Below, one piece after another: positions 1-64,000 of a DNA stretch of 64,000 nucleotides. The notes under the pieces are model-generated. The model saw only the letters and a list, made by a program, of their open reading frames with translations. It was not told the DNA's origin and did not search any database. Positions within the stretch are counted from its first letter, which is position 1; every line of letters begins with the position of its first letter. This stretch comes from Acidobacteriota bacterium (lineage in GTDB: Bacteria > Acidobacteriota > Blastocatellia > RBC074), in the NCBI GenBank assembly GCA_016196035.1, contig JACPYM010000022.1, positions 124,001-188,000 on the forward strand, in the 5' to 3' direction. The translations under genes and the position numbers were made by a program.

Positions 1-1
1 G

Positions 2-451
2 CCCGACGGTTCGCTGGTCTTTCTGGAAGTCAACGGGCGGTTCTGGAATTCGCTGCCACTGGCGGTTTACGCGGGCGCGGATTTCCCGGCGTTGCTGGCG
101 CAGTTGGATGCGCGCGGCGATTGCGACCTGTTGCCGCCCGCGCGCGCGGGTGTGCGTTGCCGCTGGCTGTTGGGCGATGTGCGGCACATGCTGGAAGTCT
201 GGCGCGGCGCACCGGCGGGCTTTGCCGGTGAATTCCCCAAACGCGGGCGCACCTTGTTGGATTTTCTGACGCCCGTGCCAGGCACGTATCACGACAATTT
301 CATGTGGCGCGATCCGTGGCCGGAGCTAGGCGATTGGTTGGATTTTGCGTTGCGCAAAGTGCCTGCGCAGCGGCGCAAAACGCGCGCCGCGCAGGCATCC
401 CGGACGAACGGTTTGCCAGCGTCTGCGTTTGGCTCGCAATCTGAAATTTGA
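2..451 (+). CDS. ATP-grasp domain protein, C-terminal part (gene starts before the window)
   Basis: The last 149 codons of a gene running in from the left edge. The visible start reads LEVNGRFWNSLPLA followed by GADFP, which is the metal-binding Glu/Asn strand and following helix of ATP-grasp enzymes of the carbamoyl-phosphate-synthase-like type (E-x-N-x-R). The catalytic core upstream is missing, so substrate and length are unknown. The C-terminal tail (RKTRAAQASRTNG) is basic and looks unstructured. It is the first gene of a plus-strand polysaccharide cluster, where ATP-grasp enzymes often attach amino acids or acyl groups to sugars; that role is inference. It differs from the four ATP-grasp genes at 56.7-64 kb, which end in N-x-F-P-G. 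Confidence 0.75.
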   Translation, partial: PDGSLVFLEVNGRFWNSLPLAVYAGADFPALLAQLDARGDCDLLPPARAGVRCRWLLGDVRHMLEVWRGAPAGFAGEFPKRGRTLLDFLTPVPGTYHDNFMWRDPWPELGDWLDFALRKVPAQRRKTRAAQASRTNGLPASAFGSQSEI

Positions 452-479
452 GATTTGAAATTAGGGTTTGAAAGCAAAG

Positions 480-1274
480 ATGTTCAAAGGCGTCATTCAC
501 ACGCACAGCACCTACTCCGACGGCGAATTCACATTGGCCGAATTGCGTGTGGTCTTGCTGGCCGCCGGTTGCGGCTTTGTCTGCATGAGCGACCACGCCG
601 AAGCCTTTGACGCCGCGAAGCTCAAAGAATACGTGGCCGAATGCGCGGCGCGTTCGGATGAGCGCTTCCAATTCATCGCGGGGCTGGAATTTGAATGCGA
701 GCAGCGCATGCACGTGCTGGGTTATGGCGCGCCCGCGCTGGCGACGACGCAAGACCCGCAAGAAGTCATCCGGCACATCCGGCGGCACCAGGGCCTCGCC
801 GTGATCGCGCATCCGAAAGACGAATTCTTTCCGTGGATCGAATCTTTCACCGAATTACCGGACGGCATCGAGACGTGGAATTCGAAATACGACAGCCGCT
901 ATGCGCCGCGCATCGGCACCTTTCGTTTGCTCGAACGCTTGCAGCAGCGGCAGCCGCAGATACGCGCGTTTTTCGGCGTGGACTTGCACTGGCGGCGGCA
1001 GTATCGCGGGCTGTTCAACGAGGTCGAAGCGGTCAGCAACAGACGCGACGACGTATTGGCGGCCTTTGCGCGCGGGAGCTATCGCGGGGTGAAAGAAGAA
1101 TTGGCGCTGCCGTCAAGCGGCGTGTTGACGGCTGAACAAGTGGCGGCGTTTGAGGCGCGGCACGCCCAATCGGATCGTCTGCGGCAGTGGGTCAAACGCA
1201 TCAAAGGCGTAGTCAAAAGCTCCGGCTTGCAGGTGCCCGCGCCGCTGAAGGCGCAATTGCGCCGGATTTTCTAG
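480..1274 (+). CDS. PHP-domain phosphoesterase-like protein
   Basis: 264 residues. The N-terminus GVIHTHSTYSDGEFT is the first metal-binding motif of the PHP (polymerase and histidinol phosphatase) family (H-x-H-x-x-S-D-G). Further motifs are SDHAEA near residue 36, GLEFEC near residue 62 (metal-binding Glu), IAHPKDE near residue 108 and GVDLHW near residue 162, so all metal-ligand positions appear present. Such proteins hydrolyse phosphoesters in a metal-dependent way; in polysaccharide loci they can be tyrosine or sugar phosphatases. A TTG twelve bases upstream (468) is an alternative start; ATG at 480 was chosen because it lies directly before the conserved strand. The spacer to the preceding gene is only 28 bases, suggesting co-transcription. 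Substrate unknown. Confidence 0.85.
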   Translation: MFKGVIHTHSTYSDGEFTLAELRVVLLAAGCGFVCMSDHAEAFDAAKLKEYVAECAARSDERFQFIAGLEFECEQRMHVLGYGAPALATTQDPQEVIRHIRRHQGLAVIAHPKDEFFPWIESFTELPDGIETWNSKYDSRYAPRIGTFRLLERLQQRQPQIRAFFGVDLHWRRQYRGLFNEVEAVSNRRDDVLAAFARGSYRGVKEELALPSSGVLTAEQVAAFEARHAQSDRLRQWVKRIKGVVKSSGLQVPAPLKAQLRRIF

Positions 1275-1351
1275 TCGCGGATTTCTCCGCAGCAACCATT
1301 GATAACCAACGACAGGCCAAGCGGTAACGGTCTTTTTCCCTGAGTAACTAT

Positions 1352-2158
1352 ATGGCAATGGCATCCCTTTTTGCCGCACTGGACGGTGTAAATTTCCAGG
1401 GTCTCCGCTTAGCGCTGCGTGACCGTGAACGTGCGCGCGTGTATCTATCCCGCAGCGTGCGGCTATTTGACGAGTTGAGCGGACGTGGGTTGACGGGCCG
1501 CGATCCTCTGCGGTTCGTTTATCAGCAAGGTTGGGCGAGTCGCTCACCTGAGACGCGGGTCGTTTTTCCCGCCACGCTGGAAACGGGCGGTGGCACGCAA
1601 CTCAATGAGCAGGTGTATTTGGCGACCATGGCGCAGGTGTTACGCCCGCGCAAGGTGTTTGAAATCGGCACGTATCGCGGCCACACCACCAGTTTGTTCA
1701 TTCTGAACACCCCGGCGGAAACCGAGGTATGGACGCTGGACCTGCCGCCGCAAGTCGCGCTCGGTGACGCGGAGTTAGCCAGCTATCTTGACTCAGACGT
1801 AACGCTGGTGCGCCAACGCGCGCTGGCGCATTACGTGCGCGAGTTGGGTTTGACCGAACGTTGCCAGCAGGTGTTTGGCGATTCGTTGCAATTCGACCCC
1901 GCGCCGCATCGCGGGACGGTGGAGTTGGGGTTTATTGATGGGGCGCATGCGCGGCGCTACGTCGAAAGCGACACGCGCAAGATGGCCGTGATGATGGCTG
2001 AGCGCGGTCTGGTTTTTTGGCACGATTACGGCGGCAAGGGCGATTTCAAACCCTTGACTGATTACCTGGATTCGCTGGCGCGCGAGATCGAAATTTTCCG
2101 CGTGCCAGAGACGTCGCTGGCCTGGGCGGCAGCCAGCGAAGTGCGCAAGCTGGCGTGA
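1352..2158 (+). CDS. Class I SAM-dependent methyltransferase (Methyltransf_24 type)
   Basis: 268 residues. VFEIGTYRGHTTS is the SAM-binding motif I (glycine-rich loop after the first strand), VWTLDLP is the motif II acidic position, and LGFIDGAHARRYVESD with a following VFWHDYGG match the 'FIDGxH..Y...D' and 'HD' signatures of the Methyltransf_24 family found in glycan clusters. The first 70 residues are an alpha-helical extension. The stop codon overlaps the next start as TGATG, so the two products are probably translationally coupled. The likely role is O-methylation of a sugar or of a lipid-linked intermediate in the polysaccharide pathway; the acceptor cannot be read from sequence. Confidence 0.85.
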   Translation: MAMASLFAALDGVNFQGLRLALRDRERARVYLSRSVRLFDELSGRGLTGRDPLRFVYQQGWASRSPETRVVFPATLETGGGTQLNEQVYLATMAQVLRPRKVFEIGTYRGHTTSLFILNTPAETEVWTLDLPPQVALGDAELASYLDSDVTLVRQRALAHYVRELGLTERCQQVFGDSLQFDPAPHRGTVELGFIDGAHARRYVESDTRKMAVMMAERGLVFWHDYGGKGDFKPLTDYLDSLAREIEIFRVPETSLAWAAASEVRKLA

Positions 2159-2994
2159 TGATCGAAATGCAGCTAAGCAATAAACACCGCACCTTTACGT
2201 TGATGTATCACGATGTGGTTGCGGCGGAAGCGCACACCGCCAGCGGGTTCGATTGGCCCGACGCGGCGTTGTACAAGCTAACGCCCGCACAATTCGACGA
2301 ACATCTGGCGGCGCTGGCAGCAGCGACCGGCGCTGCGCCCGCGTTGGTGAGGGGTAACAAAACGGATTTGCCGTCACCTCGACAATGCCCATCCTGGCTG
2401 CTGACTTTTGATGACGGGGGCGTGAGCAGCTACACCGAGATCGCCGGGCGCCTGGAAGCGCGCGGCTGGCGCGGGCATTTTTTCGTCACGACGGGCGTCA
2501 CCGGCACGGCGGCGTTTTTGAGCCCCACACAGATTCGGGAATTACATGCGCGCGGCCACGTGATCGGCTCGCATTCTGAAACGCATCCCTTGCGGATGGC
2601 GCGCTGCGGTTGGGACGAATTGCTGCGCGAGTGGCAGGTGAGCACCGAGGCATTGTCAGCGATCATCGGCGAACCGATCCGCGTGGCCTCAGTGCCCGGC
2701 GGGTGGTATTCACGCGAGGTGGCGCGGGCGGCGGCGGCGGCGGGCATCAAAGTGCTGTTCACCTCGGAGCCGACCGCGCGTTGTCATACCGTGGATGGTT
2801 GCGTGGTCTTGGGGCGGTACGGCATTCAGTCCGGCACGCCGGCGGCAACAGCGGCGGCAATGGCGGCGGGCGCGCGGGCGCCGCGTTGGCGGCAAGCCGC
2901 GTGGTGGCAGGCGAAGAAGGCCGTCAAAACTTTGGGTGGCACGGCGTATTTGAATTTTCGCCGGGCGTGGGCAGCGCGCGCGCTGACACAGTAA
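2158..2994 (+). CDS. Polysaccharide deacetylase (NodB fold)
   Basis: 278 residues. LLTFDDGGVSSY near residue 80 is NodB motif 1 (T-F-D-D, general base Asp plus metal Asp). GSHSETHP near residue 139 is motif 2 (H-S-x-x-H metal ligands). SVPGGWYSR near residue 180 corresponds to motif 3. No signal peptide is visible, so it is probably cytoplasmic or peripheral. Family members remove N- or O-acetyl groups from amino sugars. The ATG at 2158 overlaps the upstream stop by one base; a GTG at 2155 is possible. Neighbours are a methyltransferase and a sugar-nucleotide dehydrogenase, so it is likely to trim a polysaccharide precursor. Confidence 0.9.
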   Translation: MIEMQLSNKHRTFTLMYHDVVAAEAHTASGFDWPDAALYKLTPAQFDEHLAALAAATGAAPALVRGNKTDLPSPRQCPSWLLTFDDGGVSSYTEIAGRLEARGWRGHFFVTTGVTGTAAFLSPTQIRELHARGHVIGSHSETHPLRMARCGWDELLREWQVSTEALSAIIGEPIRVASVPGGWYSREVARAAAAAGIKVLFTSEPTARCHTVDGCVVLGRYGIQSGTPAATAAAMAAGARAPRWRQAAWWQAKKAVKTLGGTAYLNFRRAWAARALTQ

Positions 2995-3006
2995 TCAGGG
3001 AGTTAT

Positions 3007-4320
3007 ATGCGTATCAGTATTTTCGGATTGGGTTATGTGGGCGCAGTCTCAGCCGCGTGTTTTGCCGAGAGCGGCCACGAAGTGATTGGCTGCGACACCA
3101 ATGAACTGAAGGTCAAGATCATCAACGAAGGCCGTTCGCCCGTGGTCGAACCGGGCGTCGAAGACATGATGGCCCAAGGCGTCAAAGAAGGCCGCCTGCG
3201 CGCGACGACGGAAGCCGCCGAGGCCGTGCTGGCGTCGGATGTCTCGCTGGTGTGCGTCGGCACGCCGGGCAATCACAACGGCAGCCTCGATCTCGCCCAC
3301 ATCAAAGGCGTCTGCAAACAGATCGGCTCGGCGCTCGAAACCAAGTCGCGCTATCACGTCGTCGTGATGCGCAGCACGATGCTGCCCGGCACGATTCACG
3401 ATGTCGTGATCCCGACGCTGGAAGTATGTTCTGGCAAGAAAGCCGGACGCGATTTCGGCGTGGCGATCAATCCCGAATTTTTGCGCGAAGGCACTTCGAT
3501 TTACGATTTCTATCATCCGCCTTTCACGCTGGTAGGCGCGGACGATGAAGAAGCCGCCTTCCTGGTGCGCAAGCTTTACGCGCACATTCAAGCGCCGGTG
3601 CTGAGCGTCAAGGTCAAAGAAGCCGAGATGGTCAAATACGCCTGCAACAGCTTCCACGCGTTGAAAGTCACCTTCGCCAACGAAATCGGCAACATCTGCA
3701 AAGCGCTCGGCGTGGACAGCCACAAAGTAATGGACGTGTTTTGTCAGGACACCAAACTGAACCTGTCGGCCTATTACATGAAACCCGGCTTCGCATTCGG
3801 CGGTTCGTGTTTGCCCAAAGATGTGCGCGCGCTGACTTACAAAGCACGCTCGCTGGATGTCGAGACGCCGATGTTGAATTCGCTGATGCTCAGTAATCGG
3901 CTACAGGTCGAGCGCGTCGCCGATATGATCGCGCAAACCGGTAAGAAGCAGGTCGGTTTGCTCGGCTTGAGCTTCAAAGCGGGCACCGACGATCTGCGCG
4001 AAAGCCCGTTGGTGGCGTTGATCGAAATGCTGATCGGCAAAGGCTATCGGCTTTCGATCTATGACAAAGAAGTCGAATTGGCGCGCCTCTTCGGCGCGAA
4101 CCGCGAATACATCGAGCGCGAAATTCCGCACATCGCCTCGCTGATGCGCGAGGATATTCATCAAGTGATCGAAGGTTCCGAAGTCATCGTGATCGGCAAG
4201 AAATCGGAAGAGTATCGCGCCGTGCACGATTACCTGAACAACGGTCGTGTCGTGATTGATCTCGTCCGCCTGGTCGAAGGCGGCGAACAATCAAAATCGT
4301 ATCAGGGGATTTGCTGGTAG
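3007..4320 (+). CDS. Nucleotide-sugar 6-dehydrogenase, GDP-mannose dehydrogenase (AlgD)-like
   Basis: 437 residues, normal for the UDP-glucose/GDP-mannose dehydrogenase family. ISIFGLGYVGAVSAACFA is the NAD-binding Rossmann loop; PVVEPGVEDM and the later LRESPLV segment are typical of AlgD/Ugd. GSCLPKDVRAL near residue 262 holds the catalytic Cys (GG-S-C-x-P-K). NPEFLREG near residue 156 is the conserved substrate-handling motif. It oxidises the C6 alcohol of an activated sugar to a uronic acid with 2 NAD+. AlgD rather than UDP-glucose specificity is suggested by the PVVEPG region but not certain. A GGGAG sits nine bases before the ATG. It supplies uronic acid for the surrounding polysaccharide pathway. 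Confidence 0.9.
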   Translation: MRISIFGLGYVGAVSAACFAESGHEVIGCDTNELKVKIINEGRSPVVEPGVEDMMAQGVKEGRLRATTEAAEAVLASDVSLVCVGTPGNHNGSLDLAHIKGVCKQIGSALETKSRYHVVVMRSTMLPGTIHDVVIPTLEVCSGKKAGRDFGVAINPEFLREGTSIYDFYHPPFTLVGADDEEAAFLVRKLYAHIQAPVLSVKVKEAEMVKYACNSFHALKVTFANEIGNICKALGVDSHKVMDVFCQDTKLNLSAYYMKPGFAFGGSCLPKDVRALTYKARSLDVETPMLNSLMLSNRLQVERVADMIAQTGKKQVGLLGLSFKAGTDDLRESPLVALIEMLIGKGYRLSIYDKEVELARLFGANREYIEREIPHIASLMREDIHQVIEGSEVIVIGKKSEEYRAVHDYLNNGRVVIDLVRLVEGGEQSKSYQGICW

Positions 4321-4378
4321 CCCCTAACAGCAAGTCTCTTCATTTCAAACACTCCCCCCCAACAGAAAGGGAGTGCAG

Positions 4379-6430
4379 ATGCAGTCTTCATCCTCACCCG
4401 CAAGCGGGGTCCTTGCGGCGGTTTTGTTCTTTGTCATTTTAGGTTTGGTGAGCTTTTCAAGCGGGCCAGCTTCGGGCCTGTGGCCGGTGGCCAGCGCGCA
4501 AACCAATTACGGCGTGCTCGACACCGGGCAAGTGAAACTGCCGGACAATTACACCGGCTTCACACCGCCCGCCTTAGGCGCGACTTTCACCGACAGCGCC
4601 TATGGCACAACGATTCGGCGCGTGAGCAACGGGCTGAGTCAGTTCATTGACGCCGTGCATCACGAATACGCGACGATTTCTCCGTTCAACCGCGACAACA
4701 CGCGCTTGCTGCTGGTGAAAGGGGGCGATTATTACGTCGCCGATCTGAGCGGCAACGTGATTATCAGCCCGACTGATCTGGCGCTGGGCCGCTTGCCCGA
4801 ACCGCGTTGGAGCACGACGGATGCGAGCATCTTTTACTTTCATCAGGGCAATCAACTCTTCCGCTACGATTTGCGCACCCGGCAAAAAACGCCGCTACGC
4901 ACCTTTGCGCAATTCGATTCGATTGGCTTCGGCGTGAATGACGGCGAGCTTTCGGCGGATGGCGATGCCCTGCTGATCATTGGTTACAAAAGCGGGCAAT
5001 CCGTGCTTAGCGTTTATCGTTTGAGCACTGACGCACTCAGCGCCACGCTGGATGTCGGCGCGCAAGGCGGCATCGTCTTTTCGGATTTCACGCCCAGCGG
5101 CAACGTCGTGGTGCGCTGGGGCGGACAGGGCGCGGGCCGTTACAAAGGCTTCGAGTTGTTCGACCCGAACATGAATTTCCAGCGCCAGCTATACGGCTAC
5201 AACGCGCGCGCCGATTTGGGCCGCGATGTGAATGGCGATGAAATCATGGTCTTCACTGCCGAAAACGATCCGCAACCCGCGGCGGGTTGCGAAACCAGCG
5301 GCATTCAGAAGCTGCGCTTGGCGGATGGGCAAAAGACTTGTTTGCTGCCGCTGTTTTACAACTTGGATGCCAGCATCAGCGTGAACAATTCCGGCGGCCA
5401 TCCGTGGGCCTTGATTACCACCACCGATGCCAGCGGCACCGCCAAACCCAACGACACGCTGCCCGGCAATTGGCAAAGCTTGTGGAAGGCGCGCTACAAC
5501 GAAGTGTTGCTGGTCAAGCTGGACGGTTCGGAGCGCCGCCGCCTGGCGCATCACCGCAGCCGCGACCGCGAGGATTATTACTGGACGCCGCGCGCCAGCC
5601 TCAGTCGCGACGGACGCTATGCGCTCTTTGATAGCAATTTCGGGACGTATCCACTCCCGTTTTACGCCGATGCGTTTCTGCTCCCGCTCAATCCGGGCAG
5701 CAACGTCAGCGCGCTGGCAAGCGTTTCGGCGGCGAGTTTTAGTAACGCCGCATTTGCGCCGGAGACGATCATTGCCGCGTTCGGCACGAATCTAGCGACG
5801 GGCCGACAAGCAGCGACAACGCAACCCTTGCCGACGACGCTGCTAAGCACCACCGTCAGCGTGCGCGATGCGGCGGGAACCACGCGCAATGCGCCATTGT
5901 TTTTTGTTTCGTCGGGTCAGGTGAATTTCATCGTGCCCGCCGGAACGGCGGCAGGTAGCGCGACCATCACCGTTACCAGTGGCGATGGCAGTCAAGCTGC
6001 CGGAACGGTGCAGATCGAACGCGTGGCGCCGGGTCTTTTCACCGCCAATGCCAACGGACAAGGCGTCCCGGCGGCAGTGGCGCTGCGCATTCGCAACAGC
6101 GCGCAGAGCTATGAGTCGGTGGCGCGGCTCGACGCCGGCACGAATCGTCTCGTGACCAGTCCGATTGATCTGGGGCCGGCCAGCGATCAGGTTTACCTGA
6201 TTCTGTACGCCACGGGCGTGCGCAATCGTACTGGATTGACGGCGGTCAATGTAAAAGTCGGCGGCGTGGAGGCGCCGGTCAACTTCGCCCAGGCGCAAGG
6301 CAGTCTGGCTGGTTTGGATCAGATCAACGCGTTGATCCCACGTTCGTTGATCGGCAGGAATGCCGATTTGGATGTGGTGCTGACCGTGGACGGCAAGACG
6401 GCGAACACGGTGCGCGTGAACATACGCTGA
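4379..6430 (+). CDS. Secreted TolB/WD40-like beta-propeller protein with C-terminal TIGR03437 domain
   Basis: 683 residues. The N-terminus has a long hydrophobic segment (VLAAVLFFVILGLVSF) that acts as signal peptide or anchor. Residues about 40-440 contain repeats of the PD40/TolB type (TISPFNRDN, RWSTTDASIFYF, ELSADGDALLI, SLSRDGRYALFDS). The last 230 residues are the Acidobacteriota-typical TIGR03437 domain (AFGTNLATG, FFVSSGQVNFIVP, GLFTANANGQGVPAA, GSLAGLDQINALIP). The function of that domain is unknown; it is found on extracellular proteins. ATG at 4379 follows AAAGGGAG at good spacing, so the GTG at 4373 is less likely. A strong hairpin follows the stop (6455-6497). Confidence 0.85.
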   Translation: MQSSSSPASGVLAAVLFFVILGLVSFSSGPASGLWPVASAQTNYGVLDTGQVKLPDNYTGFTPPALGATFTDSAYGTTIRRVSNGLSQFIDAVHHEYATISPFNRDNTRLLLVKGGDYYVADLSGNVIISPTDLALGRLPEPRWSTTDASIFYFHQGNQLFRYDLRTRQKTPLRTFAQFDSIGFGVNDGELSADGDALLIIGYKSGQSVLSVYRLSTDALSATLDVGAQGGIVFSDFTPSGNVVVRWGGQGAGRYKGFELFDPNMNFQRQLYGYNARADLGRDVNGDEIMVFTAENDPQPAAGCETSGIQKLRLADGQKTCLLPLFYNLDASISVNNSGGHPWALITTTDASGTAKPNDTLPGNWQSLWKARYNEVLLVKLDGSERRRLAHHRSRDREDYYWTPRASLSRDGRYALFDSNFGTYPLPFYADAFLLPLNPGSNVSALASVSAASFSNAAFAPETIIAAFGTNLATGRQAATTQPLPTTLLSTTVSVRDAAGTTRNAPLFFVSSGQVNFIVPAGTAAGSATITVTSGDGSQAAGTVQIERVAPGLFTANANGQGVPAAVALRIRNSAQSYESVARLDAGTNRLVTSPIDLGPASDQVYLILYATGVRNRTGLTAVNVKVGGVEAPVNFAQAQGSLAGLDQINALIPRSLIGRNADLDVVLTVDGKTANTVRVNIR

Positions 6431-6454
6431 CGACAGCGCGCTCGCAGGTGCCAG

Positions 6455-6497
6455 GCACTTTGGCGCGCGGCTTCGGGCGGTGCGCCAAAGTGCTTTT
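6455..6497 (+). terminator. Probable intrinsic terminator
   Basis: Perfect 12-bp stem: GCACTTTGGCGC (6455-6466) and GCGCCAAAGTGC (6482-6493), followed by TTTT. It lies 25 bases after the TIGR03437 gene and ends 22 bases before the next start, so it may separate or attenuate the two halves of the polysaccharide cluster. Confidence 0.7.
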
Positions 6498-6518
6498 GTG
6501 CATGTGAGCGACAACCCA

Positions 6519-7739
6519 ATGAACAGAAATTTCGAGCAAACCTGGTCCAACAAAATCAAATGGTCGCTGCCCTGGCTGGTGCGCTATCCATTCTGGCGGC
6601 TGGGCGAACGCCTGCGGCGGCTGACAGATGGCAACGAACTGCACCATTTGATTTTCATCGTCTCCAACCATTACGAACCCGGCTGGTGCCCGCAACGTGG
6701 GCAACTAGACACGCTGCCCAATCAAATCAAGAAGGTCGAAAGCTGGTGCCGCGAGGCCAAGCTCACCGGCGATGCCGTGCGCGACAGCGATAGCGCGGCC
6801 TTTCAGCATACGAACTATTACCCTGGCGAACAGTACCACCGCGACATCCTCGATCAACTGGCCGAATTGCAAGCGGGCGGTTATGGCGAAGTCGAAATCC
6901 ATTGGCACCACGGCGTCAATGCGCCCGACAATTCGGCCAACTTTCGCGCCGGAATCACCGAGTTCCGCGATGTGCTGGCCGAGCGCCATCGCTGTTTGGG
7001 TAGGTTTCCTGATGACCCGCAACCCAAGTACAGCTTCGTTCACGGCAACTTTGCGCTGGCCAATTCGCGCGGCGGCTTTGCCTGCGGCGTAGACGACGAG
7101 ATGCAGATTTTGCGCGACACCGGTTGTGTTTCCGATTTGACGCTGCCCTCGTTCCCCTGGAGTTCGCAGGTTGCGCAGATCAACGACATTTACGAATGCG
7201 GTCATCCGCTCGACCAACCCATCCCGCATCGTTCGGGGCCACACACGCAAACCGGGCGGCAGCCTTCTTTTCCGGTCTTGCTAGCCGGCCCGCTGGTGTT
7301 CGATTGGAAGCGGCGCAAACGAGGCATCCCCGTGCCACGCGTCGAAGACGGCGTGCTGACCGCCAATTGCACGTTCAATCGCACGCGCTTCGAGTTGTGG
7401 CGCAACGCGAACATCGCGGTCAAAGGACGGCCCGAATGGGTGTTCGTCAAATTGTATTGCCACGGTTTTTTCCCCGGCGACCAGGAGGCGACCGTCGGCG
7501 CAACGGCGCGGCGTTTCTGGACAGAGATGCTGGAACTGAGCGAGCGCACCGGACAATTCAAGCTGCACTTCGCGTCAGCGCGTGAGGCGCTCAACATCGT
7601 GCTGGCGGCAACGGATGGCCACAGCGGCAATCCGGGGCAATACCGCAATTACCGCTTGCGGCAGATCATGGAATTGGAAGCGCAACAGCGGCCTGCGGCT
7701 ATGACGTTGACAGCGGCGCGCGCGCAATCGGCAGCATAG
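6519..7739 (+). CDS. Uncharacterised protein of polysaccharide clusters, deacetylase-like motifs
   Basis: 406 residues; not assignable to a named family with certainty. Several His/Asp-rich motifs look like a metal site: SNHYEPGWCP near residue 48, EIHWHHGVNAPDN near residue 128, FVHGNFALANSRGG near residue 175 with CGVDDEMQILRDTG just after, and VKLYCHGFFPGDQE near residue 310. Their order (early H/E, HGN in the middle, a late C-H-G) recalls NodB-type polysaccharide deacetylases or related TIM-barrel hydrolases, but the T-F-D-D motif is absent. No signal peptide is visible. It sits between a secreted propeller protein and two FemAB/CelD-type acyltransferases, consistent with polysaccharide modification. 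Start ATG 6519 was chosen; an upstream non-ATG start (6480) would run through the terminator hairpin. Confidence 0.75.
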   Translation: MNRNFEQTWSNKIKWSLPWLVRYPFWRLGERLRRLTDGNELHHLIFIVSNHYEPGWCPQRGQLDTLPNQIKKVESWCREAKLTGDAVRDSDSAAFQHTNYYPGEQYHRDILDQLAELQAGGYGEVEIHWHHGVNAPDNSANFRAGITEFRDVLAERHRCLGRFPDDPQPKYSFVHGNFALANSRGGFACGVDDEMQILRDTGCVSDLTLPSFPWSSQVAQINDIYECGHPLDQPIPHRSGPHTQTGRQPSFPVLLAGPLVFDWKRRKRGIPVPRVEDGVLTANCTFNRTRFELWRNANIAVKGRPEWVFVKLYCHGFFPGDQEATVGATARRFWTEMLELSERTGQFKLHFASAREALNIVLAATDGHSGNPGQYRNYRLRQIMELEAQQRPAAMTLTAARAQSAA

Positions 7740-7761
7740 GTTTTGATCGCAAGAGGCATTG

Positions 7762-8970
7762 ATGCAAAGCAGTCTGGCATTGGCTGAACCCATCCTTCAC
7801 ACGCACTTCAAGCTCGCTTCGGCGGCGGCGTTGCAGGTGCAAGTGCACCACGACGACGCGGCGCTAGATGCGTTGTGTGAAGACTGGGAAGAGTTGATCG
7901 AGCATTGCGCGCAAAGCAGCTTCTTCCTAACTTGGTCGTGGGTGCGGCTGTGGTGGCAAACCTATGCGCCGCCCCAAAGCAAGCTGTATTTGCTCACCTG
8001 CCGTGACAGCGAGAATCGTTTGATCGGGTTGGCGCCGTTTTACTGGCAACAACGCCGCTTCTGCGGCGTGCCGCATCTGCGCGATTTGAATTTTCTGGGC
8101 ACGGGCGCGGGCCTCAAAACCAGCGAACATCTCGACCTCTTGGCGCGCCGCGGCTGTGAACGCCTGTTCGCCGAAACGTGCGCAGCCTTTCTGTTGCAGC
8201 GCCGCGATTGGGATCGGCTGTGGCTCTGGAATATCCCAGAGCAATCGAAAACGCTCTCGCATTTGCAACCAGCCTTCGGTCAAGCCGCGCGCGTCGGCGT
8301 TTGCGATCATCCGCATCATCTTGATGTCAGCGCCGATTGGGAAACCACGCAACAAAACTGGACGCGCAAATTCGGCAGCAACAACGACCGCTGTGCGCGC
8401 AATTTGCAAAAGCAATTCGCCACCGAGTTTCGCCGTGTCGAGACGGAAAGCGAGTTGGAAACTGGGCTGGATGATTTCGTGCGGCTGCATCAGATGCGCT
8501 GGCAAGCCAAAGGCGCAAGCGGCTCGTTCGCTTATCCCAGGTTTGAGAGCTTTTTGCGCGCGGCCATGCGGCAGGCCTTGCGCGAAAACCGGCTGGCGTT
8601 CTGGACGTATAAATTCGATGGCAAGTGTGTCGCCACCTTAGTCGCCTTTCTGCACAACGGCGTCGCGCATTACTTCCAGGGCGGCTTTGATATGGAATAC
8701 GCCCGGCACAGCCTGGGCAGCGTGATGCTCACGCATTGCATTCGGGATTGCGTCACAGACCCGCACCTTCGTGAATTCGATTTCATGGGCGGCGGTGCGG
8801 CCTACAAAGATTCCTGGACGAAGACGACGCGCGCGGCCTTTGAATTGGAAGTCTTCCGCCCGACCTTAGGCACGTTGCTCTATACGACCGGCATGAAAAC
8901 CCGCAAGCTGTTGTCACGCGCGCGCCGCGCCGTGCGGGCGCGTTTGCAGCAAAGCAAACCGACAAGTTGA
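7762..8970 (+). CDS. GNAT-fold acyltransferase of the CelD/BcsL family (first copy)
   Basis: 402 residues. WEELIEHCAQSSFFLTWSWVRLWW near residues 38-60 is the N-terminal signature of the CelD/BcsL (Acetyltransf_6) family. LYLLTCRDSENRLIGLAPFYW follows, and the second GNAT half has WTYKFDGKCVATLVAFLHN, YFQGGFDMEY and SLGSVMLTHCIRDC (acceptor/CoA helix). The fold is a double GNAT related to FemAB. Members probably transfer acyl groups to polysaccharides or cell-wall glycans; the donor is not readable here. The start is the ATG of a TTG-ATG pair. It is followed after 15 bases by a second, diverged member of the family. Confidence 0.8.
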   Translation: MQSSLALAEPILHTHFKLASAAALQVQVHHDDAALDALCEDWEELIEHCAQSSFFLTWSWVRLWWQTYAPPQSKLYLLTCRDSENRLIGLAPFYWQQRRFCGVPHLRDLNFLGTGAGLKTSEHLDLLARRGCERLFAETCAAFLLQRRDWDRLWLWNIPEQSKTLSHLQPAFGQAARVGVCDHPHHLDVSADWETTQQNWTRKFGSNNDRCARNLQKQFATEFRRVETESELETGLDDFVRLHQMRWQAKGASGSFAYPRFESFLRAAMRQALRENRLAFWTYKFDGKCVATLVAFLHNGVAHYFQGGFDMEYARHSLGSVMLTHCIRDCVTDPHLREFDFMGGGAAYKDSWTKTTRAAFELEVFRPTLGTLLYTTGMKTRKLLSRARRAVRARLQQSKPTS

Positions 8971-8985
8971 GCGCATTGAAAACCC

Positions 8986-10299
8986 ATGTACGCAAGCAGC
9001 ATTCAACTCATCACTGAACCGCGCCCCGGCCCTGCGCCAAAGTTACAGGCAGTCGCGCCCGCCGCACACCCGGCCACACGCCCGCCCCGCAAATGCCAGT
9101 TCGCCTCCGAAGGCCAGCGGATGTCGCTGACCATTGTGCACAGTGCAGCGGAACTGGCGGCGCACCTCACGGCCTGGGATGAATTGGCGGCCAACACCAT
9201 CGAACCGAATGTCTTTTATGAATCGTGGATGCTGTTGCCCGCATTGGCCGCCTTTGGCGCTGAAGCGCAACTCAGCTTCGTGCTGGTATACGCGACCGGC
9301 CCCTCGAACGAAGGCAGCAAGCCGGTGCTCTGCGGCTTCTTCCCGTTGCAAAGGCATGCCCGTTTCCGAGGCTTGCCGGTCAGCTATACCAGCCTCTGGA
9401 AATATAAATACTGCGTGCTGTGCACACCGCTGCTCCGGCCCGAATACGCGGGCGATTGTCTGGCCGCTTTTTTCGGCTGGCTGGGCCGCGCGCCTGAGAC
9501 GGGCGCGTTGCTGAAACTGGCATACGTCACGGGCGATGGCCTCTTCCAGCAATTGCTGACGGATTATTTCAACCGGGCGCGCACCCTGTTGAGCGTCGAA
9601 GAGCGCTTCAACCGGGCCTTGCTGGAACGCATGGGTGTGGGTGCCGCCGCCAGCGAGGCGTATATCAACGCCGCGCTCTCTGGCAAACGCCGCAAAGAAT
9701 TACGCCGTCAGGAAAAGCTGCTGCGCGAACAGGGCCAACTCGAATTTGTCTCGTTCCTGGCGGACGCACCAATGGACACTGAGGCTGACACCGAAGTCTG
9801 GCTCGAACAATTTCTGCAACTGGAAGCGCAGGGTTGGAAAGGCGCTGAAGGTTCGGCGCTGGCCTCGGCCCAGGCCTCGCGCGAATACTTTTTGCAAATC
9901 GCGCGCGCGGCGGCCAAACGCGGCCAATTGATGTTTCTGGCGCTGCGACTCGACGGCCAGCCCATCGCCATGAAATGCAACCTGCTCTCAGGCGCGGGCG
10001 CGTTCGCCTTCAAGATCGCGTTTGATGAAGCCTTCGCCAGCTATTCGCCGGGCGCGCAATTGGAATTGGAAAACATTCGCCGCGTGCACGAATCAACTGA
10101 CATGGCCCCACTGGAATGGATGGATTCGTGCGCGACAAGCAAACATTTCATGATCAACCGCCTGTGGCTGTCGCGCCGCACCATGCAAACCATGCTGGTG
10201 GCGACGGGCAAAGGGGGCGGCAGTTTCCTGGTCTCAGTCGCACCGCTCTTGCGCTGGGTCAAACGCAAATTCTTCGCGCATCTACCCGCGCAAAGTTAG
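8986..10299 (+). CDS. GNAT-fold acyltransferase of the CelD/BcsL family (second copy)
   Basis: 437 residues. AWDELAANTIEPNVFYESWMLLPAL is the family's N-terminal motif, followed by FVLVYATGPSNEGSKPVLCGFFPLQ; the second half has GKRRKELRRQEKLL, LMFLALRLDGQPIAMKCNLL and SYSPGAQLELENIRRVHES, the acyl-donor/acceptor region of a GNAT. The first 45 residues are Pro/Ala-rich and not conserved, so ATG at 9121 (MSLTIVHS) is a plausible alternative start. It is close behind the first copy and in the same operon; the two are diverged, so they probably act on different acceptors. Confidence 0.78.
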   Translation: MYASSIQLITEPRPGPAPKLQAVAPAAHPATRPPRKCQFASEGQRMSLTIVHSAAELAAHLTAWDELAANTIEPNVFYESWMLLPALAAFGAEAQLSFVLVYATGPSNEGSKPVLCGFFPLQRHARFRGLPVSYTSLWKYKYCVLCTPLLRPEYAGDCLAAFFGWLGRAPETGALLKLAYVTGDGLFQQLLTDYFNRARTLLSVEERFNRALLERMGVGAAASEAYINAALSGKRRKELRRQEKLLREQGQLEFVSFLADAPMDTEADTEVWLEQFLQLEAQGWKGAEGSALASAQASREYFLQIARAAAKRGQLMFLALRLDGQPIAMKCNLLSGAGAFAFKIAFDEAFASYSPGAQLELENIRRVHESTDMAPLEWMDSCATSKHFMINRLWLSRRTMQTMLVATGKGGGSFLVSVAPLLRWVKRKFFAHLPAQS

Positions 10300-10327
10300 C
10301 CGAAGACTGTCAACGGAGGTAACAACG

Positions 10328-11236
10328 ATGGTCGCCACCCAACTGCAAACAGATTTTTCTGAAACCCCAACAGCCTCAAAAACAGGCCCGTACTTGACCC
10401 TCGAACCGGCTGCCTGGCAGGCCAATTTCCCGCAGCGCCCGTTTATGATCCGGCACTATCTGGCGGGGCATGAATTATTCTCGCTGCCCCGGCTGATTGA
10501 ATTGGCGCAACGCCTGCCGGCAGAGCGCGTCGAATACAACGCCGGCAACATTCCGGTCAGCCAAGACCCGGCGACGACGCCACAAAACGGCTTGAGCATT
10601 GCAGAAACGATTCGCCGCATCGAAGAGTGCCGTTCCTGGCTGGTGCTGAAAAACGTCGAACAAGACCCGGCCTATGCGGCGCTGCTCAATGCCTGTCTGG
10701 ATGAAATCAAAGCGTTCTCAGAACGCAGCGTGCCGGGCATGTCAAAACGCGAAGGCTACATCTTCATCACTTCGCCGGACTCGGTCACGCCCTATCACAT
10801 AGACAACGAATACAACTTCCTGCTGCAAATTCGCGGACAGAAACAGATCAGCCTCTTCGACCGCGCCGACCGTTCGATCCTTTCCGAACTCGAATTGGAA
10901 AAGTTCTATACCGGCGGCCACCGTAATCTGACCTTCAAAGACGAATACCAAGCCAGCGCACAGGTCTTTCAACTCACACCCGGCGACGGCTTGCACTTCC
11001 CCATCACCGCGCCGCACTGGGTCAAAAACGGCCCGACGGTTTCGATCTCGTTCAGCATCACGTTTCGCACACCTGCTTCGGAAAAGCGCGAGATGGTTTT
11101 TCGGGTGAATGCGGGGCTGCGCAAATTCGGCCTGACGCCCACGCCAGCAGACGCGGTTCAATGGCAGGATGTGCTCAAAGCCAATGCCTATCGCGCGTGG
11201 CGGCGGGCACAAACGCTGTTCAGGCGCGCCGCCTAG
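10328..11236 (+). CDS. Cupin-like / JmjC-type Fe(II)-2-oxoglutarate dioxygenase-like protein
   Basis: 302 residues. TPYHIDNEYNFLLQIRGQK near residue 156 contains H-x-D and the strand after it, and GDGLHFPITAPHWVKNG near residue 220 contains the distal His, matching the H-x-D...H iron triad of JmjC/cupin_8 proteins. KQISLF and FYTGGHRNL lie between, as in that family. The start is supported by GGAGG seven bases before ATG. It closes the plus-strand polysaccharide cluster. The substrate is unknown; hydroxylation of a protein or a lipid/sugar side chain is possible. The end of the gene runs into a half-copy of an inverted repeat (11236-11251). Confidence 0.8.
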   Translation: MVATQLQTDFSETPTASKTGPYLTLEPAAWQANFPQRPFMIRHYLAGHELFSLPRLIELAQRLPAERVEYNAGNIPVSQDPATTPQNGLSIAETIRRIEECRSWLVLKNVEQDPAYAALLNACLDEIKAFSERSVPGMSKREGYIFITSPDSVTPYHIDNEYNFLLQIRGQKQISLFDRADRSILSELELEKFYTGGHRNLTFKDEYQASAQVFQLTPGDGLHFPITAPHWVKNGPTVSISFSITFRTPASEKREMVFRVNAGLRKFGLTPTPADAVQWQDVLKANAYRAWRRAQTLFRRAA

Positions 11237-11251
11237 CGCGCGGTACTGTCT
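11236..11251 (+). repeat. Half copy of the GCGCGCGGTACTGTCT repeat
   Basis: The same 16 bases occur in the right arm of the inverted repeat at 23889-23976. Here only one arm is present, squeezed between two convergent genes and touching both stop regions. Confidence 0.5.
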
Positions 11252-12702
11252 CACTTCGCTGAAACGTGTGCGCGCCGTTTCTTTTCAGCCACCAGAAAAA
11301 ACGCCGCGCCCGCCAGATTCGCCACAATGGCGACCGTGCCGACCTTGAGCGAGAAAGACGCCTGGCTTCTCACTTCGACAATCGGAAAGATCGAAAGCGC
11401 CAGATTCAGTAGCGTCATCAAAAACCCCGACACCGCCGCCACGCGCAACCACAGCGGCGGACGCGGTTCGACGCCGCGCAAGCCAATGATCGGGACGGCG
11501 AACATCACCAGATAGGTCGAGCCGTAAAAAATCACCGAACCGCTTTGCAATAACTGATACGCTTCCTGCTCGCCCACGCCGGTCACGCCCGCCAAGCCAA
11601 CGCCCAGCATCATCGCGCCGACAAACAGGATCGAATTGACCGGCGTTTTGCGCACCGGATGCAAGCGCGTGAACCATACGGGCAGCAGATGATCCCAGCC
11701 CGCCACCATCGGCAGCCGCGCGTTCGCCGTAAAATTCACGCTCGCCTGTGCCAGCCGCATACACATCACCATCAGGATCGCCACCGGTACGATTTGCGCC
11801 GCGATGCCGAACGGGCGCGCGCCGAGGCTCAAGACCTGTGGAATCGGGCCGATCAAATCAATCTGCGCGGGCGGCAAAAACGCCAGCATCGAACTCGTGC
11901 CCAGAATAAACATCACCGCGATGATCGGCGCGGCGATCAGCACCGAGCGGCCAATCGTGCGCACCGGGTCGCGGCATTCGCCCGCCAGGATGGCGACGTA
12001 TTCAAAGCCGCCCAGTGCGCCAAAACCCAGCTTGCCCAGGATGTTCAAACTAAACAGCGTGAACGCCGGCATTGCCAGCGGCAACGGCTGATACGACGGA
12101 ATCGCTCCGCGCCACACATTCAACAACGGCAACGCAATCAGCGCCGCAAAGATCACCAGCATCATCACTGCGCCCGTGTTGTGCACCCATTTGCCGACGC
12201 CCAATCCCAGCGTAGACACCAGCACCAGCGCGCCGATGACGACGCAACTCGCGGTCACGATGAACCATTTGCTGCCCGCCAGCCACGCCGCGCGCGGCCC
12301 CAGCGCGTATGACAAATACGTCGCCACTTGCAGCCCGATTTCCGACGTGAGCACGATCACATACAGCCACAGATTCCACGCCACCAGAAAGCCGATGAAT
12401 TCGTTGAAGCCCAGCTTGGCCCACTGATACAACCCGCCTTCGAGCGGCATCAGCCGGTTCAGATAAATCACGACCACCGCCGACGGGATGTAAAACAGGA
12501 TGATTGCCAGCAACCAAAATACTGTATGCGACGGCCCCAGCTTCGCCGCCGCGCCGACCCAACTCAGTCCGACGATAAACAGGATTTGCGTGAGCACGAG
12601 GTCGGTCAGGCCGAGTTCTTTTTTGAAGACGGCGGAGTGGGCTTCGATGGATTGTTCGGCGATGCGGAGTTCGGTTGCGGCGGAATCGCGGTCGGTATTC
12701 AT
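11251..12702 (-). CDS. APC-family amino acid permease
   Basis: 483 residues with about 12 hydrophobic segments. FKKELGLTDLVLTQILFIVG is the first membrane helix region; PLEGGLYQWAKLGFNEFIGFLVAWNLW near residue 100 is the APC signature (E-G-G-x-Y-x-W), and LGKLGFGALGGFEYVAILAGEC near residue 245 matches APC helix 6. It probably imports an amino acid or related amine by proton symport. The start at 12702 is preceded by GCAGGAGCG; a longer frame to 12900 would overlap the HicA gene and has no conserved residues. It is convergent with the dioxygenase-like gene. Substrate not predictable. Confidence 0.85.
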   Translation of the reverse strand: MNTDRDSAATELRIAEQSIEAHSAVFKKELGLTDLVLTQILFIVGLSWVGAAAKLGPSHTVFWLLAIILFYIPSAVVVIYLNRLMPLEGGLYQWAKLGFNEFIGFLVAWNLWLYVIVLTSEIGLQVATYLSYALGPRAAWLAGSKWFIVTASCVVIGALVLVSTLGLGVGKWVHNTGAVMMLVIFAALIALPLLNVWRGAIPSYQPLPLAMPAFTLFSLNILGKLGFGALGGFEYVAILAGECRDPVRTIGRSVLIAAPIIAVMFILGTSSMLAFLPPAQIDLIGPIPQVLSLGARPFGIAAQIVPVAILMVMCMRLAQASVNFTANARLPMVAGWDHLLPVWFTRLHPVRKTPVNSILFVGAMMLGVGLAGVTGVGEQEAYQLLQSGSVIFYGSTYLVMFAVPIIGLRGVEPRPPLWLRVAAVSGFLMTLLNLALSIFPIVEVRSQASFSLKVGTVAIVANLAGAAFFLVAEKKRRAHVSAK

Positions 12703-12751
12703 CCATTCGCTCCTGCAAACTTGACGGGGAAAGGCGCATCTCCAAGCGTGG

Positions 12752-12964
12752 TTAGAGGTCTTCTGGTTTGAGGCCCGTTGACTTGGCAATGCGCGCCAGC
12801 ATGCGCGGGCCAATCTCTTCGTTATCGTGAAACGCAAAAACGAAGTCGGCCCAACCTGAACGCGCCAGCACGCGATGCGAGCCGGATTGCCGTTTGACAC
12901 TCCAACCCAGCCGTAGCAACGCGGCCAATAGGCGTTTGGCTTTTGTCGTCGGCCACTGTTTCAT
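12752..12964 (-). CDS. hicA: HicA-type mRNA interferase toxin
   Basis: 70 residues, normal for HicA. KAKRLLAALLRLGWSVKRQSGSHRVLAR contains the G-S-H-x motif with the catalytic His of the double-stranded RNA-binding-like fold; FVFAFHDNEEIGPRMLARIAKSTGL is the conserved C-terminal half. Family members cut mRNA and tmRNA when free of HicB. The start overlaps the hicB stop (ATGA), and the order is antitoxin first, so translation is coupled. A second HicBA pair, with a broken toxin, lies at 63.1-63.5 kb. Confidence 0.88.
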   Translation of the reverse strand: MKQWPTTKAKRLLAALLRLGWSVKRQSGSHRVLARSGWADFVFAFHDNEEIGPRMLARIAKSTGLKPEDL

Positions 12965-13167
12965 GCAGCTTTGAAAGAAACGCTCAACATTTGCGGGATG
13001 CGCTCGCCGTGTTCGAGCCGGTCAGCCAGCACGCGCAAAGCCAGTGCTTGCACGCGCGCCAACGCTTCGTCAGAGCTTTGCCCATAGACCAAAACACCAG
13101 GCATGTCGGTTACTTCGGCCAGCCAACGGCCATCCGCTTCCTGCTCAAGTTCAATCGTAAAGTTCAT
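12961..13167 (-). CDS. hicB: HicB-type antitoxin
   Basis: 68 residues. FTIELEQEADGRWLAEVTDMPGVLVYGQS is the typical HicB partial RNase-H-like fold ('E..eDGgW.Ae..dlPGv...G.T'), followed by the helix DEALARVQALALRVLADRL. No DNA-binding C-terminal domain is present, so autoregulation would need another element. The partner toxin follows with a 4-base overlap. Confidence 0.88.
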   Translation of the reverse strand: MNFTIELEQEADGRWLAEVTDMPGVLVYGQSSDEALARVQALALRVLADRLEHGERIPQMLSVSFKAA

Positions 13168-13236
13168 AGCATTACCTCAAGCTACATTCATACTGCCTTC
13201 ATTCGTCGTGATGTTGCGGTGATTATAGTCTGATTT

Positions 13237-15903
13237 TCAACGCCCGCTGGCAGTCGCTGACACAGCAATCGCCACCCGCGCCCAATCCCAACTTTCCAAC
13301 CCCCGCGCATTCACCGCCTTCACACTCACCACCGTGCCCGGCGCGACGTTGGGCAGCGACACACGCGGGGCCGTGACTTTCACGCGCGGGCCGTTGCCGA
13401 CGGTCACGACATACGACTTCACACTCTTTTCCGGCGCGGCGGCCCAACTTAATTCCGCCGTCTTGCCGTTGTAACTGACGACCTTCAAATCTTTGAGCCG
13501 CGCCGGACTGGAAGCCAGCAGCATCAGCGTGGCGACGGTGGTCTTGCTGGTTTCGGTGATGAGTTGGTGGTTGATGCCTTCCAGCCAATCGTGCGGCTGG
13601 TGGTAGTGCGGATTGCCCAGCACCGGGTAAGAGCCGATGCCGCCGACGATGTCGCCGTAGGCTTCAAAAAAGGCCGTCGCGTCGGTGCTGCGGTGATAGC
13701 GCGAATCGTAGGTAATCAGCCGCGTGAATTGCAGCGCCGCCGCGTGCTGGATGTCGCGGATGCCGTCGTTCGAATAGCGAATCGTGTTGTCGAGCCGGTT
13801 GTCGTTGGCCCAGCCGATCATGTCGTTGTTAAGCGCGCCGGCGATTTGCAGCTTGTCGGCTTGGGCGCGCCGCACGAATTCGCGGCTGCCCAACAGTCCC
13901 GCCTCTTCGCCGGTGAACGAAGCGAAGATGATCGTCGCGGGTTGCGGATGTTTGGCGAGCACGCGCGCGGCTTCGAGCAAAGCCGCCGTGCCGGAAGTGT
14001 CATCGTCAGCGCCGGGGCCTACGGCAACCGAATCGTAGTGGCTGCCGACGACGTAAATCAGTTCAGGGTTTTCAGTGCCGGTCAGCTTGGCGACGACGTT
14101 GGCCGTCTTGCCGCCCAGCGCGCCGCGCGGCTCGAACCATTGATATTCCGGCTCATAGCCGAACGACTTGTATAGGCCGAACAGATACTCCGACGCCAGC
14201 TTGTTGCCGGGCCGCGAGATGTGTTTGGAATCGAAATCAAATAACATCTTTTCGTATTCAAAAATGCGATTGGTCGAGGCTTGCGCGACAACGCCGCGCA
14301 CATCAGCGGCGATGGGCGCGTACATCTTTTGCCCTTCGGTTTGCAGCGCGACTTCGGCGGCCAGGTTCTTTTCCAGCCGCGCCAGCAACTCGGCTTTGGT
14401 CACGCGGCGGCTCAAATCCATCAGATAAACGCCGCGCTCATTCGACACCGTGTCGCCATCGCGGTCGGCCTGAATCAACAGCTTCGTGCCATCGGGCGAA
14501 GCGGCCCAATTGTATTCCGGCGCAATCGTGCGGACGGTGTTGTTGTGAAAGAGGCGCAGGCGCTGATTGGTTTTCAGGTCGTAAAGATACGAACGGCGAT
14601 GGCGCGGCTCGCCGATGACGCCGAGCAAGCGATCAGGGCCGAGAAAGCGCGGCAACAGATCGTGCTGAATCTCGCGCGTCAGCCGCGTCTCGTTCTTGCC
14701 ATCGCGCTGAATTAGATAGACCTCCCAATCGTCGCGCGTCATTCGTTGATAGGCCAACCGCTGTCCATCAGGCGCAAAGGCGGGCGCGTCGAGCCGGTCG
14801 GTCGTTTTCAACACCGTGGATGGATCACCGCCGCTTGTGGGGATGACGTTGAGGCTGTTCTCCTGTCCGTTGCGGGTGAGATAGGCGACCGTCGAACCAT
14901 CATCGGCGAGCGTGAAGGCTGTGCCATCCAACGCCCTCACCTTACGGGTGGCGAGATCAACAATGCCAAAACGCGTCGCACCACCAAACCCGCCGCCTCC
15001 GCCTCCGCCTCCGCGGCCTTGGCCCCCACCTTGACCAGCTCCTTGTCCAGTATCGGCAGCAGCATTACCGGCAGGTTGATTGGGCACGGGGCGCGGCGCA
15101 GCGAAAGGGTTCGCGTTCGGCATCGTGACCAGCAAGACTTTGCCATTTGGATCAACAACGGGCGCAGTTTTGAATCCCTCGGCATCGGTGACAACAACGG
15201 GTTGCAACGCGCCGGGCGCGAAGGCGTAAACATCATTGCGATTGGTTTGCGTCTCTTGCACGCCGACGAAAAACACCGTTTCGCCATCGGCGGCAAAGAC
15301 GGGCGAAGTCTTGAGCAAGCCAGCGGTCGGCAATTCAACCTCTTGTCGCGTCGTCAGGTCGCGCACGATCAATTGCGCCAGTTTCCCTTGCAAGCGTGTC
15401 AGTGCCTGTTGTGCGCCGATTCGCGCAATGCCTTGGGCGCTGTCGAGGGCGGCTTGGGCTTTGACGAGTTCGTCGCTGGCGGGCAATTTCAGATAGACAA
15501 CCTTGCGGCCCGCGGGTGCGATGGCTGCGCCGATGCCGGGCAATTCGGCGAGCGTGGCGGCAGGATTGGCGACTGCCACGACGCGCGTCACCGTCGCTTT
15601 GGCCGGGCCGGTTTCATAAACGATGAGCTTGCCATCGGGGCTGAGCTTCGGATTGCGTCCATCGGTGGTGAGTTCGGTGGTTTGAAACAATTCGCCCGTT
15701 TGCAGCGCAATCGCTTCGAGAAATTGTTCGCTCACCGAACTTTTGAGCAAACGCTGATAACCGCGCAAGGCATCGGCATACTGGCCGTTTTGCCAGGCAT
15801 CGTTAGCCGCGCGCAGGTCAGCCAGGTTTGGCTCTTGACTGTGGCTGCCTTGCGTAATGCACAAGAGCAACCAGGCCAGCGTGAACACAAGCAGTTTTTT
15901 CAT
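13237..15903 (-). CDS. Secreted M28-family zinc peptidase with TolB-like propeller and Fn3-like tail
   Basis: 888 residues. MKKLLVFTLAWLLLCITQG is a signal peptide. Residues about 60-470 carry PD40/TolB-type repeats (GRNPKLSPDGKLIVYE, APDGQRLAYQRM, AASPDGTKLLIQ). The peptidase domain has SHYDSVAVGPGADDDTSGTA (first His and bridging Asp), FTGEEAGLLGS (catalytic Glu and metal Glu) and NNDMIGW (metal Asp). The last 85 residues (KVVSYNGKTAELSWAA) look like a fibronectin-type domain. A striking glycine run (QGRGGGGGGGGFGG, near 15000-15040) interrupts the propeller. It probably acts as an aminopeptidase outside the cytoplasm. The true ATG is 15903 with GGAG upstream; an upstream in-frame non-ATG codon (15921) is not needed. 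Confidence 0.88.
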   Translation of the reverse strand: MKKLLVFTLAWLLLCITQGSHSQEPNLADLRAANDAWQNGQYADALRGYQRLLKSSVSEQFLEAIALQTGELFQTTELTTDGRNPKLSPDGKLIVYETGPAKATVTRVVAVANPAATLAELPGIGAAIAPAGRKVVYLKLPASDELVKAQAALDSAQGIARIGAQQALTRLQGKLAQLIVRDLTTRQEVELPTAGLLKTSPVFAADGETVFFVGVQETQTNRNDVYAFAPGALQPVVVTDAEGFKTAPVVDPNGKVLLVTMPNANPFAAPRPVPNQPAGNAAADTGQGAGQGGGQGRGGGGGGGGFGGATRFGIVDLATRKVRALDGTAFTLADDGSTVAYLTRNGQENSLNVIPTSGGDPSTVLKTTDRLDAPAFAPDGQRLAYQRMTRDDWEVYLIQRDGKNETRLTREIQHDLLPRFLGPDRLLGVIGEPRHRRSYLYDLKTNQRLRLFHNNTVRTIAPEYNWAASPDGTKLLIQADRDGDTVSNERGVYLMDLSRRVTKAELLARLEKNLAAEVALQTEGQKMYAPIAADVRGVVAQASTNRIFEYEKMLFDFDSKHISRPGNKLASEYLFGLYKSFGYEPEYQWFEPRGALGGKTANVVAKLTGTENPELIYVVGSHYDSVAVGPGADDDTSGTAALLEAARVLAKHPQPATIIFASFTGEEAGLLGSREFVRRAQADKLQIAGALNNDMIGWANDNRLDNTIRYSNDGIRDIQHAAALQFTRLITYDSRYHRSTDATAFFEAYGDIVGGIGSYPVLGNPHYHQPHDWLEGINHQLITETSKTTVATLMLLASSPARLKDLKVVSYNGKTAELSWAAAPEKSVKSYVVTVGNGPRVKVTAPRVSLPNVAPGTVVSVKAVNARGLESWDWARVAIAVSATASGR

Positions 15904-15995
15904 GGTGAAGGTCTCCGCCAATTGATGAATATGATGTTGGCTCTCTTCTCGCTTTACTGGGCTGAAAAGTCAATTGGCGGCACAAACAGGCGGCT

Positions 15996-16035
15996 AAAAA
16001 GAAAGCCGCCCACCGGCTTGGAACCGGTGGGCGGC
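15996..16035 (-). terminator. Intrinsic terminator of the Arg/Asp-rich protein gene
   Basis: On the minus strand a perfect 12-bp stem GCCGCCCACCGG / CCGGTGGGCGGC (arms 16024-16035 and 16005-16016, 7-base loop) is followed by TTTCTTTTT. It lies 28 bases after the stop at 16063. Confidence 0.85.
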
Positions 16036-16062
16036 TTGGCATGTTGCGGTGCTGACGCAGGC

Positions 16063-16518
16063 TCAGTAACGGCGGCGGTCACGGTTGTAACGATCATATT
16101 GCCGGTAGCCTTGCCGATAGCCATCGCGGAAGCCATCGCGATAGGCTTCGTTGCCGCTGCGATAATGGCTGGAATTGTTCGGGTCAGGGTTGCGGCGCGA
16201 TTGCGCGTCTTCCTGCCCACGATTCAACCCATCGCGGAAGCCTTTTTGCTCCTGTTCGCGATACCAGTTGCTGTTGCGGCCGCGATTGCCCAAGCGGTCA
16301 TCACGACGATCATCCCAACGATCATCCCGCCGGTCACGGCGATCTTCCCAACGGTCATCACGGCGCTCGTCGCGGCGGTCTTGTTGATCGCGCCAGATGT
16401 CAGGCCGCTGCCAGATTTGCGCGTAGGCAATTGAAGAACTCGCCGCGCCTGCGGGAATCAGAAACGCCGTTGCCAAAGCCAATTTCAGAGCAGTTTGTTT
16501 CCACGTCTTGAAGTTCAT
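16063..16518 (-). CDS. Secreted Arg/Asp-rich low-complexity protein
   Basis: 151 residues. A signal peptide (LKLALATAFLIPAGAASSSIAYAQ) is followed by about 45 residues built almost only from Arg, Asp and Trp in units such as DRRDERRDDRWEDRRD, then by a repeated Tyr/Arg/Gly part (YRDGFRDGYRQGYRQYDRY). AAGGAGGA lies before the start, and a strong terminator follows, so this is a real gene. The mixed-charge, Tyr-rich composition suggests an unfolded or condensing envelope polymer-binding protein. No family recognised and no function assigned. Confidence 0.8.
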   Translation of the reverse strand: MNFKTWKQTALKLALATAFLIPAGAASSSIAYAQIWQRPDIWRDQQDRRDERRDDRWEDRRDRRDDRWDDRRDDRLGNRGRNSNWYREQEQKGFRDGLNRGQEDAQSRRNPDPNNSSHYRSGNEAYRDGFRDGYRQGYRQYDRYNRDRRRY

Positions 16519-16729
16519 ATTCCTCCTTACGCCTGAAGACTGCGTTGCCCCTCTGCAACTGCGTTTCAGGAACTCGGCCTGCCTAATTGCATCTGCCGTG
16601 CCAGTGGCTGAAACGTTGTTAAATTGCTGATTTACTTTGAAATTATTGACGTGAGGAAAATTGCGAGGAACTTGCCATACCCCAAATCGAACAACACCAA
16701 ACGATATGGTTTAGGCTGACCGTCGTGGC

Positions 16730-18163
16730 TCAATTGGCTTCAATCTCACCGACGCGATGCAACTTCATCATCGAAGAGAGCGTCGGTTTTTCCGGCACCC
16801 GCCCGGCCATCTCAACAATCATTTCGCCGCGTTGCACCAACCCGCGCGTCAGCAACGCTTCATCCACACGGGCGAGCAATTCAGAACTGTGTCCGCTGAA
16901 ATCGAGCACGTATGGTTCCAACCCCCAAATCGCCGCCAGTGCGTTGCGCGTCAGCTCGTTCGGCGTGAGCGCAATGATGCGCTGGGCCGGGCGCAACGCC
17001 GCCAGATGCCGGGCCATCGTGCCCGATTTGCTAAATACGACGATGCATTTGGCGCGCAACTCCTGCGCGGCATATATCGCAGCCTCAGCAATGGCGCGGC
17101 CCTCAGTGCCCTTTTGCTGATGGTGAATCAGCGCGCGCGCTTGATCGAGCGGGCAGTTGCTTTCGGTGAAACTGATGATGCGGGCCATCGTTTCGACCGC
17201 CGCCACAGGGTATTGCCCGGTCGCCGTTTCCGCCGAAAGCATCACGGCGTCGGTACCGTCGAGGATGGCGTTGGCGACGTCAGAGGCTTCGGCGCGCGTG
17301 GGACGCGGTTCGTGGGTCATGGATTCGAGCATCTGGGTCGCGGTGATGACCAGTTTTTCGGCGGCGTTGGCTTTGGCGATGATTTGCTTTTGGTGGAAGG
17401 GCACGCTCTCGACTGAGGTTTCAACGCCCAAGTCGCCACGCGCGACCATCACTCCGTCGCAGGCTTCGATGATGTTATCGAGGTCGTCGAGGGCCTCGCG
17501 CTTTTCGATCTTGGCGATGAGTGGGACGTGGCTGCCGAGGAATTCGATCAGGGTCTGCGCGCCGATACAATCGCGGGCGCTGCGCACGAACGAGAGCGCG
17601 ACGTAATCCACGCACTGCTGCAAACCAAAGGTCAAATCGGCGCGGTCTTTCTCGGTCAGCGAAGGCGCTGAAAGTTTCACGCCGGGCACGTTGATGCCTT
17701 TGTTTTCACCCAGCAGCCCGCCGTTGATGACACGGGTCGCGACCTCGGTCTTGGTGGTTTGTTCGACCTTCAGTTCAATCAAGCCATCCGCCAGCAAAAT
17801 GCGGTCGCCCGCGTTCACGTCATTGGGCAAATGCACGTAGCCGGTCGAAACGATGGTCGCATCACCTTCGATTTCGCGCGTGGTGATGAGCAATTGTTGG
17901 CCGGCTTCCAACAGCACGGGTTGGTGGTCGCGCAACTTGCCGGTGCGGATTTTGGGGCCGCTCAGGTCGAGTAGGATGGCCAGTGGATGGTTGAGTTCAG
18001 CGGCGATGGCGCGCGCGGTCTGGATGGTTTCGGCGTGCGATTCGTGGGAGCCGTGCGACATATTCACGCGCACGACATCCATCCCGGCCTGCATCAAGGC
18101 ACGCAGCGTTTCGGGCGCGCGCGAGGCTGGCCCGATGGTCGCAACAATCTTAGCTTTTTTCAT
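16730..18163 (-). CDS. pyk: Pyruvate kinase
   Basis: 477 residues, normal length. [13 protein letters not shown] at the start, [14 protein letters not shown] (substrate/K+ site), [29 protein letters not shown] (active-site Lys within K-I-E), [12 protein letters not shown] (Mg2+ ligands) and [27 protein letters not shown] are all present. It converts PEP and ADP to pyruvate and ATP, the last step of glycolysis. The C-terminal regulatory domain ([21 protein letters not shown]) is present. It is a monocistronic-looking gene on the minus strand. Confidence 0.97.
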
Positions 18164-18313
18164 TGTGTCTTTCTGATGGTGGTCGTGATTGACCGAAGGG
18201 GAACGAGTGATCGTGAAAAGTGCTCAGGTTGTTGGTCGCTCGCATCTAATTCGTGCAGGCAATTCGTGCTGGCGGCTCTTGGTGGCCGTTTCATCATCAA
18301 GGTGTGTGTGTGT

Positions 18314-18889
18314 TTAGAGCTTCTTATCCAATTCCTGTTTGATAAACGCCGTCAGGTTCGCATCCAGATTGGCATCCTGCCCTTCAAAATGCCCGGCCAG
18401 CCGCCCGCTGCGGCCATAAATCAAAGTTTGCGGCACGCCCGTATCCTTTGACTCGATGAATTTCTCGAACGTGTCATAAGAGAGCATCGTCAGCGGAAAT
18501 TCGATCTTTTGATCTTTGATGAATTGCTGCACGCGCTGTTGCGAAGTCTCGGTGTCGGTCAGCATCACGCCGATGATCTTTAACCCGCGCTCGCGATCTT
18601 CGTCATCAAACTTGTTCAGCGCGGGCACCTGATCGCGCGAATGCACGCACCAGACGGCCATAAATTCCAGCACTACGACCTGGCCGCGCAACCCAGCCAA
18701 ACTGTACTCGCGCCCGTCCAGCGTGCGCAGCGGATGTTTGGCGGCGGCATCTTTGGGGAAATTACCGATTTTGATTTTGGCTTGTGCCACTGGAATGGCA
18801 GGCAGCCCGGCCCCTAATAACAACGCAAATAATGCGGACGTGGCGAGCAGAGACAATCTTGCAGCGCGGGCGGCGGAATGAAAACGCAT
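18314..18889 (-). CDS. TlpA-like thioredoxin-fold protein lacking the second active-site Cys
   Basis: 191 residues. Signal peptide LSLLATSALFALLLGAGLPAIPVAQA. The thioredoxin/peroxiredoxin core is visible: LAGLRGQVVVLEFMAVWCVHSRDQVPAL, KIIGVMLTDTETSQQRV, and GVPQTLIYGRSGRLAGHF with the cis-Pro loop. The usual W-C-x-x-C is here W-C-V-H-S, so only the first Cys remains. It therefore cannot act as a normal disulfide reductase, but could form mixed disulfides or act as a one-Cys peroxidase. It is the last of three tandem TlpA-like genes. GAGGTTCACC precedes the ATG. Confidence 0.85.
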   Translation of the reverse strand: MRFHSAARAARLSLLATSALFALLLGAGLPAIPVAQAKIKIGNFPKDAAAKHPLRTLDGREYSLAGLRGQVVVLEFMAVWCVHSRDQVPALNKFDDEDRERGLKIIGVMLTDTETSQQRVQQFIKDQKIEFPLTMLSYDTFEKFIESKDTGVPQTLIYGRSGRLAGHFEGQDANLDANLTAFIKQELDKKL

Positions 18890-18916
18890 GGTGAACCTCG
18901 TGGGAAACAGTGGTCG

Positions 18917-18967
18917 GTAGTCGGTAGTTCGGTAGCCATTTGAAATGGCTACCGAACTACCGACTAC
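18917..18967. repeat. Perfect 25-bp inverted repeat
   Basis: Arms 18917-18941 and 18943-18967 are exact reverse complements around a single G. Each arm itself contains CGGTAG-type words two or three times. It sits between two TlpA-like genes in the direction of transcription. A T-run follows only on the plus strand, so it is not a classic terminator for the minus-strand genes. Confidence 0.8.
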
Positions 18968-18975
18968 TTTTTCAA

Positions 18976-19656
18976 CTAGCCTTGCTTGGTTTTTTGCGCG
19001 ACCGGTTTGGCCGTCGCTTTGCTGCCAGGTTTGACGGTGGCAGGCGCGGGAGCAACTTTCTTCAATTCTTCTTCAATCGCCTGTTTCATCTCTTCGCCGA
19101 GCTTCTCGTTCCAGCCGATGGTGCGCTTGACCATTTTGCCGTCCGCGCCAAAGAGAATCATTTGCGGCACGCCATGATCGTGACTGTCGGCGTAATAGGC
19201 CACCACCATATTCGTGATGAAGGCGACCGGGTAAGGAGTTTTCGCCTTTGCCATAAACGAGCGCACGCTGGCGAGGTCTGTTTCCTGATCGGTGGCCAGT
19301 CCCAAGATGTTCAGACCGCGTTTGCTATACGCCGTGTTCCATTCCGTCACGTGCGGCGCGTGTTCCTCGCAATGCGGGCATTTCGACCAAAACATATCCA
19401 GCAACGTGACCTTGCCGCGCAAGCTGGAAAGCTTAATCGCCTTTTGCGCGCCCACCACCGGCCCGGCATTGGGGGGCACCAGTTTCAGAATCATCTCAGG
19501 CGTATCGCCCGACCCATCCGCCAGCGGCAATTCGGGGATGTCATCCGCCCCCAAACGCGGCGCGGCGCTGACCATTAAGGCCAACAACAAACTGGCCATC
19601 AGTGCGCCCAGAGCGCGCGCGGAAGAGAAAAGTTGGTGTAGTGTCGTTGCTGCCAT
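18976..19656 (-). CDS. TlpA-like secreted thiol-disulfide protein with CPHC motif
   Basis: 226 residues. A signal peptide ([22 protein letters not shown]) precedes a thioredoxin fold: [24 protein letters not shown] holds a complete C-x-x-C (CPHC, as in oxidising DsbA-like proteins), [21 protein letters not shown], and [15 protein letters not shown] with the cis-Pro. The C-terminal 40 residues are Lys/Ala/Pro-rich. Start: ATG 19656; TTG 19662 behind AAGGAGTAAT is an alternative. Its neighbours on both sides are TlpA-like. It probably reduces or isomerises disulfides in the periplasm, for example in cytochrome c maturation; the partner is unknown. Confidence 0.88.
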
Positions 19657-19715
19657 TGCCAAATTACTCCTTACAGAAGTGAGAAATTAGTACGCCACGG
19701 CGGTGGCGGCCAGGT

Positions 19716-20363
19716 TTATGTGGTGCCCAGTTGCTTGGTGACAACCTGTTCGAGATAGGCCAGCCCTTTTTCAGGACGTTCGCCGACCAGATGATCAACC
19801 AGCTTGCCGTCTTTGCCGAAGATGAAAAGTTGCGGAATCGGCGGCGAGCCGCTGTCGTCTTCGGTGCCTTTCAGAAAAGAATCGGTCACGATGCGGCTCG
19901 GATAAGCGATGGTGTAATTGATGCCGACTTGTTTGATGAAATCGTTGACGAGCTTTTGATCGGTCTTTTGATCGTCCAGGCTCATGCCGATGACGGCCAG
20001 CCCCTTGGCACCGTAGCGTTTGTTCAATTCAGCCAACTGCGGCGCTTGTTTGCGGCAAGGCGCGCACCAGGTGCCCCAAAAATCCACGACGACGACTTTG
20101 CCACGATACTCATTCAGTTTCAGCGAACCGCCCGCGTGCTTGGGCACCAACAACGCTTGCGCGGTTTCGATGGCCTCGCCGCTGGGCTGCCCCGTGGATT
20201 TGGGCATCGCGCTGGCCGGAATGGCGTCGCTGGTTGAGCTGGCGCCCGAACTCGCCACCGGTTTTGGCGCGGCGGCGTTGTCGCAGCCCAGTGTGCAAAA
20301 CGCCGCACTCAACAAAAGCGCGGGCAGGAATTGTTTAATAGCGAAATGCTTCATGCTCATCAT
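19716..20363 (-). CDS. TlpA-family thiol-disulfide reductase, probable lipoprotein (WCAPC)
   Basis: 215 residues. The N-terminus has a hydrophobic run ending in [11 protein letters not shown], a lipobox-like site. The core has [28 protein letters not shown] with the classical [20 protein letters not shown], and [19 protein letters not shown]. It is the canonical reductase of the three. The ATG at 20363 lies inside the end of the upstream yacG gene, so translation is probably coupled; ATG 20354 is also possible. A start at 20393 would give a longer overlap and is less likely. Confidence 0.88.
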
Positions 20364-20553
20364 CAAAAGACTGCGCGACCGGGTCGCGGTCAAAATCAGT
20401 GGTTAAACCATCAGAACTTTCCATCAATGGCACCCGATATTCCTCTGAGGCCCAACGCCCCAAATCAATCGTTTGGCAGCGTTCGGAACAAAACGGGCGA
20501 AACTCGCTTTGCTCCCAATCTACGGGTTGGCGGCACGTGGGACAACGGCGCAT
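20335..20553 (-). CDS. yacG: YacG-type zinc-ribbon protein (DNA gyrase inhibitor family)
   Basis: 72 residues. [38 protein letters not shown] is the YacG signature: two C-x-x-C pairs (CPTC and CSERC) forming a zinc ribbon, then D-L-G-x-W. E. coli YacG binds GyrB and blocks DNA binding; whether this homologue does is not known. It overlaps the start of the following tlpA-like gene by about 29 bases. This may couple the two genes, although no functional link is known. Confidence 0.9.
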
Positions 20554-20711
20554 CGGTACAATCCTCGGCAGAAACGGTTAGTGTTGAACGAAACCGTATG
20601 ATACCGAATTTTGTCTGAAGTCCAAACCGGTTTAGTAGCCAGCCGCGCAGGCTTGCGTTAGAGTGGCGGCACCGCTGCCGTTGATTCGTCAACAGATCAT
20701 GAGGAGAACGT

Positions 20712-21938
20712 ATGCGATTGCTGCTTTTTGCGCTGCTTTTCGTCAATTTGGCCGTGCCTGCGCAAGAACCCGCGCGCCTTACCAGCGCGCACGAAACATC
20801 CACGCAAAATCCACCGCGCAACCTCCGGCCACGCGAGGCGAAACCTACTGCACCAGAAACCGCGCCCGCACCCTCAGAGGCTACCGCCAAAGAAAAACGG
20901 ATCGCCGCCCAATTTGCGCCCATTTTTCTGCAAGGGCTGGGCGACAACCCGCGCGCCGATTACATCACCAACTTCGATTTTGATGGCGACTGGAAAGGCG
21001 ACAACAATTGGTACAACCTGGATAAACGTAACTTCGCGTTGCGCGCCTATATCTACTACTCCGTCGCCGAAACTGAAACGCATTATTTTGTGCACTACGC
21101 TGTCTTTCACCCACGCGATTACAAAGGCGGGACGGCCACTTCGATGATTCTGGACAGCGCCATCCGCCTCTCACTGCCCCAACTCGGCAAGATCAAAGAC
21201 CCCACTGTGGACAAGGTCAACGATGTCGCGCTCTCACACGAAAATGATTTAGAGGGCTGTCTGGTCGTGGCCGAAAAACATGGCGAAGACTTAACCCAGG
21301 CACAGGTGCTGTATGTCGAAACGATGGCGCACAATGGCTATTACAAGTACCGCACAGCGGCGGCTCCCGGCAGCATCGGTGATCCGCTTGAGTTGAGCGG
21401 CGCGCATCCGCGTCTTTACGTCGAACCCAAAGGGCACGGCCTCTATCGCTACACTGGCGATAGCACACAAATCAATCCACGTGTCGCCGGGTTGCTGACC
21501 TATCAATACACCGGCACGGCGGAAGACCACGAAACGCTGGGCGAGAAGGCGGATGGGAAAACCATCGGCTACGATCTGCTCTCGATCTATGACAGTTTTT
21601 GGGCGCGCGCGACCAAAGGCGAGAATGACACCTTTGGCGAAACGCTGGATTATCAAAAACGCAGCGCGATGAAATTCCAAACCGGTCAAACGCCATTGAG
21701 CACTGAACACGAATTCGGCCAGCTCGGCGCGGCTTTTCGCGGCAGCGTAGGATTCAAAAACAAGGCCCGGCCACCGTGGGCCTGGTTTGATGAAAGCGAG
21801 CGGAACCGCCCACGCGGCGAATGGTTTTTTGACCCGGCGGCGGTCATTGCGCGCCATTTCGGCAACGACATCAAAGACGGCAAATTCTCAGACGTCTATC
21901 GCTGGAATCGTTATTTTGGAATTGAAGAAGGAAAGTGA
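20712..21938 (+). CDS. Secreted protein of unknown function (Vps62-like repeats suspected)
   Basis: 408 residues. MRLLLFALLFVNLAVPAQ is a signal peptide, followed by a Pro/Ala-rich linker to about residue 60. The folded part begins FLQGLGDNPRADYITNFDFDGDWKGDNNW and has aromatic, Asp-rich strands (AYIYYSVAETETHYFVHYAVFHPRDY, VALSHENDLEGCLVV, HPRLYVEPKGHGLYRY). The Y-x-x-V/A-x-H-P-x-D-Y and H-E-N-D-x-E-G pattern recalls Vps62-type proteins and could form a metal site, but I cannot name the family with certainty. GAGGAG stands before the ATG. It is the only plus-strand gene here, divergent from yacG. Confidence 0.8.
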   Translation: MRLLLFALLFVNLAVPAQEPARLTSAHETSTQNPPRNLRPREAKPTAPETAPAPSEATAKEKRIAAQFAPIFLQGLGDNPRADYITNFDFDGDWKGDNNWYNLDKRNFALRAYIYYSVAETETHYFVHYAVFHPRDYKGGTATSMILDSAIRLSLPQLGKIKDPTVDKVNDVALSHENDLEGCLVVAEKHGEDLTQAQVLYVETMAHNGYYKYRTAAAPGSIGDPLELSGAHPRLYVEPKGHGLYRYTGDSTQINPRVAGLLTYQYTGTAEDHETLGEKADGKTIGYDLLSIYDSFWARATKGENDTFGETLDYQKRSAMKFQTGQTPLSTEHEFGQLGAAFRGSVGFKNKARPPWAWFDESERNRPRGEWFFDPAAVIARHFGNDIKDGKFSDVYRWNRYFGIEEGK

Positions 21939-21969
21939 GCGCGGGTTGCGTTAGCGGAGAGTTAGGGAG

Positions 21970-22046
<77 letters not shown>

Positions 22047-22089
22047 TTTTCAAAGGATCGTGATCAAAATGCTTTCGTGCGAAAGCGGG

Positions 22090-22199
22090 GGCATCTTAGC
22101 CAACCGACCCAACTCCGTCAAGCCACCCTTTGGATTGAAGCGCTGCTAGCCAGTTTTGAAAGCCAAGTGGAAAGATTCCCGCCGGTTGGCTAAGATGTC
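22090..22199. repeat. Inverted repeat flanking an 80-base spacer before the yjbQ-like gene
   Basis: Arms GCATCTTAGCCAACCG (22091-22106) and CGGTTGGCTAAGATG (22183-22197) pair over 15 bases, with partial pairing beyond. It occupies the gap between tRNA-Ala and the yjbQ-like start (22227), where a promoter or 5' leader is expected. Confidence 0.6.
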
Positions 22200-22226
22200 G
22201 CCGCATTCATCCCCAAGAGCAGCAAC

Positions 22227-22640
22227 ATGAAGTCTTACACCAAGTATCTGACGTTTCAGACCAAGAAACGGCGCGAGTATCTCAATATCACTGACGAAGT
22301 GGCGGCGGCGCTCCGTGCCAGCGGCGTGCAGGAAGGCTTTGTTTTGGTTTCAGCCATGCATATCACGGCATCGGTGTACATCAACGATGCTGAAGATGGC
22401 TTAATTGCCGACATTGATGAATGGTTGGAGCGGTTAGCCCCGATGCGCGCCGATTACCGCCATCATCAAACCGGCGAAGACAATGGCGATGCGCATCTGA
22501 AAAACCTATTGATGCATCATCAAGTGCTGGTGCCGATCACCAAAGGCGAGTTAGACCTGGGCACCTGGCAACAAATTTATTACGCGGAGTTTGACGGCCA
22601 GCGCCGCAAACGCGTCATCATCAAAATCATCGGCGCATAA
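22227..22640 (+). CDS. YjbQ/UPF0047 family protein (secondary thiamine-phosphate synthase type)
   Basis: 137 residues, typical length. [29 protein letters not shown] and [28 protein letters not shown] contain the conserved His, Glu and Asp cluster (H-H[10 protein letters not shown]) of UPF0047, and the end [23 protein letters not shown] is the family C-terminus. E. coli YjbQ has thiamine-phosphate synthase side activity; the real role of the family is unsettled. A 5-residue difference at the N-terminus is possible because there is no strong ribosome site. Confidence 0.9.
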
Positions 22641-22668
22641 CCTTTGATCAATCGAACTACGAACACGC

Positions 22669-23877
22669 ATGCGAACTTTAATTTGGTTATTTCTAGCCAT
22701 CGCTATCACCCTGCCTTGGCTTTTCTTTGTCTTGACTGGTGAGGGCCATCACTTGGTTGCCAGCCATCCCGCCCAGGTTTCGGCGCTCTCTGGTCTGGCC
22801 ATCATTGGCGCGGCATTTCTGTTGAGTTGGGGCGCAGAGCTTTCTGAACGCGACATCCCCCGGGCGCTGGCGTTGATTGCATTAGCACTGATCAGCGTCC
22901 TGCCTGAATACGCCATCGGCTTGCATTACGCTTGGGCCGAAGGCCGGGCGGGCACGCACGAAGGCTTGGCCGTGGCCAACATGACCGGCGCAAACCGCAT
23001 CCTCATCGGCGTTGGCTGGGCCTTGGTGGCAATTGTCTATTATTTCAAGCACGGTAAAAAAGCGGTCGAACTGGATCATTCGCAAGGGTTGGAACTGAGC
23101 CTGCTGCTGTTGGCCACGGTGTATACGCTGGTGATTCCGCTAAAGGGCACGCTTTCGCTGTTCGACACCGTAGTGCTCTTCGCCCTGTTTCTTTTTTACG
23201 CCGCCCGTGCTTCGCAGGGCGAAAAACACGATGAGCCGGATTTGGAAGGCGTCGCTGGTGAATTGGATCAGCGGCTCGGCGATGGCGCGCGGCGCTTGGC
23301 CGTGTTGCTGATGTTCGGCTTCGCCGGACTGGTCATTTGGTTTTCTTCCGAACCCTTTGCCGAAGGGTTGAAAGCAACGGGTACGGTTTACGGCGTCAAT
23401 CAGTTTCTGCTGGTGCAATGGCTCGCGCCGCTGGCCTCGGAATCGCCCGAAGGCTTGGTGGCGTTGCTCTTCGCCTTAAAAGGCAAAGGCTCGACGGGCC
23501 TCGGCGCGCTGATTTCGTCAAAGGTCAATCAATGGACGCTACTGGTCGGCGCGATTCCGCTGGTTTACGCGCTGGCGGTCGGCGCGTGGGTGCCGATGGA
23601 GTTGAGCAGCTTGCACAAAGAGGAATTGCTGCTGACCTCGGCGCAATCGCTGTTTGCCGCTGTTATCATTTCTGATTTCCGTTTGGCATTGTGGGAAGGC
23701 GTCTTGTTGCTCGTGTTGTTTCTAGCGCAATTCTTCTTTCCACAGCCAGAGATTCGCTACATTTTCAGCGGCATCTATTTGGTGGCGGCCACTGCAATGA
23801 TCATGACCTCGCGGATTCGGCGGCAGATGATGTGGAATGCGTTGTTGTTGCGCAGGTGCGATCCGTCGAAGTTTTGA
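22669..23877 (+). CDS. CaCA-type cation antiporter (Na+/Ca2+ exchanger-like membrane protein)
   Basis: 402 residues with about 10-11 membrane segments. Two inverted alpha-repeat motifs are visible: [16 protein letters not shown]...[14 protein letters not shown] near residues 80-110 (in CaCA normally G..E...S...G.....GN..GSN), and [23 protein letters not shown]...[15 protein letters not shown] near residues 255-290. The Glu residues of both repeats (PEY, SPEG) are kept, the Asn positions partly. It should exchange Ca2+ or another cation for Na+ or H+. A central loop is acidic ([11 protein letters not shown]). Ion specificity is not known. Confidence 0.83.
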
Positions 23878-23888
23878 CGCAACTGGTG

Positions 23889-23976
23889 CAGTACCGCGCG
23901 CGTGAGCAAGCGGGGCCGTCACCTAATGCTCATTGGGTGAGAGAGACAGCGCCGCGTGCTCACGCGCGCGGTACTG
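23889..23976. repeat. Perfect 20-bp inverted repeat between convergent genes
   Basis: Arms 23889-23908 (CAGTACCGCGCGCGTGAGCA) and 23957-23976 are exact reverse complements with a 48-base spacer that contains a smaller imperfect hairpin (CACCTAATGCTCATTGGGTG). The arm recurs as a single copy at 11236-11251. It lies between the antiporter and cystathionine beta-synthase stops, so it could also end transcription on both strands. Confidence 0.75.
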
Positions 23977-23979
23977 TCT

Positions 23980-25383
<1,404 letters not shown>

Positions 25384-25399
25384 GCCATCTCCAAAAAAC

Positions 25400-25453
25400 G
25401 ACAGGATTCACTTGGATGGAGATTCAAAGATCACCAATCCCGTGAATCCTGTC
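25400..25453. repeat. Inverted repeat GACAGGATTCAC / GTGAATCCTGTC
   Basis: Perfect 12-base arms at 25400-25411 and 25442-25453. It sits between the two minus-strand genes. It may be a dispersed-repeat remnant; no T-run is present. Confidence 0.6.
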
Positions 25454-25477
25454 AATGATGACCGGCTTGTTTTTTGG

Positions 25478-26890
25478 TTACTTTCCCGCCGTGGTCGCGC
25501 GATAGCCCAACTCCAACCCTTTTGTCGTCGTGTAGTACTTGGCCAGCATATTGGCCTTCTCCCACGCGGGCAGCGTTTGCGGGTCGCGCATATAGCTAAA
25601 GAAGCGCGTCGCCACCTGTCCGAAGTGCGCTTCGTGTCCATCGCGGTATTTGTCGGGGAAGGTCACACGCAATTTGTCGCCTTCGTCCACCGCCGCCACG
25701 CCCGGATACTTGGCTTGTAGCGCCGCGACTTTCTTTTGCAGCGCAGCCCAGATCGCCGCTTTGTCCGCCGCGTTATTCGGGATCACCTGAATCGTGTGCT
25801 GTTGCGCTTGCCGCACTTCGATACGCGCCTTGGTGCCCTTGAACCAAGCCACATGCGTATCGCCGCTTCCAGCAGGGGCTTCGTAATTCCAGATCACATC
25901 CAGCTTGGCGTGCACACCGCGCAGCGCGTAGGTCAGCGAACCGTTGCAGAAATACTCCAGCTTGTCGTCTTTCACATTCGGCGCAAGAAAAGCCGGGAAG
26001 TTCGCCTCGCCCGTCACGCGCTTGAAATCATCCTTGGGAATCACCGTCGGCCAGCGTTTGCCGCTGAGCACGTTGACGTCTTTGCGATAGTCGAGCGCCT
26101 GTTCGGGAAACACCATCCATTGCACCAAATCCACCAGATGCACGCCCACGTCAGATACGCCTTCGCCTTGCTGCTTTACGTCAAAGAACCAGGCCGGACG
26201 AACGTTGACCGCGCCCGACACGACTTTGTAAAGGTGATGCAGGCTTTCCATATAAATGGCCGGATCACTTTCGGAGCCTTTCTGCATCGTGCCGAAAATG
26301 CCCGCATCATTGATCAATTCGCGTTGCAGGATCGTCGTGATCTCTGACCGTTCGGTCATGATGTCGTAAGCAATCAGCCGCTTTGCCTCAGCCGTATTCA
26401 GCGTGGCTTCCAGCTTGGGAAACTCGCCCGCATTGATGATCCACGGTTTGTCTACCAGCGCATTGATACCGCCTTCGACACTCGCTTTGATGCGATCAAT
26501 CTTGCCGGCATTGCGTCCGGCGATGACGACGACGTTACCCGGCTTTTCGCGCAGCATACGCGCCAGCGGGTCGCCGCCGGTGTGAATCTCTAACTGCCAC
26601 TGCGTCGGGTTGGCCGCCCGCGTATTGAAGCCATTGATGCGTTTGAGATGTTCGTAGAGATCAAACCCCAGCGGCGCATAAACGTGCACGATTGGGGAAA
26701 CATCGGTGAGGGGTTCTTTTTGCACGAGCGCCGCGTGGAAGTGTCCCGGGTCGAGCGTCATCAGGCGGATGTCAGACATAGCTTTGCCAGTGGATTTTTG
26801 CTGCGCGCGGGCGTGGAAAAGCAGCGACGTCGCCGCGCAGCCCAACGCAACAAGACAACCAAGGAGAGTCAATCGAATTCTATGTTTCAT
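25478..26890 (-). CDS. Secreted Gfo/Idh/MocA-type oxidoreductase with C-terminal domain
   Basis: 470 residues. [19 protein letters not shown] is a signal or anchor segment. The core shows [15 protein letters not shown] (Rossmann strand 1, G-H-F-H in place of the usual G-x-G), [27 protein letters not shown] (the E/D-K-P motif of the family) and an HLVDLVQW helix, which corresponds to the catalytic domain. It therefore resembles a dehydrogenase of the 'putative oxidoreductase C-terminal' type. Export of a Rossmann enzyme would be unusual unless through Tat, and no twin Arg is visible. Start ATG 26890. Substrate unknown. Confidence 0.78.
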
Positions 26891-26953
26891 AGCAGTCCAC
26901 AACTTGACGAAATTCAGCGCCGAAAGTGCGCAGCAGCAGCGAGCAACAGCCTG

Positions 26954-27382
26954 TTACCGCTGTAACGGAATAAAGTCGGGATCATCCTGGTGCTCGCGTT
27001 CCCACATCAGGAAGTCGTAATACCCGCAGCGGCTCTCTTCAGGATGTTCGCGGCAGGTGCGTGGGCGGTGTTCATACGCCGTGCAACGCCGTTCCGTCTG
27101 ATCCAGAAAACGGCAAGCGCTTTTATAGATAGTGTCCTTGCGGTGGCGCAACACGCGCTGCCCACCTTCGTATTCCGGCACGAACTTCGTAAACTTGCGC
27201 TCGGCCTCTTCGTAGCTCAGGCCGAAGCCTTTTGCCAGCCGCTGAATGTCGGCCTTGTTGACGCGAATCCAGTCGTAGGTGCAGCAATAGGCCACGCATT
27301 TCGTGCAGTCGTATTTCAAACGCGGTGTTTTGGCCTTGCTCGACCCGTTGGCCTGCAAGACAGGGAGTTCTTTTTTAGCCAT
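26954..27382 (-). CDS. YkgJ-family cysteine-cluster (probable Fe-S or Zn) protein
   Basis: 142 residues. The eight-Cys pattern of YkgJ is present: [15 protein letters not shown] (C-x-x-C...CC), [25 protein letters not shown] and SRCGYY. These cysteines probably bind a metal or Fe-S cluster. The ATG at 27382 was chosen; an extended frame to 27490 is not conserved. The gene sits directly upstream of the oxidoreductase on the same strand. No role beyond metal binding can be read. Confidence 0.88.
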
Positions 27383-27510
27383 AGTGTTTTGTGTTGAATG
27401 CTTGCAGCAGCTTGATTGCAGTGTCGTGCTAAAGCGGGACATACTTACCATCATCAACAAACAACGGCAACCGCGCCGCTGCAAAACCACGAACTACGAC
27501 TCACGCAAGG

Positions 27511-27603
27511 CATTGTCACAGAGGCACAGGGCCACAGAGAAAACGCTTGGATACGGCTCCCTCTCTTTCTGCTCCTCTTCCTCTGTGCCTCTGTGGCAAT
27601 TGT
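27511..27603. repeat. CACAGAG-type hairpin repeat (copy 1)
   Basis: Left arm near 27512-27539 (TGTCACAGAGGCACAG) and right arm 27581-27601 (CTGTGCCTCTGTGGCAAT) pair imperfectly. The arms are built from repeated CACAGAG words. It is one of three copies of the same family (others at 38241 and 39233) and lies just upstream of the YdeP-type gene. Confidence 0.7.
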
Positions 27604-27644
27604 CTTTATTCTTGCGTCTGTCCAACGAGATTCAAACGGCAACC

Positions 27645-29873
27645 ATGAGCAAACCCGGTTGGAACCCCAAACACTGGGCCGGCTTCGCCCCCAACGGCCT
27701 CGGCCAGGTGAAGCCGAATCACTATCTCGATATGGCGAAGATCGTCTGGCGCAACCGCGATCAACTGCCGTATGCCTGGCGCATCCTCTCGCAAGGCGTT
27801 TGCGACGGTTGCGCGTTGGGCACCAGCGGCTTGCACGATTACACGATGGACGGCGTGCACTTGTGCATGGTGCGGCTGGAATTGCTGCGGCTGAACACCA
27901 TGCCTGCACTTGATGTGCGCGTGTTGGAAGACGCCGACAAGTTGTCGCAAATGACAGCGGCGGAATTGCGCGAACTGGGCCGCCTGCCGTATCCGATGTT
28001 GCGGCGGCGTGGCGCACGCGGCTTCACGCGCGTGACGTGGGATGAAGCGTTGCAACTAGCGGCCAGCAAAGTGGCCGAAACCGATCCCAAACGCCTCGCC
28101 CTTTACGTAACCTCGCGCGGGCTGACGAACGAGGCGTATTACGTCGCGCAAAAGGTCGCGCGCTTCCTCGGCACCAATAACGTAGACAACTCCGCGCGCA
28201 TCTGCCACGCGCCCTCGACCGTCGCGATGAAACAGGCCCTCGGCGTCGCGGCTTCGACCGTGTCTTACAAGGATTGGATCGGCACTGACCTGCTTGTCTT
28301 TTTCGGCAGCAACACGCCGAACAACCAGCCGGTGACGACCAAATACATCTACTACGCCAAACAACAGGGCACGCGCGTCGCCGTCGTCAACCCTTACCGC
28401 GAACCGGGCCTCGAACGTTATTGGGTGCCGTCGGTGGCCGAAAGCGCGCTCTTCGGCACCAAGCTGGCCGACGAATTTTTCCAAGTCCACACCGGCGGCG
28501 ACCGTACCTTTATCGCGGGCGTGCTCAAACACCTGATCGAAAACGAATGGACGAACGAAGCGTTCATCAATACGCACACCAACGGCTTTGCTGAATTGAA
28601 GGCGAAGCTGCGCGCTTACGATTGGAAATTGCTGGAAGCCGCCGCAGGCATAGCGCGCGCAGAGATGCTGCGTTTCGCCCGCCTGCTGGCCGAGGCGAAA
28701 ACCGCCATCTTCGTTTGGTCAATGGGCATCACGCAGCACGCCGATGGCGTCGCCAATGTGCGCGCCATCGTTGACCTAGCCTTGGCGCGCGGTTTCATCG
28801 GCCAGCCCCACAGTGGCCTCGTCCCGATTCGCGGCCATTCCGGCGTACAAGGAGGCGCCGAAGTCGGTTGCGTGCCGAATCAATTTGCGATGGGAACCGC
28901 CGCTGATGCCGCAGGCGCGGCACACATGCGCACAGTCTGGGGCTTCGATCCGCCCACCACAAAAGGCTTGAACGCCGTGCAGATGATTGAAGCGGCGCAC
29001 GCGGGCGAACTGGATTGGTTCTATCAGAGCGGCGGCAACTTTTTGGAAACGTTGCCGGAGCCTGATTTCGTGCGCACGGCATTGACGCGCGTGCCGTTGC
29101 GCGTGCATCAGGACATTGTTTTGAGTCCGCAGATGTTCGTTGAACCGCGCGAGACCGTGTTGCTGTTGCCCGCGCGCACCCGCTATGAACAAAGCGGCGG
29201 CGGCACCGAGACGACGACCGAACGCCGCATCCTCTTCAGCCCCGAAATTCCTGGTCGCCGCATCGGCGAGGCAAAGAACGAATGGGAGATTCCGATGTTG
29301 ATCGCCGAACGCGCACACCCCGCTCGCGCACACCTGATTCATTTCACCGACGGCCAAGCCATCCGCAACGAAATCGCCCGCGCCGTGCCCGCTTACACAG
29401 GCATCGAAACGTTGCAAACAACCGGCGATCAGGTGCAATGGGGCGGCGCGCGGTTGTGCGAGTCGGAACAGGGCCAGCCAGCCTTCGCCACCGCCGACGG
29501 GCGCGCGCAGTTTTCGGTGCTCGAACTGGCGGCGGAAACTCCAGCGGGCAAGCTGCGGCTTTCGACGCGGCGCGGCAAACAGTTCAACAGCATGGTGCAA
29601 AGCGCGCGTGACCCCTTGAATGGCGCTCATCGCAATGACGTGCTGATGAATGCGGACGACGCGCGGCGGCTGGGGTTGAAAGAAGGTGATGCCATTCGCT
29701 TGCACAATGAAAGCGGCGAACTGCGCGGACGCTGCCGCCTCGCGCCCATCGCGCCCGGCAACGTGCAAGTGCACTGGCCCGAAGGCAACGTGCTGCTCAA
29801 ACGCGGCGTGTGCGACCCCGAATGCGGCATCCCGGATTTCAACGCGTTGGTTGAGGTCGAACGTCTTGCCTAA
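27645..29873 (+). CDS. FdhF/YdeP-type molybdopterin oxidoreductase, alpha subunit
   Basis: 742 residues. [54 protein letters not shown], and the molybdopterin-binding blocks [46 protein letters not shown] and [13 protein letters not shown] match the YdeP-like branch of the DMSO reductase/formate dehydrogenase family. The N-terminal cluster is only [12 protein letters not shown], two close Cys rather than the four of a standard [4Fe-4S] site, as is usual in YdeP-like proteins. ATG 27645 follows a repeat; an upstream continuation of the frame to 27303 lacks conservation. The substrate is unknown; E. coli YdeP is linked to acid resistance. Confidence 0.9.
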
Positions 29874-29935
29874 GCTCCGATTGGCGTGTGGGTGAATTGA
29901 TTGCCGTGTTTTTCTGTCAGGCTTATACTCCGGCT

Positions 29936-30352
29936 ATGTCACGACGTGACAAAATCCACGACGCGGTCAGACAGGCGCTCACCAAGGACGGCTGGACGAT
30001 CACGGCTGACCCGTTTGAAATCGAGTACGAGGAAGCGCGGTTGCGCGCAGACCTAGCCGCTGAGCGCATGCTGGCCGCCGAACGCGCTGAGGAACGCATC
30101 ATCGTCGAAATCAAAAGCTTTCTCAGCCCTTCACCGCTGCACGAACTGCAAGCCGCCATCGGCCAATATCAGATGTACTTGATGTGCCTCGAAACGGCGG
30201 CCCCGGAACGACGATTATTTCTCGCCATCAGCCAGCCAGTTTGGGAGAGCTTGTTTACGCTGAAAATCACCCAGGATTTTATCCGCCGCTTCCCGCTGCG
30301 CCTCTTTGTCGTCAACCTGCAAACCGAGGAGATTGTGTTATGGAAAGAGTAA
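29936..30352 (+). CDS. xisH: XisH-family protein (PD-(D/E)XK-like nuclease fold)
   Basis: 138 residues. KIHDAVRQALTKDGWTITADP matches the XisH N-terminus (xHDAVkxALxKDGWTIT.DP). RADLAAERMLAAER then ERIIVEIKSFLSPSPLHELQAAIGQYQMY fit a PD-(D/E)XK nuclease core: an Asp, E-x-K and a downstream Q-x-x-x-Y. In Anabaena XisH and XisI are needed for excision of the fdxN element. Homologue pairs far from any such element are common, so their general role is open. Stop overlaps the xisI start by 13 bases. Confidence 0.88.
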   Translation: MSRRDKIHDAVRQALTKDGWTITADPFEIEYEEARLRADLAAERMLAAERAEERIIVEIKSFLSPSPLHELQAAIGQYQMYLMCLETAAPERRLFLAISQPVWESLFTLKITQDFIRRFPLRLFVVNLQTEEIVLWKE

Positions 30353-30708
30353 CGGAATACCGCCGCCTCATCCGGCAAATTATGGAAGCCCACGCCCGCC
30401 CCGCCGCCGCCAGCTTCCCCGCCACAGGCGTCGAAAAGCTGTTGATTATGGATGAGGAACGCGGCCATTACCTGTTGCTGAAATTGGGCTGGCAAGGGCA
30501 TCAGCGTATCGAGTGGACGCTGCTGCACGTCAGACTCAAGGACGGCCAGATTTGGATCGAACACGACCTGACCGAAGACGGCATCGCCACGGAATTGCTC
30601 GCGGCCGGTGTGCCACAAGACGACATTGTGTTGGCTTTCCACCTGCCGGAACTGCGGCAGTACGTCGAATTCACGCCTGCCCGCACGGCGGCGGCGCTTG
30701 GCGCTTGA
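30340..30708 (+). CDS. xisI: XisI-family protein
   Basis: 122 residues. EYRRLIRQIMEAHARP, VEKLLIMDEERGHYLLLKLGWQGHQRIEW, LLHVRLKDGQIWIEHDLTEDGIATELLAAGVPQDDIVLAFH are the family blocks, with GVP.DDIVL.FH near the end. It starts inside the end of xisH, so the two proteins are made together and probably form a complex. No xis excision target or fdxN element is visible here. A shorter reading frame is not needed because ATG 30340 begins exactly at the conserved MERV.EYR start. Confidence 0.88.
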   Translation: MERVTEYRRLIRQIMEAHARPAAASFPATGVEKLLIMDEERGHYLLLKLGWQGHQRIEWTLLHVRLKDGQIWIEHDLTEDGIATELLAAGVPQDDIVLAFHLPELRQYVEFTPARTAAALGA

Positions 30709-30791
30709 AGCCACTTGCTTGCCGTGTCTGCCCTGCCATTGCGCCTTTATTGCTATCAACCGTTGTAGATGGGTTGAACCATTCACCAACC

Positions 30792-30797
30792 AGGAGG
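30792..30797 (+). promoter_or_regulatory. Perfect Shine-Dalgarno AGGAGG deciding the TPR-CHAT start
   Basis: AGGAGG lies 6 bases before ATG 30804, so the longer frame running back to 30513 through xisI is not the real start. Confidence 0.85.
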
Positions 30798-30803
30798 CTT
30801 AAG

Positions 30804-33800
30804 ATGAATCCCTCAACGACCCTCTCCGCGCTTGCCTTGTCCTTTCCCCGGATCTTTGCTCGACCACTGCGCGCGTTGTGTCTGCTGTTTTGGTTGCCGC
30901 TCTGGCTGCTGCCGTCGTCGCTGGTGCAGGCGCAAACTGGCGTGGGCACATCGCCAACCGCACCAAGTCAGGCTGAGGAGCGCACGTTGAAGCTGGGCGA
31001 GCCGGTCGAACGCGAGTTGGCGGGCGGGCAGCAGCATGCTTATCAGATCACGCTGAGCGCTGGGCAGTATCTGAACGTAGTGGTGGAGCAGCGCGGGATT
31101 GATGTGGTCGTGACGCTGAGCGGGCCGGATGGCAAGCAATTGCTTGAGGTAGACAGCCCAAACGGATCACAAGGAACTGAACCAGTACTGTGGGTTGCGG
31201 AGGTCGGCGGGACCTATCGGCTTGAGGTTCGTTCGTTGGAGAAGACCGCGAAGACTGGGCGTTACGAAGCAAAACTCAACGAAGCGCATCCGGCAACCGC
31301 AAGTGACCGCGCTCAGGTTGCAAAATCACTCGCCTTGTTGGAAGTAACGCAACTGGATGCTGAAGCGAGTACACTTCGTAATGCAGGTCAATACGACAAA
31401 GCTTTGCCTTTGGCTGAACGCGCGCTGGCGGTCTGTGAGAAAGCACTCGGCGCGGAGCATCCCACCACCGCCACCTCGCTCAAAAACCTCGCCGAACTCT
31501 ACGACGACAAAGGCGACTATGCGAAAGCCGAGCCGCTCTATCAACGCGCATTAGCGATCCGTGAAAAGACGCTCGGCCCCGAGCATCCCGCCACCGCCAC
31601 TGTGCTCAACAACCTTGCCTTGCTCTACTGCCACGACAAAGGCAACTACGCGCAAGCCGAGCCGTACTATCAACGCGCGCTGGCAATCTATGAAAAAACG
31701 CTCGGCCCGGAACATCCCTACACCTCCACCGCACTCAACAACCTCGCCGAACTTTACCGAAGCAAAGGCGACTATGCGAAAGCCGAGCCGCTCTACCAAC
31801 GCGCGCTGGCGATCCGTGAGAAGACGCTCGGCCCTGAGCATCCTGACACCGCCACTGTGCTCAACAACCTCGCCTTGGTCTACGAAAGCGGCCGCGATTA
31901 CGCCAAAGCCGAACCGCTTTACCAACGCTCGATGGCGATCAAAGAGAAAACACTCGGCCCTGAGCATCCCTACACTGCACAATCGTTTGACAATCTCGCT
32001 TTGCTTTACACGGATAAAGGCGATTATGCGAAGGCTGAGCCACTCTATCAACGCGCGCTAGCGATCCTTGGGACTGCACGCGGCCCTAACCATCCGGATG
32101 TGGCTACCGTGCTTAACAACCTCGCAGTGCTTTACAAAGATAAAGGCGATTATGCGAAGGCCGGGCCGCTCTATCAACGCGCGCTGATGATCCTGGAGAA
32201 GGCGCGCGGCCCCAATCATCCTGATGTCGCCACCCTGCTCAGAAATCTCGCTTGGCTTTGCCGCGCTAATGGTGACATCCAACAAGCAATAACCATTGCT
32301 GCACGTGCGGCTGAGAGCAGCGAGTTCAGTCTCAATCAAACTCTCGTCATTGGCTCAGAGCGCCAAAAGCTCCTCTTTTTGGCGCTCTGTGAGCGGGAAA
32401 CCAACCTTATCTTGTCGCTGCACAAATCCGCACCCACTGATTCGCAAGCCTTGAAGCTGGCCCTTACCACGCTCCTGCGCCGCAAAGGCCGCGGGTTGGA
32501 GGCGGCAAGCGATGCCATTGCGACCCTGCGCCGCCGTGCAAAACCCGAAGACCAAGCCTTGCTCGACAAGCTCGTTGCTACGCGCTCACAGTTGGCGGTT
32601 TTGACCCTCAAAGGGCGGCAACAAAGCGATCCTGTCCAATTCAAAGCGCAACTCAAGCAATTGGCGGATGAAGCTGACAACCTGGAAGCCAATCTCAATT
32701 CACGCAGCGCTGAACTCCGTGCGCAAGCGCAACCGGTGACGATTGAAGCGATTCAAGCAGCGCTTCCCGCTGAGGCGGCGCTGATCGAGTTCGCCACCTA
32801 TCGCGCCTACGATGCCAAGACCAAAAAGAATGGCCCACTGCATTACGTCACCTATGCGCTCGCCGCACAAGGTCAGCCACGCTGGGTGGAGCTAGGCGAG
32901 GCCAAGCCGATTGATGCTGCGGTCGAAAGATTACGGCAAGCCTTGCGCGATAAGAATCGGTTGGATGTGAAACAACTGGCGCGCGCGGTGGATGAAAAAG
33001 TAATGCGACCGGTACGCGCACTGCTCGGCCAGACGCGGCACGTCTTCATCTCGCCGGACGGCGCGCTCAATCTGATCCCCTTTGCTGCGCTGGTGGATGA
33101 ACACAATCGTTACCTGGTGCAGCGGTACGACTTCAGCTACCTGACCAGCGGGCGCGATCTGTTGCGCTTGCAGGTCAAACAACCCGGCAAGCAAACGGCA
33201 ATGGTCGTCGCCAATCCCGATTTCGGCGAAGAGGCCAACGCGGGCGCGGCGCGGCAACGCGGCTTGGTCTACCACCCCGGCACCAAGGCGGCGACGGGCG
33301 AAGGCGCGGTGCTGGCGGGCTATTACTTCCCGCCTCTGCAAGGAACGGCGGGCGAGGCGCGCGCGCTCAAGGCCATGCTGACGGACGCGACCGTGCTGAC
33401 CCAGGGGCAAGCGACCGAAGCCGCGCTCAAACAGGTCAGCGGCCTGCGCATTCTGCACATCGCCACGCACGGCTTCTTCCTCGAAAATCAGAAACCTGCT
33501 GTGGCGGAAGAGCGCGGATTGAAGATGGTCGGTCTGGAAGAACCAATGGCGGTCGGGCAGATCGAGAATCCGTTGCTGCGGTCGGGCTTGGCGCTGGCGG
33601 GCGCGAATCGGCCAACGAGTGGCGCGGGCGATGACGGCATCCTCACGGCGCAGGAAGCCGCCGGCCTCGATCTGTGGGGCACCAAACTGGTCGTGCTCTC
33701 GGCCTGCGACACGGGCGTGGGCGAGGTCAAAAATGGCGAGGGCGTTTACGGCTTGCGGCGCGCGCTGGTGCTGGCCGGCAGCGAAACGCAGGTGATGAGC

Positions 33801-34019
33801 CTGTGGCCGGTCTCGGACAAGGGGACGCGCGATTTGATGATTGATTATTACCGCCGCTTGCTGCGGGGAGAAGAGCGCAGTGCGGCGTTGCGGCAGGTGC
33901 AATTGCGCATGCTGGCATCCAACAGAGCCGCCAATGCTCAGCGGACAGCGCGTGATTACAGCCATCCGTATTACTGGGCCAGCTTCATTCAATCGGGCGA
34001 ATGGCGGAAGCTGGATTGA
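30804..34019 (+). CDS. Secreted TPR-CHAT protein (caspase-like protease family)
   Basis: 1071 residues. After a hydrophobic N-terminus (LCLLFWLPLWLLPSSLVQAQ) a PPC-like domain follows (GGQQHAYQITLSAGQYLNV...SGPDGKQLLEVDS). Seven about 42-residue kinesin-light-chain-type TPRs then run over residues about 195-495 (A.PLYQRALAI.EK.LGPEHP.TA..LNNLA.LY). The C-terminal CHAT domain has His889 in HIATHGFF and Cys968 in LSACDTG, the His-Cys dyad of clan CD proteases, with GEGVYGLRRALVLAGS and MSLWPVSDKGTRDLM after it. All CHAT landmarks are intact. The protein would be exported, and the substrate is unknown. Such TPR-CHAT proteins are numerous in Acidobacteriota and cyanobacteria. Confidence 0.9.
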   Translation: MNPSTTLSALALSFPRIFARPLRALCLLFWLPLWLLPSSLVQAQTGVGTSPTAPSQAEERTLKLGEPVERELAGGQQHAYQITLSAGQYLNVVVEQRGIDVVVTLSGPDGKQLLEVDSPNGSQGTEPVLWVAEVGGTYRLEVRSLEKTAKTGRYEAKLNEAHPATASDRAQVAKSLALLEVTQLDAEASTLRNAGQYDKALPLAERALAVCEKALGAEHPTTATSLKNLAELYDDKGDYAKAEPLYQRALAIREKTLGPEHPATATVLNNLALLYCHDKGNYAQAEPYYQRALAIYEKTLGPEHPYTSTALNNLAELYRSKGDYAKAEPLYQRALAIREKTLGPEHPDTATVLNNLALVYESGRDYAKAEPLYQRSMAIKEKTLGPEHPYTAQSFDNLALLYTDKGDYAKAEPLYQRALAILGTARGPNHPDVATVLNNLAVLYKDKGDYAKAGPLYQRALMILEKARGPNHPDVATLLRNLAWLCRANGDIQQAITIAARAAESSEFSLNQTLVIGSERQKLLFLALCERETNLILSLHKSAPTDSQALKLALTTLLRRKGRGLEAASDAIATLRRRAKPEDQALLDKLVATRSQLAVLTLKGRQQSDPVQFKAQLKQLADEADNLEANLNSRSAELRAQAQPVTIEAIQAALPAEAALIEFATYRAYDAKTKKNGPLHYVTYALAAQGQPRWVELGEAKPIDAAVERLRQALRDKNRLDVKQLARAVDEKVMRPVRALLGQTRHVFISPDGALNLIPFAALVDEHNRYLVQRYDFSYLTSGRDLLRLQVKQPGKQTAMVVANPDFGEEANAGAARQRGLVYHPGTKAATGEGAVLAGYYFPPLQGTAGEARALKAMLTDATVLTQGQATEAALKQVSGLRILHIATHGFFLENQKPAVAEERGLKMVGLEEPMAVGQIENPLLRSGLALAGANRPTSGAGDDGILTAQEAAGLDLWGTKLVVLSACDTGVGEVKNGEGVYGLRRALVLAGSETQVMSLWPVSDKGTRDLMIDYYRRLLRGEERSAALRQVQLRMLASNRAANAQRTARDYSHPYYWASFIQSGEWRKLD
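31420..32250 (+). repeat. Tandem 126-bp coding repeats (TPR array)
   Basis: Inside the TPR-CHAT gene seven units of about 42 codons repeat with near-identical words such as GAGAAGACGCTCGG, CTCAACAACCTCGC and AAAGCCGAGCCGCT. Unit 3 has one extra codon (CHDKGN). The similarity at DNA level shows recent duplication or recombination. Confidence 0.75.
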
Positions 34020-34088
34020 GCTTGGGAACCTGCTGCTCTTCGATACGTGACGGTGGCCGAGACGAGCGCAGCCTTAAAGCGAAGCAAC

Positions 34089-34238
34089 CGAGCTTGGAAC
34101 ACCGGTTGAAAAGTACGCTGTGGCGCCCAAGCGTTCAGAGTTCCGCCTTTAGGCGGCTGCGGCGCGCCACCGCCTAAAGGCGGAACTCTGAACGCTTGCA
34201 CTTGCTGCGCTCAGTTGTACTTGAGTGTTCCAAGCTCG
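34089..34238. repeat. Nested inverted-repeat element
   Basis: Outer arms CGAGCTTGGAACAC (34089-34102) and its exact complement at 34225-34238 enclose a second, perfect 28-bp inverted repeat (34129-34156 and 34170-34197, 13-base loop). The inner stem contains the words TTCCGCC and CCTTTAGGCGG. It fills most of the spacer between the TPR-CHAT and epimerase genes. Confidence 0.85.
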
Positions 34239-34291
34239 AATGTCCTGATTTAGATTTAGAGAAACTTGGCGGACGATAACCGTGGAAGACA

Positions 34292-35443
34292 ATGAGAGAT
34301 TCAGCAAATAACAAAAGATTGATAATCGTGCTCGCGCTAGGCGCTGTACTGGCGCTCGGCGCAGGCTTTCAGAACAAACCCAAAAGCAAAGCCGCGATCA
34401 AGCAAGAAGCTTTCGGCCAACTCCCCGACGGCACGCCCGTTGAACTGTTCACGCTGACCAACCGCAACGGCATGGAAGCGCGCATCACCAATTACGGCGG
34501 CATCCTCGTCTCGCTCAAAACGGCGGATCGCAGCGGGCAATTCGCCGACGTGGTGTTGGGTTATGGCACGCTGGCGGCGTATGTGAAACGCAACCCGATG
34601 TTCGGCGCGCTGGTGGGCCGCTATGCCGGACGCATCGCCAAAGCCAAATTCATGCTGAACGGCACGGAATACCAACTGGCGCGCAACAGCGGCGAAAACC
34701 ACATCCACGGCGGGCCGAAAGGCTTCGACAAACAGGTGTGGCAGGCGAAACCGATCACCCGCAAAGATGGCGTCGCGTTGGAGCTGAGTTACTTGAGCAA
34801 AGATGGCGAGGAAGGCTACCCCGGCAATCTGGCGGTCACGGTGACCTACACGCTGACCAATGACAATGCCTTGCGGCTGGATTACGGCGCGACGACGGAT
34901 AAGGACACGGTGCTCAACCTGACCAATCATTCCTATTTCAATCTGGCTGGCGCGGGCGATGTGTTGCGCCACGAAATCATAATCGCTGCCGACCGCTTCA
35001 CGGTTGGGGATGACAAGCTGATTCCGACCGGCGAAGTGCGCGCGGTCAACGGCACGCCGCTCGACTTCCGGCAAATGACGGCGATTGGGGCGCGCATCAA
35101 TGATTCGTATGAGCAGATCAAGTTGGCACGCGGCTACGATCACAACTACGTGCTGAATCACAAACCGGGTGTGCTGGGGCTGGCGGCGAAAGTAAGCGAC
35201 CCCGCGTCAGGTCGCCTGATGGAAGTCTATACGACCGAGCCGGGCGTAGTCTTTTACACGAGCAATGGATTCAACGGCAGTCTCATTGGCAAAGGCGGCC
35301 AAGCCTATGTGAAGCACGCGGGTTTCTGTTTAGAGATGCAGCATTTCCCCGATTCGCCGCACCATCCTGAGTTCCCTTCGACGGTGCTCAAAAAGGGCGC
35401 GAAATATCAGGCGACGACGGTCTTCAAGTTTTCGGAGAAGTAG
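34292..35443 (+). CDS. galM: Aldose 1-epimerase (mutarotase), membrane-targeted
   Basis: 383 residues. The N-terminus has a hydrophobic segment (LIIVLALGAVLALGAGFQ) then the epimerase fold: TNRNGMEARITNYGGILVSL, FGALVGRYAGRIAKAKF, NSGENHIHGGPKGFDKQVW (catalytic His), NLTNHSYFNLAGAG (second His) and CLEMQHFPDSPHHPEFPS (catalytic Glu in LE-x-Q). It interconverts alpha and beta forms of sugars, here probably outside the cytoplasm. Start 34292 as annotated; no strong ribosome site is seen. Confidence 0.9.
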   Translation: MRDSANNKRLIIVLALGAVLALGAGFQNKPKSKAAIKQEAFGQLPDGTPVELFTLTNRNGMEARITNYGGILVSLKTADRSGQFADVVLGYGTLAAYVKRNPMFGALVGRYAGRIAKAKFMLNGTEYQLARNSGENHIHGGPKGFDKQVWQAKPITRKDGVALELSYLSKDGEEGYPGNLAVTVTYTLTNDNALRLDYGATTDKDTVLNLTNHSYFNLAGAGDVLRHEIIIAADRFTVGDDKLIPTGEVRAVNGTPLDFRQMTAIGARINDSYEQIKLARGYDHNYVLNHKPGVLGLAAKVSDPASGRLMEVYTTEPGVVFYTSNGFNGSLIGKGGQAYVKHAGFCLEMQHFPDSPHHPEFPSTVLKKGAKYQATTVFKFSEK

Positions 35444-35448
35444 CGAAA

Positions 35449-35553
35449 ACAGTACGGGGAGTGTGCGCGACCTGAGTCTTGGCATGAGGCGTACTGGTTT
35501 CTGTCAGCACTTTAGCTTGCGACGGCTCAGGTCGCTCACGCTCCCCGTACTGT
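35449..35553. repeat. Near-perfect 28-bp inverted repeat
   Basis: Arms 35449-35476 and 35526-35553 pair over 26 of 28 bases (ACAGTACGGGGAG outermost). The arms begin with the same ACAGTAC/GTACTGT words as the repeat at 23889 but continue differently. It lies between the epimerase stop and the glycyl-tRNA synthetase leader. Confidence 0.75.
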
Positions 35554-35680
35554 TCACACAGTACGCAAGCCTACCTGCCATCTTCGTCTATCCCGCCAAG
35601 TCATTGGTAGACCGTCCAGCGGCCCTCTGCTAATATCCGCCTTCGTTTTTTTCATCCAACAGAGAGGTAAAGTAACAACG

Positions 35681-37396
35681 ATGGCAGCATCGAGCATGGA
35701 AAAGATCGTCAGCCTGTGCAAACGGCGCGGTTTCATTTTTGCCAATTCGGAAATTTACGGCGGCATCGGTTCGACCTGGGATTACGGGCCGCTGGGCATT
35801 GAACTCAAAAACAACGTGATGCGCGCGTGGTGGCGCGCCGTCGTTTATGACCGCGAAGACATGGAGGGCCTCGACGCCGCCATCCTGATGAACCGGCTGG
35901 TCTGGAAGTATTCCGGCCACGAGGCGACCTTCTCTGACCCGCTGGTTGACTGCCGCGAATGCGGCAAGCGCAGCCGCGCCGATCACCTCAAAGACGGCAA
36001 GTGTCCAAGCTGCGGTTCGACCAATTTGACGGAGCCGCGCAACTTCAATCTGATGTTCAAAACGACCGTCGGCCCGGTCGAGAGCGACGAGAACATCGCT
36101 TACCTACGCCCCGAAACCGCGCAGGGCATCTTCGTCAACTTCGCCAACGTGCAACAGGCGATGCGACGCAAACTGCCGTTTGGCATTGCCCAAATCGGCA
36201 AGGCCTTTCGCAACGAGATCACGCCCGGCAACTTCACCTTCCGCACACGCGAGTTCGAGCAGATGGAGATCGAATACTTCTGCAAGCCGCCGCAGTTTTT
36301 GCAGCCGGATGAGAAGAACGATGTGGAATTGCACGCCGAATGGGTCGAGCAGCGCTTCAACTGGTACGTCAACCTCGGCCTCGATCCCGAAAAGCTGATC
36401 AAACGCGAACAGGCCAAAGAGGAATTGGCGCATTACGCCAAAGCGACGGTGGACATCGAATACCGCTTCCCCGGTTCGCTCGGTTACAGCGAACTAGAGG
36501 GTATCGCCAACCGGCAGGATTACGATTTGTCAGCCCACAGCCGCGACATTCCTGAAGCGGACTTGCAGCGGTTGAAGCTGGAAGCCAACGCGCACACGAC
36601 CACGAAGCTGGATTATTTCGACGATCAGTTTGTTGATCCGGCCACGGGCAAGAGGGGCGCGAAGTATGTGCCGTATGTGATCGAACCTTCGGCGGGCGCG
36701 ACGCGGGCGACGCTGGCGTTTTTGTGCGAGGCGTATAACGAAGAGTTGGTGAGCCATCCAAGTGAAGAAGCCTTGAAGCCGTTGCGCGAGGCGCTTGCCG
36801 CAGCGGTCAAAAACATTGCGAAAAAGATCGCTGAAGCGGACAAGCTCACGCAAAAAGGCGAGTCTGCCAATCCCACGGCGGAGCAACTCACGACCATCCT
36901 CACGGCGCTTGGGCAAGCCGAAGTGGGCTTGCCGCAAACGCTGCTCGATGTAGAAGACGCTTGCAATCTGCCCGGCGCTGACCGCGTTGAATTGCTGAAA
37001 AAAGCCCGGCCCATCGCGGCCAAGCTTTGCGACGAATTCACGCGCGTGGTACTCAAGCTGCATCCCACGCTTGCGCCAATCAAAGTCGCCATCTTCCCGC
37101 TCAAAAAGAACGAGCCACGCATCGTCGAAATCGCCAAGCAGATCAAACGCAATCTGCAACCAACTATGCGCGCCGTATATGACGATTCGGCGGGCATCGG
37201 CAAGCTCTATCGCCGCCAGGACGAGATCGGCACGCCGTTTTGCATCACGGTGGATTTCGACACGCTGGGCGAAGGCAAAGACGCCAATAGCGCCGACAGC
37301 AAAGGTACTGTGACCGTGCGCGAACGCGATTCGATGCAGCAGGAGCGCGTGGCGATTGCGCAACTCGAAAGCTATTTGCTAAGCAAGCTGCGTTGA
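35681..37396 (+). CDS. glyS: Glycyl-tRNA synthetase, alpha2 type, with an extra segment
   Basis: 571 residues against about 460-510 for most alpha2-type enzymes. Class II motifs are present: GPLGIELKNNVMRAWWR (motif 1 region), FRNEITPGNFTFRTREFEQME (motif 2) and IEPSAGATRATLAFLCEAY near residue 335 (motif 3). A zinc-ribbon CRECGK...CPSCGS lies at residues 91-113. The anticodon-binding domain starts at about 453 (VVLKLHPTLAPIKVAIFPL). Residues about 358-452 form an insertion rich in Ala, Leu and Lys that most bacterial GlyRS lack, probably a helical domain between core and anticodon domain. It charges tRNA-Gly. Confidence 0.95.
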   Translation: MAASSMEKIVSLCKRRGFIFANSEIYGGIGSTWDYGPLGIELKNNVMRAWWRAVVYDREDMEGLDAAILMNRLVWKYSGHEATFSDPLVDCRECGKRSRADHLKDGKCPSCGSTNLTEPRNFNLMFKTTVGPVESDENIAYLRPETAQGIFVNFANVQQAMRRKLPFGIAQIGKAFRNEITPGNFTFRTREFEQMEIEYFCKPPQFLQPDEKNDVELHAEWVEQRFNWYVNLGLDPEKLIKREQAKEELAHYAKATVDIEYRFPGSLGYSELEGIANRQDYDLSAHSRDIPEADLQRLKLEANAHTTTKLDYFDDQFVDPATGKRGAKYVPYVIEPSAGATRATLAFLCEAYNEELVSHPSEEALKPLREALAAAVKNIAKKIAEADKLTQKGESANPTAEQLTTILTALGQAEVGLPQTLLDVEDACNLPGADRVELLKKARPIAAKLCDEFTRVVLKLHPTLAPIKVAIFPLKKNEPRIVEIAKQIKRNLQPTMRAVYDDSAGIGKLYRRQDEIGTPFCITVDFDTLGEGKDANSADSKGTVTVRERDSMQQERVAIAQLESYLLSKLR

Positions 37397-37483
37397 GCCA
37401 CCTGGGAACGCACGCGCCCCCCGTGCCTAGTCGCGTGAGATGGATTTGGCCTGCGCGTAAAGCCTCTGGTTCGAGTTCGTCTG

Positions 37484-37521
37484 GCGCCACTCAGCACGCG
37501 AGGGCGCGTGCTGAGTGGCGC
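37484..37521. repeat. Perfect 17-bp hairpin after the glyS gene
   Basis: GCGCCACTCAGCACGCG (37484-37500), loop AGGG, and exact complement (37505-37521). A T-run follows after some bases (ACTTTTTTG), so a role as terminator is possible but not typical. Confidence 0.65.
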
Positions 37522-37599
37522 TGTCATGCTCACTTTTTTGACTGTCACTGCACATTTCCATTCGACCAACCCAGTATCCCCAATTGACGGAGAATCTGT

Positions 37600-38226
37600 A
37601 TGCGAATCAAGTTGTACGTTTGTTTGTTTTGCTTGTCATTACTTGCCTTGCCCGCGCTGGCGCAACGACCAGAATTAAAAAACCAGCCGGCTACCGGCAA
37701 GTCCGCAATACCTGGTTTTGAGTTCCGCGTATTGGCGACGAACAAAACTTCCACGATGGAAAAAGAGATGAACGAAACTGCCGCCGCAGGCTTTCGCTTT
37801 GCCAGTGTGATGGGCGGCGAGACCAGTTTCGGCGGCAACGAGGCCGTCGTCGTGATGTCGAAAAAGCTGGAAGACGCACCCGCCAATGGCCGTTACCAAT
37901 ACAAGTTACTGGCGACAAACAAGACTTCGACGATGCAAAAAGAGATGGGCGAAGCGGGCAACGGCGGTTTCACCTATGTCGGCCAAACCGTTTTTAACAG
38001 CACTTTCGGTGGGCAGGAAGTCGTCGTCATCATGGAACGCGACAAAGAGGCGGGCGGCATCACCTATGATTTCCTGTTGCTCGCGACCAAACGCACCGGC
38101 ACGATGCAAAAAGAGATGGTCGAGTCCGGCAAGGAAGGCTACGAAGTTGTCGGTATGACCGTCGCCAAAACCGCCTTTGCCGGGGCCGAACTCGTCGTGA
38201 TTCTGCGCCGTCCGAAAACCCGTTAA
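37600..38226 (+). CDS. Secreted protein built from three about 55-residue repeats
   Basis: 208 residues. MRIKLYVCLFCLSLLALPALAQ is a signal peptide. Three units follow, each reading F/Y-x-(Y/F)-(R/K)-(V/L)-L-A-T-N/K-K/R-T-(S/G)-T-M-(E/Q)-K-E-M and ending about 25 residues later in a G-G/A-x-E-(A/V/L)-V-V-(V/I)-x-(M/L): residues about 42-90, 97-145 and 153-205. No Cys. GGAG precedes the ATG. I cannot assign a known family. The three-fold repeat suggests a barrel or a triple-lobed binding protein. Confidence 0.8.
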   Translation: MRIKLYVCLFCLSLLALPALAQRPELKNQPATGKSAIPGFEFRVLATNKTSTMEKEMNETAAAGFRFASVMGGETSFGGNEAVVVMSKKLEDAPANGRYQYKLLATNKTSTMQKEMGEAGNGGFTYVGQTVFNSTFGGQEVVVIMERDKEAGGITYDFLLLATKRTGTMQKEMVESGKEGYEVVGMTVAKTAFAGAELVVILRRPKTR

Positions 38227-38240
38227 AACTTCGCGAAAAA

Positions 38241-38327
38241 TTGCCACAGAGACACGGAGTCACAGAGCTTTTTTGTCGATTGGAGATGTTCTTTGTCTTC
38301 CTCTGTGTCTCGGTGACTCTGTGGCAA
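38241..38327. repeat. CACAGAG-type hairpin repeat (copy 2)
   Basis: Arms 38241-38267 (TTGCCACAGAGACACGGAG) and 38301-38327 (CTCTGTGTCTCGGTGACTC) pair with few mismatches. Same family as 27511 and 39233. Confidence 0.8.
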
Positions 38328-38371
38328 GTTCCTTCTTACAGACTGCCCGTTGACGCTCCCATATAACCAAC

Positions 38372-39226
38372 ATGAATCTTATCCAAGCCCTCATTATCGG
38401 TATCGTCCAGGGATTGACCGAATTCATTCCCGTCAGCAGCAGCGCCCACATGATCCTCGCCGAACGCGCGATGAAGCTGGATCAGACGCTGACACCACAG
38501 GCGATCACCGCCTTCAACGCCGTGCTGCAACTCGGCACGCTGCTGGCCGTCGTGCTGTATTTTCTGCCCGACATCTTCAACATCACGCGCGATTTCGTAG
38601 CGGGCAATTTGGCGTGGCTGAGCGGCAAGCGCAACCAACCGGCGGGCGAGGGCTTCCGGCTGGGCTGGCTGATCATCCTGGGATCGCTGCCGATTGGCAC
38701 CATCGGCTTGTTGGCGAAAAAGATTGTCGAAGGCAGCCTGACCAAAAACTTATTCGTCATCAGCATCAGCATGATCGTCTGGGCTGTGCTGTTGGGATTG
38801 GCCGAACGCCTGGGCAGCGGGCGCAAAGCCATGACCGATCTGGGCGTGAAAGAAGCCTTGATCGTCGGCTTCGGACAAATCTTTGCGCTCATCCCTGGCT
38901 CTTCGCGTTCGGGCACGACCATCGCCAGTGCGCTGTTCGCTGGAATCAAACGCGACACGGCGGCGCGTTTCTCGTTCCTGCTTTCAATCCCGGCGATTGC
39001 GGCGAGCGGCTTGTTGGAATTGAAGGAAGCGGTGCATTACCTGGGCGACATCGGCATGCTGAACTTGATCAACGGCACCATCGCCGCCGCCATCGTGGGT
39101 TATCTGAGCATCGCGTTTTTTCTGAGCTATTTGCGGCAACGCACGATGGGCATTTTCATCGGCTATCGGCTGATCGTGGGGATTGCCATTCTCGTGATGG
39201 TTTATCAAGGCGTCATTCGTCCCTAA
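38372..39226 (+). CDS. uppP: Undecaprenyl-diphosphatase UppP (BacA)
   Basis: 284 residues with about 8 membrane segments. GIVQGLTEFIPVSSSAHMILAE holds the first conserved Glu/Ser motif (E-F-I-P-V-S-S-S-A-H) and GFGQIFALIPGSSRSGTTIASAL holds the second (P-G-x-S-R-S-G-x-T), both needed for catalysis. It removes a phosphate from undecaprenyl diphosphate at the inner membrane and so recycles the carrier used for peptidoglycan and for the polysaccharide made by the first cluster. Enclosed by two CACAGAG-type hairpins. Confidence 0.96.
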   Translation: MNLIQALIIGIVQGLTEFIPVSSSAHMILAERAMKLDQTLTPQAITAFNAVLQLGTLLAVVLYFLPDIFNITRDFVAGNLAWLSGKRNQPAGEGFRLGWLIILGSLPIGTIGLLAKKIVEGSLTKNLFVISISMIVWAVLLGLAERLGSGRKAMTDLGVKEALIVGFGQIFALIPGSSRSGTTIASALFAGIKRDTAARFSFLLSIPAIAASGLLELKEAVHYLGDIGMLNLINGTIAAAIVGYLSIAFFLSYLRQRTMGIFIGYRLIVGIAILVMVYQGVIRP

Positions 39227-39232
39227 GCTGTT

Positions 39233-39333
39233 TTGCCGCAGCGGCACGGAGACACAGAGCAAGAGCCGCAGCGAGAGATTTTCAAAGAGGCGTTTCGCGC
39301 AAATTCTCCGTGCCTCTGTGCCGCTGTGGCCAA
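39233..39333. repeat. CACAGAG-type hairpin repeat (copy 3)
   Basis: Arms 39233-39259 (TTGCCGCAGCGGCACGGAG) and 39306-39333 (CTCCGTGCCTCTGTGCCGC) pair imperfectly. Flanks uppP on the right as copy 2 does on the left. Confidence 0.75.
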
Positions 39334-39349
39334 TCTTCTTATAGCTCAA

Positions 39350-40000
39350 TTAGGACTTGGCTTTGAATGAATACAACCGCGCTGGCCGATGCGCGCCGTC
39401 GTTGCGAGTTTCGTTCAGTTCCCGAATTTGGCCTTGGGCGAGGATGCGTTTGCGGAAATTGCGCTTGTCCACGGGCTTTTGCAGGATGATTTCGTAAACG
39501 CGCTGTAACTCAGACAGCGTAAATTTCTTGGGCAACAGTTCATAGCCCACCGTCGTCCATTCGATTTTGTTGCGCAAGCGCCAGACGGCATAAGCCAAAA
39601 TCTGGCGATGATCGAAGGCCAAACGCGGCGGTTTGAAAACCGATTGCCAGCGTGCCTCGGCGGCATCATCGGCGGCGCGAATCGTCTGCCGCGTAGCGTC
39701 CACCAACGCAAAATATGCCACGCTGATCGTGCGTCCGCGCGGGTCGCGTTGAGGCTCGCCAAAGGTGTAAAGCTGTTCCAGATACACATCACTGACGCCG
39801 ACTTCTTCTTCCAACTCGCGCGCGGCAGCCTTTTCGAGCGCCTCATTCATCTCGACAAAACCACCCGGCAGCGCCCATTTGCCTTTGAAAGGGTCTTGCG
39901 CGCGGCGAATCAACAGCACCTTCAGATCGTTGTCAGCGATTGTGAAAATCACCAGATCAACCGTAACCGCTGGACGCGGATATTCATAGGTATAAGCCAT
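39350..40000 (-). CDS. NrtR-like regulator: Nudix domain with winged-helix C-terminus
   Basis: 216 residues. The Nudix half has KWALPGGFVEMNEALEKAAARELEEEVG near residues 45-72, a near-complete Nudix box (GGFVE..E....A..REL.EE.G), and the C-terminal 90 residues (KFTLSELQRVYEIILQKPVDKRNFRKRIL) are the winged-helix DNA-binding part found in NrtR and related regulators. NrtR proteins bind ADP-ribose and repress NAD genes. Here three NAD-related genes lie directly upstream on the same strand, which supports that role. Start ATG 40000; the 25-residue upstream extension is not conserved. Enzymatic activity as ADP-ribose hydrolase is also possible. Confidence 0.88.
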   Translation of the reverse strand: MAYTYEYPRPAVTVDLVIFTIADNDLKVLLIRRAQDPFKGKWALPGGFVEMNEALEKAAARELEEEVGVSDVYLEQLYTFGEPQRDPRGRTISVAYFALVDATRQTIRAADDAAEARWQSVFKPPRLAFDHRQILAYAVWRLRNKIEWTTVGYELLPKKFTLSELQRVYEIILQKPVDKRNFRKRILAQGQIRELNETRNDGAHRPARLYSFKAKS

Positions 40001-40040
40001 GCTGTCTGTGTTGCTCCTCGCTTTGAATCCTGCTGAGACT

Positions 40041-40652
40041 TCAAATTGCAGCAGCGAGCCGTTGCAAGACTTCATCTGTAGTCGTCATGCCAACCCCGGC
40101 GGCGCGCATTTCAGCCATCGTCTGCGCTGTCGTCTCGGACGCCACGCCGCGCACTGCGTCCTCAACCAGCCAAACGCGCGCGCCCGCTTGCGCCAGCCCC
40201 AAGGCCGCCGCCCGCACGCAATAATCGGTCGCCACGCCGAACACCACGCAATCCTGCTTGGCAAAGACGCCCCGCGCGCGCAATGCGTTGAGCCAGGCAT
40301 TCGCAAAAAGGTCAAAGACGTTTTTCTTCACTACGTAATGGCGACTCGCGGCGAGCGCGGCTGAACTGTCGGGCCAGGCGTCAACCGCAATCTCAGTACG
40401 CGGCAGTTGCGGCAGGGCGGCATAAACGCGTTCGGCACCTGGCGTCCCTTCCAAACAGTGCGGCGGAAAAATCGCAAACTCTGCATCGCCCGGCGCGTGG
40501 GCGCAACGCGAAGAGATCGTCGTGAGATGGTGTGCACCCGCCGCGCGCAATAACCGTTCGAGTTGCGGTTTGATGACCTCGGCATCCGGCACGGCCAGCG
40601 CGCCAGCGGCGTCAATAAAATCGTGCTGCGTGTCTATGTCAAAAAAGATCAT
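40041..40652 (-). CDS. pncA: Nicotinamidase (isochorismatase fold)
   Basis: 203 residues. IDTQHDFID supplies catalytic Asp7 and VVKKNVFDLFAN the active-site Lys, and FGVATDYCVRAAALGL (near residue 140) is the nucleophilic Cys loop of nicotinamidases (V-x-T-D-Y-C-V). HCLEGTPGAE is the conserved His segment. It turns nicotinamide into nicotinic acid, the step before pncB in the same operon. It overlaps the macro-domain gene by 4 bases. Confidence 0.92.
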   Translation of the reverse strand: MIFFDIDTQHDFIDAAGALAVPDAEVIKPQLERLLRAAGAHHLTTISSRCAHAPGDAEFAIFPPHCLEGTPGAERVYAALPQLPRTEIAVDAWPDSSAALAASRHYVVKKNVFDLFANAWLNALRARGVFAKQDCVVFGVATDYCVRAAALGLAQAGARVWLVEDAVRGVASETTAQTMAEMRAAGVGMTTTDEVLQRLAAAI

Positions 40653-41203
40653 GGCCGTTCATTGACCCGGCTAAAGGTGTCAAAATCGTCTTCGGTGAAT
40701 AACACGAAGACGACCAATTCAACTGAACTGTTCGCGTGGGCGGCCACGTATTCGCGCACGGCGCCGAGCATGACCTCCGCGCATTCGTCCATCGGGAAAC
40801 CCGCCACGCCGGTGCCCAAGGCCGGAAAGGCGAGCGATTTCAGCTTGCGCTCTTCGGCGCGGCGCAAACTATTCAGCGTCGCGTCGCGGATGATGGCGGC
40901 GCTCGTGCCCGTGCCGGGTTTCTTGGGCACCTTGGCGTCTTCTTTGGTATAGCCCATCGCCGCCGCGTGAATCACGCATTTGTAGGGCATGGCGCCCGCC
41001 GTCGTCACCGCCGCTTCACCAAGCTTGATAGGCGCTTGCGACTTTCCTTCGCGGTCAATGATGTGACCGCCTTTGCGCCGAATCTCGCCTGCCACGCCGG
41101 AACCGAGCGAGAGCCAGGTATTCGCCGCGTTGACGATGGCCTCCACATCCGGTTGTTCAGTAATGTCGCCCTGTCGTATTTCAATTTGCATAAGTGTCTT
41201 CAT
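40649..41203 (-). CDS. Macro-domain protein (ADP-ribose binding, probable deacylase/hydrolase)
   Basis: 184 residues. QGDITEQPDVEAIVNAANTWLSLGSGVAGEIRRKGG is the macro-domain signature (GDIT....DAIVNAAN..L..G.GVA.AI...G), and AFPALGTGVAGFPMDECA is the phosphate loop (PALGTGv.GfP...ca). Members bind ADP-ribose and often remove O-acetyl or other esters from it. It lies between pncB and pncA with 4-base overlaps on each side, so it is co-translated with NAD salvage enzymes. It may clear ADP-ribose esters formed from NAD use (for example by sirtuins). Confidence 0.92.
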   Translation of the reverse strand: MKTLMQIEIRQGDITEQPDVEAIVNAANTWLSLGSGVAGEIRRKGGHIIDREGKSQAPIKLGEAAVTTAGAMPYKCVIHAAAMGYTKEDAKVPKKPGTGTSAAIIRDATLNSLRRAEERKLKSLAFPALGTGVAGFPMDECAEVMLGAVREYVAAHANSSVELVVFVLFTEDDFDTFSRVNERP

Positions 41204-42573
41204 TTCCGCTCAAGTGTTTTGAGCAAGTTTAGCCGTCGCTGTTCGAGTGCTGGGCTATATCGTACCTGATATTGCGCCGGTTCGCTCAATACTTTGAACC
41301 GTGCGGGCAAGGCGGCGAGTTGTTGTTGAGCATACCGCTGTGTTTCAGCCAGTTCCGGCAGCGGTACGAGCAACTGGCCAGCACGCATGACCGGCTTTAA
41401 CAACGGCCAATCTGAAACCGGCGCTTCGTCATTAGCCGCAATCACATCGCCCAGGAAACTGCCGTCACGCGCCAGTGTGCGCCAGACCTGTTTGCAATAG
41501 GGATAGGTCGCCTTCTCCTGGCTGAGTTTCATTTTGGGTTCGTGCCGGCCGTTCTTTTCGAGTTCGACCAGTTTATAAACCCCGCCCAGCGCGGGCGCAT
41601 CGCGCGAAGTCGAAAGCTCAGTGCCGACGCCGAATGAATCGAACGGCGCGCCCGCCGCCAGCAAGGCCACAATCTTGAACTCATCCAAATCGCCGCTCGC
41701 CATAATCTTTGTTTGTTGCATCCCGGCGGCATCTAAAATTGCGCGCACCTGTTTGCACTGCGCCGCCAAATCGCCGCTATCCAACCGCACGCCGCGCAAC
41801 CGTGTGCCAAATTCAGTCGCCAAGCGCGCCGCGTGCACGGTGTCGTAAGTATCAAGCAATAACGTCGTGCTGTCAGGAAAAACTTCGTGATAGGCGCGGA
41901 AGGCGTCCGACTCGCGCTCGAACGACATCACGAACGAATGCGCCGAGGTGCCATAGACCGGCAAGTCGAACAGCTGCCCGGCTTCGACATTCGACGTGCC
42001 GACGCAACCGCCGATAAAAGCCGCGCGTGCCGCATAAATCGCCGCGCCAAAACTGTGACAACGCCGCGCGCCAAATTCGATGATGCCGCGCCCCTGTGCC
42101 GCTTCGACCATACGCGCGGCCTTGGTCGCAATCAGCGTTTGAAAATTGAGCGTCGCCAGCAGGAAGGTTTCGGCCAACTGCGCTTCGATCAAGGGCGCGG
42201 TCACGCGCAAGAGCGGCTCGTTGGCAAAGGCCACCGTGCCCTCTGGCATCGCCCAAACGTCGCCGCTGAAACGAAAGCCGCGCAGGTAAGCCCAAAAGCT
42301 CGGCGCGACGTGCGCAAAGACGGGCAGGCTTTGCAAATACGCAATCTCTTCCGCCGAAAAACTCAAAGCGCGCAAGTATTCCAACGCCTGCGCCAACCCC
42401 GCCACGACCAGATAAGAACGCTCCGGCGGCAAACGGCGCGCGAAAAGCTCAAAGCTCGCCCGTTCGCTGCGCCCGTGCGCGTGATAGGCCGCCGCCATCG
42501 TCAATTGATAGAGATCGGTCGCCAGCCCTGAGTAGCGCGGTTCTTTTGGTTGGATTGCTGAATCAATGTGCAT
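41200..42573 (-). CDS. pncB: Nicotinate phosphoribosyltransferase
   Basis: 457 residues, normal length. TDLYQLTMAAAYH at the start, ERSYLVVAGLAQALEYL, FELFARRLP, EFGARRCHSFGAAIYAARAAFIGGCVGTSNVEAG (ligand site), TTLLLDTYDTVHAA, GVRLDSGDLAAQ, IMASGDLDEF and SFGVGTELSTSRDAPALGGVYKL (PRPP site) are present. It makes NaMN from nicotinic acid, PRPP and ATP. It is the first gene of the NAD operon and directly follows a palindrome that probably controls it. Confidence 0.95.
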   Translation of the reverse strand: MHIDSAIQPKEPRYSGLATDLYQLTMAAAYHAHGRSERASFELFARRLPPERSYLVVAGLAQALEYLRALSFSAEEIAYLQSLPVFAHVAPSFWAYLRGFRFSGDVWAMPEGTVAFANEPLLRVTAPLIEAQLAETFLLATLNFQTLIATKAARMVEAAQGRGIIEFGARRCHSFGAAIYAARAAFIGGCVGTSNVEAGQLFDLPVYGTSAHSFVMSFERESDAFRAYHEVFPDSTTLLLDTYDTVHAARLATEFGTRLRGVRLDSGDLAAQCKQVRAILDAAGMQQTKIMASGDLDEFKIVALLAAGAPFDSFGVGTELSTSRDAPALGGVYKLVELEKNGRHEPKMKLSQEKATYPYCKQVWRTLARDGSFLGDVIAANDEAPVSDWPLLKPVMRAGQLLVPLPELAETQRYAQQQLAALPARFKVLSEPAQYQVRYSPALEQRRLNLLKTLERK

Positions 42574-42582
42574 ACTGCTTGT

Positions 42583-42605
42583 CTTAGTGTAGGAAGCACA
42601 CTAAG
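42583..42605. promoter_or_regulatory. Palindrome CTTAGTGT-N7-ACACTAAG, candidate NrtR operator
   Basis: Perfect 8-bp arms with a 7-base spacer, ten bases upstream of the pncB start. The operon behind it encodes an NrtR-like repressor and NAD salvage enzymes, which suggests that this is its operator. The binding is inferred; no operator comparison was done. Confidence 0.5.
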
Positions 42606-42694
42606 CCTAGCTGGCAAAGGTAACGGCTGTCAAATACAAATTTCAGCCGCCAATACGTGTGCACTAGGGAAACTTTGCTGTCACGATCCTCCGT

Positions 42695-43081
42695 TTAGGT
42701 GGGCAATCCCCATGCGGTTCGCACCGCCCGCCGTAATTTGCGGCAATCTCTGAGGGCGTCTTTGGCTTTGGCTTTTGTGGCGGAGACGCCGGGGTAACGG
42801 TAGCGCACGGCGAAATCGGCGAGATAGAGCACCTGTGGTTGCAAGGCCGCCCAGGCTGGTTCAACCGGCAGAATCAGACCCAACAGTTTGACCAGATCGT
42901 GCGTCTTGCTGAAGCTGATGCTGTCTTCATTCAACCGCGCCTTCAAATACTTTTCCACGCACTGCTGGCAATGAAAACAGGCCACGTCGTAGAGCGGCCG
43001 CGTGCGCGCGCGGTAAACCCGCCGCGCGGCCTCCCAATCGTCTTCAGCCTTTTCAATCCATTCAAGCGTGCTGGGTTTCAT
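42695..43081 (-). CDS. HEPN-domain protein, toxin half of an MNT-HEPN pair
   Basis: 128 residues. STLEWIEKAEDDWEAARRVYRARTRPLYDVACFHCQQCVEKYLKARL is the HEPN domain (PF05168 type) with the C-x-x-C-x-E-K-Y-L-K-A helix. KTHDLVKLLGLI is the second conserved helix. HEPN proteins often act as RNA-cleaving toxins, though the PF05168 branch can be inactive. It overlaps the upstream nucleotidyltransferase by 20 bases. Start MKPS at 43081. Confidence 0.85.
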   Translation of the reverse strand: MKPSTLEWIEKAEDDWEAARRVYRARTRPLYDVACFHCQQCVEKYLKARLNEDSISFSKTHDLVKLLGLILPVEPAWAALQPQVLYLADFAVRYRYPGVSATKAKAKDALRDCRKLRRAVRTAWGLPT

Positions 43082-43520
43082 AGAAAACTTTGCCGCGTTC
43101 GACGACCTCGCGGATGAACATATCCCCTTCGCGCACGCGTTGCTCGACCTCTCCCGCCGTGCGGATGTGCAAATCCACCGGGGCATAAAGTTTCAGTGTT
43201 TGGCGTATCTGGTACGGCGACGGCAACGGCAACGGCCCGTCTTTTAGCACAATCAGCAAATCCACATCCGAGTCCGGCGTGGGCTGGCCGTAAGCGTGCG
43301 AGCCGAACAAGATGATTCGCGCCGGTTGATAGGCTGCGGCAATCTGTTGGCAGATGCGGCGGATGTAGGCGTTGCGCCGCGCGCGCGTCTGGAAGCTGGC
43401 TTCCCATTCGCGCAATTGCCGCCGCAATTCCCGGGCGGCAGGCGGCAATTCCGCTTCGGTGAAAGGCTGGCGCGGTTTGACTGGTAAGCGTGGTAACGTT
43501 GTTTGAACTGTTGGTTTCAT
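43062..43520 (-). CDS. MNT-type minimal nucleotidyltransferase
   Basis: 152 residues. RIILFGSHAYGQPTPDSDVDLLIVL has the complete nucleotidyltransferase motif G-S-x10-D-x-D. The 55-residue N-terminus is Pro/Arg-rich; the later part, KLYAPVDLHIRTAGEVEQR, carries the third Asp. In MntA/HepT pairs the nucleotidyltransferase AMPylates and neutralises the HEPN toxin. AGAGGTAGCA precedes the ATG. The order antitoxin-toxin and the overlap fit that system. Confidence 0.88.
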   Translation of the reverse strand: MKPTVQTTLPRLPVKPRQPFTEAELPPAARELRRQLREWEASFQTRARRNAYIRRICQQIAAAYQPARIILFGSHAYGQPTPDSDVDLLIVLKDGPLPLPSPYQIRQTLKLYAPVDLHIRTAGEVEQRVREGDMFIREVVERGKVFYETQHA

Positions 43521-43787
43521 TGCTACCTCTGTTAGCAACCAAAAAATCCAGGCGGTTGAATGCACCGTAGTCTAAGCCATCGTCTTTGCAAAACAAATCC
43601 CGGCCTGCTGCCACCATGAGCCTGTCAGCCCTCATCCCATTCACGTCAGCGTGGACAAAACCGACGGCCACGTGTGGAGCGTAGCCGAGTTGGAACACTA
43701 TGCCCAACCCCGCGCGGGCCAGCGGGATGCGGCGCGGCGAGTGGCTTGAGCGGTTGCCCGCAGTCACGCCAGCGTGTTTGCATCGCC
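43521..43787. other. Intergenic region without supported gene
   Basis: 267 bases between the nucleotidyltransferase start and the beta-propeller protein stop. No good ribosome site or conserved frame was seen. A plus-strand frame near 43651-43749 reads short peptide words but has no family match. Confidence 0.5.
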
Positions 43788-46700
43788 TCACGGCAACGGC
43801 CTCACAAAAACACCATTGCCATTTGTGCCTGCAAACAAATTGTTGCCGCTGACAGCAAGCGTGAAGACGACCAGATTGGTCAATCCTTCATTGAATCCTG
43901 CCCAATTCGCGCCGTTGTCAGTCGTGCGATAGACGCCGCCAGTTGTTCCGGCAAACAAGGTCGTGAAATTCACAGTCAGGGAGAGAACAATCTGATTGCC
44001 TATGCCGTTGTTGATTTGTGTCCAATCCGCCCCGTTGTCAGTTGTGCGGTAGACGCCATTGCCATCTGTCCCAACAAATATATTTGTGCCACTCACGGCC
44101 ATGGAACGAACACGCCGATTGCTCAGGCCATTGTTGACCGGTGTCCAATTTGTGCCGTTGTCGGTCGTGCGGTAGACACCGCCAAAAGTTCCAGCAAGCA
44201 GGGTCGTACCGCTTACTGCTAAGGCATAAACAAACTGATTGTCCAGGCCGTTGTTGATCTGTGTCCAATTCGCGCCATTGTCGGTTGTACGGTAGACACC
44301 GCTGCTATTTGTCCCGGCAAACAAGGTCGTGCCGCTCACGGCCAGTGAGAGAACAATCTGATTGCTCAGGCCATTGTTGATCTGTGTCCAATTCACACCA
44401 TTGTCGGTTGTGCGATAGACGCCATTGCTATTTGTCCCAGCAAACAAGGTCGTGCCACTCACAGCCAGAGAGAAAATAAACTGATCGCCCAAGCCGTTGT
44501 TGACTGGTGTCCAATTGTTACCCCCATTTGTTGAACGAAAGACGCCACCCCCCACAGTCCCAGCGTACAAAGCTCCGCCACTGACAAGCAAAGAACTAAT
44601 AGTCCTCGCATCCCCAGTGGGGCCAGTCGTCATCCATTGCGCCGCTATTCCACCGTTGATCGTAATTGCCACCGTCTTCGTATCACTCCCCACCGGCACC
44701 CCGTTATCACTCACCCCAAAACTCACTGTCACACTCCCCACTTGATTCGCACTCGGCGTCCACGTAAAGCGCCCCGTCGTTGCGCTCGTCTGGCTAAACG
44801 CCGCGCCGCTCGGCAAGCCTGTCGCCGTCAGCGTCAACGGCTGCTCCACATCTGGGTCAACCGCAAAAACATTGAATGCGAGTTGCTGCCCCACCGTCGC
44901 TGTTTGCGCGGGCGGCACGGTCAGCACTGGTGGACGGTTGCGATTGACCGTCACGGCGACGGTTTGCGTCGTGACGGCATTCTGGCTGTCGGTCGCGCGC
45001 AACGTCAGCGTATACGCGCCCGCCGTATTCGCGCCCGGTGCCAGGCGCAAGTTGAAGACGTTCTGCAACGACACAATCGTGGCAAAGGTCGCGCCGCTCA
45101 CCGTCACCGTCACCGTTTGATTCGGGTCGGGATCGCTGACCAGCAGCGGGATGTTGCGCGTCTGGCCTTCGGTGACGGTCAGCAACGGCGGCGCAATCAG
45201 CGTCGGTGGCAGGTTGGGCTGCGTCGTGGGCGAAGGCAGCACCAGATCGGGCGTCACGCGCGTCAGTCCATTCACCACAGCGGCGATGTTGTTGCGCGTC
45301 ACGCGGTCGGTGCGGCCCGTGGGGCGCGTGAAGCTGGCTTCGAGACTGATTTGGTTGTTGCCGTTGACGGCCACATTGCGCAGCGTGAAGCTGCCATTGC
45401 CGTCAGTGAACGTTTCTTGTCCGCTGACTCTGACCAACGCGCGGCGCACCGGCGTTACGTTGTCGCTATCCACGACACGGCCCGTGACGGTGGTCAGCGC
45501 GCGCGGTAATGCGGCAAAGTAAATGCTGGTTTCGGTGATCGCATTCGCGCCCGTTTCGATGCGCGTGCCATCAGCGGATACGGTGGCCGCGCCTACGTCA
45601 ACGAATTGGCCGAGCGTTGCGCTGCCCGTAGTTTGATCGAGTTTGTAAAGCCGTGCCTGTGCATTGGCGGGCAGGCCGTCGGGATTCGGAAAAATCAGTT
45701 TAGCGCCGGGCGTGAGCTTGACCCCAAAGGGCGAAAGTTGCGCGATGGCCGAACTGAACACACCGGCAGGAAACGGCGCGGGCGTGCGGCTGTTGGAAAC
45801 CAGCGTCAAGTAAAGGCGGCCCGCCATCACGCCGGGCGGGAACACACCCGTGATGTTGTCGGGGAAGCTGAACGTGAGGCCGTTGGTGCTGATGCTGCCC
45901 GTCGGTGCGAGCACACGTTGCGCTGTCGCTACGTTTTCAACCACGCCTTCAGCCGTGCCGCCGGTTTGCGTTTGTATCGAAGCGGCCACGCCAGTGATGG
46001 GTTGCAGCGCTGCGGTGGCTTGCAGGTTGTCGCGATTGGCGGTGGCTGTGGCGAGTTTGCTGTAAGGCTGAATCGCCGGTGTCAGCGGCAGTTTTGACGG
46101 ATCAAGTTTGAGCACGCCGAAACCGGCGCTCACATCACGCAGCAAATAGGTGCCGTCATTGCGCGTCGCGGTTTTGATTGCGCCGTAGCTGACTTCGACG
46201 CCGGGCAGCGGGTTGCCATTGGTGTCGGTGACTAGGCCGCTGATGGTCGTGCGCAAAGCGACGTTGTTGGTGCTCGCGCCTTCGCCTTGTGTCGAACGCA
46301 CGGCAATACGCCCCGTTTCCGCGCCATAAGGCACGCGCACGACCAATTGCATGGCCGTGGCGGATTCAATCGCCGTGGTTTCGAGGCCGTTGATGAGCAC
46401 CAGATTGTTAGCCGAAAAACCGGTGCCATTGATCGTGAGCGTTTCGCCTGCCGTCGCCAGCGCGGGCGTAAAGCTGGTGACAGTGGGCGGATTCGCACCC
46501 GTCGTACCCGCGATTTCGATTTCGGTTTCGTTGGAGGCGAAGCCGCCGCCCAAGACCGTGAGCTTCACTCGCCCGCGTCCAAGCAAGGCGCGCGGCACTT
46601 CGACGTTGATTTGGTCTACGCCCGCCAGGCTGCCTTGTTTGGCGGCAAAGCTGGGCGTGGTTTCGATCCCGCCAATCAGCACGCGCACGTTTTCGGCGAC

Positions 46701-47426
46701 GCCATTGCCACTGTTGCCATCGCTGTTGGGCAGGTTGCGAATGCCGCAAAGAAACAACATCAAGAACACACGCTCGCCGGTCGGGCCCAGATTGATCGCT
46801 TTGGTCGTCCAGCGATTGTTGATGAGTTGCGCGATGGTCTCGGTGGTTTGCGCGTTGTTGGCCGCAACGCGCAAGGCGATGGCGGCGGGGACGCCCGCGC
46901 CGTTGGCATTGGCCGTGAAAATGGCAGGAGCCGCGTTGGTGATAGTCAGCTTGCCAGAGTGCGTGAGCGTGCCGTTGCGCAACACGTTGATGATCGCTTC
47001 GCCCGCAGTGGTGCCGGGTGGAATCAGGTAGTTGACCTGCCCCGCCGAAACAAAGAACAAGCCCGCGTTGACGCCGTTGACGGTGACCGCGACGCCGCCC
47101 AGCGTAGTTGGCAATGGTGTTGTCGTGGCCGTGGCGTTGCCGGGCGCGAGGTTCGTGCCGAAACCGGCGGCGATGCCTTCAGGTGTGAGTGCGGTTTCAA
47201 AACTGGCGGCAGAGATCGAACTGAGGGGCGGCGAGGTTTGCAACGGCGCAGTCAAGCCGTGCAAGCGGCTGCCGAAACTAAACGCGGCAAGCAACGACAG
47301 GCAGATAAACGAAAGCGCGAAAGCGCGAAAGCGCGAAAGCGCGAAAGCGCGAAAGTATGGATGGGATATTGTGGCATTGCTGAAAACCTCCTGTTGGCGT
47401 CGGCGTGAATGGCGATTCCGATACAA
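43788..47426 (-). CDS. Large secreted surface protein: TIGR03437, IPT/TIG, Ig-like domains and BNR-like propeller
   Basis: Up to 1212 residues. The frame has a signal peptide (ALSFICLSLLAAFSFGS), a TIGR03437 domain (FGTNLAPG, FFVSAGQVNYLIPPG, NANGAGVPAAI), an IPT/TIG-like part (TSFTPALATAGETLTINGTGF), carboxypeptidase-like and Ig-like repeats (LPGVEVSYGAIKTATRNDGTYL, PPVLTVPPAQTATVGQQLAF), and seven about 41-residue blades with the unit G-V-Y/F-R-T-T-D-N-G-x-N-W (last one incomplete). The start is unresolved. The best ribosome site plus ATG (47387-47392, ATG 47377) is out of frame because of an octamer tract at 47310-47355, leaving only a TTG at 47426 in frame. Probably an adhesin or envelope protein. 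Confidence 0.85.
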   Translation of the reverse strand: MYRNRHSRRRQQEVFSNATISHPYFRAFALSRFRAFALSFICLSLLAAFSFGSRLHGLTAPLQTSPPLSSISAASFETALTPEGIAAGFGTNLAPGNATATTTPLPTTLGGVAVTVNGVNAGLFFVSAGQVNYLIPPGTTAGEAIINVLRNGTLTHSGKLTITNAAPAIFTANANGAGVPAAIALRVAANNAQTTETIAQLINNRWTTKAINLGPTGERVFLMLFLCGIRNLPNSDGNSGNGVAENVRVLIGGIETTPSFAAKQGSLAGVDQINVEVPRALLGRGRVKLTVLGGGFASNETEIEIAGTTGANPPTVTSFTPALATAGETLTINGTGFSANNLVLINGLETTAIESATAMQLVVRVPYGAETGRIAVRSTQGEGASTNNVALRTTISGLVTDTNGNPLPGVEVSYGAIKTATRNDGTYLLRDVSAGFGVLKLDPSKLPLTPAIQPYSKLATATANRDNLQATAALQPITGVAASIQTQTGGTAEGVVENVATAQRVLAPTGSISTNGLTFSFPDNITGVFPPGVMAGRLYLTLVSNSRTPAPFPAGVFSSAIAQLSPFGVKLTPGAKLIFPNPDGLPANAQARLYKLDQTTGSATLGQFVDVGAATVSADGTRIETGANAITETSIYFAALPRALTTVTGRVVDSDNVTPVRRALVRVSGQETFTDGNGSFTLRNVAVNGNNQISLEASFTRPTGRTDRVTRNNIAAVVNGLTRVTPDLVLPSPTTQPNLPPTLIAPPLLTVTEGQTRNIPLLVSDPDPNQTVTVTVSGATFATIVSLQNVFNLRLAPGANTAGAYTLTLRATDSQNAVTTQTVAVTVNRNRPPVLTVPPAQTATVGQQLAFNVFAVDPDVEQPLTLTATGLPSGAAFSQTSATTGRFTWTPSANQVGSVTVSFGVSDNGVPVGSDTKTVAITINGGIAAQWMTTGPTGDARTISSLLVSGGALYAGTVGGGVFRSTNGGNNWTPVNNGLGDQFIFSLAVSGTTLFAGTNSNGVYRTTDNGVNWTQINNGLSNQIVLSLAVSGTTLFAGTNSSGVYRTTDNGANWTQINNGLDNQFVYALAVSGTTLLAGTFGGVYRTTDNGTNWTPVNNGLSNRRVRSMAVSGTNIFVGTDGNGVYRTTDNGADWTQINNGIGNQIVLSLTVNFTTLFAGTTGGVYRTTDNGANWAGFNEGLTNLVVFTLAVSGNNLFAGTNGNGVFVRPLP
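47310..47355 (-). repeat. Octanucleotide tandem repeat (CGAAAGCG, 5.75 copies) in the signal-peptide coding region
   Basis: On plus five full CGAAAGCG units and a six-base remainder. On the coding (minus) strand it reads CGCTTTCG. The unit length is not a multiple of three, so each gain or loss shifts the frame. Confidence 0.9.
47377..47392 (-). promoter_or_regulatory. Ribosome site AGGAGG and ATG out of frame with the surface-protein gene
   Basis: AGGAGG (47387-47392) is followed after nine bases by ATG (47377). From this ATG the frame goes through the octamer tract and meets TGA after 41 codons. Removing one octamer would join it to the large open frame and give a normal signal peptide. 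Confidence 0.75.
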
Positions 47427-47602
47427 GCTGGAACCGAGGTGCTTGGGGCGAGCGGGAAAATACCTTGGCGTTCAGCAACAGTCAATCCGATTTTAGGCGC
47501 ATCGGGGATTCATTCGCCTCGCGTTCGGGGCTTTGCCTGTAGTCCAGTGAAGCTGAGCCTGCGCGTAATTAAAACTCAAGCCTGCAAGCAGTTGAAGAGG
47601 CA

Positions 47603-47715
47603 GGGCCGCCTGGGTACGCACCGCTTCCAGCGTGCAGTCGTCAAGTCGGAGCCGCTGGCCGACACCGTAATCTGCCCAGTCTGCACGCTGGAAGCGATGC
47701 GTACCCAGGCGGCCC
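47603..47715. repeat. 35-bp inverted repeat with one mismatch
   Basis: Arms 47603-47637 and 47681-47715 are complementary at 34 of 35 bases, separated by 43 bases. It fills most of the more than 300-base gap between the surface-protein start and arsR, in which no gene is seen. Confidence 0.85.
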
Positions 47716-47749
47716 GCGCTTTCCACAGTACGCACGGGCTTCACTTAGT

Positions 47750-48193
47750 TTATGCGGCAGCGGCCGTGCCTGGCCCTTTGTCACGTGCCGCGCGGCTGGT
47801 CAATTTTACGATGGGTTGGGCAGCGCAAACCTTGCGCAATTTGGTGAGATCGCGCTGCATCTCTTCCGCTTCACTGCAACAGGTGTTCAGGCAATCCAAA
47901 ACGCGCCGCGCGTGTTCTGACAGCGCGTCAGTCAAGCGGTAATGCACCCAGAGGCCGTCTTTGCGGTCGTTGATCAGACCAGCGCGTTTCAGATAAGCGA
48001 GATGGCGCGAAACCTTGGGCTGATTGGCGCCGAGCACATCCACCAAATGACAGACGCAAACCTCGCCTTCGCGGGCCAGCAGATGCAACAGCCGCAAGCG
48101 CGTCTGATCGGCGCAGGCTTTCAATAAGGCGGCCATTTGTTGCGGCCATTGGCGGGTTTTGGCGTCAAGCGCTTTCTTTGCAGTTTCCGGCAT
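47750..48193 (-). CDS. arsR: ArsR/SmtB-family metalloid-responsive repressor
   Basis: 147 residues. ADQTRLRLLHLLAREGEVCVCHLVDVLGANQPKVSRHLAYLKRAGLINDRKDGLWVHYRL is the ArsR winged helix. The C-V-C pair (Cys46 and Cys48) at the start of the recognition region matches the As(III)-binding site of classical ArsR (here without the third Cys seen in E. coli). It is divergent from arsI. A C-terminal tail rich in Ala/Lys has no clear role. Confidence 0.9.
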   Translation of the reverse strand: MPETAKKALDAKTRQWPQQMAALLKACADQTRLRLLHLLAREGEVCVCHLVDVLGANQPKVSRHLAYLKRAGLINDRKDGLWVHYRLTDALSEHARRVLDCLNTCCSEAEEMQRDLTKLRKVCAAQPIVKLTSRAARDKGPGTAAAA

Positions 48194-48246
48194 GCACTAC
48201 CTCTTTGAAAAAAAATCGCGCCGAAAGTAAATTCGGCTTGACGAAT

Positions 48247-48263
48247 ATACTCACTGACAGTAT
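48247..48263. promoter_or_regulatory. Palindrome ATACT-N7-AGTAT in the arsR-arsI intergenic region
   Basis: Five-base arms around CACTGAC, between the divergent arsR and arsI starts. Its place and AT-rich arms make it a candidate ArsR operator or a promoter box. Inferred only. Confidence 0.45.
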
Positions 48264-48343
48264 CTTGCACCTGCATACGGCAAGGCGAATGTAGCCTAGC
48301 ATAACCAAGGACGACTTTTGAAACCGAATTTGGAGGGAAGCTT

Positions 48344-48811
48344 ATGAAACCGAAACTGCATGTGGCCTTGAACGTCAACAATCTGGCGGAATCACTGGCT
48401 TTTTATAAAGCTTTTTGGGGCGCTGAACCGGTCAAGGTGCGCACGGGTTACGCCAAGTTTGATTTGGACGAGCCGGGCGTAAACCTGACGCTGAACGAGC
48501 GGCCCGTCAAAGAGGCAGGCGGCCTCAATCATCTTGGCATCCAAGTGGGCAGCACGGATGATGTGTTGGCGACTAAGCTGCGTTGGAAAGCCGCTGGCTT
48601 GTTGACCGAAGATGAAATGCAAACGAATTGTTGCTATGCGATTCAGGACAAGGTCTGGGCGACCGATCCGAACGGGTATCGCTGGGAAGTTTTCGTCGTG
48701 CTGAAAGATCAATTGCCCGAAACCGCGACGAACACTCAGGCCACGGCGTGTTGCGCGCCGCTGGCGCAGCCGGTGCAATTGAGCGGGCTTGCGCAAGGAG
48801 CGGTGCAATGA
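48344..48811 (+). CDS. arsI: ArsI/CadI-family protein (C-As lyase type)
   Basis: 155 residues. A glyoxalase-fold enzyme: LHVALNV (His6), GGLNHLGIQV (His63) and RWEVFVVL (Glu115) form the iron site and NCCYAIQDKVWATDPNG holds the vicinal Cys96-Cys97 that bind trivalent organoarsenicals. The tail has a second CC (ACCAPL). In ArsI these split the carbon-arsenic bond of methylarsenite. GGAGGG precedes the start. It overlaps the following GNAT gene (ATGA). It is controlled presumably by the divergent arsR. Confidence 0.9.
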   Translation: MKPKLHVALNVNNLAESLAFYKAFWGAEPVKVRTGYAKFDLDEPGVNLTLNERPVKEAGGLNHLGIQVGSTDDVLATKLRWKAAGLLTEDEMQTNCCYAIQDKVWATDPNGYRWEVFVVLKDQLPETATNTQATACCAPLAQPVQLSGLAQGAVQ

Positions 48812-49257
48812 GCGGTGTTGTAACCATTCGGTCAGCCCACGACTCGGATTACGCCGAAGTGGCAGCGCTGCTTCACGCGGTCAGCTTGCCGGTGAATGGA
48901 GTGCAAGAGCATTTCGGCGATTTCCTGGTAGCCAGCGCTGACGCGGGTGAGTTGGTGGGCTGCGTGGGTCAAGAGCGTTACGGCGACGTAACGCTCTTGC
49001 GTTCATTGGCGGTCAACCCGGCGCACCAGGGGACGGGATTGGGCCGCGAACTCACGTTGGAATTGCTCTCAGCGGCGCGGGCTTATGGCATGCGCGAAGT
49101 CGTTCTATTAACCAACACTGCCGCTTCATTTTTCCAAAAGCATTTCGGGTTTGCGCCGGTTGAACGTGCCCGCTATGACCAGACGCTCGGCGCTTCGGTG
49201 GAATGGACGCTGCCGCGTTGTGCGTCGGCCATCTGCCTGATGTTGCCGCTGGTTTGA
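48808..49257 (+). CDS. GNAT acetyltransferase of arsenic loci (ArsN-like)
   Basis: 149 residues. VTIRSAHDSDYAEVAALL at the start, LRSLAVNPAHQGTGLGRELTLELLSAAR is the acetyl-CoA site (Q-x-x-G-x-G), and TAASFFQKHFGFAPVERARY is the conserved end. In ars operons ArsN2-type acetyltransferases detoxify arsenical antibiotics such as phosphinothricin-like arsinothricin. Substrate specificity is inferred from the gene order. Start overlaps the arsI stop by 4 bases. Confidence 0.82.
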   Translation: MSGVVTIRSAHDSDYAEVAALLHAVSLPVNGVQEHFGDFLVASADAGELVGCVGQERYGDVTLLRSLAVNPAHQGTGLGRELTLELLSAARAYGMREVVLLTNTAASFFQKHFGFAPVERARYDQTLGASVEWTLPRCASAICLMLPLV

Positions 49258-49336
49258 GCAACAATCAATGCAGTACAGGGGGCGGGTAGCAACTTGGTTC
49301 CTGCGCACGGGGTGGACAGCTTGTAACCATGTCGCT

Positions 49337-49434
49337 TGGATGTGCGACAAGCTGCCAGCTTGTCGCAGTCTCGACTGGCAGCCGATTGATTGAACGGCCA
49401 CGCCGCGACAAGCTGCCAGCTTGTCGCACATCCA
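49337..49434. repeat. Perfect 30-bp inverted repeat of a self-palindromic unit
   Basis: Arms 49337-49366 and 49405-49434 are exact reverse complements. Each arm contains GCGACAAGCTGCCAGCTTGTCGC, itself nearly palindromic, so each arm can fold alone as well. Between the ArsN-like gene and the next start. Confidence 0.85.
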
Positions 49435-49534
49435 GGTCGTTATCGTTCTCTGCACCCCATTGAACTTTGGCTGCGCTTTCGACGTAAGCTATGATCGCAA
49501 CGGCATGATTCAATCTTTTTTGGAGGAACCAGCG

Positions 49535-50383
49535 ATGAATAGCATCTTCGATCAAATGCGCGACGCGGCGCGGCGCAAGGCCGCCGAACTCGACGAAAAG
49601 TACGACCTCAAAACCAAACTCGAACAAGGCGTGAATACGGCGGGCGATTTGGCGCGCAAGGCGGGCGAGACGGTCAATGAGGCCGCCCAGGTCGCGCGCG
49701 CCAAAGCCACCAAAGTTGATGAAGAGTTGCGCGTGACCGAGAACGTCAAGACGGCCGCGAACAAAGCCGGCGAGACCATTCGTGAAGGCGCACAGACTGC
49801 GGAGCAAACCGCCCGCGACGAAAAGACACGCCTCTGGCTCAAAGACAATCCGGGCAAGGCGACATTCGTGACACTCTCTTTGGTAGCCGGGATTCGCGCG
49901 GGTTCAGCGTTGCCGGGCTTGGGCGCGACCGTGTTGGGTTCGACTATCGCGGGCAATTGGTTCTTTCATAGTGCGCTGCCGATAGTCGGAATGCGCAAAC
50001 TGATTGAGAGTTACACCGGCTATTTGAAAGAGCAGGAACAGCGTTTAGCAAATGGACAGATGGATGAGGCGGAACGGGCGCGGCTGGAATTTCAACGCAA
50101 CATGACCAAGTATGTGGGTGCGCCGTTGCTGGGCGCCTTTAGTGTGGCGGCGGGGGCGACGATGATCGGCTCGGCGCTCTCGGGCGCAACGGTGACGGGC
50201 TTCCCGCTAAACCTGATCATTGGCGGCAACCCATTGCTCAATGGCATCTGGTTCTTTGCCAATGGCGTGATCTGCATCAGCGAAGGCTACAAATTCTTCA
50301 TGATCGCGTTGGCCGATGAGGCCGAAGTGCAACGCGTGGTGCGCGAGATCAAAGGCTTGTTGCCAGCGGCAGCCACGGCGTAA
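49535..50383 (+). CDS. Membrane protein with long amphipathic N-terminal helix
   Basis: 282 residues. Residues 1-105 are a continuous charged Ala/Lys/Glu-rich helix (AARRKAAELDEKYDLKTKLEQGV, KAGETVNEAAQVARAK, AGETIREGAQTAEQTARDEK) of the type found in LEA- or apolipoprotein-like proteins. Residues about 106-145 and 195-260 have hydrophobic membrane segments (FVTLSLVAGIRAGSALPGLGATVLG; LGAFSVAAGATMIGSALSGATV; PLLNGIWFFANGVICISEGYKF). TGGAGGAA precedes the ATG. No family recognised; it may shield membranes during desiccation or other stress. Confidence 0.75.
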   Translation: MNSIFDQMRDAARRKAAELDEKYDLKTKLEQGVNTAGDLARKAGETVNEAAQVARAKATKVDEELRVTENVKTAANKAGETIREGAQTAEQTARDEKTRLWLKDNPGKATFVTLSLVAGIRAGSALPGLGATVLGSTIAGNWFFHSALPIVGMRKLIESYTGYLKEQEQRLANGQMDEAERARLEFQRNMTKYVGAPLLGAFSVAAGATMIGSALSGATVTGFPLNLIIGGNPLLNGIWFFANGVICISEGYKFFMIALADEAEVQRVVREIKGLLPAAATA

Positions 50384-50576
50384 TCGAAAGACTGCTTCAC
50401 CGCAAAAAAGCGCAAGAGACGCAAAAGGATTGCGGTAGTGGCGCAAAGAGGAGAGGTCTGGCCGCGGATGAACGCTGGAAAACGCGGAGCAGTCCTGTTA
50501 GCCAATTGAATTGCTCGGCGTCGGTCGGCGTTGATCTGCGGCGTGGCGCTCTCCCCATTGACCCACTACCGTTTCG
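50384..50576. repeat. Intergenic region with degenerate repeat words
   Basis: Contains short broken tandem words (CGCAAAAAAGCGCAAGAGACGCAA around 50400-50430; GCGGATGAACGC around 50464). They resemble decayed members of dispersed intergenic repeats. No gene is supported. Confidence 0.45.
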
Positions 50577-53537
50577 CTAAATCTTGTACTTCTTCATCAA
50601 CAAATGCCCGTAAACCTCCGCCCCCAGCGCCAGCACCGCGCGCACCAGCATCAACGGCCCCAGCGACAGGTATTGCAGCATCACCCCGGCGAGTACCGGG
50701 AAGACCAGATCGGAGGTGTCCACGCCGCCTTCCAAAATGCCCATCGTCTTGCTGCGGCTGGAAAGATTGAAGCTGGAAACCTTGGCGGCAATCGCGCCCC
50801 AGGTCGGTTTGAAGGCGGCCTTGCCGACTTCGTCAATCGCACGCGCCAGGCCCATCATCACACCCAGCAGCGCCGTCCCCGCAAACCAGGGCACCATCCA
50901 GAACAACACCGAGGTCGCTAGATTGGCGATAGAACGCAATGCGATCACTTTGCCCGCGCCGATGCGATCCGCCAGCCAGCCAAAGAAGGGGCCAAAGAGC
51001 AGCGGCACCATCGTTTCAGAAACGACTTTGATCCAGCCCAACGCGCCGGGCGTGACTTCGAGCTTGACGGCCAGCACGGTGAAAAATTCGCCGGTGACCA
51101 TGTAGGCTGGGGCCGTCAACGCCGCGCCCAAAAAGGCGAACGAATAGACGTTGGGCTGTTGTTGCGGCGCGTGCAGCAGTCCAGTCGGCGCTTGGGCTTT
51201 GCCCTTGTCCTTCTTCTCTTTCTTTTCCTTCTTTTTCTCTTTGATGAAGACGGCGACCAGCACCAGCGAGCAGAGCGAGAAGAAGGTCGCCAGCCAGAAG
51301 ATGACGGTCAGCGCCTGGCGCAACGGCGTATTCTCGACGACTTTCGGCAAATCTTCGATGGGGATGTCGCTGAGCGGCACGGTGCGCTGTTCGACGCGCA
51401 GCACCTTGTGCGGCTTGGGATCGGCTTCGTTGCCGGGCAATACGCCGTTGACGACTTCGGTTTGCGACTTGATGACCTGTTCGACTTGTTTGCCGGATTT
51501 ATTAACTTTGTCGAGCACCGCGAAGTTGGCCGTGACGGTTTGCGTACCGACATAAAACCCAATCAACACTGTCAGCACGAAGGCAGCGAGCGCTTCGCCG
51601 ATGCCGCCCGAAGTGGATTTCGCCGTCGTGTACCAGGAATAGGCTTGCGCGATGTGTTTCTCGTCGGTGGCGTCGGCGATCATCGCGGACGCCGAGGGGC
51701 CCTTGGCCGAATCGGCAATGCCGCGCACGACGCTGACGACGAACAGCAGCGGCAGGTTGGCGAAAGAATAGAGCAAGCCGACAATCGTGCGGATCGTCAG
51801 CGAGGTCATAAACACAGGCTTCTTGCCATATTTGTCGGCCAGCGTGCCGAAGACCGAACGCAGCAGGAGCGGCACGATATTCTGGATCAGCACCAGCCCC
51901 ATCACCGAAGAGATATTCAAGCCAAAGACCAGTAGCGCATAGAGCGGCACAGCGGTTTTGATCAGACCGCTGGAAATGCGCGAAAGACAAGCTTCGATCA
52001 TCAACGCAATGACGACCGTGTTGAAGGCGCTGCCGCCTTTGTCTTCGGCCTTGGCGACAACCGAGGGCAAAGCGGCTTCGCCCGCCGGAACCTGCGCGGC
52101 TTCACGTTGCACAATGACGGGCGCGATGGGCAAGACGCCCGTCATCTTGTTAAAGGCCCGGCCCAGCACGCCCGCGCGATTGCCGGAAACGGCTTCGAGT
52201 TCGCGCGCCAAATCCAGCACCGTCGGCTGCCGCCGGTTCGGTTCTTTTGATAGCGCGCGGGTGATGACGGCAGCGACGTCTTCATCAATTTCCGGGCGGC
52301 CAAAATCGCTGAGGTCGGGCACGGGCGCAGTCAAATGCATCTGCGACAGTTCCATCGGATTGGGCGCATCGAAAGGCGGCGCGCCCGCCAGCAATTCAAA
52401 GATGATGACGCCCAACGAATAAACATCCGCGCGCGAATCCAGCGGTTTGTTCAACCACTGTTCGGGCGACATATATTGCGGCGTGCCGAAAACGCCCAAG
52501 GGGCCGGTCAGTTTCGCGCCGCCGCTGATGGATTGATCCACTTTGGCGAGGTTGTAACCGCCGACTTTGATCAGTTCTTTGCCGTTGGGGGCGGTCTCGA
52601 CAAAGATCGTTTCGGGTTTGAGATCGCGCACGACGATGCCGTTCAAGTGCGCCGTGTGCACCGCGCCCGCAATTTGATTGACGATGCTCACGACGCGCGA
52701 CAGGCTCATGCCGCGCTCTTTCAAAATCACGTCGCGCAACGTGCGGCCCGAAAGCAATTCTTCGACGATATAAACCACACCGTCTGACGTGTAGCCGAAA
52801 TCGTAAAACTGCACCGAGTTGGGATGGCGCACGCGCGCGGCGACCTGGGCCTGGCGGCGAAATCGTTCCGCCGCGACCGGGTCATTGACCAACTCCGGTT
52901 TCAGCACGCGCACAGCCACTTTGTCGCCCAACATCACACGCCGCGCGCGATACAGCGTGCCGCTGGCATCCTGCCCGATCTTCGTTTCCAGTTCATAGCG
53001 GCCATCCAGTGTGAGTGTGAGCGCTTCGGGCGTGGGCATGTTTGACGGCGGCAGCAATTCGCCACTGGCGGCCACGCGCAAGGCGGGCGGCTTTGGCACT
53101 GGCGGTTTTGGCCCAGCAGGCTGGCCGCCACGCGGCGGCGCCGGTATTTGCCCGATATTGGTCGCGTAGGAATGCGGTTCGTCAATGTGCGTTGAGAACA
53201 CATCGCTTTGCACCGCGCCGGTGGGCACTTCTTCGAGATGAAAGAGGATTTTGACGCGGCCCAGTTGCACCTTATCGCCATCCATAAGCGGGCAGGCTTC
53301 CTCAGCCGGGACTTTGCGGCTGTTGACATACACACCGTTCAGGCTGCCCAAATCGCTGATGGAATACTGGCCGTTCTGCAACCGAATGTTGGCGTGTTGA
53401 CGGCTCACGCCGCTATCGTTAATGAGGATGTCGGCGCCGGGAGCCTTGCCAATGATGACGGGATAACCCGGCAACACGGCCTCCTGTTTTGTGCCATCGG
53501 GCAGCGTAATGTAGAGCTTCGCAATGATCTTTGGCAT
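50577..53537 (-). CDS. Fusion protein: FHA domain, pseudokinase-like domain and MFS transporter
   Basis: 986 residues. FHA domain at about 25-100 ([33 protein letters not shown]; Arg/Ser/His of the phosphothreonine site kept). After a Pro-rich linker, a PknB-like kinase domain at about 180-448. The glycine loop is [10 protein letters not shown], the beta3 Lys is Arg (VAVR210), HRD is VRD (303-305), and DFG is replaced by GYN (327-329); P-E of APE is kept (358-359). This predicts a catalytically weak or inactive kinase. Residues about 500-985 are an MFS transporter with 12 or so membrane segments, and a loop near residue 715-760 is Lys-rich ([11 protein letters not shown]). It is related to the stand-alone MFS at 58176. 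First gene transcribed after the phytase/NHL genes on the same strand. Confidence 0.88.
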
Positions 53538-53662
53538 GGATAATGTCAGGGATGAAAATCAGCGGGCAAAAAACAAAAGGCAAAAGTGGCACAGCAGTTT
53601 TTCAGAAATAGAAAAGACGGTACGGCCCTTTTGCCTTTTGATTTTGCCTTTTGATTTTTGAT

Positions 53663-55096
53663 TTACTGGCCTTTCTTCTTGCCTTTCTTCTTGCCGCCCT
53701 TGCCGCCCTTTTCGGCAGCCGGTTCGGCGTCGGTGGCTGGTGTGCTGGCAGGCGCCAGCGCAGCAGCCGGCCCATTGCTCAACGCGCGCGCAATATCTGA
53801 CCAACGATAAACGGCTAGGCGGTAATTACACTGGTCGGCAACAGCGATATAAGTTTCGCCGCTGGCTTTGTCTGTGTAGGTAGCAATCGAATCAGGCGAA
53901 CAGAAATACCCGGGCGGATTGGCTTGACCCGGAATAATCTCGCCCAGTTTGACTTTGTTTTGCAGCGCTTTATTGGTCTTGTCCTCGAAGTCCACCTGCG
54001 GCGAATGGCCGACGAAACCTTTGTAACCGCCGCTGCGCGCATGCAGTGTCGGCCCAAAGCCCAGCAGGTCGCGGTTAAACGCCCCAGGACTATTCAAATC
54101 GAAAATCTGAATGTGGCCGACGCTCTCATCCACGGCAAACAGATGTTTGTTGGCAATCGCCAGCCCTTCGACCGAGCCGGAGAAAACGGATTTGCCCAGC
54201 GGCTTGCCCGCCCCATCGTTACGCGCGCCCACCAGCTTGCCTTTGTACGCGCCCGTCTCCCAATCGAAGACCTGGATGATCGAATCCTTTTCGCTGGCGA
54301 TGTAAATGTTGCCCGCCGCTTCGTCAATGGCGATGCCTTCGCAACCGTGCAGGTAGGTGTCGCCGTCGCCGCGCTGTTTGGCGAATTGCCACGCCGGATC
54401 ATCCGCGCCTTCGGGCGTGTAGCGGAAGACTTGATTGAGGTGCGCGTCCACGGCATAGACGCGATTCTTCGAGTCAATCGCGATGCCGCCGAGCTTGTCG
54501 AAATGGCGCTCACCGAAGCGCGTGCCTTTGAACACGTAATCATACGGGCCAAGCGGGCGGCCCTTGTCATCTTTGTCGCCGGGTTTGGGCGGCACGTAGG
54601 CATACGCCAAGTTCAAAATCTGATCGGTGACGAGCGCCATGCCATTGGGCGCGACGGCGATGTCCACGATCTCGCCGCCCATTGTGCCGTGGCCGAATTC
54701 GCCCAGATGGGTCTTGGTTTTGACATCCCATACCTGCACGCGCCGGTTCTTGGCGTCGGTGGCAAACAGCCAACCCTGCGGGCCAAAGGCGACGCCATCG
54801 GGTTTGTCGAAATCAGCCACGGCCTTGCCCGGCCGCCCGCTGCCAAGAATGGCGTAAGGCTCAACATTGATGCGCCAGCTTTCGCGCGCGGGGTCTTTTT
54901 CTGCCGCCGGACCTTCCACTTTGGCTGGCGGCGCGCCTGGCGCTTTGCCAGTTTCTGCCGGCTCAGCCGCCGTTTCACCAGCCGCTGCGGCTTTCTTTTT
55001 CTTCTTTTGCGGTGCGGCCTGGGTGGATGCCAACAATGCCAAGCCGGTAATGACGGCCAACACAATCACAAAGAGTTTGCGAGGGAGGGGCTTCAT
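53663..55096 (-). CDS. Secreted NHL-type beta-propeller protein
   Basis: 477 residues. MKPLPRKLFVIVLAVITGLALLASTQA is a signal peptide; a Lys/Ala/Glu linker follows, then NHL-type repeats (KPDGVAFGPQGWLFATDAKNRRVQVWD, DIAVAPNGMALVTD, LGGIAIDSKNRVYAVDAHLNQVFRY, GCEGIAIDEAAGNIYIASEKDSIIQVFD, SVEGLAIANKHLFAVDESVGHIQIFD). The C-terminus is a Lys/Gly basic tail (GKGGKKKGKKKGQ). Repeats of this sort bind ligands or form scaffolds. Start ATG 55096 follows AAAGGAG. It lies directly upstream of the fusion and downstream of the phytase gene. Confidence 0.85.
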   Translation of the reverse strand: MKPLPRKLFVIVLAVITGLALLASTQAAPQKKKKKAAAAGETAAEPAETGKAPGAPPAKVEGPAAEKDPARESWRINVEPYAILGSGRPGKAVADFDKPDGVAFGPQGWLFATDAKNRRVQVWDVKTKTHLGEFGHGTMGGEIVDIAVAPNGMALVTDQILNLAYAYVPPKPGDKDDKGRPLGPYDYVFKGTRFGERHFDKLGGIAIDSKNRVYAVDAHLNQVFRYTPEGADDPAWQFAKQRGDGDTYLHGCEGIAIDEAAGNIYIASEKDSIIQVFDWETGAYKGKLVGARNDGAGKPLGKSVFSGSVEGLAIANKHLFAVDESVGHIQIFDLNSPGAFNRDLLGFGPTLHARSGGYKGFVGHSPQVDFEDKTNKALQNKVKLGEIIPGQANPPGYFCSPDSIATYTDKASGETYIAVADQCNYRLAVYRWSDIARALSNGPAAALAPASTPATDAEPAAEKGGKGGKKKGKKKGQ

Positions 55097-55151
55097 AGAT
55101 GAACTCCTTTGCTGCGTGATGCGGGGAAATAAGATTCGATACAGCACCGAA

Positions 55152-55200
55152 AGCGGTAATGACCGGCTTCTCATTCCTGAGAAGCCCGGTCACTACCGCT
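55152..55200. repeat. Hairpin between phytase-like and NHL genes
   Basis: AGCGGTAATGACCGGCTTCTCA (55152-55173) pairs with 55178-55200 with one bulge. It may attenuate or stabilise the polycistronic transcript. No T-run. Confidence 0.6.
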
Positions 55201-55241
55201 CTCAACACTATACCAATTGTCCGCCGGTCAGGGCGGGCTTG

Positions 55242-56501
55242 CTACTTAATAATTGCGTCGAAAGGCACCAACTTGAAGTTTTGATTCTTGCTGCCTTTGT
55301 CGTTGAAGCCATCTTGCACGACGAACACGCCTTTTGAAAATTGGCCGCCCAGATTGGCCGTCGTCACATCAATGCCGTCCGTCTCTTCGACGCCGTCAAT
55401 CGCGCCGTCGCCGATGCGGAACTGCTTGACGAATTCGTTGCCGCCCTCGCGTTTGTAGACGACATAGGAGTAATTGCCTTGGCTGGAGGCAATCAAATAC
55501 CCCGTGCCGTTCGGGCCGTAAGCAATCGTCAAGCCTTCAACATCAGCGTGCAGGTGGCCGTCGCCGACTTTGCCGACCGCCACGCGCGTCGTGCCGCCTT
55601 CGGGTTCGGCGCTATACTTCCAAATGCCGACCGGCTCTTCGCTGACGTAAAAATGACCGAGTTCGTCATCGGCCACGCACCCTTCGACCACGCCGCCAAC
55701 TTTGAACCGGCGCACCGAACGGGCGTCCACCTTGCCCTGGCCGTTGTCGGTCAACTCAAATTGTTCGACCTCGCCGGATTTACTGGTCGCAAAATAAAAA
55801 GTCTTGCCGCTCAGCCGGCTCTGGTACATACACGCGCCATACACCTTGACGCCGTGCGTGACCTTGCCCGCAGCCACATTTTCGAGTTGGCGCGTTTGCG
55901 GGTTGACCTTGTAAATGGCAATCGAATTGTCGCGCCGGTCGCCCGCCGTCACCAGGGTGACTTTCTGGCCGCCCAATTTGAACCCGTTGCGTAAATCAAC
56001 GTTATCCATCAACCCATCGGCGACATATTGCAATTGTTTGCCGTTCAGGTCGTACACCGCCAGGCCGCCCATTTTGTCGGTGCCAATGATGGTGCTCAGT
56101 GAGGGGTCGGCGGGATGAACCCAGATGGCGGGATCGTCGGCGGCATCACCCCCGTGAGGTACAGGCTCGGTCTCGACGGCGGCGTGGATGGTTTCAAGCT
56201 CGTTGCCCATTGCCAACGGCGCAGCCACACGCGCCTTGTCGGTGTCTACTTTCTTGCTGTCGGATTTACTGAGCGAACGACTCTCAGATTTATGCTTGTC
56301 TTCTTTGTCTTTGTTTTCGTCTTTGTCTTTTTTGTCCTGACTCTGTTTCGCCCCCTCTTTGCTGCCGGACGGCTTGGCGTTGGTCGGCAGGTTGTTCAAT
56401 TGCGCGAGTGTCGTGCCGGAAATGAATGCGACTACGAGTGCCGCCATTTGCACCAACATCCAAACATCTCTTTGCACCGGTCTTCCAAATTTCAACTGCA
56501 T
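55242..56501 (-). CDS. Secreted beta-propeller phytase-like protein
   Basis: 419 residues. A signal segment ([20 protein letters not shown]) is followed by a Lys/Glu/Asp-rich charged linker up to about residue 95. The catalytic domain has [107 protein letters not shown] and DGIDVTT, which are the Ca2+-binding and phosphate-binding blocks of beta-propeller phytases. These hydrolyse phosphates of myo-inositol hexakisphosphate with Ca2+. Phytate specificity is not proven. GGAGG lies 12 bases before ATG. Confidence 0.88.
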
Positions 56502-56696
56502 ATACTTCTAAGTCCTCCAACTTCACTTTAACTACTGTCGCTTTTAGGCCGGTTTCCGCGCCGCACCGGCGTTATCGTTATATCAAAACTTTGCGCTGCC
56601 TCCGAGTACAAAATCTCCGGGCCGGCAAGTTCGGCCTTCGATGAGGGGCGCCCGCATCCGTGTTGCCAAGCCCGCACGCCCGGCAAAGATATTTCC

Positions 56697-57545
56697 TTAG
56701 CCCAGCCGCTCCATCACAAAATCGGCGATGCGTTCCCCGCCCTGCGGCACGCCTTTGTAACCGGGGAAGCAGTTGACCTCGATCACCGAATAGCCCTTCG
56801 GCGTCTTGACCAAATCCACGCCATAAAGCTCCAACCCGAACAGCTTGCCGCAACGGCGCACCAGTTCTTCCAACTCTGGGTCATCCCCAACCGGTGTGCC
56901 CAGCTTTTCTTCCTTGGTCTTCGCCGGAAAGATGCGCTTGATCGCGTGCACGTAATCGCCGATGGCGTAGGCCTTGTAATCATACGGCTCGTGCTCTTCG
57001 TATTCCTGCGCGTAAATCAGCCGGTCGCCCAGCGCCGTACCGTCTTCGCCCCCGCCATCGTCGTCAGCGACTTCGCCATCCGCCGCCCGTCGCGCCACCA
57101 AGGCATCGAATGCGGCCTCGTCCATGCACACCTCAATACCCATCCCGCGCCGCCCGCGATAAGGTTTGACCACGATGGGCATCTTTTGCACGACCGCGCG
57201 CAGCGTTTCCATCGAATCGGTCACAAAGGTGCGCGGCGTCGGGATGCCGCCCTGCAACAGCAACGTGCAAGTCAGCACCTTGTCGCGCACTTTCATCGTC
57301 GCCGGGTATTCATTGAGCAGCTTGGCCCCGGCATAGTGCGCCGCCGCCGCCAGCGATTCGGCCAGCGGCGAATGCGATTTGAACAAGTAGGCATCAAACT
57401 CGAACTTGAAATTTTCCAAGTCAATCAAACCGCTGCGCTCGGTCACGATTTCTACATCCGCGCCACGCGCTTTCAACCCGTTCAGCACGTCGTAAGTCAC
57501 CGACGTTTGGCTGCGCGGTGGTTCCATCAAAAAGCAGATACGCAT
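56697..57545 (-). CDS. ATP-grasp enzyme 1 of 4 (ITPK/RimK-like)
   Basis: 282 residues. [23 protein letters not shown] (N-terminal domain), [17 protein letters not shown] (ATP Lys and glycine loop near 135), [26 protein letters not shown] (base- and substrate-binding Lys) and [27 protein letters not shown] (metal Glu and Asn) form a complete ATP-grasp fold. The N-x-F-P-G-Y and K-x-Y/F-x-x-G-x-x-x-x-x-(V/I)-(Q/K/R) pattern resembles inositol 1,3,4-trisphosphate 5/6-kinases more than RimK (which has N-x-S-P-G-L). A DDDGGGED linker (near 165) is a small insertion. It lies next to the phytase gene. Confidence 0.85.
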
Positions 57546-57674
57546 ACGTTAAAGCTCCGATCAGATATTCACTGTGGAAAATACAGTGGAAAAATTGTTG
57601 AAAAGCCTGTGAAGATCAATTGGATTTCGCGTGGAAATCCTGTGAATGCGTGTGGAAAACTCAGTGACGATCTT

Positions 57675-57707
57675 CCCACGAAGGCACACGAAGAAGACAC
57701 GAAGGAT
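57675..57707. repeat. Left inverted repeat of the GxxExxY gene
   Basis: CCCACGAAGGCACACGAAG continuing to 57707 is the reverse complement, with few mismatches, of 58134-58165. A third copy appears folded at 59392-59466. Confidence 0.85.
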
Positions 57708-57751
57708 TGTTTTCTGCCTGGCATTCCTTCATTTGCGTCCAGTGGGACAGG

Positions 57752-58135
57752 TCATTTGACGAGTCTATGCCACTCGAGTTTGCCGCGACTGCCAAAGTTG
57801 ATCAGCACACCAACCCGCAGGCCAGTAGCATTCAGATAGTTCAGGATTTGGGCTTCTTCCCTGCTTGTTAGCTTCTCCAGCGCCTTAAGTTCGACAATGA
57901 TCTGGCCGTAACAAACCAAGTCAGCCCGGTAATCAACGCCAAGTCTTTGCCCTTTATAAAAAACCGGCAGGGACTTCTCGGCTTCAAAGGGGATTTGGCG
58001 ATTCGCCAGTTCAAGTTTTAACGCCGCGTGATAAACCGCTTCCAAGAAGCCGTTTCCCAACGCGCTATGCACCTCCATCGCGGCGCCTACGATGGCATAG
58101 ACTTCATCGCGCAAAAGCAATTCCTTCACTTCCAT
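57752..58135 (-). CDS. GxxExxY-motif PD-(D/E)XK-like nuclease
   Basis: 127 residues. VGAAMEVHSALGNGFLEAVYHAALKLEL contains the G-x-x-E-x-x-Y motif; PVFYKGQRLGVDYRADLVCYGQIIVELKA holds the Asp...E-x-K of a PD-(D/E)XK core and EEAQILNYLNATGLRVGVLINFG the last conserved part. The GAAGGAG in the right inverted repeat serves as its ribosome site, nine bases before the ATG (58135). The gene lies between inverted repeats and interrupts the ATP-grasp/MFS row. Biological role unknown. Confidence 0.85.
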   Translation of the reverse strand: MEVKELLLRDEVYAIVGAAMEVHSALGNGFLEAVYHAALKLELANRQIPFEAEKSLPVFYKGQRLGVDYRADLVCYGQIIVELKALEKLTSREEAQILNYLNATGLRVGVLINFGSRGKLEWHRLVK

Positions 58136-58165
58136 CTTCGTGTCTCCTTCGTGTGGCTTCGTGGG
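58134..58165. repeat. Right inverted repeat of the GxxExxY gene
   Basis: Complement of the left copy at 57675-57707. It ends in the start codon region of the nuclease and contains AAGGAG in the coding direction. Confidence 0.85.
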
Positions 58166-58175
58166 AGGACAATTC

Positions 58176-59378
58176 CTAGTCAGATTTCGCATTCGCGCCC
58201 CGCGCCACCACCACCGCATAAATCTCCGCCACCACCGCCATCCCCACGCGCACGCCCAACATCACCGCCACGCCCCAATGCTGCCACAAAAAACCGCCCA
58301 GCATCGGCCCGACGGTTTCGCCAATCCCTTCGCCCAAGCCGAAATAGCTCATCACGCGCGCGCGCCGTTTGCGATCCAGGCTGGCCGCTTGCGCCATCAA
58401 TGCGCCCCAGGCCGGACGAAACGCCGATTTGCCAAGCGCGTCAATGCAACTGCCCGCCGCCAGTCCCGCAAACGTCGGCACAAAGATAAACAGTAGCGAC
58501 GAACAAATGTTGGAAACTCCGCGCACCAGCAACACCAGTTTGTGATTTACGTTATCGGCCAGCCAGCCAAACAGCGGCCCGCCCACAATCGTCACCAATG
58601 GCCCGAAAGTGTAAATCCACCCGGCCTGCGCCGCCGTCAGGTGCGCGTATTCGGTCGCCAGCACCGGGAACAGGTTGTTCATCATCATCGCGGTGCTGGT
58701 AATCAAAGAACCCAAAATCAGTACGGGCAAGAATGATCTGCCGGTTTTCGCGGCCACCGGTTCAGCCTCGTCCGCCGCCTTGCCAGTCAACGGCGTGTAA
58801 TGGGGCGGCTCTTCCAGATAACGAGCCACCACGAAGAGCGGCAAAAACGACATCGCAAAGGCGATCAGGAAGACGTTTGAATAACTATCCAGCGTCCACC
58901 ACAACAACCAACCGCCCAGTGCCTTGCCCAGCGAACCGGCGGACATCTTCGCCGTCGTGTACCAACCAAAGGCCGACGCCATCTTCTTTTTATCGGCGTG
59001 TTCGGCAATCAGCGCACTGACCGACGGGTCGCGCAACGATTCCGAAAACCCGTGCAGCATCTTGATCACATACAAGTGCCACGGAGCGTTGGCAAAGATC
59101 AGCAACAATGCCATCACCGACCGCAACGCAATCGCGATGGTGAACGACGGCTTCAACCCGATACGGTCGGCCAGCCAGCCCATCGCCGGTTTGAACGTCT
59201 GCTCGACGATCAGATTGACTGAAAACAGGAAGCCCGTCGCCGTCAGGCTCAGGCCCATCTTCCGGTATGCAAAGAGCGGCAGCGCGAAGCTGATAATCCC
59301 GAACGCTAGGCGCGATAAAAAACCTTCGGCCAGGATGACGAGCAGCGAGGGCGAAACTTTACCGGACGCTTGATTCAT
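58176..59378 (-). CDS. MFS transporter, paralogous to the MFS part of the FHA fusion
   Basis: 400 residues, about 12 membrane segments. It shares with the fusion's transporter half [22 protein letters not shown] (fusion: [22 protein letters not shown]), [20 protein letters not shown] and [20 protein letters not shown] (fusion: [20 protein letters not shown]). The paired D-R-x-G-x-K motif after helix 2 is normal MFS. Start ATG 59378; the codons upstream form part of the hairpin repeat. It is probably an exporter of a product of the ATP-grasp pathway; substrate unknown. Confidence 0.87.
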
Positions 59379-59391
59379 CAAACAAAAAAAC

Positions 59392-59466
59392 CCTCCCACG
59401 AAGCCACACGAAGAATCACGAAGAGACTAACGATCTTCGTGTGCTCTTCGTGTGTCTTCGTGGGAG
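59392..59466. repeat. Empty palindrome with the GxxExxY-type ends
   Basis: CTCCCACGAAGCCACACGAAG at the left is mirrored by CTTCGTGTGTCTTCGTGGGAG at the right with only about ten bases between. It looks like the two terminal repeats of the GxxExxY element joined without cargo, between two genes of the ATP-grasp row. Confidence 0.8.
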
Positions 59467-59472
59467 AACCTC

Positions 59473-60309
59473 TTATTGCGCCAGATTCGCCGCTAAGTTT
59501 GGAGGACTCAACGTCGTCTTGCCCTGCGCATAGGCGTCAATGTAATCCGCAATCATCCCCGCCGCGCCCTCTACGCCCTTGTAGCCGGGGAAGTAGTTCA
59601 CGTCCACCACAAACGGCCCGCGCTCGCTCTCGATGATGTCCAAGCCGTACAAGCCCAAGCCGCAAACCTTGCCGACTTTCAAGGAAATCTCGCGGACTTC
59701 ATCACTGATGGGTACTGGACGGCCCGGCACTGAGAAGCTGCTTTCAGAAAACGGCTTCTGCACGCCGTGGACTTCTTCACCCGCGACGTAGATTTTCAAA
59801 TCCTCGCCGTGCCCCGGAATCGCTTCCTGAATGATCATGGGCGTGACGGGTGCGGGCAGCTTGTCAATGTCTTCGGGCGTCCGGCACAGACTGACGCCCG
59901 CGCCGCGATGGCCCATGTGCGGTTTGATGATGAGCGGATGCTGGCTGACCAATTCTTTGGCCAGACTCAGATCGCCCGTCGTCCAAGACTTCGGCGCAGG
60001 CACGCCGCCTTCCAACAACAATCGCGATGTGATGATCTTGCTCTGAATCAGCGAGCATGACGCATACGGATTCAGAATGTTCGCGCCCTGCACGTGCAAA
60101 ATGCCCGCCAACGCCAGCGCCAATTCCGTATGCGATTTCAGCACATACATATCGGCTTCGGGCCTGAGCGTGTCGGGACGTTGCAGAATCTCTTCCGCGA
60201 TGTCTTCGGTAATGGTGTAACCGCGCCCCCGCAAAATCTCGTACATCTCGACCAACACGGGCGAGGGGACGGGCGGGACGCGGCGAACGATCATAAAGTG
60301 GAGTTTCAT
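59473..60309 (-). CDS. ATP-grasp enzyme 2 of 4 (ITPK/RimK-like)
   Basis: 278 residues. [40 protein letters not shown] (ATP Lys, glycine loop), [30 protein letters not shown] and [30 protein letters not shown]. The third and fourth blocks resemble human ITPK1 (VQNFI.....YKVFVVGE....VQRP; FGIDIIINN...VIDINAFPGYEGV), which makes this one the best ITPK match of the four. Substrate unknown. It lies 94 bases upstream of the MFS. Confidence 0.86.
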
Positions 60310-60318
60310 CAGTTCACC

Positions 60319-60795
60319 TCAAAAGTTATAAAGTTGCTTAGGGACACCCAACGCCAGCGCAAGCAGCAAGCTGATCAATAGCCAAGCAATAGATGAAATC
60401 ATAGGTGAGGGTAGATGCTCCCCTAGCATCCCAATGCGATAGCGAATAATCCAATATGCAGATTGCAACGTGACAAAAATTGGCAGCCCGTAAGCCCAAC
60501 CACGTGGAATAAACAAGCTCAGTAGTTCTGGTACTCCCCATAAAACTATCAGGAGCAAGCAGGCAACAACCAGCAAAAACCCGATATATTGGGTGAGGCT
60601 TTTATTCTTTGGTTTAAAGTTCGGCGACAGCCAGTAAAGCGGAAGAAGTACCACAGGAAGAACCAAACATTTGCTGACAATTGTCGGTAGATGCCAGATT
60701 CGAGCTGGAATATCTCCTAAATACACAGACAAGAAAATGGCGACAAATTCCGCCCAACCAAGCTTTGAGCGAGTTACTGTTTTTGCGTCTTCCAT
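60319..60795 (-). CDS. Small membrane protein, low-GC orphan
   Basis: 158 residues with four hydrophobic helices (LVLPVVLLPLYWL, IGFLLVVACLLLIVLWGVPELLSLF, GLPIFVTLQSAYWII, SIAWLLISLLLALALGV). No family recognised. The DNA is visibly richer in A and T than the ATP-grasp genes on either side, which suggests recent transfer. ATG 60795 was chosen over TTG 60807. The stop is 9 bases upstream of the next ATP-grasp start. Confidence 0.65.
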   Translation of the reverse strand: MEDAKTVTRSKLGWAEFVAIFLSVYLGDIPARIWHLPTIVSKCLVLPVVLLPLYWLSPNFKPKNKSLTQYIGFLLVVACLLLIVLWGVPELLSLFIPRGWAYGLPIFVTLQSAYWIIRYRIGMLGEHLPSPMISSIAWLLISLLLALALGVPKQLYNF

Positions 60796-60850
60796 AGCCT
60801 TAACCAAACAACTTTGCAGTAAGAGCGGCCGGCGTTAGAATGTCGCCGCT

Positions 60851-61219
60851 ATGTCAACAGCACCTTTAATGAGCAAAGAATATGTCACCAAACTTGAGTT
60901 CGAGTTTGAAGGCCAGCCCCGCATCGCCTACCGCATCGCGGGCACGCGCATCTCGCTCGATTCGGTTATTTACGCCTGGCGGCAAGGGGAATCGGCAGAC
61001 GGCATCGTGGATTGCTACCCATCGCTCACTCAGGAACAAGTCCACGGGGCGCTTGCGTTCTACCTTGCTAACCAAGCCGAATTTGACGAGTACTTGCGGC
61101 AAGGTCAAGAAGACTTCGAGCGGATGCGCCAAAAAAGCCAGGAAGATATGCGTCAAAATCGCCCGGAGCTTTACCAAAAGTTGCAAGCAGCCAAAGCGCA
61201 ACGCCGCCAAGCCGCGTGA
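60851..61219 (+). CDS. DUF433 antitoxin-like protein
   Basis: 122 residues. GQPRIAYRIAGTRISLDSVIYAWRQGESADGIVDCYPSLTQEQVHGALAFYLAN is the DUF433 domain (helix-turn-helix type, found as antitoxin of DUF5615). The C-terminus is a charged helix (EDFERMRQKSQEDMRQNRP). It shares TGATG with the next gene. It is on the opposite strand to the surrounding ATP-grasp row. Confidence 0.85.
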   Translation: MSTAPLMSKEYVTKLEFEFEGQPRIAYRIAGTRISLDSVIYAWRQGESADGIVDCYPSLTQEQVHGALAFYLANQAEFDEYLRQGQEDFERMRQKSQEDMRQNRPELYQKLQAAKAQRRQAA

Positions 61220-61578
61220 TGCCCCTTATGCCAATTCGTTTCCAAGCCGATTACGACTTCAACCACAGAATCATCCGCGCGGTGCGCACTTGTGTTCCGG
61301 CCATAGATTTTCAAACTGCCCACCGCGCCCAACTCATCGGTTTGCCTGACAGAGAGGTCTTATCCGTTGCTGCGTTTGAAGGGCGCATTCTGGTTTCGCA
61401 CGATGTGACCACCATGCCCAGCCACTTCGCTGCTTTCATCACTCAACAAAACAGCCCAGGCGTACTGCTTATTCCGCAAAGCCTCTCCATCAGCCGGGCC
61501 GTCGAAGACCTTGTGATCATCTGGAGCGCGTCTGAGCCTGAAGAATACGCCAACACCATTACTTGGCTACCGCTTTGA
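61219..61578 (+). CDS. DUF5615 PIN-like toxin
   Basis: 119 residues. IRFQADYDFNHRIIRAV, REVLSVAAFEGRILVSHDVTTMPSHFAAF and VLLIPQSLSISRAVEDLVIIW match DUF5615, a PIN-domain-like ribonuclease group with Asp residues at similar places (D near residue 11 and SHD near 61). It overlaps the convergent ATP-grasp gene 3 by 20 bases. The pair is a probable toxin-antitoxin module. Confidence 0.83.
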   Translation: MPLMPIRFQADYDFNHRIIRAVRTCVPAIDFQTAHRAQLIGLPDREVLSVAAFEGRILVSHDVTTMPSHFAAFITQQNSPGVLLIPQSLSISRAVEDLVIIWSASEPEEYANTITWLPL

Positions 61579-62353
61579 GAATGTAATCCGCCAGCAACTC
61601 CGCCGCATCCGGCACGCCCTTAAACCCCGGAAACGTGTTGATGTCCACCACGAACGGCTTCCCTTCTGACGTGATGATGTCCAGGCCGAACAGGTCAATG
61701 CCGAACGCCTGCCCGCACGCCAGACAAATCTGCCGCATCTCTTCGGGCACCTCGAAGGCTTCGCCCAGCTTGTCTTCCAGCGTCTTGGGCGGCCAGACGC
61801 GGCGCACGCCGAAGACCTTGTCGCCGATCACGTACAGCTTGTAATCGCGCCCGTCCGGCTTGTGCAGCCGTTGCGCAAAGAACAGATCATCCGAGGTGAC
61901 GTTCGCCAGTTCGTCCGCACTGTGAATCATCTGCACGCCACGCCCTTGCGAAGCGCCCCAAAATGGTTTGACGACCAGCGGCCCACGGGTGAGCAAGCCC
62001 GCCAACTGTTCGGCCTTCCCGGCGAAAAAGGTCGCGGGCAACGGCACGCCCGCGCGTTGCAGCACTTGCGTAGACAGAATCTTGTCCTTCATCAGCACAA
62101 CAGTCGGGTACGGATTGAGAATCCGCGCGCCCAGCCCGTGCAGCAATCCAGCGTAACCAAGCGCTGTCTCGGTGCCTGCTTTGAGCAAATACAGATCGTG
62201 CGTGTTTTGGATAGCGGCGACGTCATTGCACTGCGCGTCTGGATAGATCATCTCGACGACATGGCCGCGCGCGGTCAGCAAGTCCGCCGCCTGTTGCATC
62301 ACGGAGCCGCTGCGGCCCGCTTTTTCCTGGGTAGAGATAACGCCGATTTTCAT
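61559..62353 (-). CDS. ATP-grasp enzyme 3 of 4 (ITPK/RimK-like)
   Basis: 264 residues. LYLLKAGTETALGYAGLLHGLGA, LVVKPFWGASQGRGVQM (ATP Lys and glycine loop), DYKLYVIGDKVFGVRRVWPPKTLEDK and GIDLFGLDIITSEGKPFVVDINTFPGFKGVPD. The last two blocks match the ITPK-like pattern described for copies 1 and 2. Its 3' end overlaps the DUF5615 gene coming from the other strand. Substrate unknown. Confidence 0.85.
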   Translation of the reverse strand: MKIGVISTQEKAGRSGSVMQQAADLLTARGHVVEMIYPDAQCNDVAAIQNTHDLYLLKAGTETALGYAGLLHGLGARILNPYPTVVLMKDKILSTQVLQRAGVPLPATFFAGKAEQLAGLLTRGPLVVKPFWGASQGRGVQMIHSADELANVTSDDLFFAQRLHKPDGRDYKLYVIGDKVFGVRRVWPPKTLEDKLGEAFEVPEEMRQICLACGQAFGIDLFGLDIITSEGKPFVVDINTFPGFKGVPDAAELLADYILKAVAK

Positions 62354-62692
62354 GGGTTGCTATGTACTCAAGCCCCAACGGGGCGAAATTCAATAGCCAG
62401 GGGCAAAACGCAGTGACGCCCCTGGTTGGTGGCGGTAAATTTGACAAGCCCTGAAGGGGCGAAATTCCGCTTATGTATTGCGCCCTTTCAGGGCTTTTCA
62501 ATTGCTTGACCTGCTGACCTAGTACTCCATCAAGCTGTAAGTGATGGATGCTGAGAGCGCATCCGGGATGTAGGGCGGGATTAAATCCCGCCCTACATCC
62601 CTCATTTTCAGCTTGATGGAGTACTAGGGCGTTGCCCTAGGCTTTTCTATTTTGCCCCGTTGGGGCGGCAGAACATTTGCGCCGAACCACAA
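62354..62692. repeat. Nested intergenic repeats: GCCCCAACGGGGC family with an inserted inverted repeat
   Basis: No gene. Outer GCCCCAACGGGGC (62372-62384) and GCCCCGTTGGGGC (62654-62666) are complementary. Between them are GCCCTGAAGGGGCG (62448) and CGCCCTTTCAGGGC (62481) and, nested within, CTAGTACTCCATCAAGCTG (62519-62537) with its exact complement at 62609-62627, which encloses GGATGTAGGGCGGGATT / complement (62566-62600). It looks like one repeat inserted into another. Confidence 0.75.
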
Positions 62693-63085
62693 TTACGGCA
62701 ACCGCCACGGTGGGTTGAGCCGATTCTCGCCTGCGTAATACAGACAAATCTGGTTGCCATCGGGATCGCGCAAATAACATTCACGCCAAAGCCAGGGTTG
62801 ATCCACTGGCTCGCTTTCAAATTCAATGCCTTGTTCTTTCAACTCTGCCACCCGCGCATCCAAATCAGCACACTCGAAATAGACCACGACACCGGGTTGC
62901 ACTGGCGCGTGCTCTGCCAAATGAATCGAGAAGGTCGCGCCGCCTTCCGGGCATTCAAACCGTGCGTATTTCGGCAGGTCTTCGACAATCTGCCGCAAAC
63001 CGAGCTTGCAGTAAAACTGGATTGCGGCGGCTACGTTGGTGGATGGCACGGTGACTTGGTTTAAGTTCATCTTGACGCTACTCAT
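62693..63085 (-). CDS. VOC-superfamily (glyoxalase/bleomycin resistance-like) protein
   Basis: 130 residues. LNQVTVPSTNVAAAIQFYCKLGLRQIVED, PGVVVYFECADLDARVAELKEQGIEF and CYLRDPDGNQICLYYAGEN match the VOC fold (H/Q...E...D-P-D-G-N). Metal ligands differ from classic glyoxalase I because His is replaced by Gln at the first position. Role unknown. The start overlaps the broken hicA gene by 8 bases. Confidence 0.83.
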   Translation of the reverse strand: MSSVKMNLNQVTVPSTNVAAAIQFYCKLGLRQIVEDLPKYARFECPEGGATFSIHLAEHAPVQPGVVVYFECADLDARVAELKEQGIEFESEPVDQPWLWRECYLRDPDGNQICLYYAGENRLNPPWRLP

Positions 63086-63284
63086 TGCTCCCGGCCTGCT
63101 TCAGCGGTGGGATGCCCAAGTCTTTGCAAATCTTCAAGACCAACACATCTTTGATTTCAGTATGGCGTGGCACGGACGAACGGCGGTTGAGCGCTGGATT
63201 TTGCCACCAGGAATGGCGCGCACCTTCACGCACCAACTCACAGCCTTATTCGCGCAGATAGCGAAGTAAGGCGTGTCGCTTCAT
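63078..63284 (-). pseudogene. hicA: HicA toxin gene with an internal stop
   Basis: The frame reads MKRHALLRYLRE, then TAA at 63246-63248, then GCELVREGARHSWWQNPALN and VPRHTEIKDVLVLKICKDLGI, the expected HicA sequence with its G-x-x-H-S-like motif. Only the one stop codon breaks it. hicB upstream is intact and overlaps it by 4 bases. The toxin is probably not made, although readthrough is possible. Confidence 0.85.
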
Positions 63285-63493
63285 ACGGCCAACTGCTCTT
63301 GTTGGTAGCCAGCGCCAGCGGCCAAAAAGGCTTCCTGGCGATTGAACTCTAACGCCTCCTGCAACGTGACTTTGAGGCTTTCCAGCAATTCCTCGCGTGT
63401 GGCTTCCTGGCAATTGACGCCTGAAACTTCGGCAATCCAGCCGATCCACCAATCGCCGTCCTGTTGCACAATCGCGGTGTATTCGTTTTTCAT
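63281..63493 (-). CDS. hicB: HicB-type antitoxin (partner toxin is broken)
   Basis: 70 residues. YTAIVQQDGDWWIGWIAEVSGVNCQEATREELLESLKVTLQEALEFNRQ is a typical HicB fold (I..DGDWW.GWI.E..G.n.Q..T.eE....LK..L.Eal). GAGGAGGA precedes the ATG. It could serve as antidote against the other HicA (12752), or be a remnant; cross-talk is not shown. Confidence 0.85.
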   Translation of the reverse strand: MKNEYTAIVQQDGDWWIGWIAEVSGVNCQEATREELLESLKVTLQEALEFNRQEAFLAAGAGYQQEQLAV

Positions 63494-63507
63494 CACTTCC
63501 TCCTCAA

Positions 63508-64000
63508 TCATTGCGTGGTCACCCGCCGCTCTACAAAATCCGCCAGCAACTCGCTGCCATTCGGCACGCCCGTGTAATTCGGATAATCGTTGATCTCGAT
63601 CACCAGCGGCCCCTCGTCCGTAATGATCGTGTCCACGCCAAACAGTTCCAAGCCGAACAGCTTGCCACAACGGCGTCCCAGGTCTTCCAGTTCGGGCGTA
63701 ATCTTGACCAGCCCGGCGCGCGAGGGTTCGCCTTCCACACGTGGATTGAAGGGTGATTCTTTGCGCACGCCCCAAACCTGCTCGCCCGCGCCGTACAGTT
63801 TCAAATCGTAACCATCCGTCTTGAAATAGCGTTGCGCCAGCGCGACGGGTTCGACCCAATCGGTCGCGGCCATTTCTTCCGGCGTTTGCACGACCAGCAA
63901 GCCGCGCGAGTTGTCGCCGAAGATCGGTTTCAGAATGATCGGGTAATCAGCGGCGGGGATGTTGGCGGCCAGTTGCGCGATGCTGCCGAAATAGGTTTGC
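63508..64000 (-). CDS. ATP-grasp enzyme 4 of 4 (ITPK/RimK-like), start outside the window
   Basis: Only the C-terminal 163 residues are visible; the gene continues past 64000. IILKPIFGDNSRGLLVV (ATP Lys, glycine loop), DGYDLKLYGAGEQVWGVRKESPFNP and FGLELFGVDTIITDEGPLVIEINDYPNYTGVPNG. The last block has E-I-N-D-Y-P-N-Y, a slight change of the N-x-F-P-G-Y pattern. It is in the same orientation as the other three. Confidence 0.8.
   Translation of the reverse strand, partial: QTYFGSIAQLAANIPAADYPIILKPIFGDNSRGLLVVQTPEEMAATDWVEPVALAQRYFKTDGYDLKLYGAGEQVWGVRKESPFNPRVEGEPSRAGLVKITPELEDLGRRCGKLFGLELFGVDTIITDEGPLVIEINDYPNYTGVPNGSELLADFVERRVTTQ

Follow-up and report, generated by a model that had tools for sequence, protein, structure and literature searches.

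A perfect tandem array of 5.75 copies of an octamer lies in the signal-peptide region of a gene for a likely exported TIGR03437 protein, and its copy number sets the reading frame of that gene. The gene was found in the window, a stretch of DNA of 64,000 nucleotides from the draft genome of a probable acidobacterium. We establish the array, the frame, the start context and the intact open reading frame (ORF) that follows, and we regard the tract as a real feature and probably as a coding repeat able to switch its gene, with adaptive phase variation as a candidate role only. To the reading that the repeat is prone to slippage, so that changes in its copy number could switch the gene, we assign a probability of about 0.52. 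The features of the locus are, from its upstream end:

47457-47485, minus strand: promoter-like site TTGACT-17-TATTTT, a consensus match only
47424-47426, minus strand: TTG, which between the last stop and the tract is the sole start codon in frame, without a Shine-Dalgarno sequence and not conserved in the paralog C37
47387-47392, minus strand: Shine-Dalgarno sequence AGGAGG, 9 bases before the ATG, with a 7-base match to the anti-Shine-Dalgarno
47375-47377, minus strand: ATG, putative native start as judged from the Shine-Dalgarno sequence and C37; with the 5.75 copies sequenced, it is not in frame with the long ORF
47310-47355, minus strand: perfect octamer array CTTTCGCG ×5.75, 46 bases, part of the signal-peptide region, located by repeat search
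47274-47309, minus strand: FICLSLLAAFSF, hydrophobic stretch of the signal peptide predicted from the translation, directly after the tract
47252-47254, minus strand: TGA at which out-of-frame translation of the ATG start ends, 41 codons on (frame 1 translation)
46512-47213, minus strand: TIGR03437 (Soli_cterm) domain, residues 72-305 of P0001
43788-47309, minus strand: intact 1,173-codon ORF downstream of the tract (translation, domain searches, dN/dS)

Read on the minus strand from 47355 to 47310, the tract comprises five copies of the octamer followed by CTTTCG, with a 100% match at period 8, and its 46 bases compare with a maximum perfect period-8 array of 21 bases in simulated DNA (40 order-1 Markov sequences of 64 kb with the dinucleotide content of the window). 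It begins 22 bases after the ATG at 47377, within the 5′ coding region, and is open in all three frames, each of which encodes the same F-R-A-F-A-L-S-R cycle. Because the unit of eight bases is not a multiple of three and no frame is closed by the tract, the number of octamers sets the frame downstream, and the in-frame state needs one copy number in three. The sequenced copy number is out of frame: from the ATG to the TTT at 47309 there are 68 bases (2 mod 3), and translation from this ATG yields 41 codons (MPQYPIHT...CTA) and then a stop. A first-pass annotation of this DNA had reported the tract of 5.75 copies, the AGGAGG and ATG that precede it, the frame ending after 41 codons and the out-of-frame distance of 68 bases, and our translation and repeat search reproduce all of these. 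Copy number would change by slipped-strand mispairing, and such a change could move the ATG in or out of frame with the 1,173-codon ORF and in this way switch the gene.

Three tandem copies of the octamer occur at a single place in the 9.59-Mb genome (G000, 139 contigs, with the window on contig 22), namely the tract itself, which discards the tract as a member of a dispersed octamer family. With one mismatch allowed there are two further octamer doublets in the genome; the reversed-pattern control for this search gives no independent check, since reversal of the octamer yields a rotated form of the same unit. A strand hairpin promoting slippage was likewise discarded, as the tract DNA folds about as its shuffles do (z about 0.3). 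Known RNA elements at gathering score were absent from positions 46800-48400.

Comparison of the possible start codons supports the ATG at 47377 as the best candidate start of the gene. It matches the anti-Shine-Dalgarno consensus over 7 bases, versus 3 for the TTG at 47426, and of 6,158 ATGs inside long genes only 0.4% have a match of at least 6 bases. Use of Shine-Dalgarno sequences is modest in this genome, with 17.6% of 74 forced starts matching over at least 5 bases. In C37, the paralog on contig 37, the upstream DNA can be aligned with that of the window starting at about 47467 and running downstream past AGGA(G)G-N-TTTCAGC-ATG-CC, with the same Shine-Dalgarno sequence, spacing and ATG-CC in both. 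The ATG of C37 reads in frame, follows a stop as the first available start and has no tract after it. Because C37 shows this context in frame and without a tract, we infer that the ATG is the start used in the family and that its frame was displaced by the tract in the window copy, in agreement with the start chosen in the first-pass annotation.

The gene might instead be ON from the TTG at 47426, with a signal peptide of long n-region and the tract as a harmless coding repeat. The ORF is indeed open from this TTG through the tract, and TTG accounts for 14 of the 74 forced starts; nevertheless, besides its poorer Shine-Dalgarno match, the window TTG corresponds to TCG in C37, whose frame is stopped upstream so that the ATG is its first start, and we consider this explanation unlikely. 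Reinitiation at a TTG at 47255, overlapping the out-of-frame TGA, is speculative and would give a leaderless protein. A programmed -1 frameshift over the tract was rejected upon inspection by eye, which found no X_XXY_YYZ heptamer.

The ORF downstream of the tract belongs to TIGR03437 by a wide margin (133.8 bits, versus a curated cut-off of 29.05) and also contains TIG, CarboxypepD_reg, Ig-like and BNR/sortilin-like repeat domains. The predicted protein thus combines a hydrophobic leader with Ig and BNR domains of secreted type, from which its export appears likely. The earlier designation as a surface protein is backed as far as a likely export, to which the hydrophobic FICLSLLAAFSF and the secreted-type domains point, but surface anchoring and exposure stay candidate properties only. 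Values of dN/dS (Nei-Gojobori) of 0.241 to the paralog C58 and 0.204 to C37 indicate purifying selection on the family, and no sign of decay is seen in the window copy over the 1,173 codons that follow the tract.

Both C37 (75% identity) and C58 (70% identity) lack the tract, which was found in 0 of 10 other genomes of the order, compared as one genome per species; it is therefore not a conserved switch. We found no orthologous match to the locus in the same-genus genome G001, which is 73% complete, and a search of the contigs of other genomes retrieved one relative (41%), in a MAG named 'Acidobacteria bacterium'. This match and the TIGR03437 domain suggest that the window comes from a member of the Acidobacteriota. 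Among the 30 best-scoring TIGR03437 loci, 17 of which cover their open frame as far as its 5′ limit, arrays of unit 4, 5, 7 or 8 were lacking at the 5′ ends, where the only arrays were two 6-mers and one 12-mer.

Perfect arrays are frequent in this genome. In a sample of 2.35 Mb (24.5% of the genome, in 120 stretches including the window) we found 90 perfect arrays when a period of 4-12, three or more copies and a length of 20 bases or more were required, 69 of them of period 7 and five of period 8; 11 of the 90 reach 46 bases or more. The heptamer arrays fall into 27 distinct 7-mer classes, and 38 of the 69 are intergenic. The comparison for arrays at N-termini gave 16 versus 15 (0.069 versus 0.010 per kb), an enrichment that is inflated and unreliable because 5′ UTRs were counted as ORF. 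In-frame arrays also occur in or beside the signal peptides of other exported proteins, at L129, at L083 (a cytochrome c with a lipoprotein-like leader) and at L193 (a beta-propeller). The first of these is:

L129:10844-10877: TTGCCTG ×4.86, encoding the hydrophobic signal-peptide core of a cytochrome c, currently in frame

The tract most likely originated from a general tendency of the genome to expand repeats. The main rival to a switch starts from the same tendency and holds that the array is neutral, that it expanded in a signal-peptide region under little constraint and that it has lately put the gene out of frame, with no selected switching and with the loss of just one of more than 100 secreted paralogs. 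The abundance of arrays, their recurrence at other signal peptides and the existence of two more genes whose frame breaks at an array (see below) all agree with such passive expansion. So does the size of the family: redundancy of the window gene is likely because the genome holds 126 TIGR03437 matches, and C37 is itself frameshifted farther downstream (G000:C37:70039-70045) by an indel away from any repeat. Against it stand the lack of decay in the 1,173 codons and the length of the tract, which is the longest non-triplet array within coding sequence in the sample. In all, we hold passive expansion to be possible, though clearly less probable than a switchable repeat.

We screened arrays that have coding evidence on both sides and obtained 22 cases, 15 in frame and seven out of frame, of which three (the window, L171 and L183) were kept after judgement. 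Those at L113, L184 and L197 were spurious, the ORF being open across the array, as was that at L140, where the array precedes the gene. At L171 (14774-14798, corresponding to C91:54774-54798), CAGTTGG ×3.57 splits a PSCyt1-PSCyt2-PSD1 gene into ORFs of 840 and 329 amino acids in different frames, with positions 1-63 of the PSD1 profile before the array and 65-243 after it, in the other frame. At L183 (11840-11865, corresponding to C31:71840-71865), AATCCGC ×3.71 lies at the ispD-ispF junction, right after an ATG, and puts ispF out of frame. This is the only ispF match in the genome, its frame contains no ATG, GTG or TTG ahead of the DIH motif, and HMG-CoA reductase was not found in the genome. 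The same junction in G001 carries a different heptamer, of TCTCCCA type, in frame within a 431-amino-acid ispD-ispF frame; coding arrays thus change in unit and length in this lineage.

The pathway that contains ispF is normally essential. For this reason a broken frame in the assembly is no proof that a gene is OFF, and the earlier statement that the present state reads OFF from its best start has to be narrowed: the frame of the ATG at 47377 is not that of the long ORF, but OFF does not follow, as the sole ispF is likewise broken at an array. One explanation along these lines is that the assembled copy number is wrong or collapses a mixture, or that the array is bypassed at the RNA or ribosome level, in which case the broken frame would not equal a cellular OFF state. 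The broken sole ispF, with its heptamer array and in a genome where no alternative HMG-CoA reductase turned up, argues for it, as at least this one broken frame cannot equal OFF in every cell; conversely, the 46 bases of the tract should fall well within the length of a short read, the sequence offers neither a slippery -1 heptamer by eye nor any known bypass signal, and we consider this explanation very unlikely. Equally improbable, in our view, is that heptamer and octamer arrays form a genome-wide layer that sets frames in this lineage, essential genes included, and that broken frames are tolerated either through very fast slippage, with a population mixed at many loci at once, or through decoding or transcription that skips repeat units. 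Were this so, the octamer gene would be just one locus among many of its kind.

Returning to a switchable coding repeat, it is favoured by the 46 perfect period-8 bases, the ATG with its 7-base Shine-Dalgarno match, the tractless in-frame C37 and the intact ORF, together with the array turnover evident from the ispD-ispF coding heptamers of the two genomes and with a design like that of the known switches opa and neuO. Against a dedicated switch speak the genome-wide and mostly intergenic distribution of arrays and the frame breaks in the sole ispF and in the PSD1 gene, which would fit passive instability or effects of assembly or recoding. The proposal of the first-pass annotation, a phase-variable switch, is accordingly retained in part: the tract is non-triplet, 5′ coding and frame-setting, but a dedicated role at the surface is weakened by the arrays and breaks elsewhere.

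Repeats in known phase-variable genes offer several parallels. In the opa genes of Neisseria the repeat exerts its role in the leader region. Like the octamer gene, opa has a non-triplet repeat in the region coding for the signal peptide, open in all frames and in frame at one third of copy numbers; its coding repeats, of unit CTCTT, fall in the part for the leader peptide (PMC3960869). Unlike in opa, the unit is of 8 and not 5 bases, the locus is single and the protein is unrelated, and variation, a switch of expression and surface exposure are candidate properties here. The neuO gene of Escherichia coli K1 likewise has a long non-triplet unit, heptamers of AAGACTC, that sets the frame from the 5′ coding region, but its arrays span 3-53 copies with proven polymorphism, and it is prophage-borne and encodes a cytoplasmic enzyme (PMC13001214). 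In Haemophilus influenzae biogroup aegyptius, an array of the octamer GCATCATC is found at hmwA, a gene for an exported adhesin, which compares with the probable export of the protein studied here; the hmwA array lies in the promoter region, with 12-15 copies that vary among strains, whereas the window array is coding, with 5.75 copies in one strain (PMC3309571). At the genome scale, PMC4692102 reports an excess of heptamers in many bacteria and a greater frequency of longer repeats in large, G+C-rich genomes of non-pathogens. The present genome resembles Xanthomonas, Nostoc and other large genomes covered there in its size and in having arrays genome-wide, mostly non-coding and with a unit near 7; the heptamers studied in Xanthomonas and Nostoc are, however, G-quadruplex formers, as opposed to the many unit sequences seen here.

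Should its copy number prove to vary, the tract would give a probable acidobacterium a phase switch of the coding-repeat type; in the portions of the open-licence PMC literature consulted we found none described for Acidobacteria, and that literature yielded no paper on TIGR03437. Rich in repeats, this genome also allows a direct test of whether frames are switched or broken frames tolerated, for which its sole ispF provides an internal control.

Other repeat structures were also observed. A further octamer array, GCTCTGTG ×7.38, is found at L181:4040-4098, about 200 bases before the likely start of a 734-amino-acid ORF. Some intergenic gaps contain facing pairs of heptamer arrays with reverse-complement units (for instance AGTGGTC followed by CCACTGA), that is, hairpins armed with tandem repeats:

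L083:16514-16586, L123:8172-8275, L134:12825-12916 and L094:17222-17316: facing heptamer-array pairs

Upstream of the octamer gene, the window contains at 47603-47719 an inverted-repeat element of about 100 bases, MITE/REP-like, to which dozens of other sites in the genome are similar; G001 contains a few partial matches.

Follow-up and report, generated by a model that had tools for sequence, protein, structure and literature searches.

What role a signalling module could play in one polypeptide with a membrane transporter is the question raised by a single gene in the 64,000-nucleotide stretch of Acidobacteriota DNA analysed here (the window). A sequence-only reading had described an open frame of 986 codons in which an intact FHA domain, a Ser/Thr-kinase-like domain with altered catalytic motifs, and a complete transporter of the major facilitator superfamily (MFS) are joined. 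It had predicted control of the transporter by phosphothreonine binding through a pseudokinase scaffold, and had proposed a domain search, structure prediction, and a look for other genomes with the same domain order as checks. An assembly join between the kinase and MFS parts had been named among the findings that would overturn the claim.

Three domains in a single open frame

The position previously given for the gene, 50577 to 53537, was correct, and the strand, which had not been given, was found to be minus. Read from 53537 to 50577, the gene (P0001, 986 residues) forms one open frame of 986 codons with no interruption, and the plus strand of the same interval contains stops. The domain search placed all three parts over their Pfam cut-offs, confirming their union in one frame. 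The FHA match covers residues 27-93 (53259 to 53459, minus strand; E 6e-18, 65.5 bits vs a cut-off of 20.7), and the Pkinase match covers residues 181-436 (52230 to 52997, minus strand; E 2e-35). A linker of residues 453-503 (52029 to 52181, minus strand) leads from the pseudokinase to the first transmembrane helix (TM1) of the MFS domain, residues 504-986 (50580 to 52028, minus strand), in which MFS_1 matches in two stretches from residue 516 (E 3.5e-27, 95.7 bits vs a cut-off of 33.4). The transporter is complete, as had been claimed, with 12 transmembrane helices in the predicted model and with motif A in the loop between TM2 and TM3 (GxLaDrxGrk); a matching motif is present in all nine fused copies known. 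The topology was read from the model and hydropathy. Confidence in the MFS part of the model is low (block means of about 31-77), so that gating contacts are unreadable from it. A Foldseek search with the whole model returned kinases only among the matches listed.

A search of 58 related genomes revealed eight additional full-length copies, with the same domain order in one frame and BLASTP identities to the window copy of 51-62%. The nine fusion-bearing genomes, including that of the window, belong to three families of one Acidobacteriota class. Because eight other genomes share the order in one frame, an assembly join, or a read-through joining two separate genes, is ruled out, and the fusion is genuine. 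Used as a profile against 162 genomes of the class, the MFS part recovered the nine fused copies, and its other matches at E<=1e-15 were all a stand-alone MFS of the same gene cluster (see below). A protein of FHA-pseudokinase-MFS architecture was not found in the open-access literature searched; the architecture is real, conserved within one Acidobacteriota class, and apparently undescribed. A second candidate MFS fusion, a 1234-codon frame at C12, was rejected, as the ORF listing shows an ordinary stand-alone MFS.

Each of the eight orthologues has a Cys-rich segment at its N-terminus (CPxCxxE..D..xFCxxDG; K-x-C-P-x-C ... F-C-x-x-D-G), for which no Pfam match over cut-off was obtained. The window copy starts after this segment and hence is without it; the segment was not found in any of three frames of the upstream interval, 53538-53662. 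Elsewhere in the window, 43788-47426 encodes a 1212-residue protein with TIG, carboxypeptidase-regulatory, Ig-like, and BNR/sortilin repeats and the Solibacter C-terminal domain TIGR03437, and 48344-48811 encodes an ArsI/CadI-type VOC metalloenzyme (NF041414, over its cut-off).

Catalytic loss in the kinase domain and an altered FHA signature

The substitutions named by the sequence-only reading, Arg for the beta3 Lys (VAVR210), VRD for HRD, and GYN for DFG, were all present in the alignment, together with SPEQ at the APE position. Three others had been missed: Asp replaces the second glycine-loop Gly, Gln the alphaC Glu, and Thr the catalytic-loop Asn. From the residue set of active kinases (beta3 Lys, alphaC Glu, HRD Asp, catalytic Asn, and DFG Asp), the window copy keeps the HRD Asp only, with its following Lys, and by these residues it does not belong to the active Ser/Thr protein kinases. 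The DFG Asp, alphaC Glu, HRD His, and catalytic Asn are absent from all nine orthologues, the beta3 Lys from eight, and the HRD Asp from three. The nearest unfused kinases found (L010, 48%; L011, 45%) are canonical, with HRDLKPEN, DFG, VAVK or VAIK, and the alphaC Glu, which indicates that catalytic loss belongs to the fusion lineage. Every sequence criterion thus bore out the pseudokinase call, and the alignment argues for a long-standing pseudokinase whose catalytic residues have been lost throughout the fusion family.

Pairwise dN/dS values were 0.04-0.21 for the pseudokinase vs 0.08-0.23 for the MFS part, low ratios that show purifying selection at the sequence level. Since the pseudokinase values are as low as those of the transporter, the domain is presumably maintained for a role other than phosphotransfer. 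In the predicted structure the kinase part adopts a two-lobed, PknB-like fold, and Foldseek matched it to PknB/PknA kinase domains (6b2p, TM 0.89 by target length, 32% identity). PADLOC systems such as PD-T4-6 also matched the kinase part; these hits reflect the kinase fold in general and were set aside, and none of the neighbouring cluster genes gave one.

In canonical FHA domains, the Arg of the Gly-Arg motif contacts the phosphate. The FHA fold is supported by the Pfam match; the window domain has Lys at this position (GK), the aligned FHA domains of the other eight have Lys, Ser, or Ala, and Arg is never present (0/9). The window FHA retains the Ser, His, and Asn-Gly, and therefore shows only part of the canonical phosphothreonine-reader signature (Gly-Arg, Ser-x-x-His, and Asn-Gly); the L018 FHA is also without Asn-Gly. 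Calling the domain intact was thus an overstatement. With the Arg absent in all nine and Asn-Gly absent in L018, the domain may bind phosphothreonine weakly or not at all. Lys also occupies the Arg position in further FHA domains encoded by the genome, which suggests that loss of the Arg would weaken phosphothreonine binding without excluding it. Of the three domains, the FHA has diverged most (42% between the window copy and L013). The predicted control of the transporter through phosphothreonine binding is plausible. The G015 orthologue (L019:7806-11306) carries a second FHA domain, in which GR is intact, and retains the beta3 Lys; its sequence suggests a less degraded state of the fusion family.

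The linker before TM1 is variable except for T466-G467, which is invariant in 9/9 copies of the alignment and absent from the tails of the unfused kinases looked at. A second candidate site, S/T-G-E-L, lies between the FHA domain and the pseudokinase, and has Ser, not Thr, in the window copy. T466 would be the best candidate phosphosite.

A conserved ATP-grasp cluster with a paralogous transporter

The main functional clue is a conserved cluster that the sequence-only reading had not seen. When the ORFs of nine loci were compared, a common order emerged: the genes for ATP-grasp A, B, and C come first, followed by a stand-alone MFS and ATP-grasp D, and the fusion comes last, often preceded by genes for a phytase-like beta-propeller and an NHL protein. 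In the window all of these genes lie on the minus strand. ATP-grasp A (63524 to 64000) is partial, extending past the window end to about C22:188330 (L052 3330-2524, 61% to P0008). It is followed by ATP-grasp B (61559 to 62353), ATP-grasp C (59473 to 60309), the stand-alone MFS (58176 to 59399), and ATP-grasp D (56697 to 57545), which is 76-90% identical between genomes. The beta-propeller phytase-like protein (55242 to 56501; PF02333, E 4e-103) is linked in seven of nine loci, plus a partial copy in G001, and the NHL-repeat protein (53663 to 55174), the gene next to the fusion, is also present in G003, G008, and G009. A PD-(D/E)XK_3 (GxxExxY) protein, flanked by ATP-grasp D and the stand-alone MFS, is encoded at 57752-58219; no counterpart was seen at the same place in the other loci compared.

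The co-occurrence of fusion and ATP-grasp enzymes is almost perfect. ATP-grasp D was found in nine of 58 relatives, eight of which also have the fusion, so that both occur together in eight of the 58. The exceptions, G001 and G009, are fragmented assemblies with contigs ending in or near the cluster: the G001 contig, the ninth with ATP-grasp D, ends inside the phytase gene, and the 9 kb contig with the G009 fusion stops short of ATP-grasp D. In large samples of the phylum, the fusion was present in 4/396 genomes of an even sample and ATP-grasp D in 4/297, and these were the same four genomes. ATP-grasp D stands directly upstream of the fusion in G031 and G015.

All four ATP-grasp enzymes are RimK-like, with Pfam RimK matches over cut-off and a RimK/LysX-like fold. 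The model of ATP-grasp C matched RimK best (Z 23.8, 254 residues, rmsd 2.9), with LysX also best, followed by PPIP5K and ITPK1 (Z 18.6). Given this fit, amide ligation is the likelier chemistry, as judged from the model, and phosphorylation is also possible. An inositol-phosphate pathway, suggested by the phytase and an ITPK-like C-terminal motif, was considered and is unsupported: PF05770 (ITPK) matches only the C-terminal 60-70 residues of the cluster enzymes, RimK and LysX give matches of greater length and strength, and a phytase gene was not found in the G015 contig. The genes at 56697-64000 (minus strand), four paralogous RimK-like ATP-grasps and a dedicated MFS, would represent a biosynthetic or modification pathway of a few Acidobacteriota. 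The cluster showed no gene for a kinase or a phosphatase, and a search of the open-access literature on ATP-grasp/MFS clusters found nothing specific.

The stand-alone MFS is a paralogue of the fused one; at 31-36% identity, each is the only close relative found for the other. Only in the fused MFS are TM5 and TM6 separated by a conserved insert of some 55-65 residues (about residues 667-721 in the window copy), modelled as periplasmic beta strands; the fused protein also has a Lys-rich cytoplasmic loop after TM6 (residues 765-796). Between the window copy and L013, the fused MFS is 74% conserved and the stand-alone MFS 66%. The best PDB sequence match of the fused MFS was NorA (E 6e-6), over TM1-4 only. 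In G015, a stand-alone MFS of this clade was not found at E<=1e-20, and the fused protein is the only MFS of the clade, placed directly after ATP-grasp D. It is thus likely to be the working transporter of that cluster, which it probably serves alone.

Proposed function of the fusion and its relation to known systems

The best explanation of these findings, to which we assign a probability of about 0.5, is that the fusion is an MFS transporter dedicated to the cluster, that it probably works as an exporter, and that a docking module of FHA domain and pseudokinase gates it without catalysis. The transporter would serve the small-molecule pathway of the four adjacent RimK-like ATP-grasp genes and would most likely export its product; export is favoured because the nearest solved MFS relatives are NorA-type drug exporters. 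Docking and gating would be the work of the cytoplasmic N-terminal part, made up of the FHA domain and the catalytically dead kinase fold. A Thr or Ser, for example T466 or the S/T-G-E-L site, would be phosphorylated in trans by one of the cell's Ser/Thr kinases, and the FHA domain and pseudokinase would then engage the phosphosite in cis, or a phosphorylated partner, setting transporter activity. Several observations weigh against this explanation: the loss of the FHA Arg in all nine copies and of Asn-Gly in L018, the low conservation of the FHA domain, the Ser at the S/T-G-E-L site of the window copy, the lack of a kinase or phosphatase gene in the cluster, and, with respect to the cargo class, the resemblance of RimK-like enzymes to inositol-phosphate kinases as well. 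A more specific, self-contained phospho-switch, in which phosphorylation of T466 by a trans-acting kinase leads to an FHA/pseudokinase clamp in cis that gates an MFS secreting the product of the new ATP-grasp pathway, is doubtful as a complete scheme.

The main rival reads the fused protein as a sensor derived from an MFS (a transceptor with UhpC-like logic), in which the MFS part and its periplasmic insertion sense a ligand, the pseudokinase and FHA domain provide the output, and the stand-alone MFS carries out transport. The paralogous second MFS in the same cluster, together with the periplasmic insertion and cytoplasmic signalling part confined to the fused protein, keeps this possibility alive, if clearly less probable than a gated transporter. 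It is opposed by G015, where fusion and ATP-grasps occur without a stand-alone MFS of the clade, by the retention of motif A, and by the conservation of the fused MFS, which is at least as high as that of its paralogue. Alternatively, the FHA domain and pseudokinase might only locate or assemble the transporter, acting as a scaffold that draws the ATP-grasp enzymes into a channelling complex, with no switching by phosphorylation. Such a scaffold would be consistent with loss of the FHA Arg from beside a conserved pseudokinase and with the tight linkage to four ATP-grasp genes (D directly precedes the fusion in G015 and G031); however, the retention of the other FHA signature residues (Ser, His, and mostly Asn-Gly) and the invariance of T466 in the linker make it unlikely. 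It is more improbable still that the kinase fold binds nucleotide or catalyses another reaction through which the transporter is controlled, either a SelO/SidJ-like reaction or the alternative ATP binding proposed for the DYD and DLHK pseudokinases. In its beta3 Arg and its lack of the alphaC Glu the domain is like the DYD pseudokinases, which have been modelled with bound ATP (PMC12599244), and the window copy retains the HRD Asp with its following Lys. However, the fusion is without the DYD motif, including its compensating second Asp, and without the catalytic-loop Asn, and the DFG Asp has been lost in 9/9 copies and the HRD Asp in 3/9. Descriptions of DYD proteins come from actinobacteria and firmicutes.

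How far bacteria control MFS transporters directly through Ser/Thr phosphorylation is, to our knowledge, poorly known. With a signal reader, a dead kinase, and a transporter inseparable in one chain, such wiring can be examined in a single protein, and the linked cluster of four ATP-grasps would be a pathway with its own dedicated transporter.

Known systems provide partial parallels. UhpC is an MFS paralogue that acts as a sensor beside the transporter UhpT and works with a histidine kinase. Two MFS paralogues, one of them possibly a sensor by this analogy, likewise occur in the present locus, whereas UhpC has no fused FHA or kinase domain. EssB/YukC of type VII secretion shows that a membrane-bound, non-catalytic pseudokinase can serve as a scaffold in export (PMC12599244), but it is fused to neither a 12-TM transporter nor an FHA domain. 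In Rv1747 of Mycobacterium tuberculosis, FHA domains are covalently linked to a putative exporter, and FHA I binds a pThr protein, which was proposed to lower transporter function (PMC5549992); in contrast to the fusion, the transporter is of the ABC type, there is no kinase fold, and the cognate active kinase, PknF, is encoded in the operon.

A close likeness is to MviN (MurJ) and FhaA of M. tuberculosis, where a membrane transporter or flippase carries, on its cytoplasmic side, a pseudokinase whose catalytic motifs are degraded, and phosphorylation of the tail after the pseudokinase recruits the FHA domain of FhaA (PMC12599244). In MviN, however, the pseudokinase is placed after the transporter, the FHA domain resides on a separate protein, and the pseudokinase is of the ActPs3 subfamily, with an activation-loop deletion. 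The transporter belongs to the MOP/MATE-like superfamily, unlike the MFS found here. The window pseudokinase falls outside ActPs3, lacking the VALT / Lsidhpsr / Y-- motifs, and no activation-loop deletion was evident in it by comparison with unfused kinases. The earlier view that a transporter covalently tied to such a sensor is rarely described thus holds for the exact architecture, whereas the tie between transporter and module has precedents in MviN and Rv1747. By analogy, the fusion resembles MviN-FhaA condensed into one chain, and the family suggests that the logic of MviN-FhaA and Rv1747 is also used in Acidobacteriota, apparently by independent assembly.

Follow-up and report, generated by a model that had tools for sequence, protein, structure and literature searches.

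GxxExxY nuclease genes and their periodic inverted repeats: a possible partnership in the spread of intergenic palindromes

Among described systems, RAYTs with their REP and REPIN repeats (REPtrons) are the nearest precedent for the locus analysed here, but by its enzyme GxxExxY is not a member of this group. The likeness extends to a gene lying between two inverted palindromic repeats, a multicopy extragenic repeat, hairpin-forming doublets, co-evolution of gene and repeat, and, less clearly here, a copy number linked to the cognate gene (PMC2817692, PMC8266576, PMC3116915). Inverted flanking repeats, gene-repeat co-evolution and the abundance of cognate repeats are listed for RAYT/TnpA-REP in one of these (PMC2817692).

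Here, a comparable arrangement is described around a GxxExxY gene in an acidobacterial genome. The window is a stretch of 64,000 nucleotides (contig JACPYM010000022.1, positions 124,001 to 188,000), and all coordinates below are positions within it. A first-pass annotation of this DNA had drawn attention to a nuclease gene bounded by inverted repeats, which it took for a small mobile element.

The gene-bearing unit and its nuclease

The whole unit, an arm followed by the GxxExxY gene and a second arm, covers about 500 bp (57671-58169, minus strand), and no copy of it occurs at the orthologous junction in five readable relatives. The gene (57752-58135, minus strand) encodes 127 aa (TIGR04256 / PF13366 PDDEXK_3) and does lie between inverted copies of one repeat, as first described. 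The distal arm (57671-57704) consists of three CACGAAG units at a pitch of 10-11 bp, and the gene-proximal arm (58136-58169), its inverted copy, directly adjoins the ATG. Each arm is 34 nt long; the two are 91% complementary and 431 nt lie between them. On the minus strand, the proximal arm reads ...CACACGAAGGAGACACGAAG directly before the ATG. Judged from the sequence, it contains a Shine-Dalgarno-like AAGGAG (58144-58149) that ends 8 nt before the ATG, while the distal arm has AAGAAG at the equivalent position. This difference agrees with the first-pass annotation, which went on to propose that the repeat serves the gene. An arm that supplies the ribosome site seems to hold for this unit, but was rejected as a general rule, since a ribosome-site-like motif lies within the arm in only 21 of 124 good-armed units from the surveys described below.

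The unit is flanked by an ORF for an MFS transporter (58176-59399, minus strand), whose stop codon lies 6 nt away, and by a downstream RimK-like ATP-grasp ORF (56697-57545, minus strand). Three RimK-like ATP-grasp ORFs and the MFS transporter form a minus-strand row at 56697-62353 that is partly conserved in the host's family, and palindromes are present at two junctions of this row. The next junction of the row holds a solo CACGAAG palindrome without a gene (59392-59467), with a predicted RNA fold of -49.6 kcal/mol (z -10.1). A known structured RNA was considered and rejected, as Rfam gave no match in 56600-60000.

The window protein is a plain member of its family, scoring 146.7 bits against TIGR04256 (cut-off 35) and 144.3 bits against PF13366 (cut-off 22). 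PF13366 was the only domain in a Pfam scan (E <= 0.001), and the same scan found no HUH Y1 transposase domain. RecB/Cas4-like PD-(D/E)XK enzymes are characterised by a conserved E, a D, an ExK and a QxxxY motif. The corresponding residues, E32, D72, E82-x-K84, Q96 and Y100, are invariant in alignments of 17 (A1) and 35 (A4) rows, so that the predicted catalytic residues are intact and the protein is, by sequence, a putative nuclease of this type.

An AlphaFold2 model of the protein (pLDDT 93.5, pTM 0.86) has as its best PDB match SSO0001 (4ic1; Foldseek E 2.1e-4), which we take to be a Cas4; comparison of the two by VIA gave Z 9.6 and rmsd 3.6 over 98 aligned residues. Further Foldseek rows included a restriction-like protein and lambda exonuclease, and no solved homologue was found by sequence at E <= 1. 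The modelled fold is thus Cas4-like, although a shared fold proves no function. Cas4 proteins carry a four-cysteine iron-sulphur site. With one cysteine among its 127 aa, the window protein cannot have such a site.

Other origins of the protein were also considered. A phage origin was rejected (no phage match, no PHROGs match and no relative in one viral-contig scan), as was membership of a defence system, for which PADLOC gave no match. Among 72,556 plasmid records, 8 carry relatives of the protein; they come from Treponema, Bacteroides, Prevotella and other genera, and each is rated non-mobilizable.

Arms and proteins across phyla

The genome that carries the window has four GxxExxY genes, each flanked by an inverted pair of a periodic repeat of its own type: CACGAAG, CACAGAG, ACAGGAT and ACGGAA (types assigned by eye and alignment). 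These four are not copies of one unit, and no further copy of the whole window unit, such as a self-spreading element might leave, was found in this genome. The CACAGAG-armed gene contains an in-frame TGA. Matches interrupted by a single in-frame stop were seen at four GxxExxY loci (L002, L051, L092 and L101), and decayed copies recur in the surveys.

Across the phylum, the GxxExxY family was identified in 107 of 297 genomes. In the phylum survey, which took 94 loci from the best-scoring family members among the matches listed, an arm score of at least 30 was reached at 79 loci versus 5 of 349 neighbour ORFs. The window unit scores 53 against a median of 18 for these 349 ORFs, which come from related genomes and were scored alike. 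A second survey of named genomes started from 80 loci with about 20 phylum-level names in their record titles, including one archaeon; after three were dropped for short flanks, the same score was reached at 51 of 77 loci versus 7 of 292 neighbour ORFs. Taken together, arms flank 130 of 171 GxxExxY loci but only 12 of 641 neighbour ORFs, so that the expectation of similar ends on GxxExxY genes elsewhere was borne out; the 41 loci under the threshold include both loci whose arms are similar but weaker and loci with none. These comparisons in both surveys rule out a chance match as the source of the window arms. The median unit length is 500 bp, and the upstream arm is CACNGAR-like and reads into the gene in 108 of the 124 good-armed units, against 7 in which it reads the opposite way.

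The type of arm follows the protein. On a FastTree tree of 132 proteins, built from few columns and with many weak forks, the arm class (the author's own regular-expression classes) changes 13 times over 123 rows and 7 classes, 9 rows labelled 'other' being excluded from the count. By comparison, 200 shuffles gave a mean of 62 changes and a minimum of 53, and shuffling inside the two sampling sets gave a mean of 43.5 and a minimum of 37. The tree set left out 39 of the 171 loci (arm score < 28 or no readable protein). The nearest protein has the same arm class in 112 of 132 cases (32.9 expected), and in 27 of 132 (12.7 expected) when sought between the two sampling sets. The distance correlation is 0.449, versus 0.168 +/- 0.026 when permuted. 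For example, record titles and the tree place Acidobacteria, Bacteroidetes, Planctomycetes, Firmicutes and Gammaproteobacteria in one ACAGGAT clade. Gene and flanking repeat thus co-evolve, with arm type following the protein tree across phyla.

Gene-less palindromes and operon junctions

Most CACGAAG repeats form solo palindromes, about 75 bp long and closed by a short loop, and gene-less palindromes are often found where two co-directional genes are separated by a short junction. In the gene-bearing copy, the nuclease gene takes the place of the loop within the same palindrome. In the 9.6 Mb genome that carries the window, a 17-mer gave 97 + 116 matches at up to two mismatches, versus 1 + 2 for a reversed-pattern control, and for 24 of 30 fetched CACGAAG arms an inverted partner lies no more than 150 bp away. 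Exact pairs, counted for three of the four arm types of this genome, number 213 for CACGAAG (control 0), 213 for ACGGAA (control 10) and 20 for ACAGGAT. At one locus (L034), a CACAGAG-type palindrome adjoins a CACGAAG arm in a nested arrangement.

These numbers bear on the form in which the element spreads. The suggestion of a small mobile element holds in so far as the unit is an insertion (see below), but what spreads is mainly the short palindrome without a gene and not the 500-bp unit. An autonomous transposon moving mainly as a whole gene-bearing unit, as in the first-pass annotation, would account for the terminal inverted repeats, the single nuclease gene and the empty sites. It is nevertheless very unlikely, given four genes with four arm types against 213 CACGAAG pair matches, the excess of solos over units, and the fact that no unit was found twice in this genome. 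Solos were also considered as deleted units: among six loci with decayed or odd inserts, a tblastn search for GxxExxY remnants returned a single weak match (L427, E 2e-4), which does not establish such an origin.

Among 11 full solos of this genome, the spacers between units vary but are mirrored. Both spacers are the same in the two arms in 6 of the 11, versus 2% between copies, and base identity is 57/75 within copies versus 53% between them. This may reflect selection for hairpins, or else the rewriting of one arm on the pattern of its partner; in the latter case, every copy may go through a hairpin intermediate in which such rewriting takes place.

On another reading, the host keeps the palindromes as mRNA or DNA hairpins, for operon tuning or transcript ends, and GxxExxY is a nuclease of the host that either processes these hairpins or uses them for its own regulation. 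The great stability of the hairpins (z -10 to -13 for RNA folds of four solos) and the mirrored spacers would suit such a role, as would the frequent position of palindromes directly behind a stop codon and ahead of a ribosome site. A host function is nonetheless improbable: orthologous junctions of close species are empty or hold unrelated families, clade-matched arms are common to about 20 phylum-level groups, as in horizontal spread, and decayed and nested copies occur.

At the MFS/ATP-grasp junction that holds the window's unit, two relatives (G325 and G235) are empty, and three (G323, of the same genus, G328 and G275) carry a solo palindrome that differs in type from the unit's arms. These are the five relatives that could be read; in a sixth, G330, the contig ends before the junction. 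Because the orthologous junction is empty or solo-bearing in relatives, the unit is an insertion, and the empty sites that a mobile element should leave do exist. At the neighbouring ATP-grasp/MFS junction, relatives (L296, L298, L300 and L301) carry other inverted repeat families, GATGGGAGTAATGGG-like or GAGGGA-like, with no known partner gene.

Similar states were found in one other genus, of which 47 genomes were searched; gene names are the author's reading of flanks, and the stretches were chosen from search hits, so that the state counts are not frequencies. The fadA-fadB junction was read as empty in 20 stretches, solo in 10, decayed and holding a second, nested palindrome in 1, and full in 10, and carA-carB as empty in 6, solo of three types in 16 and full with CACGAAG arms in 4. 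For rpoB-rpoC, 2 full places and 1 one-arm remnant were read, and of 20 stretches fetched 15 were empty and 5 had no anchor. The L356 junction showed 16 empty stretches, 2 with short non-palindromic extras, 1 partial and 8 full. At L058, 13 stretches were empty, 9 held solos belonging to several types, 1 was shortened and 3 were full. Within a decayed gene-bearing unit (L235), a CACAAAG-type palindrome is nested. Six operon junctions thus differ among relatives in being empty, solo and/or gene-bearing. At L356, the sisters G150 and G133 are empty at 96.5% flank identity to the full G236, and the insert has tails of some 18-25 nt beyond the arms. A target duplication had been suggested as a further mark of mobility; none longer than 3 bp was found at L356, the one clean junction, other junctions being too diverged.

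Repeat-rich genomes also tend to carry the gene. Of the 18 genomes with 20 or more CACGAAG pairs, all have GxxExxY, versus 89 of 279 others (p = 4e-9), as do 15 of 17 with at least 10 ACAGGAT pairs versus 92 of 280 others (p = 7e-6), in samples where related genomes are non-independent and a large genome may contain more of any feature. At lower CACGAAG thresholds, the gene is present in 25 of 26 genomes (at least 10 pairs) and 37 of 43 (at least 5 pairs). G030 has 10 CACGAAG pairs and no GxxExxY, and a GxxExxY match is absent from G219 (112 ACAGGAT pairs, rated 100% complete) and G242 (78), whose pairs may be relics, the work of another mobiliser, or partners of a diverged gene.

The matching of cognate gene to cognate repeat abundance is weaker than for any GxxExxY. 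Of the 18 genomes rich in CACGAAG, 11 proved to have a gene with CACGAAG arms, one of them (G188) by loose matches only, and none was seen among the loci read in the other 7; split matches were merged, so that the 8, 10 and 6 matches of G188, G142 and G243 represent 5, 9 and 5 loci. In the phylum survey, such a gene was present in 5 of 19 genomes with at least 10 pairs versus 0 of 48 with fewer (p = 0.0012), and in 3 of 14 versus 2 of 53 at a threshold of at least 20 (p = 0.058). At the ACAGGAT-type site L356, further matches (BLAST match counts, not curated copies) had a median of 19 in 8 full genomes versus 2 in 27 empty ones (p = 1e-5); of the 47 genomes, 9 that were unclear at the site and 3 that were partial were left out, and the empty-site G065 has 15 in all.

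The main rival explanation is that another agent spreads the palindromes, while GxxExxY is a homing-type passenger whose product opens the loop of the cognate palindrome, into which the gene is then copied. The gene does sit in the loop's place, cognate specificity fits equally, and some palindrome-rich genomes lack the gene. However, homing into a resident solo predicts a solo of the same type, whereas at the four junctions where both were read the relatives' solos and the unit's arms generally differ in type, which counts against homing. As for the agent, the Y1/RAYT-type transposases of the same genome are an obvious candidate, with 14 Y1_Tnp matches there (G000) and 7 in G275. Yet no Y1 match was found in G116 (219 pairs) or G142 (54), and none of 24 fetched Y1 loci has a CACGAAG pair within 600 bp. 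A Y1 transposase was therefore rejected as mobiliser, and spread by another mobile enzyme of this kind is extremely unlikely; the same observations make a passenger with a Y1 agent unlikely. Homing in general we regard as unlikely rather than very unlikely. Two Y1 transposase genes of the genome (L442 and L452) have long inverted flanks of other sequence and are possibly ordinary RAYT/REP pairs.

A proposed partnership and its relation to known systems

The reading we consider probable is a REP/RAYT-like partnership, in which a Cas4/RecB-type nuclease stands in for the HUH transposase, acting in trans to spread the palindrome cognate to it. The unit would then be the coding member of a two-part selfish system. 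GxxExxY would recognise a palindrome whose arms consist of about three short units (here CACGAAG) at a pitch of 8-11 bp, bind the folded arms as single-stranded DNA or cruciform, and nick the palindrome ends together with an intergenic target. Strand joining is beyond PD-(D/E)XK enzymes on their own, so the host must contribute a step: as a conjecture, host replication or repair would copy the hairpin into its new place. In this way, one gene could give rise to many gene-less copies in trans, as proposed for RAYT/TnpA-REP with REPINs. While the arrangement, the co-evolution and the differing states of orthologous junctions are observed, we infer the binding of the arms by the nuclease, its action on single strands or hairpins, and its role as the cause of the spread.

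A broader claim is put forward more tentatively, as one we hold to be possible but somewhat short of probable. GxxExxY may represent a class of mobile elements new to bacteria and archaea. Here a single Cas4/RecB-type hydrolase would do without any strand-joining transposase and, acting in trans, would disperse hairpin palindromes matched to its clade via host replication or repair. This class would account for several abundant periodic intergenic repeats (CACAGAG, ACAGGAT, CACGAAG and CGCNGAT types).

The mentions of GxxExxY found in the literature are in passing and make no link to repeats. A literature search, with most subscription journals outside it, found nothing joining GxxExxY to repeats, although absence from print is unproven, and the exact repeat strings led only to unrelated papers. 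Comparison across many other microbes suggests that the enzyme, together with its own kind of repeat, makes up a spreading element previously undescribed as such. A widespread family without a known role in the literature searched would thereby gain a concrete, testable function, and several abundant periodic palindromes a candidate mobiliser. If true, it would also explain the repeated gain of hairpins at core operon junctions such as rpoB-rpoC and carA-carB, and a lone PD-(D/E)XK nuclease could sustain dispersal.

Compared with known systems, the locus combines familiar and unfamiliar traits. MITEs and their parent insertion sequences are likewise short non-autonomous inverted-repeat elements with ends in common with a gene-bearing relative; in contrast, the GxxExxY unit has no classical transposase, no target duplication longer than 3 bp was seen at the one clean junction, and the spacers of the short palindromes vary yet stay mirrored. 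Cas4 (SSO0001) offers the closest solved fold to the modelled window protein, but the latter is much shorter, has one cysteine and sits in a palindrome. With RAYTs, the layout is shared and the enzyme differs, being a PD-(D/E)XK protein of predicted Cas4/RecB fold instead of a HUH Y1 transposase. The repeats differ too: neither of the REP foot tags GTAG and CGTC is present in the two window arms, and a GxxExxY arm, unlike a REP, is built from about three short units that follow one another at a pitch of 8-11 bp. If the proposed partnership is true, the REP/RAYT strategy would have been invented a second time, by unrelated chemistry.
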